A stretch of DNA of 20,817 nt from a virus, in the IMG/VR virus record IMGVR_UViG_3300048034_000041, positions 1 through 20,817 of that record. One strand, 5' to 3'. The notes beneath the pieces are model-generated. The model was not told the DNA's origin. It did no database searches and was given only the letters and a program-made list of their open reading frames with translations. Below, one piece after another: positions 1-20,817 of the stretch (position 1 is its first letter; each line of letters begins with the position of its first letter). Both the position numbers and the translations under genes were made by a program.

Positions 1-285
1 GGTAACATCATTAAAGTGAAGGCACATAAGTCTCGCTTTACTAAAGAAAATTCTATTGTAGAAACGAGGTTATTCTTTGACGAACGTGGACTTGACAAGT
101 ATTACGGACTATTGGAATTGGGTCAACAGCACGGAGTCTTTGAGCGTGTTGGTAACCGTGTTAAGACTGAGCATGGGAATGTATATCCTTCTGCTATCTA
201 CAAGGATCCTGAGAAGTTCTTCACTGAAGAAGTCCTCCAGGCACTCGATGAATGTGCCAAAAAAGAATTCTGCTATGGATCTTGA
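1..285 (+). CDS. uvsX: UvsX recombinase, C-terminal end (partial)
   Basis: The reading frame is open from the first base, so the gene starts outside the window; the GTG at 16 is internal. The visible 94 codons have the character of the C-terminus of a T4-type UvsX, the RecA-like strand-exchange protein of phage recombination and recombination-dependent replication: a KSRFTKEN segment, then GLDKYYGLLELG and a basic/acidic tail ending in KKEFCYGS. The Walker motifs lie upstream and cannot be seen. Its TGA stop shares bases with the ATG of the gp41 helicase gene (TGATG), so the two are probably translationally coupled. The uvsX-41 order is known in T4-like cyanophages. The family call rests on resemblance of a short piece plus context. 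Confidence 0.78.
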   Translation, partial: GNIIKVKAHKSRFTKENSIVETRLFFDERGLDKYYGLLELGQQHGVFERVGNRVKTEHGNVYPSAIYKDPEKFFTEEVLQALDECAKKEFCYGS

Positions 286-1673
286 TGGAAGTAATTGAAA
301 GCACTATCCTGAAAAATCTCGTTACTAACGAGAGTTATATGCGAAAGGTTATTCCTTACGTGAAACCAGAATATTTTATTCAGTACTCTGATAAAATTCT
401 GTTTGATATCATTAATGAGTTTGTGGTTAACTATGGTCAACCACCTACTAAAGAAGTACTTTCTATTGAGGTTGACAATCGTAAGGATCTGAATGAAGAT
501 TCTTATAAGGAACTGCAAGTAAAGATTGCCGACATTGATAACACTGAAGTTGATGATCGTTGGATCCTTGACACTACAGAGAAATGGTGTAAGCAACGTG
601 CAGTTTACTTGGCACTACTGGAGAGTGTTAAGATTGCTGATGGTAAGGATGAGAAAAGAAGTGAGGATGCTATCCCATCAATTCTTCAGGAAGCATTAGG
701 TGTTTCATTTGACGAGCACATCGGACATGACTACATAGAAGATTATGAAAGTCGTTACGAGTTCTATCACAGGCATGAAAACAAAATCCCGTTCGATCTG
801 TCTCTCTTCAATAAAATTACGAAGGGTGGTATTTCTAACAAAACTCTCAACATCGCACTTGCTGGTACTGGGGTGGGCAAATCATTGTTTATGTGTCACA
901 TGGCCGCTGCGTCATTACTTCAAAGTAAAAATGTCCTCTACATCACATTGGAGATGGCAGAAGAGAAGATCGCTGAACGCATTGACGCAAATCTTCTCAA
1001 CGTCAATATCAAGGACATTGAAGAACTGCCGGAACAAATCTTCACTTCCAAAGTAAATAGATTAGCACAGAAGACTAACGGTAAACTTATCATTAAAGAG
1101 TATCCTACAGCGTCAGCACATAGCGGACACTTCAAGGCACTTCTGAATGAACTTGCACTTAAGAAAAGTTTTAAACCAGACATCATCTTTATTGATTATC
1201 TAAACATCTGTGCATCATCACGATATAAAGGAGCACTTGTAAATTCTTATACTAACATCAAAGCGATTGCAGAAGAACTTCGCGGACTTGCTGGTGAACA
1301 TAACGTCCCTATTGTTTCGGCTACTCAGACTACTCGTTCTGGGTATGGTTCTAGTGACATTGATCTTACTGATACCTCTGAGTCTTTTGGACTACCTGCT
1401 ACTGCAGACTTTATGTTTGCTCTTATCAGTACAGAAGAACTTGAAGGCATCAATCAACTCATGATCAAGCAACTTAAAAATCGTTATAACGATACCACAT
1501 CATATAAAAGATTTGTTATCGGTATTGACAGATCAAAGATGAGGTTGTATGATGTAGAGGAGTCCGCTCAGGTTGACATTGTTGACTCGGGGCAGGAGCA
1601 GTATGACTTTGAGGAGATTGCCAAGTCTCAAAGTAAGTCATCTATGGCAAAGTTAACTGAGTTTAAATTTTAA
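285..1673 (+). CDS. 41: Replicative DNA helicase gp41 (DnaB-like)
   Basis: A 462-residue protein, close to the 475 of T4 gp41, the hexameric 5'-3' helicase of the replication fork that works with primase gp61. A RecA-type ATPase core is visible: Walker A AGTGVGKS at residues 193-200, a Walker B-like strand IIFIDYL around 300-306, and SATQTTRSG as the sensor/H3-like motif further on. The N-terminal 160 residues are the helical domain that contacts primase. I chose the ATG at 285, which overlaps the uvsX stop. The longer frame from 252 would add residues inside uvsX and overlap it by 34 bases for no reason. Its partner, the gp61 primase, is encoded 8 kb downstream at 9340. Confidence 0.93.
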   Translation: MEVIESTILKNLVTNESYMRKVIPYVKPEYFIQYSDKILFDIINEFVVNYGQPPTKEVLSIEVDNRKDLNEDSYKELQVKIADIDNTEVDDRWILDTTEKWCKQRAVYLALLESVKIADGKDEKRSEDAIPSILQEALGVSFDEHIGHDYIEDYESRYEFYHRHENKIPFDLSLFNKITKGGISNKTLNIALAGTGVGKSLFMCHMAAASLLQSKNVLYITLEMAEEKIAERIDANLLNVNIKDIEELPEQIFTSKVNRLAQKTNGKLIIKEYPTASAHSGHFKALLNELALKKSFKPDIIFIDYLNICASSRYKGALVNSYTNIKAIAEELRGLAGEHNVPIVSATQTTRSGYGSSDIDLTDTSESFGLPATADFMFALISTEELEGINQLMIKQLKNRYNDTTSYKRFVIGIDRSKMRLYDVEESAQVDIVDSGQEQYDFEEIAKSQSKSSMAKLTEFKF

Positions 1674-1675
1674 TT

Positions 1676-2302
1676 ATGACAACTAAAGGATTATTTCCTA
1701 CACCAGTTTATATTGAAAGGGAACTTGGTCAATCAGAGCGAGATATTAATCAAGAACTGATGGATAAGTATTATTCCATGAAAAAAATACCTCTTCGTTC
1801 TTCATATAATAAAGAGGCAGCACATGATATCAGTGTAGGTGAAAATGGTATTCAATTTTCGGAGAATGTTGTTGATGATTGTCCGTTATTTGGTAAGTTT
1901 TTAGAAACATCTGTCAACCAGTATCTGAAAGATTTAGGATTTCCTCCTCAACCATATATGGTTAAGGAATCGTGGTTTACTAGAACTACTAAAGGCAAAC
2001 ATGCTCCAGTTCATAATCATGCAGATAATGATATTTCTGGTGTTTATTATGTTCAGACGAATGGGGAGGATGGTCCCCTTGTTTTAAAAAATCCTTTGTC
2101 AATTGCTCAGGGCAATTACATTTATTTCTTACACCACCATCAACATGGTCATCATGTAATGCCATTACATAGAGGACAAATTATATTATGGCCATCGATG
2201 ATTGACCATAGTACTTATGTTAATGAAACTACTCATGAAAGAGTTAGTTTAAGTTTTAACATTTCAGTTGAACGTTATCCATTTACTCTTATTAAAAACT
2301 AA
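1676..2302 (+). CDS. 2OG-Fe(II) oxygenase family protein
   Basis: A 208-residue protein resembling the putative 2OG-Fe(II) oxygenases common in marine cyanophages. Residues that fit the double-stranded beta-helix active site are H115-A-D117 (HxD) followed by SGVYYV, the distal H178 in MIDHSTYV, and R189 in ERVSLSFN, which would bind the carboxylate of 2-oxoglutarate. Such enzymes hydroxylate or oxidise proteins or small molecules; the substrate is unknown. An unusual histidine cluster (HHHQHGHH, residues 153-160) lies between the two metal-ligand motifs. The start ATG lies two bases after the helicase stop, with no clear Shine-Dalgarno sequence, so translation may be coupled. Cytoplasmic: no signal peptide. 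Confidence 0.8.
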   Translation: MTTKGLFPTPVYIERELGQSERDINQELMDKYYSMKKIPLRSSYNKEAAHDISVGENGIQFSENVVDDCPLFGKFLETSVNQYLKDLGFPPQPYMVKESWFTRTTKGKHAPVHNHADNDISGVYYVQTNGEDGPLVLKNPLSIAQGNYIYFLHHHQHGHHVMPLHRGQIILWPSMIDHSTYVNETTHERVSLSFNISVERYPFTLIKN

Positions 2303-2303
2303 T

Positions 2304-2708
2304 ATGACTATTGACACACAGAAATACCTTGAGTTCGTTGATGCTGTTACATCAGAACAAAGCAAAGACTTTGAGGCACTAGTCTATCGTCTTCAAGAAC
2401 TAGAAGGACAAGAGTTTCCTAGTGAGAGATTACTCACTGCTGCTGTAGGAATGTCTGCTGAGGCAGGTGAGTTTACTGAGATCGTCAAGAAGATTATCTT
2501 CCAAGGCAAACCTGTCAATGATGAAAATCTGTTTCACCTTAAACGTGAACTTGGTGATATCATGTGGTATGTCGCTCAAGCATGTATGGGTCTCAATGTT
2601 TCCCTTGATGAAGTAATTGAGATGAATGTAGACAAACTTAAAGCACGTTACCCTGGTGGTGAGTTCGATGTTCACTATTCGGAGAACAGAGTAGAAGGAG
2701 ATCTCTAA
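2304..2708 (+). CDS. mazG: MazG-like nucleotide pyrophosphohydrolase
   Basis: A 134-residue all-alpha MazG-type protein. Metal-binding acidic residues are visible as E53-A-G-E56 on one helix and E82-L-G-D85 (ELGDIMWYVA) on a second. The family hydrolyses nucleoside triphosphates to monophosphates plus pyrophosphate. In cyanophages it was first proposed to lower ppGpp, but the tested cyanophage enzyme is reported to prefer deoxynucleotides, which fits its place among replication and precursor genes. I chose the ATG at 2304, one base after the preceding stop, because it starts directly before the family-like sequence; an upstream in-frame start at 2268 would lie inside the oxygenase gene. The stop codon TAA forms part of a late-promoter octamer. 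Confidence 0.9.
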   Translation: MTIDTQKYLEFVDAVTSEQSKDFEALVYRLQELEGQEFPSERLLTAAVGMSAEAGEFTEIVKKIIFQGKPVNDENLFHLKRELGDIMWYVAQACMGLNVSLDEVIEMNVDKLKARYPGGEFDVHYSENRVEGDL

Positions 2709-2714
2709 TAAATA
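2707..2714 (+). promoter_or_regulatory. T4-type late promoter AATAAATA
   Basis: AATAAATA differs from the T4 late consensus TATAAATA only at the first base. It overlaps the mazG stop codon. Transcription would begin about six bases after its last A, near 2720, inside the loop of the adjoining terminator hairpin. Confidence 0.6.
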
Positions 2715-2734
2715 CCCCCGTAAGGGGGTTTTTT
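2714..2734 (+). terminator. Intrinsic terminator after mazG, also covers the next RBS
   Basis: ACCCCC, loop GTAA, GGGGGT, then a run of T to 2734: a compact rho-independent terminator immediately before the ATG at 2736. The right arm (GGGGG, 2724-2728) sits seven bases before that ATG and is also the only Shine-Dalgarno candidate for the next gene. Confidence 0.8.
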
Positions 2735-2735
2735 A

Positions 2736-4172
2736 ATGGCATATTCTATTCGTCCGAGAAACAAGGATGAAATATATCAAGTAACTACTTATAAAGCTGA
2801 TAAGATTGGTTTGATTGTAGAACTTTATGAATACCTTACTAGTAAATATCGTAATGTAGATCGCCCCCTGATCCTTAATGATGCTAGAGGTGGTAATGAA
2901 GTTAAAGTACATCCTGAGATAGCACAGGCATCTGGTCTTAGTGAAAAAGACTTGGAAAGAAATTCTCGCACTACACTAAAAATTAGATATGGAGTTGGTA
3001 GTGGTGGTGGTAGAGCAAGATATAATATGGGTAATGCTGCAGAAGGAATTTTAGCAGCAGCGATTGCTGCTCGTTTTGTCAATAAAGGAAAAAGAATTAC
3101 TGAAAGGGATATTTTAAATATTCTAGAAAAACAATATAGAACACTGTCTACAGATCATAAAGGAAGTTTTAATATATTCAAGTCTCCTAATTTTAAAACC
3201 ATTAGGGAGTCCGCCAAGATGATCCCCGATGATGATGTTGAACTGACTATTAAGTTGTCTCCCATCAATATGTCATTGGTTTTTTGCGAGCAACTTTTAG
3301 ATAATGATGAGAAGGCATCTGGTATTGCTGACCGCATGAGTATCATGACGCCATGCGTTCAGTATGCTAACTCCAGAGAAATTTCTCAGTTAGCAAATGT
3401 CATGTATCATAATAGAGTTTACAATAAAATTGAAGTCGAAGCTGATGGTGTTGGCGGTGAACTAACGACAAAGGTTGATATCTTTGTGAGGATTGATGGG
3501 AAAAAAGACATAACAATTCCTGGTAGATATGGTAATAGAAAATTAGCTATCACTCAGATCTCACTCAAGCGTGAGGTAGATCAATTCGCTCAGGTTGGCG
3601 GATGGGATATCCAAACTGTTAATAATTTCTGGGGTGTTATCTTAGATGAAAATCTAATTAATAACGTTCAACTAGAAGCAATCTACGCCAAACATAATAA
3701 CGGAGATTTTGAAACAACTAAGCATCATGCTGCTGCTGTGATGAATGATATCTATCTCTGGGCGCATAACAGAATACAGAATAAGTTTGGTAACTCTTCT
3801 TGGAGAAAACATTTTGTAGAAACACTTGATAACTTTGCTACAAAAAATGAGGAGAATGTAAAACTCGTAGAGATTATTGGTAGTGGTTATGAGAAGTTTG
3901 ATTTCTCTAAATTGCATGTGGCACTTAACGGTAGACCAGATTTGGATGTAGAAGCAAACCTGGAATTGGCATCAACATATCATAAATCAGTTCCTAGAGA
4001 TCCTACTGTGGGAGCACCACTACCAGCAGTTATCATTAGTGCTAAGAATAAAAATGATAATAAAGTTTATGATCTAATTAAATTCAGACATAAGATTGAG
4101 TGGGGTGGCACTGCTATTCGTAATTATGTGGAGAAGCAAAAAGGTTTATCTGAATACATTGCGGGATCATGA
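2736..4172 (+). CDS. Unrecognised 478-aa protein with possible PD-(D/E)xK-like motif
   Basis: A large soluble protein that I cannot assign to a named family. It has no signal peptide or membrane segment. The centre carries TTKVDIFVRIDGKK followed after about 25 residues by ITQISLKREVDQF. An aspartate (D248) on one strand and a QISLK strand (Q274 to K278) recall the D...(D/E/S)xK core of several restriction-type nucleases, but the middle acidic residue is not clear, so the nuclease idea is only an inference. A basic, glycine-rich loop GVGSGGGRAR (about residues 86-95) could bind nucleic acid. The start ATG directly follows the terminator T-run and its SD is the hairpin's right arm. Its TGA overlaps the next ATG (ATGA), so it is coupled to the KWDG protein gene. 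Confidence 0.85.
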   Translation: MAYSIRPRNKDEIYQVTTYKADKIGLIVELYEYLTSKYRNVDRPLILNDARGGNEVKVHPEIAQASGLSEKDLERNSRTTLKIRYGVGSGGGRARYNMGNAAEGILAAAIAARFVNKGKRITERDILNILEKQYRTLSTDHKGSFNIFKSPNFKTIRESAKMIPDDDVELTIKLSPINMSLVFCEQLLDNDEKASGIADRMSIMTPCVQYANSREISQLANVMYHNRVYNKIEVEADGVGGELTTKVDIFVRIDGKKDITIPGRYGNRKLAITQISLKREVDQFAQVGGWDIQTVNNFWGVILDENLINNVQLEAIYAKHNNGDFETTKHHAAAVMNDIYLWAHNRIQNKFGNSSWRKHFVETLDNFATKNEENVKLVEIIGSGYEKFDFSKLHVALNGRPDLDVEANLELASTYHKSVPRDPTVGAPLPAVIISAKNKNDNKVYDLIKFRHKIEWGGTAIRNYVEKQKGLSEYIAGS

Positions 4173-5383
4173 GTAAGAACACACACTTAGAACACCTAGA
4201 AGATAGTATATTATTTGATGGAGCTGCTGGTGCTTCTGATGCATTTAAGTTTTTAGATTTACTGGCAAAAACTTTTACTGGTGGTGGCAATAATAACTTT
4301 AAGATCACTACGAAATGGGATGGCGCTCCTGCTATTTTCTGTGGCAACTATCCAGGCACAGATAACTTCTTTGTTGGAACTAAATCAGTCTTCAATAAAG
4401 ATGCTAAGATCAATTATGTCGATGCTGATATTGAAAGAAACCACGGTCACGCTGCTGGTCTGGTAGAGAAATTAAAAGCATCATTAAAATATTTTCCAGC
4501 ACTAGGTATCAATGGTGTAGCACAGGGTGACCTGTTGTTTACTCATGATAAGAAAACTCAGGTGATTGATGGTAAGACTTGTATCACATTTCAACCTAAC
4601 ACAATTACCTATGCCATACCAGAAGATAGTGATCTATATGAGAAGGCAAAGAAAGCAAAGATCGGTGTAGTATTTCATACATCTTATTCAGGATCTGATG
4701 TAAGCAGTATGAATGCTTCGTTCGGATTTGATGTGAGTAGATTAAAGAAGAGTGATGACATTCTAGTATTGAGTGCCGAGACAGGACAGTTAGGAAAGGA
4801 TACTCTTCTTACACCTACTGAGAAGAATAAGTTATCGCAACTCAAAACTCAGGCACCTAGTCATGTTCGCACAGCAGGATCATTCTTAGATGAGGTAGCA
4901 GCACAGATTGTTCTTAAAGATCAGTTGACTGTAGGACCACGATTAAAGATTTTCTTTAACACATATGTTCGTCAGGGTAGAACAGTTCCTGAACCAAATG
5001 CATTCTATAGAGAGTTCACAAAATATTTTGAGACTGAATGTCAGAAGGCAGTTGATAAAGTAAAAACTCCGAAGGCAAAAGCAACTAAACTCAAGAAAAT
5101 GTTTGATGGTCTAGAGTTTATTGAAAAGAATAAGAACCCTCTTAATAGCACAGTACAACTATATAAGTTATTGCAGGATGCGAAGTTAGTATTCATTCGT
5201 AAACTGGAGAAGGGTGAGCGTATTGGAACCTACCTTAAGACAGAAGGTGGTTATGAAGTCACAGCACCTGAGGGTTATGTTGCTGTCAGTAATGGAACCA
5301 ACGCAGTGAAGTTAGTTGATCGTTTGTCATTCAGCGTAGCAAACTTTAATGTATCTAAAGACTGGGTAGCAGGAGACAAATGA
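4169..5383 (+). CDS. KWDG-motif protein, ligase/nucleotidyltransferase-like
   Basis: A 404-residue soluble protein. The segment TTKWDGAPAIFCG places a K49-x-D51-G sequence in the form of motif I of covalent nucleotidyltransferases (DNA and RNA ligases, capping enzymes), where the lysine takes up AMP or GMP. Further on, AQGDLLFT (about residues 118-125) and IGVVFHTSYSG could be the later core strands of that fold, like motifs III and IV. Motif V is not clear, so catalytic activity is inferred. The length suits a ligase core plus a helical C-terminal domain. It starts within the stop of the preceding gene and its own stop overlaps the next start (both ATGA), so the three genes form one translational unit. 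Confidence 0.85.
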   Translation: MSKNTHLEHLEDSILFDGAAGASDAFKFLDLLAKTFTGGGNNNFKITTKWDGAPAIFCGNYPGTDNFFVGTKSVFNKDAKINYVDADIERNHGHAAGLVEKLKASLKYFPALGINGVAQGDLLFTHDKKTQVIDGKTCITFQPNTITYAIPEDSDLYEKAKKAKIGVVFHTSYSGSDVSSMNASFGFDVSRLKKSDDILVLSAETGQLGKDTLLTPTEKNKLSQLKTQAPSHVRTAGSFLDEVAAQIVLKDQLTVGPRLKIFFNTYVRQGRTVPEPNAFYREFTKYFETECQKAVDKVKTPKAKATKLKKMFDGLEFIEKNKNPLNSTVQLYKLLQDAKLVFIRKLEKGERIGTYLKTEGGYEVTAPEGYVAVSNGTNAVKLVDRLSFSVANFNVSKDWVAGDK

Positions 5384-5928
5384 AACGAGTAGTATTTGCA
5401 TGGGGTAGATTTAACCCACCAACAATCGGACATGAGAAACTTCTACAAGCAGTAGAGAAGATTGCTGCTGGTGATGATTTTCTTATCTACCCTACTCATA
5501 CTCAGGATAAGAAAAAAAATCCATTGGATTCAAAAACTAAATCTGATCTCATGAAGAAGATGTTTCCTTCTATGAGTAGTAACATTGTTTATGATCCTAA
5601 TACTAATACAATTATTAAAGCACTCCAAGGTCTTCAAGGAACATATCATGACTGTGTTTTAGTAGCAGGATCTGATCGTGTATCACAATATGATGCTATG
5701 ATTAGTAAGTATAATGGAGTTGAATATACATTCAGAAAACTAGAAGTGATATCTGCTGGTGAAAGAGATCCAGATGCTGATGGTGCTGAAGGTATGTCTG
5801 CCAGTAAGATGAGAGCAGCAGCAGTTCAATCTGATTTCAATTCATTTAGAACTGGTATGCCTAGAACTATTTCCGACAGAGACTGTAAAAAACTTATGGA
5901 TAACATTAGGGACATTATGTTAAAGTAA
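5380..5928 (+). CDS. HIGH-type nucleotidyltransferase (NMN adenylyltransferase/cytidylyltransferase-like)
   Basis: A 182-residue protein of the HIGH nucleotidyltransferase superfamily. The N-terminal strand and loop VVFAWGRFNPPTIGHEKLL carry the T/HxGH motif (T15-I-G-H18), and SASKMR (residues 140-145) matches the ISxSxxR motif that binds the triphosphate. Members transfer AMP or CMP to phosphate acceptors, for example NMN to make NAD, or pantetheine phosphate. The substrate cannot be told from sequence; an NadM-like role is one option. It is the last of three genes joined by ATGA overlaps and follows the KWDG ligase-like protein, suggesting a shared pathway. The stop codon lies in the late promoter of the following gene. 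Confidence 0.85.
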   Translation: MKRVVFAWGRFNPPTIGHEKLLQAVEKIAAGDDFLIYPTHTQDKKKNPLDSKTKSDLMKKMFPSMSSNIVYDPNTNTIIKALQGLQGTYHDCVLVAGSDRVSQYDAMISKYNGVEYTFRKLEVISAGERDPDADGAEGMSASKMRAAAVQSDFNSFRTGMPRTISDRDCKKLMDNIRDIMLK

Positions 5929-5934
5929 TAAATA
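5927..5934 (+). promoter_or_regulatory. Candidate late promoter AATAAATA
   Basis: A late-promoter-like octamer overlapping the stop of the nucleotidyltransferase gene. It would start RNA near 5940, giving an 18-base AT-rich leader before the ATG at 5958, which has no obvious Shine-Dalgarno sequence. Confidence 0.5.
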
Positions 5935-5957
5935 GTTGAACACAATTTAAATTATTA

Positions 5958-6875
5958 ATGTATAACTTTTCGGAATACAATCAGAAGGTTTATATTCGTG
6001 AGCAGTATTATAATGAGGAGATCTTTCCTGAAGGAATGAAAGTTCGTAATGGAAATGATCGAGTTGGAACTATTATTAGACGTGGACCTAATTATGTGAT
6101 CTGTTTAGATGAAGATCATAAGACTTTTAGAAGTTGGATTTCTGACATCAGTGAGGTCCATGAACTTGGAACTGATGAGACCAGAGAGTATCTTCAAGAT
6201 CTAACTCCCGGTCAGAAGAAAGAAAAATATAGTAAGAATAAGACTCCTGAGTGGTCTACATCTATAAATAAAAGAAAAAGTACCCATAAAGAAATGTACA
6301 ACGATAATTATTCGGATTCTTTAATCAAGCGATCCTCTGATGGCATTGCTGGAAAAGAGTGCTACGGAGAAGTTGAAGACAAAAAGACCGTTGAGGATCA
6401 GTATTCATCATCACTGATGGATGCTACGTTATCAAAACTTTCCTCCGGTAAATTATTTGAAGGTAGCATGAAGCAAGCCCGTGCTAATGTCGGTGCTGAC
6501 TCTTGCTGGGATGGATATAAGGCAAAAGGAACTAAGAAGAAGGGCGGTAAGGTTGTACCTAACTGTGTGAAGGAGGAAGATTTAGATGAAAAGAGACTTG
6601 ATCCTGTCGGCAAAGAAGATTCTGATGTTGATAATGATGGTGATACTGATAAGAGTGATAAGTACCTTATGAAGCGTCGTAAGGCAATCGGCAAAGCAAT
6701 CGGAATGAAGAAGGAAGAGCGTTCCGACTGGAGATCCGAAATGGGATTGGAAGAAGCAAAATGTAATAATTCCGAAGAAGGAACTAAGTGTCCGGTTCAT
6801 GGAACTAATCAATGTGAATGTGAAGATAGTGTAGATGAAGGTTGCGGAAGTAAAATGAAGGTAAAAAAATACTAA
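5958..6875 (+). CDS. Hypothetical protein with Ca-loop and Cys-rich tail
   Basis: A 305-residue, highly charged protein that I do not recognise by name; similar proteins seem typical of marine T4-like phages. Its N-terminal 70 residues look like a small beta domain (GMKVRNGNDRVGTIIRRGP, then a second strand pair). A middle segment, about residues 171-203, contains CWDGYKAKGTKKKGG and ends in PNCV, a Cys-bounded lysine/glycine-rich stretch. Residues 223-234 (DVDNDGDTDKSD) match an EF-hand/dockerin calcium loop with acids at positions 1, 3, 5, 9 and 12. The C-terminus from C269 on holds a cluster of cysteines and one His (KCPVHGTNQCEC, EGCG) that could bind zinc. No signal peptide. The late promoter at 5927 suggests a virion or assembly role. 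Confidence 0.82.
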   Translation: MYNFSEYNQKVYIREQYYNEEIFPEGMKVRNGNDRVGTIIRRGPNYVICLDEDHKTFRSWISDISEVHELGTDETREYLQDLTPGQKKEKYSKNKTPEWSTSINKRKSTHKEMYNDNYSDSLIKRSSDGIAGKECYGEVEDKKTVEDQYSSSLMDATLSKLSSGKLFEGSMKQARANVGADSCWDGYKAKGTKKKGGKVVPNCVKEEDLDEKRLDPVGKEDSDVDNDGDTDKSDKYLMKRRKAIGKAIGMKKEERSDWRSEMGLEEAKCNNSEEGTKCPVHGTNQCECEDSVDEGCGSKMKVKKY

Positions 6876-6914
6876 AGGCATATATATGGTAGACATTAAC
6901 ATATGAGGTTTACC

Positions 6915-7118
6915 ATGTTAGCATTTTTACTTCCACTCGCATCAAAAATTATCAAAGATGCCGTTTCAAATATTCCTGAGAATGAAGAACTCGGTGAGAA
7001 AATGGTTGAGATCTGTCTTGTTATTCTTGCTAAAGCAGTTAAGTTAACTAAGACAGATATGGATGATCAACTTCTAGAAGTTGTCACCAAGGCAATCAAT
7101 AATCGCGAAGAAGCCTGA
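6915..7118 (+). CDS. Small helical protein with hydrophobic N-terminus (67 aa)
   Basis: A 67-residue protein of unknown function. I chose the ATG at 6915 because GAGG (6905-6908) lies six bases before it; the in-frame ATG at 6903 would overlap that ribosome binding site. The N-terminus (LAFLLPLASKII) is hydrophobic and short of a full membrane span, and the rest is amphipathic helix with alternating acidic and hydrophobic residues (EEKMVEICLVILAKAVKL-like pattern). It stands alone before a strong terminator. It could be a small structural or membrane-associated protein; nothing decides this. Confidence 0.72.
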   Translation: MLAFLLPLASKIIKDAVSNIPENEELGEKMVEICLVILAKAVKLTKTDMDDQLLEVVTKAINNREEA

Positions 7119-7145
7119 TAGCAGTTAATAATTAGGTATTTTACT

Positions 7146-7168
7146 GGGGAGTATACTCCCCTTTTTTT
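7146..7168 (+). terminator. Strong intrinsic terminator
   Basis: GGGGAGTATACTCCCC (7146-7161) is a perfect palindrome, followed at once by seven T. It ends transcription 28 bases after the stop at 7118 and isolates the following Ig-like gene. Confidence 0.9.
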
Positions 7169-7175
7169 ATAAATA
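7168..7175 (+). promoter_or_regulatory. Late promoter, perfect T4 consensus TATAAATA
   Basis: TATAAATA begins on the last T of the preceding terminator. RNA would begin near 7181, giving a 30-base leader with AAAGG about nine bases before the ATG at 7211. The best late promoter of the window; it fits a highly expressed virion gene. Confidence 0.82.
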
Positions 7176-7210
7176 ATCAAAGATTACGAAAACTTTCAAA
7201 GGTAAATCAC

Positions 7211-7801
7211 ATGGCGTTATACGGAAATACCGATTCCAACGCGAACAAAACTAAGGTTGAAGGAGTCCGTGGTAACGGTCCTGGATCACAGTCTCAGACT
7301 GTAGTATTTGTTGACGCACAGGAAGCAAACCTCGCTGAGAATAAAGCTCGTGGCATCAGTGGTCCTGGTTGGTGGGCATTTGCCACCTATTCACAAGGAA
7401 CAGTAACTCGCACTAAGGCAGAGTGTCTGGCAGTTATCTCTAATCCTGAAGCAAATAGTGCAGAAACTCAGGCAGATGATACTATCGCAGCAGACTACGG
7501 TATCACTATTGATTCACAACCAGCATCTGCTTCAGTAGCCAGTGGTGCTGCAGGTCAATTCGTTGTTGCTGCTGTCTCCCGTCCTACAGGTGGAACACTT
7601 TCCTTCCAGTGGCAAGTTTCTACTGACGCTGGAGCGAACTTCGCTAATTCAACAGATGCAGGTGTTGTCAGTGGTTCTGCTACTAATACCCTTGACATCT
7701 CGGATGTTGCAGGACTCGATGCTAATCAGTATCGTTGTGTAGTTTCTGTTGCCGGTGGTGCTGATGTTACTTCCTCTGCTGCTACACTTACCGTTACCTG
7801 A
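7211..7801 (+). CDS. Ig-like domain virion surface protein (Hoc-like)
   Basis: A 196-residue protein. Residues 1-90 form a small N-terminal domain with Gly/Asn/Ser-rich sequence (RGNGPGSQSQTVVFVD, SGPGWWAFATY) of a type seen in cyanophage structural proteins. From about residue 97 there is one immunoglobulin-like beta sandwich: SQPASASVASGAAGQFVV, then LSFQWQVSTDAG with the core Trp, and DANQYRCVVS with the Tyr-x-Cys strand, ending in AATLTVT. Ig-like domains in tailed phages decorate capsids, tails or fibres and may stick to cell-surface glycans. It has its own consensus late promoter and terminator-insulated start, which supports high late expression. The exact site on the particle is inferred. 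Confidence 0.85.
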   Translation: MALYGNTDSNANKTKVEGVRGNGPGSQSQTVVFVDAQEANLAENKARGISGPGWWAFATYSQGTVTRTKAECLAVISNPEANSAETQADDTIAADYGITIDSQPASASVASGAAGQFVVAAVSRPTGGTLSFQWQVSTDAGANFANSTDAGVVSGSATNTLDISDVAGLDANQYRCVVSVAGGADVTSSAATLTVT

Positions 7802-7808
7802 TAATTAA

Positions 7809-8171
7809 ATGAGATTTGATGAACTGAATGAAGACAACTATGTCTTCTTTGCAATTAAATATTACAACAATCCACACTGTACTACTAAAGAAGAATTTGA
7901 TGAGGATTTAAAAAGGTTTAAGTATGTCAAAAAACTTATGCGAAAGTATATAAATTCTGACATACTTAAACATCATTTAATTTTAAATCATTTGATTATT
8001 CTTTTTAATGTGTTTAATGATGCAACAGTTCCTTTGCTGTTTTATAAAATTGAAAGAAATTGTTGGCCCGTTCTCAAATCTTTTCTGATATACTTAAACA
8101 GGATGCCACCAAACTATCTGGATCATGTTGAACCAGATTATAAATGTTTAGAAGAACTAAATAAAATATGA
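7809..8171 (+). CDS. Hypothetical 120-aa phage protein
   Basis: A 120-residue soluble, helical protein of a kind common in marine T4-like phages but without known function. It is rich in aromatic, Lys and Asp/Glu residues (YVFFAIKYYNNPHCTTKEEF, then KYVKKLMRKYINS). The middle is hydrophobic (LILNHLIILFNVF) but interrupted by His and Asn, so I read a buried helix rather than a membrane span. It starts eight bases after the Ig-like gene. Its stop overlaps the next ATG (ATGA at 8168-8171), so the two are translated as a pair. Confidence 0.78.
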   Translation: MRFDELNEDNYVFFAIKYYNNPHCTTKEEFDEDLKRFKYVKKLMRKYINSDILKHHLILNHLIILFNVFNDATVPLLFYKIERNCWPVLKSFLIYLNRMPPNYLDHVEPDYKCLEELNKI

Positions 8172-8911
8172 AAAACATTAGAAAACTTCTACAGCAAGCG
8201 AGATATCAAATGTGGGAAGAACCAACAAATTCTGTTGGTTCCGGTGCTAATGTAGCACTACCTCCTGCACATGAACCTCCTGGTATTCCTGCCAGTAAGA
8301 AAAAGAAAAAGTATGATGGTAGAACAAAAGCAGGTCGTAAACTTGTAAACAGAATTTTAACCAACCGAGACAAGAAGGCAAAGAAAAAAATGACACAAGA
8401 ACAACACATTATCGAAGCTGACGATAAGCAGAAGGGTCCATCAGAAACTGAGAGAGCCCAAAAGCAAATTGCCCAACAGAAGAAACTGAACAAGCAGAAA
8501 GAAGTTCAGAAGAAAGCGCAGGATGCCAAAGGCAAAATGCAGAGTAAGACTAAAGAGATGGATACTCTGATGAAGGCACGTTTGTCTGACTTCAGAAAGA
8601 AAGCATCTGAGAAGTCTAGTTCACTCCAGAAGCAAGTATCAGAATCAGCAGGAACTCAGGCTCCTGGATTGGAAGTTCTTGGAACTCTCATGAAACTGGC
8701 ACAGGAATCTACCTATGGCAATCAAGAAGTAGAAGGTTTCGTTCAGTTCAGAGATGGTCGTTCACTTAGAGTTAACACTGATGTTGCTAAGAGAATGGTT
8801 GCTACATTTGAAGCACTCGACGCTGGCGTTCAGGATCAGTATCGTTTCCTCATGAATAAGAGTGTAGAAGACTTCCTTAAGATTATGCAGTTCAACCCAA
8901 CATCTATGTAA
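8168..8911 (+). CDS. Lys/Gln-rich coiled-coil protein, possible scaffold or virion protein
   Basis: A 247-residue protein in three parts. Residues 1-75 are Pro/Gly-rich then strongly basic (PPAHEPPGIPASKKKKKYDG). Residues 80-160 are a long charged helix, likely coiled coil, rich in Lys, Gln and Ala with almost no hydrophobic core. Residues 165-247 are a compact domain (GLEVLGTLMKLAQESTYG, FVQFRDGRSLRVN, FLKIMQFNPTSM). The make-up recalls phage core or scaffold proteins that hold DNA or capsid parts, but I do not recognise the family. It is coupled to the 120-aa gene before it by an ATGA overlap, and the next gene starts one base after its stop. Confidence 0.8.
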   Translation: MKNIRKLLQQARYQMWEEPTNSVGSGANVALPPAHEPPGIPASKKKKKYDGRTKAGRKLVNRILTNRDKKAKKKMTQEQHIIEADDKQKGPSETERAQKQIAQQKKLNKQKEVQKKAQDAKGKMQSKTKEMDTLMKARLSDFRKKASEKSSSLQKQVSESAGTQAPGLEVLGTLMKLAQESTYGNQEVEGFVQFRDGRSLRVNTDVAKRMVATFEALDAGVQDQYRFLMNKSVEDFLKIMQFNPTSM

Positions 8912-8912
8912 T

Positions 8913-9320
8913 ATGGCACCCTTTGGATCTGGGAGGGACTTAGCAGTCCTAAAATCAAAACTTGATATCTATGAAGACCTTTCTAAAGAAATGTTGGATA
9001 AGTTAGAAAGAGCAGTTACATCCATATCTGAGAATAGTAATAGAGTGGCAATCATTCTAGAACGTCATGAAAATAGATTAGACGAAGTAGATAAGAATGG
9101 TGTAGCATTAATTAAACTGATTGAAAAAGTAGAAGATAAGATTGATAAGGTAGAAGATAGAGTAGAACAACTCTCTCGTTTCCGTTGGGTAAGTGTTGGC
9201 GTTGCTACAGCAGCAGTCATCCTACTTAAGGTATCAGACTTTTTTGGTGGTATGCCTACAATGAACCAGTTGCCTCAACCATCGTTGACAGGGAACTGGC
9301 AACCTGCTATAGTGAGGTGA
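8913..9320 (+). CDS. Coiled-coil membrane protein (XhlA-like architecture)
   Basis: A 135-residue protein. Residues 10-90 are a heptad-patterned coiled coil (KSKLDIYEDLSKEMLDKLER, then KVEDKIDKVEDRVEQL). It is followed by one membrane segment at about residues 92-111 (VSVGVATAAVILLKVSDFF) and a short Pro-rich tail. A cytoplasmic coiled coil plus one C-terminal membrane helix is the build of XhlA-type lysis accessory proteins, so a lysis or membrane-tethering role is possible; family membership is not shown. The ATG lies one base after the previous stop. The gene's 3' end forms the left arm of an inverted repeat that runs up to the primase start. Confidence 0.78.
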   Translation: MAPFGSGRDLAVLKSKLDIYEDLSKEMLDKLERAVTSISENSNRVAIILERHENRLDEVDKNGVALIKLIEKVEDKIDKVEDRVEQLSRFRWVSVGVATAAVILLKVSDFFGGMPTMNQLPQPSLTGNWQPAIVR

Positions 9321-9338
9321 AGCAACTCGCCACTATAG
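9307..9338. repeat. Inverted repeat in front of the primase start
   Basis: CTATAGTG (9307-9314) and CACTATAG (9331-9338) are perfect 8-base arms around a 16-base centre. GAG/CTC can extend the stem with a two-base bulge. The repeat ends one base before the primase ATG. No T-run follows. The only Shine-Dalgarno candidate, GAGG (9314-9317), lies within it, 22 bases before the ATG, so folding could hide it or bring it closer. Confidence 0.7.
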
Positions 9339-9339
9339 T

Positions 9340-10320
9340 ATGAATTTTATTGATGCGAAGTATATTAATCTTATCTCGCCTCAACTTGTAAAGTTTGCAA
9401 AAAAGAAATCAGATCTGTATACATTCAGATGCCCCTACTGCGGTGACTCACAGAAGCACCGCAATAAAACTAGGGGTTATTTTTATCGCAAACGTAATGA
9501 TTACTTTTTTAAATGTCATAACTGTGGCATCGGCAGAACGTTTACAAATTTCTTAAAAGATAATGATATGTTGCTTCACGATGAGTACATCATGGAGCGA
9601 TATAAAGAAGGTCTCACTGGCAAGGGATCTAATACTGCGGTGCCAGATTTTAAAATTCCAGCACCAGTATTTAAGAAAGATATATTCTCAGATCTTAAAA
9701 AAGTCGAAACTCTAAATAAAGAACATCCCGCAAAAGTATACTTAAGTCAGCGCCAAATTCCAGAGAATTTATTCTCAATTTTTTACTACGCAGAGGACTT
9801 CAATGCTTGGGCAAAACTGAATAATAATCAAAAAGAATCTAGAATTGTTATCCCCTTGATATCAAATGATGGCAACGTGTTTGGGTATCAGGGAAGGTCT
9901 CTGGATAAAAATACTAAACTGCGATACATCACTACAATTCTAGATAAATCATATCCTAAATTATTTGGACTTGATCGCATAAACAACTCAAAAAAAATAT
10001 ATGTCACAGAAGGACCATTTGATTCCTTATTCTTATCAAATGCCATCGCCATGTGTGGATCTGACGTTACGTTGGATGACACTCAGTTCAACAATCTCGT
10101 TTATGTTCTGGACAATGAACCACGGAACAAAGAGATCGTTGCCAAATACGAGAAACTTATCTCATCAGGGAATAGTATCGTTATATGGCCCGGAACTTTG
10201 ATACAGAAAGATATCAATGACATGAAAATGTCTGGACACAATGTACAAAATCTGGTAGAATGTAATACCTATCAGGGATTAGAAGCAATCATCAAATTAA
10301 ACGCCTGGAAGAAAGTATGA
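9340..10320 (+). CDS. 61: DNA primase gp61
   Basis: A 326-residue primase, near the 342 of T4 gp61, which makes the RNA primers for Okazaki fragments with helicase gp41. The N-terminal zinc-binding domain is clear: CPYCGD (C31, C34) and CHNCG (C59, C62). The TOPRIM-like catalytic part shows VTEGPFDSLF with E224 and VLDNEPRN with D258 and E260 as metal ligands. The region between (IVIPLISNDGNVFGYQGRSL) is the conserved RNA polymerase-like strand. It starts right after an inverted repeat and has no close Shine-Dalgarno sequence. Its TGA overlaps the nrdA ATG (ATGA), so primase and ribonucleotide reductase are coupled. Confidence 0.93.
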   Translation: MNFIDAKYINLISPQLVKFAKKKSDLYTFRCPYCGDSQKHRNKTRGYFYRKRNDYFFKCHNCGIGRTFTNFLKDNDMLLHDEYIMERYKEGLTGKGSNTAVPDFKIPAPVFKKDIFSDLKKVETLNKEHPAKVYLSQRQIPENLFSIFYYAEDFNAWAKLNNNQKESRIVIPLISNDGNVFGYQGRSLDKNTKLRYITTILDKSYPKLFGLDRINNSKKIYVTEGPFDSLFLSNAIAMCGSDVTLDDTQFNNLVYVLDNEPRNKEIVAKYEKLISSGNSIVIWPGTLIQKDINDMKMSGHNVQNLVECNTYQGLEAIIKLNAWKKV

Positions 10321-12623
10321 GTAACGGAATCAAAGTTGTTAAGCGCAGTGGTGAAATTGAACCACTGAACCTGGAAAAAATTCATTCGATGGTTGAATGT
10401 GCTTGTCATAATCTTGGCGGAGTTTCTGCAAGTCAAGTAGAAATGAACTCAGGAATTCAATTTTATGATGGCATCCCTACTGATAAAATTCAAGAGATCC
10501 TTGTTCGTTCTGCTAGTGATCTTATCTCTTTGGATAATCCAAACTATCAATTTGTAGCAGCACGTCTATTATTGTTTGGTCTTTATAAGCAAGTATTTGG
10601 TGATGATTGGAAGCATGGATTTCCTGATCTCAAAGAACATTTGAATGAAGGCATTGATCGTGGTATCTATGATGCTGAATTGGTGACTAAATATTCTGAT
10701 GATGAGTGGGAAAAAATTCATTCATATCTGGATCATGGTCGTGACTATTTGTTTACCTATGCTGGTCTTCGTCAGGTAGTTGACAAGTATCTCGTCCAAG
10801 ATAGGAGTTCACATGCAATGTATGAAACTCCTCAGTATGCATATTTGTTAGTTGCCGCTACAATTTTCGCAGAATATCCTAAGGAGACTCGTCTCGATTA
10901 TGTCAGAAGATACTACAACGCAATCAGCAAGCACAAAATCAACGTCCCCACACCTATCTTGGCAGGGGTGCGAACTCCACTTAGACAGTTTGCTAGCTGT
11001 GTTCTTATTGATAGCGATGACACCCTCAATAGCATCTTTTCTAGTGACATGGCGATTGGCCAGTATGTTGCTCAACGTGCAGGAATCGGTATCAACGCAG
11101 GCAGAATCCGTGGCATCAACGCTAAGATCCGAGGGGGAGAAGTTCAACATACAGGTGTTGTCCCTTTCCTTAAAAAGTTTGAAGCAACTGTCAGATGTTG
11201 CACTCAAAATGGCATCCGAGGTGGAAGCGCGACTGTACACTTCCCAATCTGGCACCAAGAGATAGAAGATATTATTGTTCTTAAGAACAATAAAGGAACA
11301 GAAGACAATCGAGTGAGGAAACTTGACTACTCCATCCAAATTTCAAAACTTTTCTATGAACGTTTCATTGCGAATGGAGAGATTAGCTTATTCTCACCGC
11401 ATGACGTACCAGGTCTCTATGATGCTTTTGGTAGTGATGACTTTGACACTTTATATCGGATGCATGAACTCAATGATGCTGTTCCAAGAAAGACTGTCGG
11501 GGCACAGGAACTAATTCTAAACATCCTGAAGGAGAGAGCAGAGACTGGTCGGTTGTATCTTATGAATATCGATCACTGCAACACTCACTCTTCATTCAAA
11601 GATCCTGTTTACATGAGTAATCTCTGTCAGGAGATCACTCTTCCAACTAAACCACTTACTCATATCGATGATCCTGATGGTGAGATTGCTCTTTGTATTC
11701 TTTCTGCTATCAATGTGGGCAAGATCTACAAACTTTCTGAGATGGAAGAACTATGTGATCTTTCTGTTCGTAGTCTAGAGGAACTAATCGACTATCAGAA
11801 ATACCCTGTAGTCGCTGCAGAACGCTCTACAAAGGCGAGAAGATCATTAGGGGTAGGATTTATTGGTTTAGCACATTACCTCGCTCGTAACGGCGAGCAC
11901 TACGATGATCAGGCGTCATGGGATTTAGTTCATGAATTGACTGAAGCATTCCAATACTTCCTCTTAAAATCTTCTAATGAAGTTGCTAAAGAAAAAGGAG
12001 TATGTGAAGCATTCCATAGGACCAAATATTCTGATGGAATTCTTCCAATTGATACATATAAGACCGATGTAGACAGTATCGTATCACCACACTATAATTA
12101 TGATTGGGAGAGTCTTCGCGCATCTATCAATGAGTTCGGATTGCGACACAGCACACTGTCCGCACAGATGCCATCAGAGAGCAGTTCCGTTGTGTCAAAC
12201 GCAACAAATGGAATTGAACCACCAAGAGCTTATCTGTCCATTAAAAAATCAAAGAAGGGGGTTCTTAAGCAAATTGTTCCACAGTACACTACACTGAAAA
12301 ATAACTACACACTCTTATGGGATATGGCATCTAATGCTGGATACATTAAGATTGTTGCTGTTATGCAAAAGTTCTTTGATCAAGGAATCAGTGGTAACTG
12401 GTCTTATAATCCAGAAAAGTTTGATAACAATGAGGTTCCAGTTTCAGTAATGGCACAAGACTTCCTTACTACTTACAAGTATGGTTGGAAGACTTCTTAT
12501 TATCAGAATACATACGACATCAAGACTGATGAATATCAGGAAGATGTGAAGCAGAGTTTAGAAAGTTTAATTTCAAGTATAGAAAACACCGAGGAGGAAG
12601 ACTGTGAGTCCTGTAAACTTTAG
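10317..12623 (+). CDS. nrdA: Ribonucleotide reductase class Ia, alpha subunit
   Basis: A 768-residue protein, similar to T4 NrdA (754), which reduces ribonucleoside diphosphates to deoxy forms with NrdB. Residues 1-90 are an ATP-cone-like regulatory domain (IKVVKRSGEIEPLNLEKI). Catalytic residues are visible: C228 in ASCVLIDSDD and C460 as the substrate-reducing pair, C437 with E439 in NLCQEITLP as the thiyl radical site and its acid, and the C-terminal C763-E-S-C766-K-L thioredoxin/glutaredoxin exchange pair. PSESSSVVSNATNGIEPPRA is the usual substrate loop. All key residues are present, so it should be active. It overlaps the primase stop by four bases and nrdB by 20. Confidence 0.96.
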   Translation: MSNGIKVVKRSGEIEPLNLEKIHSMVECACHNLGGVSASQVEMNSGIQFYDGIPTDKIQEILVRSASDLISLDNPNYQFVAARLLLFGLYKQVFGDDWKHGFPDLKEHLNEGIDRGIYDAELVTKYSDDEWEKIHSYLDHGRDYLFTYAGLRQVVDKYLVQDRSSHAMYETPQYAYLLVAATIFAEYPKETRLDYVRRYYNAISKHKINVPTPILAGVRTPLRQFASCVLIDSDDTLNSIFSSDMAIGQYVAQRAGIGINAGRIRGINAKIRGGEVQHTGVVPFLKKFEATVRCCTQNGIRGGSATVHFPIWHQEIEDIIVLKNNKGTEDNRVRKLDYSIQISKLFYERFIANGEISLFSPHDVPGLYDAFGSDDFDTLYRMHELNDAVPRKTVGAQELILNILKERAETGRLYLMNIDHCNTHSSFKDPVYMSNLCQEITLPTKPLTHIDDPDGEIALCILSAINVGKIYKLSEMEELCDLSVRSLEELIDYQKYPVVAAERSTKARRSLGVGFIGLAHYLARNGEHYDDQASWDLVHELTEAFQYFLLKSSNEVAKEKGVCEAFHRTKYSDGILPIDTYKTDVDSIVSPHYNYDWESLRASINEFGLRHSTLSAQMPSESSSVVSNATNGIEPPRAYLSIKKSKKGVLKQIVPQYTTLKNNYTLLWDMASNAGYIKIVAVMQKFFDQGISGNWSYNPEKFDNNEVPVSVMAQDFLTTYKYGWKTSYYQNTYDIKTDEYQEDVKQSLESLISSIENTEEEDCESCKL

Positions 12624-13791
12624 AGTAGGATCTAGCGACACTAATACCACAGTTCGTGGTATGACCGTATTCAATAAAGATAAAGTTGATACTAAGAAGC
12701 AACCGATGTTCTTCGGTGCCCCTCTTGGTATTCAGCGTTATGATACTTATAAGTATCCAGTGTTTGATAAACTTACTCAAACACAACTTGGATATTTCTG
12801 GAGACCTGAAGAGGTTTCTCTACAAAAAGATCGTGGTGATTATCAATCATTGCGTCCAGAACAAAAGCATATCTTTACTTCTAATCTGAAGTATCAGATT
12901 ATGCTTGACTCAGTTCAAGGTCGTGCTCCTGGTATGGCATTCATTCCTTACTGCTCTCTGCCTGAACTGGAAGCATGTATGGAAGTCTGGGGTTTCATGG
13001 AGATGATCCACAGTCGTTCATATACTCACATCATCAAAAATGTCTATGCTGATCCAGCAGAAGTGCTTGACACGATCCTGGATGACGCTATGATATTATC
13101 ACGCGCCGAAACAGTTACAGGTGCGTATGATGATTTCATCAACCATGCTCAAGAATATGGTAGTAGCAATCAGTGGGAGCATAACCTTGAGGGAGTTCCC
13201 GCTGCTGAATACGATCTATATGAACTGAAGCGTAAACTTTATCGTGCTGTAGTCAATGTCAACATCCTCGAAGGTATCAGGTTCTATGTTTCGTTCGCGT
13301 GTTCATTCGCTTTTGGAGAGCTTAAACTCATGGAGGGATCCGCTAAAATTATCTCTCTCATCGCAAGAGACGAAAACCAACATCTTGTTCTTACACAAAA
13401 CATTATCAATAAGTGGAGTCAGGGAGACGACCCAGACATGGTTAGAATTGCTAAAGAAGAAGAGCAGTGGGTCTATCAGGCATTTGAGGCAGCGGTAACT
13501 GAGGAACGTGTCTGGGCAGATTATCTGTTCAAAGAAGGTTCTATGATCGGTCTCAATGCTAAACTTCTTACTCAGTATGTTGAGTGGGTTGCCAACCGTC
13601 GCATGAAAGCGATTGGTCTGAAACCAATTTATGATGTTGCTGCTAAGAATAATCCATTACCATGGACTGAGCATTGGATCTCTTCTAAAGGTCTTCAAGT
13701 TGCACCTCAAGAAACTGAGAATGAAAGTTACATTGTTGGAGGAATTAAGCAGGATGTTAAGAAAGATACTTTCGCTAATTTTCAACTGTGA
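12604..13791 (+). CDS. nrdB: Ribonucleotide reductase class Ia, beta subunit
   Basis: A 395-residue protein (T4 NrdB 388) that houses the di-iron centre and tyrosyl radical for NrdA. Iron ligands and the radical Tyr can be placed: D102 in MLDSVQGR, E133 and H136 plus Y140 in MEMIHSRSY, E223 in LEGIRFYVSF, and E257 and H260 in ARDENQH. The start is GTG at 12604: GAGGAGGA (12591-12598) lies five bases before it and falls within the last codons of nrdA, so the two subunits overlap by 20 bases and are probably made in a fixed ratio. The alternative ATG at 12661 would remove residues without a better ribosome binding site. Confidence 0.95.
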   Translation: MSPVNFRVGSSDTNTTVRGMTVFNKDKVDTKKQPMFFGAPLGIQRYDTYKYPVFDKLTQTQLGYFWRPEEVSLQKDRGDYQSLRPEQKHIFTSNLKYQIMLDSVQGRAPGMAFIPYCSLPELEACMEVWGFMEMIHSRSYTHIIKNVYADPAEVLDTILDDAMILSRAETVTGAYDDFINHAQEYGSSNQWEHNLEGVPAAEYDLYELKRKLYRAVVNVNILEGIRFYVSFACSFAFGELKLMEGSAKIISLIARDENQHLVLTQNIINKWSQGDDPDMVRIAKEEEQWVYQAFEAAVTEERVWADYLFKEGSMIGLNAKLLTQYVEWVANRRMKAIGLKPIYDVAAKNNPLPWTEHWISSKGLQVAPQETENESYIVGGIKQDVKKDTFANFQL

Positions 13792-13946
13792 AAACACCAC
13801 CACCGTGGAAACTGTTAGCATTAGCAGACCCAGAGTTGTCGGAGAAACACTGGCAACTCCTGAAACTAGGACCGAGCAGTCTGGCAGAAGCTTTTATTCT
13901 CCAAGCGATCAAATGGAAATACCAGACCCGTGGGACGACATCTTAA
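13788..13946 (+). CDS. Small 52-aa protein overlapping the nrdB stop
   Basis: A frame of 52 residues beginning with GTG that shares four bases with the nrdB stop (GTGA). It reads KTPPPWKLLALADPE, then a helical stretch (LSEKHWQLLKLG, SSLAEAFILQAIKW) and ends shortly before the late promoter at 13952. Its codons resemble those of the neighbours, it fills the gap between nrdB and the endonuclease, and the GTGA overlap matches the coupling used throughout the window. No signal peptide or membrane segment. I do not recognise it. The other frame here continues a shadow of nrdB and is less protein-like. It could be a small regulator or partner of the reductase, but that is only a guess from position. 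Confidence 0.6.
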   Translation: MKTPPPWKLLALADPELSEKHWQLLKLGPSSLAEAFILQAIKWKYQTRGTTS

Positions 13947-13951
13947 TGTAA

Positions 13952-13959
13952 TCTAAATA
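13952..13959 (+). promoter_or_regulatory. Candidate late promoter TCTAAATA
   Basis: A TCTAAATA octamer just after the 52-aa gene. Its last four bases are the outer left arm of the terminator that follows. RNA would begin near 13965, in the loop of that hairpin. Confidence 0.55.
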
Positions 13960-13983
13960 CCTCCAGTGATGGGGGTATTTTTT
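13956..13983 (+). terminator. Intrinsic terminator after the nrd block, also covers the next RBS
   Basis: AATACCTCC, loop AGTGAT, GGGGGTATT with one G-U pair, then a T-run to 13983. GGGGG (13971-13975) sits eight bases before the ATG at 13984 and serves as its Shine-Dalgarno candidate, the same design as at 2714-2734. Confidence 0.8.
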
Positions 13984-14316
13984 ATGAAACCACAATCTGC
14001 TAAGGCAAAGGGTAGAAAGTTACAACAGTGGGTTAGAGATAAATTGATTGAACATCTTAGCGTACATCCTGAGGACATTGAATCTAGATCAATGGGTGCA
14101 GGCGGCGAAGATCTCATTATGGCAAGAGCAGCTAGACAAAAGTTCCCTCATAGTATAGAATGTAAAAATGTAGAGAAACTCAATATCTGGGATGCCTACG
14201 AGCAATCTGCTGCAAATTGTGGAGATTACGAACCAATTGTTGTTATCAAAAAAAATGGTAAGAAACCTTTGGTAGTAATCGACGCTGAATACTTTATTAA
14301 AAACTTTCAAAACTAA
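13984..14316 (+). CDS. Small PD-(D/E)xK endonuclease (resolvase-like)
   Basis: A 110-residue protein. Residues 8-25 are a basic helix (KGRKLQQWVRDKLIEHL). It is followed by SMGAGGEDLIMA with E42-D43, and HSIECKNVEK with E59-x-K61, the D...ExK core of PD-(D/E)xK nucleases such as Holliday-junction resolvases and VRR-type enzymes. ECKN followed by a Trp-bearing helix (NIWDAYEQSAANC) is typical of the small phage versions. It may trim branched DNA or replication intermediates. I chose the ATG at 13984, because the upstream in-frame ATGs at 13966 and 13969 lie in the terminator hairpin. No signal peptide. Confidence 0.82.
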   Translation: MKPQSAKAKGRKLQQWVRDKLIEHLSVHPEDIESRSMGAGGEDLIMARAARQKFPHSIECKNVEKLNIWDAYEQSAANCGDYEPIVVIKKNGKKPLVVIDAEYFIKNFQN

Positions 14317-14318
14317 TT

Positions 14319-15041
14319 ATGAAAAGACTATTCCTAGCATTACTTTTAGCAGCAACCCCTGCTGCAGCACATCCACTTACTACTCCACATCATCACCCAG
14401 AGGAGACAACAGTAAATATTCTTGCTGATGATCATAAGATCACTCAGGGATATAATACTATGGATGCCATGGGATGTATGCTCCTTCGTGAATGCACTGA
14501 TGATGTAGTCAAGGTAACTTCTATGCTTGACATCTCATCCAATTATAATGATATGGAAGACTTTACTGGTGTGACTGGTGAGTTTCATAACATCTTACAT
14601 TCACTCAATCAGGTTGGTGTGAATGTATTCCTTGCTGATGAGAAGTATTTTCCTAAAGGACATCGTGGTGTATACCATACTGTCTCCAATAACTTCTTCC
14701 TCAATAAGGATCACATGGGTGATCCCGGAATCCTGATGATGGTGATGCGTCATGAAGGTTGGCACGCTGCACAAGATTGTATGGCAGGCACGATTGATAA
14801 TAGTTTGATTGCTATCATCAAACCAGAGGATGAAGTTCCAATGATTTGGCGTGTATTAGCAGAACGTACATACCCAGAAAATGCTGTACCTTGGGAAGCA
14901 GAAGCACAGTGGGCAGGTAGAACAGAGAACATGACAATGAATGCTCTTGCAGCGTGTGCTGGTGGTGCTATGTGGGAAGTGTATGACCCAACACCTTTGA
15001 CACGTAAGTATCTTGTAGACTTTGGATATATCAAAGAGTAA
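14319..15041 (+). CDS. Exported HExxH zinc metallopeptidase-like protein
   Basis: A 240-residue protein. Residues 1-17 are a Sec signal peptide (KRLFLALLLAATPAAA), with cleavage expected after AAA-H, and a His-rich mature N-terminus (HPLTTPHHHPEE) follows. Residues 145-149 are H-E-G-W-H in VMRHEGWHAAQDC, the HExxH zinc site of metallopeptidases with E146 as general base. WEAEAQW (residues 192-198) about 45 residues further offers E193 or E195 as the third ligand in the gluzincin manner. Four or more cysteines in the mature part fit an oxidising periplasm. It would act on an envelope protein or peptidoglycan peptide; the substrate is unknown. It starts two bases after the endonuclease stop and overlaps the next ATG by one base (TAATG). 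Confidence 0.8.
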   Translation: MKRLFLALLLAATPAAAHPLTTPHHHPEETTVNILADDHKITQGYNTMDAMGCMLLRECTDDVVKVTSMLDISSNYNDMEDFTGVTGEFHNILHSLNQVGVNVFLADEKYFPKGHRGVYHTVSNNFFLNKDHMGDPGILMMVMRHEGWHAAQDCMAGTIDNSLIAIIKPEDEVPMIWRVLAERTYPENAVPWEAEAQWAGRTENMTMNALAACAGGAMWEVYDPTPLTRKYLVDFGYIKE

Positions 15042-15232
15042 TGTTTACTATCTGGATCCACGTTAAGGCATTCTTTGCTGTTGTAGTGGTGAGTTGTGCT
15101 CATCCTGTCAATTGGGAGCAATGTGTTAGGGTGGACCAGTGGTTAATTCCTGACTTAATATATGCATGGGAACTTAAGACAGGTCAGCGTCATATATACC
15201 AAAATGAAAAACAATACCTTTTAGATAAATAA
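15041..15232 (+). CDS. Small lipoprotein-like peptide (63 aa)
   Basis: A 63-residue frame starting on the last base of the metallopeptidase stop. Its N-terminus is hydrophobic (KAFFAVVVVSCAHPVNWEQC) with VVSC as a possible lipobox, so C19 could be lipidated after signal peptidase II cleavage. The remaining 44 residues are Trp/Tyr-rich (VDQWLIPDLIYAWELKTGQ) and end in a charged tail. Short phage lipoproteins include outer-membrane spanin parts, but the usual Pro-rich or coiled features are missing. The coupling to an exported peptidase suggests a shared envelope role. It ends inside the late promoter of the next gene. Confidence 0.62.
   Translation: MFTIWIHVKAFFAVVVVSCAHPVNWEQCVRVDQWLIPDLIYAWELKTGQRHIYQNEKQYLLDK
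15224..15231 (+). promoter_or_regulatory. Candidate late promoter GATAAATA
   Basis: GATAAATA overlaps the stop of the lipoprotein-like gene. RNA would begin near 15237, 16 bases before the ATG at 15253, and would drive the run of four membrane-protein genes that follows. Confidence 0.55.
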
Positions 15233-15252
15233 AAGAGCCTTGCCGATCATTA

Positions 15253-15672
15253 ATGCCAGAAGAAGTAAAGAAGGAAGAACCTAAAAAGAAAGGTCTTCTA
15301 GGTAAAATTAAAGAGGCAGCAGATGATAAAGAAGAACAACTTGCTATTCTGTCTACTTTTGTTAGGCTCGGCATCCTTGTTTGGAGCGGCGGAATACTCA
15401 CGTTGGCGTACATCAAACTTCCACCAGCACTTGGTATACCAGAACAAAAGCTGGATCCGACTTTTATCGCCAGTGTCTTCACCGGAGTTTTAGCTACTTT
15501 TGGTGTTCAGGCAGCGAAGAAAGCAGGAGAAGGTGGAGGATCTACTGGTGGTATTACTAAAGAACAGATGGAAAGATTGATTGAGAAAGCAGCACAGACT
15601 GCACCTTCACAGACTATTCGTCTTGAGCAGGGACCAATCAAAATTTCTACTGACGATTCATACAAAATGTAA
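15253..15672 (+). CDS. Two-span membrane protein, holin-like build
   Basis: A 139-residue protein. It has a Lys/Glu-rich N-terminus (residues 1-28), a first membrane segment at about 30-55 (LAILSTFVRLGILVWSGGIL), a short Pro-rich loop, a second segment at about 70-88 (FIASVFTGVLATFGVQAA), then a Gly-rich linker and an amphipathic tail. Two helices with charged ends resemble small phage holins, but the C-terminal tail is longer than usual, so this is only one possibility. It heads four genes that all encode membrane-anchored proteins, led by a late promoter, which suggests late expression and an envelope or lysis function. Confidence 0.78.
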   Translation: MPEEVKKEEPKKKGLLGKIKEAADDKEEQLAILSTFVRLGILVWSGGILTLAYIKLPPALGIPEQKLDPTFIASVFTGVLATFGVQAAKKAGEGGGSTGGITKEQMERLIEKAAQTAPSQTIRLEQGPIKISTDDSYKM

Positions 15673-15683
15673 CGGAGAACAAA

Positions 15684-15944
15684 ATGCAAAAAGTAATTAA
15701 CGTTTTAGCACTGCTATCATTCGTAGGAACTGCTGGTATTGTTGGTGGTGGTGCTGCAGTATATCTTAATAAAGATTCTATTATTGAGAACGTAAAGGGA
15801 CAAGTCGCTGCAGCAGCAGCCGAAGCAATTACTGGTGCTCTTCCTGGAATGATGGATGCAGCAATGCCAGAACTTCCTAGTGCTACTGGTGGTGCTATTC
15901 CTTCCCTGCCAGCTGCAACTGGTCCTGCCATTGGATTCCCATGA
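15684..15944 (+). CDS. Small membrane protein, Ala/Gly/Pro-rich
   Basis: An 86-residue protein with a single N-terminal membrane segment (INVLALLSFVGTAGIVGGGA, residues 5-25), an amphipathic Ala-rich helix, and a Pro/Ala/Gly tail with repeats (MPELPSATGGAIPSLPAATG). The N-terminal segment could also be an uncleaved signal. The Shine-Dalgarno sequence CGGAGAAC lies directly before the ATG. The stop overlaps the next ATG (ATGA). Function unknown; the low-complexity tail looks like a flexible periplasmic or surface extension. Confidence 0.78.
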   Translation: MQKVINVLALLSFVGTAGIVGGGAAVYLNKDSIIENVKGQVAAAAAEAITGALPGMMDAAMPELPSATGGAIPSLPAATGPAIGFP

Positions 15945-16588
15945 CAAATCCAGAAGAGTTAGCACAAAAATATGCTACCGAGCAAGTTACCGAGCATGTA
16001 CCGAGTAAGTCACCAGTCAAAACGATTGCGCTGACACTAGGTGGGCTCTTTGCCTTGGCACATATTGGTTTGTTGGGTTATGTAATCCACAGACCAGAAG
16101 AACCAAAACTCCCTCAGGTTCCTACAATTAATATCCCCCGTGGAGATTATTCATCCTATACTATCAAAGCAGGTAAGGATGGATATGAAATTGAGTATCG
16201 TGCAAACGATCCTAAAATTCTACAGTCTGAGAAATCCCTAGAACTTCAAAAAAATCAAAGTGGTTTCTTTGGTGGCAAGAAATATGAGAACCGTCGTGAG
16301 TATCGTAGTGATCAATTCACTATGGAAGGCACCCGTAACATGGGAGGAGGTGATGTAGGTGAAGTGGGAAAGACCGGGGGTGTAAGCGCAGAGTGTATCG
16401 CGGCGGACGCTGGAGCACGATCTCAAGGTGCGATGGCAGGTAGTGCTATAGCTGCTGGTGTTGCTGTTCCTGCTGTAATGGGTATCCCATACGTTGGATG
16501 GTTAGCAGGTGGTTGGGCATTGCTCCTGGGACAGAAAGCAGGATCATCACTTGGTTCTACAGTCGGTAGTGTATTTAATGATTGCTGA
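15941..16588 (+). CDS. Membrane protein with C-terminal glycine-zipper region
   Basis: A 215-residue protein. A cytoplasmic N-terminus of about 27 residues is followed by one membrane segment (IALTLGGLFALAHIGLLGYV, about 29-48), a Pro-rich linker with VPTINIPRGDYS, and a soluble region rich in charged residues. The last 70 residues are Gly/Ala-rich and hydrophobic (GAMAGSAIAAGVAVPAVMG, GWLAGGWALLLGQKAGSSLG) and end in Cys, like glycine-zipper proteins that insert in membranes or form oligomers. It starts within the previous stop and its TGA overlaps the next ATG (TGATG). It shares the INIP motif with the next protein. No family was recognised. Confidence 0.8.
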   Translation: MTNPEELAQKYATEQVTEHVPSKSPVKTIALTLGGLFALAHIGLLGYVIHRPEEPKLPQVPTINIPRGDYSSYTIKAGKDGYEIEYRANDPKILQSEKSLELQKNQSGFFGGKKYENRREYRSDQFTMEGTRNMGGGDVGEVGKTGGVSAECIAADAGARSQGAMAGSAIAAGVAVPAVMGIPYVGWLAGGWALLLGQKAGSSLGSTVGSVFNDC

Positions 16589-17394
16589 TGGACATACCTA
16601 ACATTAATATACCGAATAATGATATTCGTATTGGTGATATTCGTGATTTAAATATTAATGTAATGCCTGATTGGATGACTAATCCTCCACAGGCAATTCC
16701 AATTTACCCACCCGTGACTTCACAGGTGGGTGTTCCTATTATTAATATACCTGGATGTGTTGAGTCTCATAGAGATAGTAGTGAGAATCAAACACTCAAA
16801 GAAGAAGATAGAGATGGTGTACAAGTATTCTGTGATGCAGGAACACCTAGTTATAATCCAATAGATTATGATCCACGTAGGTTAAAGATAACAACAGAGT
16901 CTTCTCCACCTCTACCAGTCATCCCAAACACTCCAGAAACACCAGAGACTCCTGCTGCACCAGCACCACCTAGAACTGATGCTGCAATAGCAGAGTGTCC
17001 TAGTAGAGCACAAGAATTAAAAAACCCCGTAGGAAAGATCCTAGAGGGCAATAAGAAGATTACTGGGTATGAGACAGTAGGAAAAGAATGTCTCCCCGTA
17101 TTTGAAAATTTAAATATACCTGATCAGATTGTCCAGAACATACCATCAGCAGGTATGATAACTGTTACCGCCTCAATTGCTGTAGTCGCGACGACCTCTG
17201 CACTGCTTGCAAAGCCTCTTGCTGATCTTTTGTTAAAGGTTGTGAAACCGACTGTGAAGAAGGTAATGAAGAAGATTGCGACCTTACGGGGTAAGAAGCC
17301 CCCGGTATTGTCTGCGACTGAGAGGAAGGCTGAGCAACGGGATCGGAACCGGGCGATAAAGGTGTTACGTTCGGCACTGAAACCGAAGGGATAG
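16588..17394 (+). CDS. Membrane-anchored protein, Pro-rich, basic tail
   Basis: A 268-residue protein of unknown family. It starts with Ile/Asn/Pro repeats (DIPNINIPNNDIRIGDIRD), repeats INIP at about residue 51, has a Pro/Thr-rich linker (TPETPETPAAPAPPR) and several cysteines. One membrane segment lies near the end (SAGMITVTASIAVVATTSAL) and is followed by a very basic tail (KKVMKKIATLRGKKPP), which should face the cytoplasm and leave the Pro-rich part outside. I chose the ATG at 16588, overlapping the previous TGA; the TTG at 16582 is less likely. The last 230 bases lie opposite the end of the minus-strand gene and use CGG for Arg repeatedly, unlike the neighbours, a sign of double coding. 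Confidence 0.8.
   Translation: MDIPNINIPNNDIRIGDIRDLNINVMPDWMTNPPQAIPIYPPVTSQVGVPIINIPGCVESHRDSSENQTLKEEDRDGVQVFCDAGTPSYNPIDYDPRRLKITTESSPPLPVIPNTPETPETPAAPAPPRTDAAIAECPSRAQELKNPVGKILEGNKKITGYETVGKECLPVFENLNIPDQIVQNIPSAGMITVTASIAVVATTSALLAKPLADLLLKVVKPTVKKVMKKIATLRGKKPPVLSATERKAEQRDRNRAIKVLRSALKPKG
16706..16731. repeat. Long hairpin inside a coding region
   Basis: ACCCACC (16706-16712) pairs with GGTGGGT (16725-16731). After one C-A mismatch the stem continues as GTGA/TCAC. It lies within the 268-aa gene and is not followed by a T-run, so it is not a normal terminator. Confidence 0.6.
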
Positions 17395-18169
17395 AGTGAC
17401 GATGTTGCTTGACAGTATTAACATTTTGCACTACAACGTCTGCACACACTTTAAAATAAGGACTTCTGGGGTGGAAACTTATTCCTCTTTGCATTAGTTC
17501 GCCACAATTTTTAAGTCTCGCAATCTCAAAGTCTAATCTTTTATTAGCAATCATTTGTTGCTGCATTTGAATTTGAGTATCTGCTGCTTGCTTACAACGT
17601 TCTTGCATTCCACCATCGAGTGGGAAAGAAAGTGTTGCTGACAATCCAATACTGGTGCTGTAATTTCTAGTGTCTCCAGTTCTTACTGGTTTCCTCCAGA
17701 GTTCGTGACCTGGATTATCAGGTACACCATCTCCCATCATTTCCATGGTGGTGATAGTCATGTCTGCACCATCTTCAAATGCACGAACTTCTTCGCCTTC
17801 TGAATTAATATAAGTTCTATCATCATAATGTGATTCCCATGGCCAGTTCTTCACATTCTTTTGAGTCTCTACCATCTGACCTTCAAAATCTCTGTTGTCG
17901 TATTGAGGTTCCATGTAGTGTGTCTCAAATGGATCCTTCTCATTACGAGCATGAGTGATGAATGGCGTGATGTTAGCAGTCGGTCCTTGACATGCGATAC
18001 CACCACCATATTGGTTGGTGATATATGGTCCTTGTAATACCTGAATAGCTTGGTTCGTAACTGAGCCTGAACTATTAGCTATTGGATTTGCTGTTGCACT
18101 TACACCTCCTACATCAGCAGCACTGACGGGGGAGGATACTAGTAGTGCAATTACTGGGTAAAGATACTT
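17165..18169 (-). CDS. Exported protein without recognisable start codon (about 334 aa)
   Basis: The mature protein begins with a typical signal peptide (KYLYPVIALLVSSPVSA, cleavage before ADVGG), but no ATG, GTG or TTG lies in frame near it. The next upstream start in this frame is ATG 18442, 91 codons earlier and inside the preceding gene. I set the 5' end at the Lys codon of the signal peptide as a marker, not as a proven start. After a Gly/Asn-rich part (ITNQYGGGIACQGPTANITPF) come an acidic middle, a strand LSATLSFPLDGGMQERC, a helix of Gln/Met/Lys and FHPRSPYFKVCADVVVQN. The last 90 residues are Ser/Gln/Pro-rich and read opposite the plus-strand gene. Likely periplasmic or outer-membrane; family unknown. 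Confidence 0.68.
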   Translation of the reverse strand, partial: KYLYPVIALLVSSPVSAADVGGVSATANPIANSSGSVTNQAIQVLQGPYITNQYGGGIACQGPTANITPFITHARNEKDPFETHYMEPQYDNRDFEGQMVETQKNVKNWPWESHYDDRTYINSEGEEVRAFEDGADMTITTMEMMGDGVPDNPGHELWRKPVRTGDTRNYSTSIGLSATLSFPLDGGMQERCKQAADTQIQMQQQMIANKRLDFEIARLKNCGELMQRGISFHPRSPYFKVCADVVVQNVNTVKQHRHSIPSVSVPNVTPLSPGSDPVAQPSSQSQTIPGASYPVRSQSSSLPSSQSVSQPLTKDQQEALQAVQRSSRLQQLRR

Positions 18170-18627
18170 GTGGTGTCGGTTACGCTGGTAACCTCCGTGA
18201 CCCTTTGGATCACAGTTTGATTTGTCACTCCTGGACCCATGTAGGTCTGAGTGAACTGAAATGCTGCTCCTGGTTCTGCGATCGTGAAACTCTGTCCATT
18301 TAAATCGAGACCAGAGTTGGCGCTTGTTACTTGCCCCTCTGTTCCTCCTAATGGATTCACTATCACTGAGTTTGTCGTTGGGTTCGGACTGAGGGATTGT
18401 CCCCCGTTGGTCACGTTTGTTCCCGATACTGAATATTGCCATCCGGTTGCATAGTCTATAGAGTTAATCGTTTCAGTCACCTTTGATGTTGTTTCTGTGT
18501 GGCTCGTCATGGAACCTTGCGAGAAGTTCGGGACCACGGGGACCGCCTGGGCAGGAGCAAGTATGGCACTTACACCCACCGCACTCAGGACACACCAAAG
18601 AATCGTAATAGTCTTTGGAGAAGTCAT
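18151..18627 (-). CDS. Exported beta-rich protein B (158 aa)
   Basis: A signal peptide covers about residues 1-28 (LWCVLSAVGVSAILAPAQA, cleavage before VPVV). The mature part is Thr/Ser/Val/Asn-rich with an alternating pattern expected of beta strands and almost no Lys. It contains QYSVSGTNVT and EPGAAFQFTQTYMGPG, which match similar segments of the preceding gene's product (TYSVSGSGVD, NPGSAFSYSQSYTQG), so the two are paralogs. GGAGG (18637-18641) lies nine bases before the ATG. Its stop lies within the signal-peptide region of the next gene. Probably secreted or surface-exposed; function unknown. Confidence 0.82.
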   Translation of the reverse strand: MTSPKTITILWCVLSAVGVSAILAPAQAVPVVPNFSQGSMTSHTETTSKVTETINSIDYATGWQYSVSGTNVTNGGQSLSPNPTTNSVIVNPLGGTEGQVTSANSGLDLNGQSFTIAEPGAAFQFTQTYMGPGVTNQTVIQRVTEVTSVTDTTSIFTQ

Positions 18628-18644
18628 TTTGATTGACCTCCATT

Positions 18645-18652
18645 TATTTAGT
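18645..18652 (-). promoter_or_regulatory. Candidate late promoter ACTAAATA (minus strand)
   Basis: On the minus strand ACTAAATA lies across the stop of the preceding exported gene. RNA would begin near 18639, at the edge of the GGAGG ribosome binding site, so either the start is slightly earlier or the promoter is weak. Confidence 0.4.
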
Positions 18653-19142
18653 GTAGAATCGTGAGCTCACTTACAAACTGTCCAGTAGCATTCGTACCAG
18701 CTCCACCAGCCGTCAAAGTAATAGCACCAGCAGTACTAAGAGTACCAGCTAGAGAACCAGCAGCACCAGCAGTTGTAGATGTAATGTTTCCGAAGTTTGC
18801 TACATCACCAACAGTGACTGCACTCGTTGGAATTGCATCACCTTGTGTGTAAGACTGTGAATAACTAAAAGCACTTCCTGGGTTATCTTGAGTGGCAGCA
18901 ATAGTACCAGGAGACATTATTCCACTAGTAATTGCACCAGTAGAAATTGTGTTAACTGTGGTTCCGTCAGTAGTATCTACACCACTACCAGAAACAGAGT
19001 ATGTACTTCCTAGTCTTGTGACATTGGTAGCAGCAGCATCAACGGTTAACTGAACACTAGAAGATAATTTATGAGTAAGGGCACCCGCATTCGCTGCTGG
19101 TGCTGTCATCAGTAACATAATGAAGGGTAAAAACCTTTTCAT
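18648..19142 (-). CDS. Exported beta-rich protein A (164 aa)
   Basis: A signal peptide covers residues 1-19 (KRFLPFIMLLMTAPAANA, cleavage before GALTHKL). The mature protein is low in charge and made of Thr, Ser, Gly, Ala and Val (STTAGAAGSLAGTLSTAG, ITLTAGGAGTNATGQ), as in beta-solenoid or amyloid-like secreted proteins. TYSVSGSGVD and NPGSAFSYSQSYTQG pair with segments of the next gene's product. I chose the ATG at 19142, since the TTG at 19154 adds only four residues in front of an excellent signal peptide. The late-promoter-like GCTAAATA upstream suggests late expression. Function unknown; a structural or surface role is a guess from composition. Confidence 0.82.
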   Translation of the reverse strand: MKRFLPFIMLLMTAPAANAGALTHKLSSSVQLTVDAAATNVTRLGSTYSVSGSGVDTTDGTTVNTISTGAITSGIMSPGTIAATQDNPGSAFSYSQSYTQGDAIPTSAVTVGDVANFGNITSTTAGAAGSLAGTLSTAGAITLTAGGAGTNATGQFVSELTILH

Positions 19143-19169
19143 ATGATTTACCAAAGAGGTATGTATTCT

Positions 19170-19177
19170 TATTTAGC
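19170..19177 (-). promoter_or_regulatory. Candidate late promoter GCTAAATA (minus strand)
   Basis: GCTAAATA on the minus strand. RNA would begin near 19164, about 22 bases before the ATG at 19142. It separates the exported genes from the thermonuclease and the small-gene chain upstream. Confidence 0.55.
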
Positions 19178-19206
19178 ATAAGGTTTTGTCAAATACTAAA
19201 ACGGTA

Positions 19207-19677
19207 TCATACCAAACAATCTACTAATGTTCCGTGTGCTCTACGAATCTCACGAAGTGCTTCTAGGTTCATATCTTTAGTGCCGCCATCATATGCATGA
19301 GCATATCCTTCTGCAATCATTTGTTCGTTGACTGACAGTTCAGCATCTCCGATGTAAAGCCATCCAAGTAATCTGCCGTATTTGCCCATTCCACCAACAA
19401 GCTCAGTTCTGATAACAAGATCTTCTTCTCCAGCAATTGCTGAGTTAAGACGTTCTTTAATCCAATTTGTTGCGTCAATTCCAAGTGCTTTCTCCTCTAA
19501 ATTTCTCGTCCTTTTCTCCGGCGTATCAATGCCTGCAACTCTAACTCTTTCTTTCTTGTATAAATCAAACCCGAGGTCAATAGTGACATCGATAGTATCG
19601 CCGTCAACAACACGATTAACCTTTATCACTCGGAAGTTGTAGCAGCTCTTCCTGCTCGGTGGCGTCATTGCTCCCAT
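19207..19677 (-). CDS. Thermonuclease (SNase-like, micrococcal nuclease family)
   Basis: A 156-residue protein with the staphylococcal nuclease fold: RVVDGDTIDVTIDLGF (calcium-binding D25/D27 area), ERVRVAGIDTPEKR with R46, D51 and E54 as the catalytic Arg, Ca ligand and general base, and GKYGRLLGWLY with the second catalytic Arg (R102). Such enzymes cut DNA and RNA. There is no signal peptide, so it should act inside the host and may help to degrade host nucleic acid or process phage DNA. The start at 19677 overlaps the 65-aa gene by 62 bases; the ATG at 19668 is an alternative, but the first strand (NFRVIKV) rules out later starts. Confidence 0.88.
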   Translation of the reverse strand: MGAMTPPSRKSCYNFRVIKVNRVVDGDTIDVTIDLGFDLYKKERVRVAGIDTPEKRTRNLEEKALGIDATNWIKERLNSAIAGEEDLVIRTELVGGMGKYGRLLGWLYIGDAELSVNEQMIAEGYAHAYDGGTKDMNLEALREIRRAHGTLVDCLV

Positions 19678-19813
19678 CTTTTAACTCTGCAAATGCTATT
19701 CCTAGTATATAGTAGATACAATAGAATGCCCCTGCTACAGCAAGGAACACCATAAAGATCACTGACCACACAGGGTCGTTAGGATTATCTAAAGGACGTA
19801 ATAGTAAATTCAT
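19616..19813 (-). CDS. Single-span membrane peptide (65 aa)
   Basis: A 65-residue protein with one clear membrane segment (VIFMVFLAVAGAFYCIYYIL, residues 18-37), a Pro/Asn-rich N-terminus (RPLDNPNDPVW) and an acidic cytoplasmic or periplasmic tail (KDGSNDATEQEELLQ). Its ATG shares four bases with the stop of the 26-aa gene. The long overlap with the thermonuclease start is unusual but both frames look like real protein. No function can be given. Confidence 0.78.
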   Translation of the reverse strand: MNLLLRPLDNPNDPVWSVIFMVFLAVAGAFYCIYYILGIAFAELKDGSNDATEQEELLQLPSDKG

Positions 19814-19890
19814 TTCTTAACTGGTAAAGTAAGTTCCATTCCTATTGTAAGTAATAGCACAAAAGCAAATACAAATATTCCACTCATCAT
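19810..19890 (-). CDS. 26-residue hydrophobic micro-protein
   Basis: A frame of 26 residues: MMSGIFVFAFVLLLTIG, then a short tail MELTLPVKK. It is a single membrane helix with a basic end. It begins in the stop of the 58-aa gene (ATGA at 19890-19887) and ends in the start of the 65-aa gene (ATGA at 19813-19810), so it fills the gap exactly and is linked on both sides. That fit is the main evidence that it is translated. The small size recalls short photosystem or transporter subunits, but no likeness to a named one is claimed. Confidence 0.65.
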   Translation of the reverse strand: MMSGIFVFAFVLLLTIGMELTLPVKK

Positions 19891-20063
19891 AATCTATTAC
19901 CACTATCTGCTGAAGGGATTAATTGATAAGCCATCTTATCTCTTAATTGATTGATACGTTCGTCATCATACTGCTTGAAGTTCCCTCGCTTATCAACCTT
20001 TTTATAGTAGTGTAATGCATTGAGGATGATTGCATAGTCATCTATAGTAAGTTCAAATTTCAT
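19887..20063 (-). CDS. Small helical protein, paralog pair member 2 (58 aa)
   Basis: 58 residues. It begins KFELTIDDYAIILNAL, then a Lys/Tyr-rich helix and a Gln/Arg helix (DDERINQLRDKMAYQL). I chose the ATG at 20063 because it overlaps the previous TGA (ATGA); the in-frame ATG at 20120 would read 19 residues inside the preceding gene. The LTI-D/E-D start and following helices resemble the preceding gene's product (VNLTIEDVRLLHHCV), so the two look like a tandem duplication. Function unknown. Confidence 0.75.
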   Translation of the reverse strand: MKFELTIDDYAIILNALHYYKKVDKRGNFKQYDDERINQLRDKMAYQLIPSADSGNRL

Positions 20064-20251
20064 AGTTGGTGGAATTGGTAATCTAATATCATTCGGTATA
20101 AAGAATCTCTCATGAACCATAAGTGTTCTTGTTCTTCAGCAGGTCGAGCAGGGAAACCTTCCCAACGTTCAATTCTTTTTATTACACAGTGATGTAGAAG
20201 ACGTACATCTTCTATAGTTAAATTTACTGTATAGTCTGGTTCGTTATTCAT
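20060..20251 (-). CDS. Small helical protein, paralog pair member 1 (63 aa)
   Basis: 63 residues, soluble. YTVNLTIEDVRLLHHCVIK is followed by RIERWEGFPARPAEEQEHLW and a final helix (FMRDSLYRMILDYQF). Its start and stop both overlap neighbours by four bases (ATGA). Similar in layout to the next gene's product: a beta strand with LTIED or LTIDD, then two helices. Function unknown. Confidence 0.75.
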   Translation of the reverse strand: MNNEPDYTVNLTIEDVRLLHHCVIKRIERWEGFPARPAEEQEHLWFMRDSLYRMILDYQFHQL

Positions 20252-20415
20252 GGGTTGCGTGGGTCTATACCTAGTGTTTTAAGATAGTTAACCCACCAAT
20301 CGGCATCCTTTACATACCTCCAATTTGGGACAGGTTTTCCTTGTTCTACAACATAATGTTGATAGAGAGCATCATCGATAGTCTGTGCGATCTGTAAATT
20401 CCTCTTCCTCTTCAT
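20248..20415 (-). CDS. Small protein, start uncertain (about 55 aa)
   Basis: The clearly protein-like part reads IAQTIDDALYQHYVVEQGKP, then VPNWRYVKDADWWVNYLKTL, an aromatic-rich helical protein of unknown function. I prefer the ATG at 20415, which gives 55 residues; ATG 20427 and ATG 20478 are also in frame (59 and 76 residues) but read further into the 69-aa gene, where the same DNA codes an acidic tail in another frame. None has a clear ribosome binding site. The overlap with that gene (at least 44 bases) is double coding of GAAGAGGAAGAGG as Glu-rich in one frame and Lys/Arg-rich in the other. The stop overlaps the next ATG. Confidence 0.65.
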   Translation of the reverse strand: MKRKRNLQIAQTIDDALYQHYVVEQGKPVPNWRYVKDADWWVNYLKTLGIDPRNP

Positions 20416-20581
20416 CAACGTCTGCATATGGATTGTCCAAGAATGGTCCTCGTTTTCGTAAAGGTTCTTTTCCGACATAAGAGTTTTCTGTATTAACTGC
20501 AGATACCCACACAGCTAGTTTCATTACTATAAAAATTAAAACCAGCGGCGTAAAACAACCGATTAAAATTACTGGATTCAT
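20372..20581 (-). CDS. Single-span membrane protein with acidic tail (69 aa)
   Basis: 69 residues. An N-terminal membrane segment (NPVILIGCFTPLVLIFIVMK, residues 2-21) is followed by NPYADVDEEEEEFTDRTD. GAGG (20590-20593) lies eight bases before the ATG, a good ribosome binding site. The start shares four bases with the stop of the 53-aa membrane protein (ATGA). Its acidic end overlaps the start of the next gene in another frame. Function unknown. Confidence 0.78.
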   Translation of the reverse strand: MNPVILIGCFTPLVLIFIVMKLAVWVSAVNTENSYVGKEPLRKRGPFLDNPYADVDEEEEEFTDRTDYR

Positions 20582-20739
20582 TTATGCTTCCTCGTAAAAG
20601 GTTCCCAGTGTTGCCAATTATATTTATGAATAGCCCACATACCTATGACAGGAACAAACACCAAGATAGTTGAGAGGAATCCTAATCCATATGGGTTGTT
20701 TAATACTGTGCCACAAAATCTAGCAAACTGTAGCATCAT
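20578..20739 (-). CDS. Single-span membrane peptide (53 aa)
   Basis: 53 residues starting MMLQFARFCGTVLNN. One membrane segment (LGFLSTILVFVPVIGMWAIH, residues 19-38) is followed by a Trp/His/Lys tail (KYNWQHWEPFTRK). Both ends overlap neighbours by four bases (ATGA), the same linkage seen through the whole minus-strand chain, which supports translation. Function unknown. Confidence 0.7.
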   Translation of the reverse strand: MMLQFARFCGTVLNNPYGLGFLSTILVFVPVIGMWAIHKYNWQHWEPFTRKHK

Positions 20740-20817
20740 TGCACGTCGTCCCAATCTTTTTGAAATTGATCTAATCCTTCACGGGTAAGTACATGATCGT
20801 ACATTGCCCAAAATACT
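20736..20817 (-). CDS. Small protein, C-terminal end only (partial)
   Basis: The frame is open to the window edge and ends at a TGA that overlaps the next ATG. The last residues read VFWAMYDHVLTREGLDQFQ, then KDWDDVQ, an amphipathic, acidic helix. The gene begins outside the window, so neither length nor family can be given. Confidence 0.6.
   Translation of the reverse strand, partial: VFWAMYDHVLTREGLDQFQKDWDDVQ

Follow-up and report, generated by a model that had tools for sequence, protein, structure and literature searches.

In the 20,817-nucleotide stretch of viral DNA analyzed here (the window), an element of about 30 bp directly before a nuclease gene joins a late-promoter-like box, a GC-rich hairpin, a Shine-Dalgarno (SD) sequence, and a T-run within a single site. 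We consider it probable that this site is a ribosome-binding site of the T4 type, one that would be unmasked when late transcription starts, merged with an intrinsic terminator. The sequence and fold of the site, the covariation of its stem, its conservation, and the nonrandom association of its motifs are direct observations; from them we infer promoter use, the exact start, termination, the translation block, and the activity of the encoded enzyme. Judged from the sequence comparisons below, the combination of terminator, promoter, and ribosome-binding site is selected.

Layout and fold of the site

The virus is a T4-like cyanophage whose + strand carries UvsX-like, DnaB-like helicase, MazG-like, nrdA, and nrdB genes, the last two of them upstream of the nuclease gene. 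The features of the site and its surroundings are as follows.

12604 to 13791, + strand: nrdB, the operon gene upstream, whose RNA would enter the hairpin
13788 to 13946, + strand: small upstream ORF, phrog_869, function not assigned (ORF list, profile match)
13952 to 13959, + strand: late-promoter-like box TCTAAATA, at predicted positions -13 to -6 (sequence)
13956 to 13964, + strand: left hairpin arm AATACCTCC (fold; covaries with the right arm)
13965, + strand: predicted late transcription start, an A just past the left arm (geometry, purine in orthologs, C depletion)
13971 to 13979, + strand: right hairpin arm GGGGGTATT (sequence, fold, covariation)
13971 to 13975, + strand: Shine-Dalgarno GGGGG inside the right arm (sequence)
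13978 to 13983, + strand: T-run of the predicted terminator, reaching the start codon (sequence; kept in orthologs)
13984 to 14316, + strand: nuclease gene, phrog_244, 110 aa (profile match; PD-(D/E)XK-like motif)

The box TCTAAATA and the left arm AATACCTCC share four bases, and eight bases (13976 to 13983) separate GGGGG from the ATG at 13984; these coordinates and this spacing, as given in the original prediction, were correct on direct reading. Because the phrog_869 ORF ends six bases before the box, the intergenic gap of 37 bp between that ORF and the ATG is almost filled by the composite TCTAAATACCTCCAGTGATGGGGGTATTTTTT. The RNA from 13940 to 13990 folds with an energy of -14.5 kcal/mol, compared with -7.2 ± 2.0 kcal/mol for shuffled versions (z = -3.61; 0 of 200 as good); sequence and fold together bear out the proposed overlap of a terminator-like hairpin, a late promoter, and a ribosome-binding site. 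At this site and at a second one near 2714, a GC-rich stem is followed directly by a T-run, which is the sequence pattern of an intrinsic terminator. A simple terminator scan of the window listed the site at 2714 but not the one at 13952, where an A-U extension of the stem apparently consumes part of the T-run.

Late-promoter-like box and predicted start

The late box of T4 spans -13 to -6 (PMC2988020), and when this geometry is applied to the window boxes the predicted +1 falls at A13965 and G2720, each directly after a five-base GC arm. A start at A13965 lies past the left arm, so that the late RNA would lack it; by sequence geometry, the box is placed so that the predicted RNA would be without the 5' arm. 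Of 35 distinct ortholog forms, 34 have a purine at the predicted +1. In cyanophages, +1 downstream of (A/C)TAAATA boxes that precede ORFs is depleted of C and enriched in purines, and C is also depleted at +1 in T4 promoters; the T4 -13 to -6 rule seems from these base frequencies to hold in cyanophages. Against promoter use stands the -5 to -1 spacer, CCTCC, whose GC content is rarely seen at late promoters: four or five G/C occur in just 9 of 322; the preponderance of AT in late-promoter spacers has been noted (PMC2988020). The box itself differs by one base from the cyanomyovirus late box NATAAATA, having CTAAATA for ATAAATA. Upstream of cyanophage ORFs, TAAATA preceded by A and TAAATA preceded by C are both enriched, which makes CTAAATA look like a genuine variant.

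RNA is often stabilized by hairpins at its ends, and on such general grounds this hairpin could shield the nuclease mRNA at its 5' end, or the nrdB mRNA at its 3' end, against RNases while having no regulatory role. That explanation accounts neither for the TAAATA box and its constant distance from the loop nor for a purine at +1 and an SD within the right arm, and we rejected it as very improbable.

Conservation among relatives of the nuclease gene

The composite is present at 57 of 182 distinct loci of the phrog_244 gene, in 36 distinct forms. At 49 of these 57 loci nrdB lies no more than 800 bp upstream, and the other eight have another context or none that is visible. About two thirds of the sampled phrog_244 loci, including those of Syn1 and DSL-LC03, are without the element, and at such loci the gene mostly abuts or overlaps the preceding gene.

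Across the forms, 99.1% of the cells tabulated for the stem are paired, and three pairs carry double (compensatory) changes. None of 500 shuffles reaches the covariation score, and all slid versions fall well below it. The right arms of the orthologs read GGAGG, GGGGG, AGGGG, GAAGG, and similar, the SD being preserved in the conserved forms, and the A-rich flank of the stem is always TAAATA and never a plain A-run. The mean unpaired fraction of the SD over 35 forms is 0.04 in the read-through RNA versus 0.45 in the late RNA, in which some forms free the SD only partly.

The T-run bears on whether termination is part of the design. The hairpin might be a purely translational lock like those of T4, without real termination, in which case the T-run would do no more than space the SD from the start codon with AT-rich sequence. 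The T4 gene 49, e, segB, and I-TevI leaders indeed act as locks without a long T-run, and the site at 13952 is not called a terminator by the simple scan. However, every one of the 35 ortholog forms has at least five T in the eight bases that follow the right arm, compared with 15 of 155 strong cyanophage SDs (the most T-rich of which are mostly composites), and many forms (GGAGGTTTTTTATT) keep a T-run that does not extend the stem. We therefore regard a lock without termination as unlikely and favor the merged lock and terminator.

At two loci (L529, 4255 to 4900, and L535, 12541 to 13186), an HNH-like ORF stands between the composite leader with the first 14 nuclease codons and a complete nuclease gene that has an SD of its own. 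The layout suggests that a homing-endonuclease-like gene was inserted behind the leader and took it over.

A second composite in the window

The second site of the window consists of the following features.

2707 to 2738, + strand: second composite, with AATAAATA at 2707 to 2714, then hairpin, T-run, and ATG (sequence, fold, orthologs)
2714 to 2719 and 2724 to 2729, + strand: its hairpin arms, ACCCCC and GGGGGT
2720, + strand: its predicted start
2729 to 2734, + strand: its T-run
2736, + strand: its ATG
2736 to 4172, + strand: the gene behind it, phrog_3560, function not assigned

The order of the elements is the same as at 13952, and the predicted start again lies just past the left arm. The arms and loop differ between the two sites, and orthologs keep each site together with the gene that it precedes, so that they are not recent duplicates but independent, as had been proposed.

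The second composite is preserved in close orthologs of the phrog_3560 gene. Relatives at 51% identity (L221 to L223) have a different hairpin, in which the promoter is in the loop region and the SD is in the right arm, and a weak phrog_3560 homolog in S-RSM4 (L173) likewise combines a loop-region promoter with an SD in the right arm. Among phrog_3560 relatives, then, the logic is kept while the sequence differs, as far as can be read from these leaders. A Syn1 gene (L140) has the same loop design, but its best BLAST E value to phrog_3560 is 0.046 and a relation is not established. In all of these loop-design leaders (upstream of position 1501 in L221 to L223, and in S-RSM4 and Syn1), the hairpin is longer and late transcription would start very close to the SD.

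Association with late boxes and start codons

Strict composites were found 7 times in 11 cyanophage genomes or contigs and not at all in each of 12 Markov shuffles, which is more than chance would give. Where present, they mostly number one or two strict copies per genome. A narrow pattern gave only five places in 4 of 17 records, its low yield being due to missed variants. A broad count of any pairing across the predicted start, in which weak AU stems swamp the signal, showed no enrichment for TAAATA; a separation emerges with strong stems, most of all with stems that bear an SD.

In the loci retrieved through the nuclease gene, a terminator-like hairpin has TAAATA beside it in 26 of 40 cases when it precedes an ATG and in 2 of 90 cases otherwise, and the composite stems are C-left/G-right, opposite to most other terminators. 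Because of how these loci were chosen, both counts lean on one family and are not independent. The reversed polarity is what would be expected if the right arm had to be an SD. A more independent test was provided by a scan of 2.9 million viral contigs for the pattern TAAATACCTCC...GGAGGTNTTTT, which returned 98 stretches, 82 of them with an ATG ORF within 14 nt; the one anagram used as the control, TATAAA, gave 8 stretches in the same scan, 0 of them before an ATG.

These counts speak against a plain intrinsic terminator of the nrdB operon, in which the AT-rich flank of the stem would mimic a late promoter and the start codon would be close by chance. Such a terminator would agree with the GC-rich stem and T-run and with the tight packing of the genes. 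It would not explain why TAAATA is concentrated at hairpins before an ATG, why the stem polarity is reversed in a way that makes the right arm an SD, why the anagram falls so far short of the true motif, or why the A-rich flank is always TAAATA. We rejected it as improbable on the basis of the ATG association, the polarity, and the anagram control.

Of the 98 stretches in the contig scan, 56 precede a phrog_244 gene. Others stand before genes for a RuvC-like resolvase (L467), an endonuclease-VII/HNH protein (L550), GIY-YIG nucleases (L476 and L510), and a homing endonuclease (L555), and also before those for a terminase large subunit (L543), gp25 (L546), and a tail assembly chaperone (L551). 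The element had been suggested to be a general device of this phage group. This stands insofar as many different genes of T4-like phages have it in front of them; it does not stand in the sense of a widespread device, since there are few copies per genome, tied to particular genes, and most of the sampled nuclease loci are without one. There is about an even chance that unrelated genes in T4-like phages have repeatedly adopted one element of about 30 bp that serves as terminator, lock, and late promoter; the main adopters would be three nonhomologous families of branched-DNA nucleases (Hjc-like, RuvC-like, and endonuclease VII-like), which the same cis device would then time whichever enzyme is used.

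Two kinds of related leader were also seen. A head-tail adaptor gene (phrog_211, as assigned by the G001 protein) has a similar leader of TAAATA, hairpin, and T-run in G001 (L121) and G003 (L198:5719). In addition, TAAATA is followed by, and overlaps, a G-left/C-right terminator-like hairpin directly before the ATG of similar ORFs of 130 to 137 aa, with a right arm that lacks an SD (S-PM2 L101:17800, L036:3073, L042:12209, G002 L193:14886, and G003 L201:1435).

The nuclease

The product of the gene at 13984 matches the phrog_244 profile, which is labeled as a RusA-like Holliday junction resolvase, with an E value of 3.5e-21, and it matches Pfam PDDEXK_15 only below the cutoff. The phrog_244 profile also matches in the Haloferax and Sulfolobus control genomes, and matches in these two archaea suggest that the product is a resolvase of the Hjc type. 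It is probably, on this profile evidence, a Holliday-junction resolvase, acting to debranch DNA ahead of packaging. A PDB sequence search and NCBIfam gave no match for the nuclease, and its AlphaFold2 model was poor (pLDDT of 51).

The Endonuclease_7 domain (PF02945) was not found in the product by the Pfam scan, nor was it matched in the close relative G001. Among Straboviridae, T4, KVP40, Aeh1, and RB49 have Endonuclease_7, and phrog_244 was not found in them. In 7 of 13 other records phrog_244 is present, and two of those seven also match Endonuclease_7; for S-PM2, this match may reflect a homing endonuclease already described, F-CphI (PMC6083498). Neither family was matched at an E value of 0.001 in Syn9, P-SSM2, P-SSM4, S-RSM4, S-SM2, or P-HM1.

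Proposed mechanism

RNA coming in from the nrdA-nrdB operon would contain the whole hairpin, and much of it would end at the T-run, since a short GC-rich stem that ends in a T-run should also terminate incoming RNA. In RNA that reads through, the SD would be locked in the right arm, so that little nuclease would be made. Late RNA polymerase (of the gp55/gp33/clamp type) would start at A13965, and the resulting RNA would form neither the terminator nor the lock and would thus be elongated and translated. With the early RNA off and the late RNA open, the nuclease would appear only late. The start past the left arm is the key functional point, which was absent from the original prediction and which we take by analogy from the established logic of T4.

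The signature of TAAATA, five-base arm, short loop, SD arm, T-run, and ATG may mark genes that are silent until late in infection. In S-PM2, which infects the cultured host Synechococcus WH7803, the resolvase gene has this element too (NC_006820, 115171 to 115196), and the predicted starts could be tested there.

Comparison with known systems

In the literature examined, we found no paper describing the element in cyanophages, and the published S-PM2 expression study does not address the site. The cyanomyovirus late promoter NATAAATA is among the features described for S-PM2 and Syn9 (PMC2984593), and the site at 13952 agrees with it in box, strand, and distance to the ORF; it differs in having CTAAATA and in lying within a hairpin. 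A tandem arrangement is seen at 7146 to 7174 of the window, where a terminator, GGGGAGTATACTCCCC, and its T-run are followed by the late promoter TATAAATA. This order is usual in relatives, with TAAATA no more than 24 nt after the stem in 33 of 105 other terminators. Both the tandem and the site at 13952 put a terminator and a late box between genes, but the tandem involves no SD, its stem is G-left/C-right, and its box comes only after the T-run.

The closest known counterparts are in T4 and have an experimental basis. There, the long early RNA of e, soc, 49, and I-TevI hides the ribosome site in a hairpin, and a late promoter within the 5' arm yields an RNA without that arm; the arrangement at segB is similar (PMC3014915, PMC2988022). 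When our composite scan was run on T4, gene 49, segB, I-TevI, and e were the strongest TAAATA matches. The T4 leader hairpins and the one at 13952 both have a late box in the 5' arm and an SD or start region in the 3' arm, and fold, accessibility, and covariation indicate that the hairpin of the long RNA pairs the SD as in the T4 e, soc, 49, and I-TevI type. The spacing at T4 49, segB, and I-TevI is also similar (TAAATA, five pyrimidine-rich bases, and then mostly A). However, the T4 stems are longer or richer in AU and lack a long T-run, whereas the stem at 13952 is short and GC-rich and runs into a T-run, so that, unlike the T4 leaders, it also resembles an intrinsic terminator. The T4 lock on early RNA would thus have been carried to marine cyanomyoviruses in a more compact form, with termination also predicted.

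The parallel may extend to the gene that is controlled. T4 gene 49 (endonuclease VII) encodes a Holliday-junction resolvase, as the gene at 13984 probably does, although the nuclease at 13984 matches phrog_244 and, unlike the product of gene 49, not Endonuclease_7. To the extent that the family label of phrog_244 is right, gene 49 and the phrog_244 gene probably encode unrelated nucleases of like function that are placed under the same kind of switch, which suggests that T4-like phages with unrelated branched-DNA nucleases keep them on one schedule.
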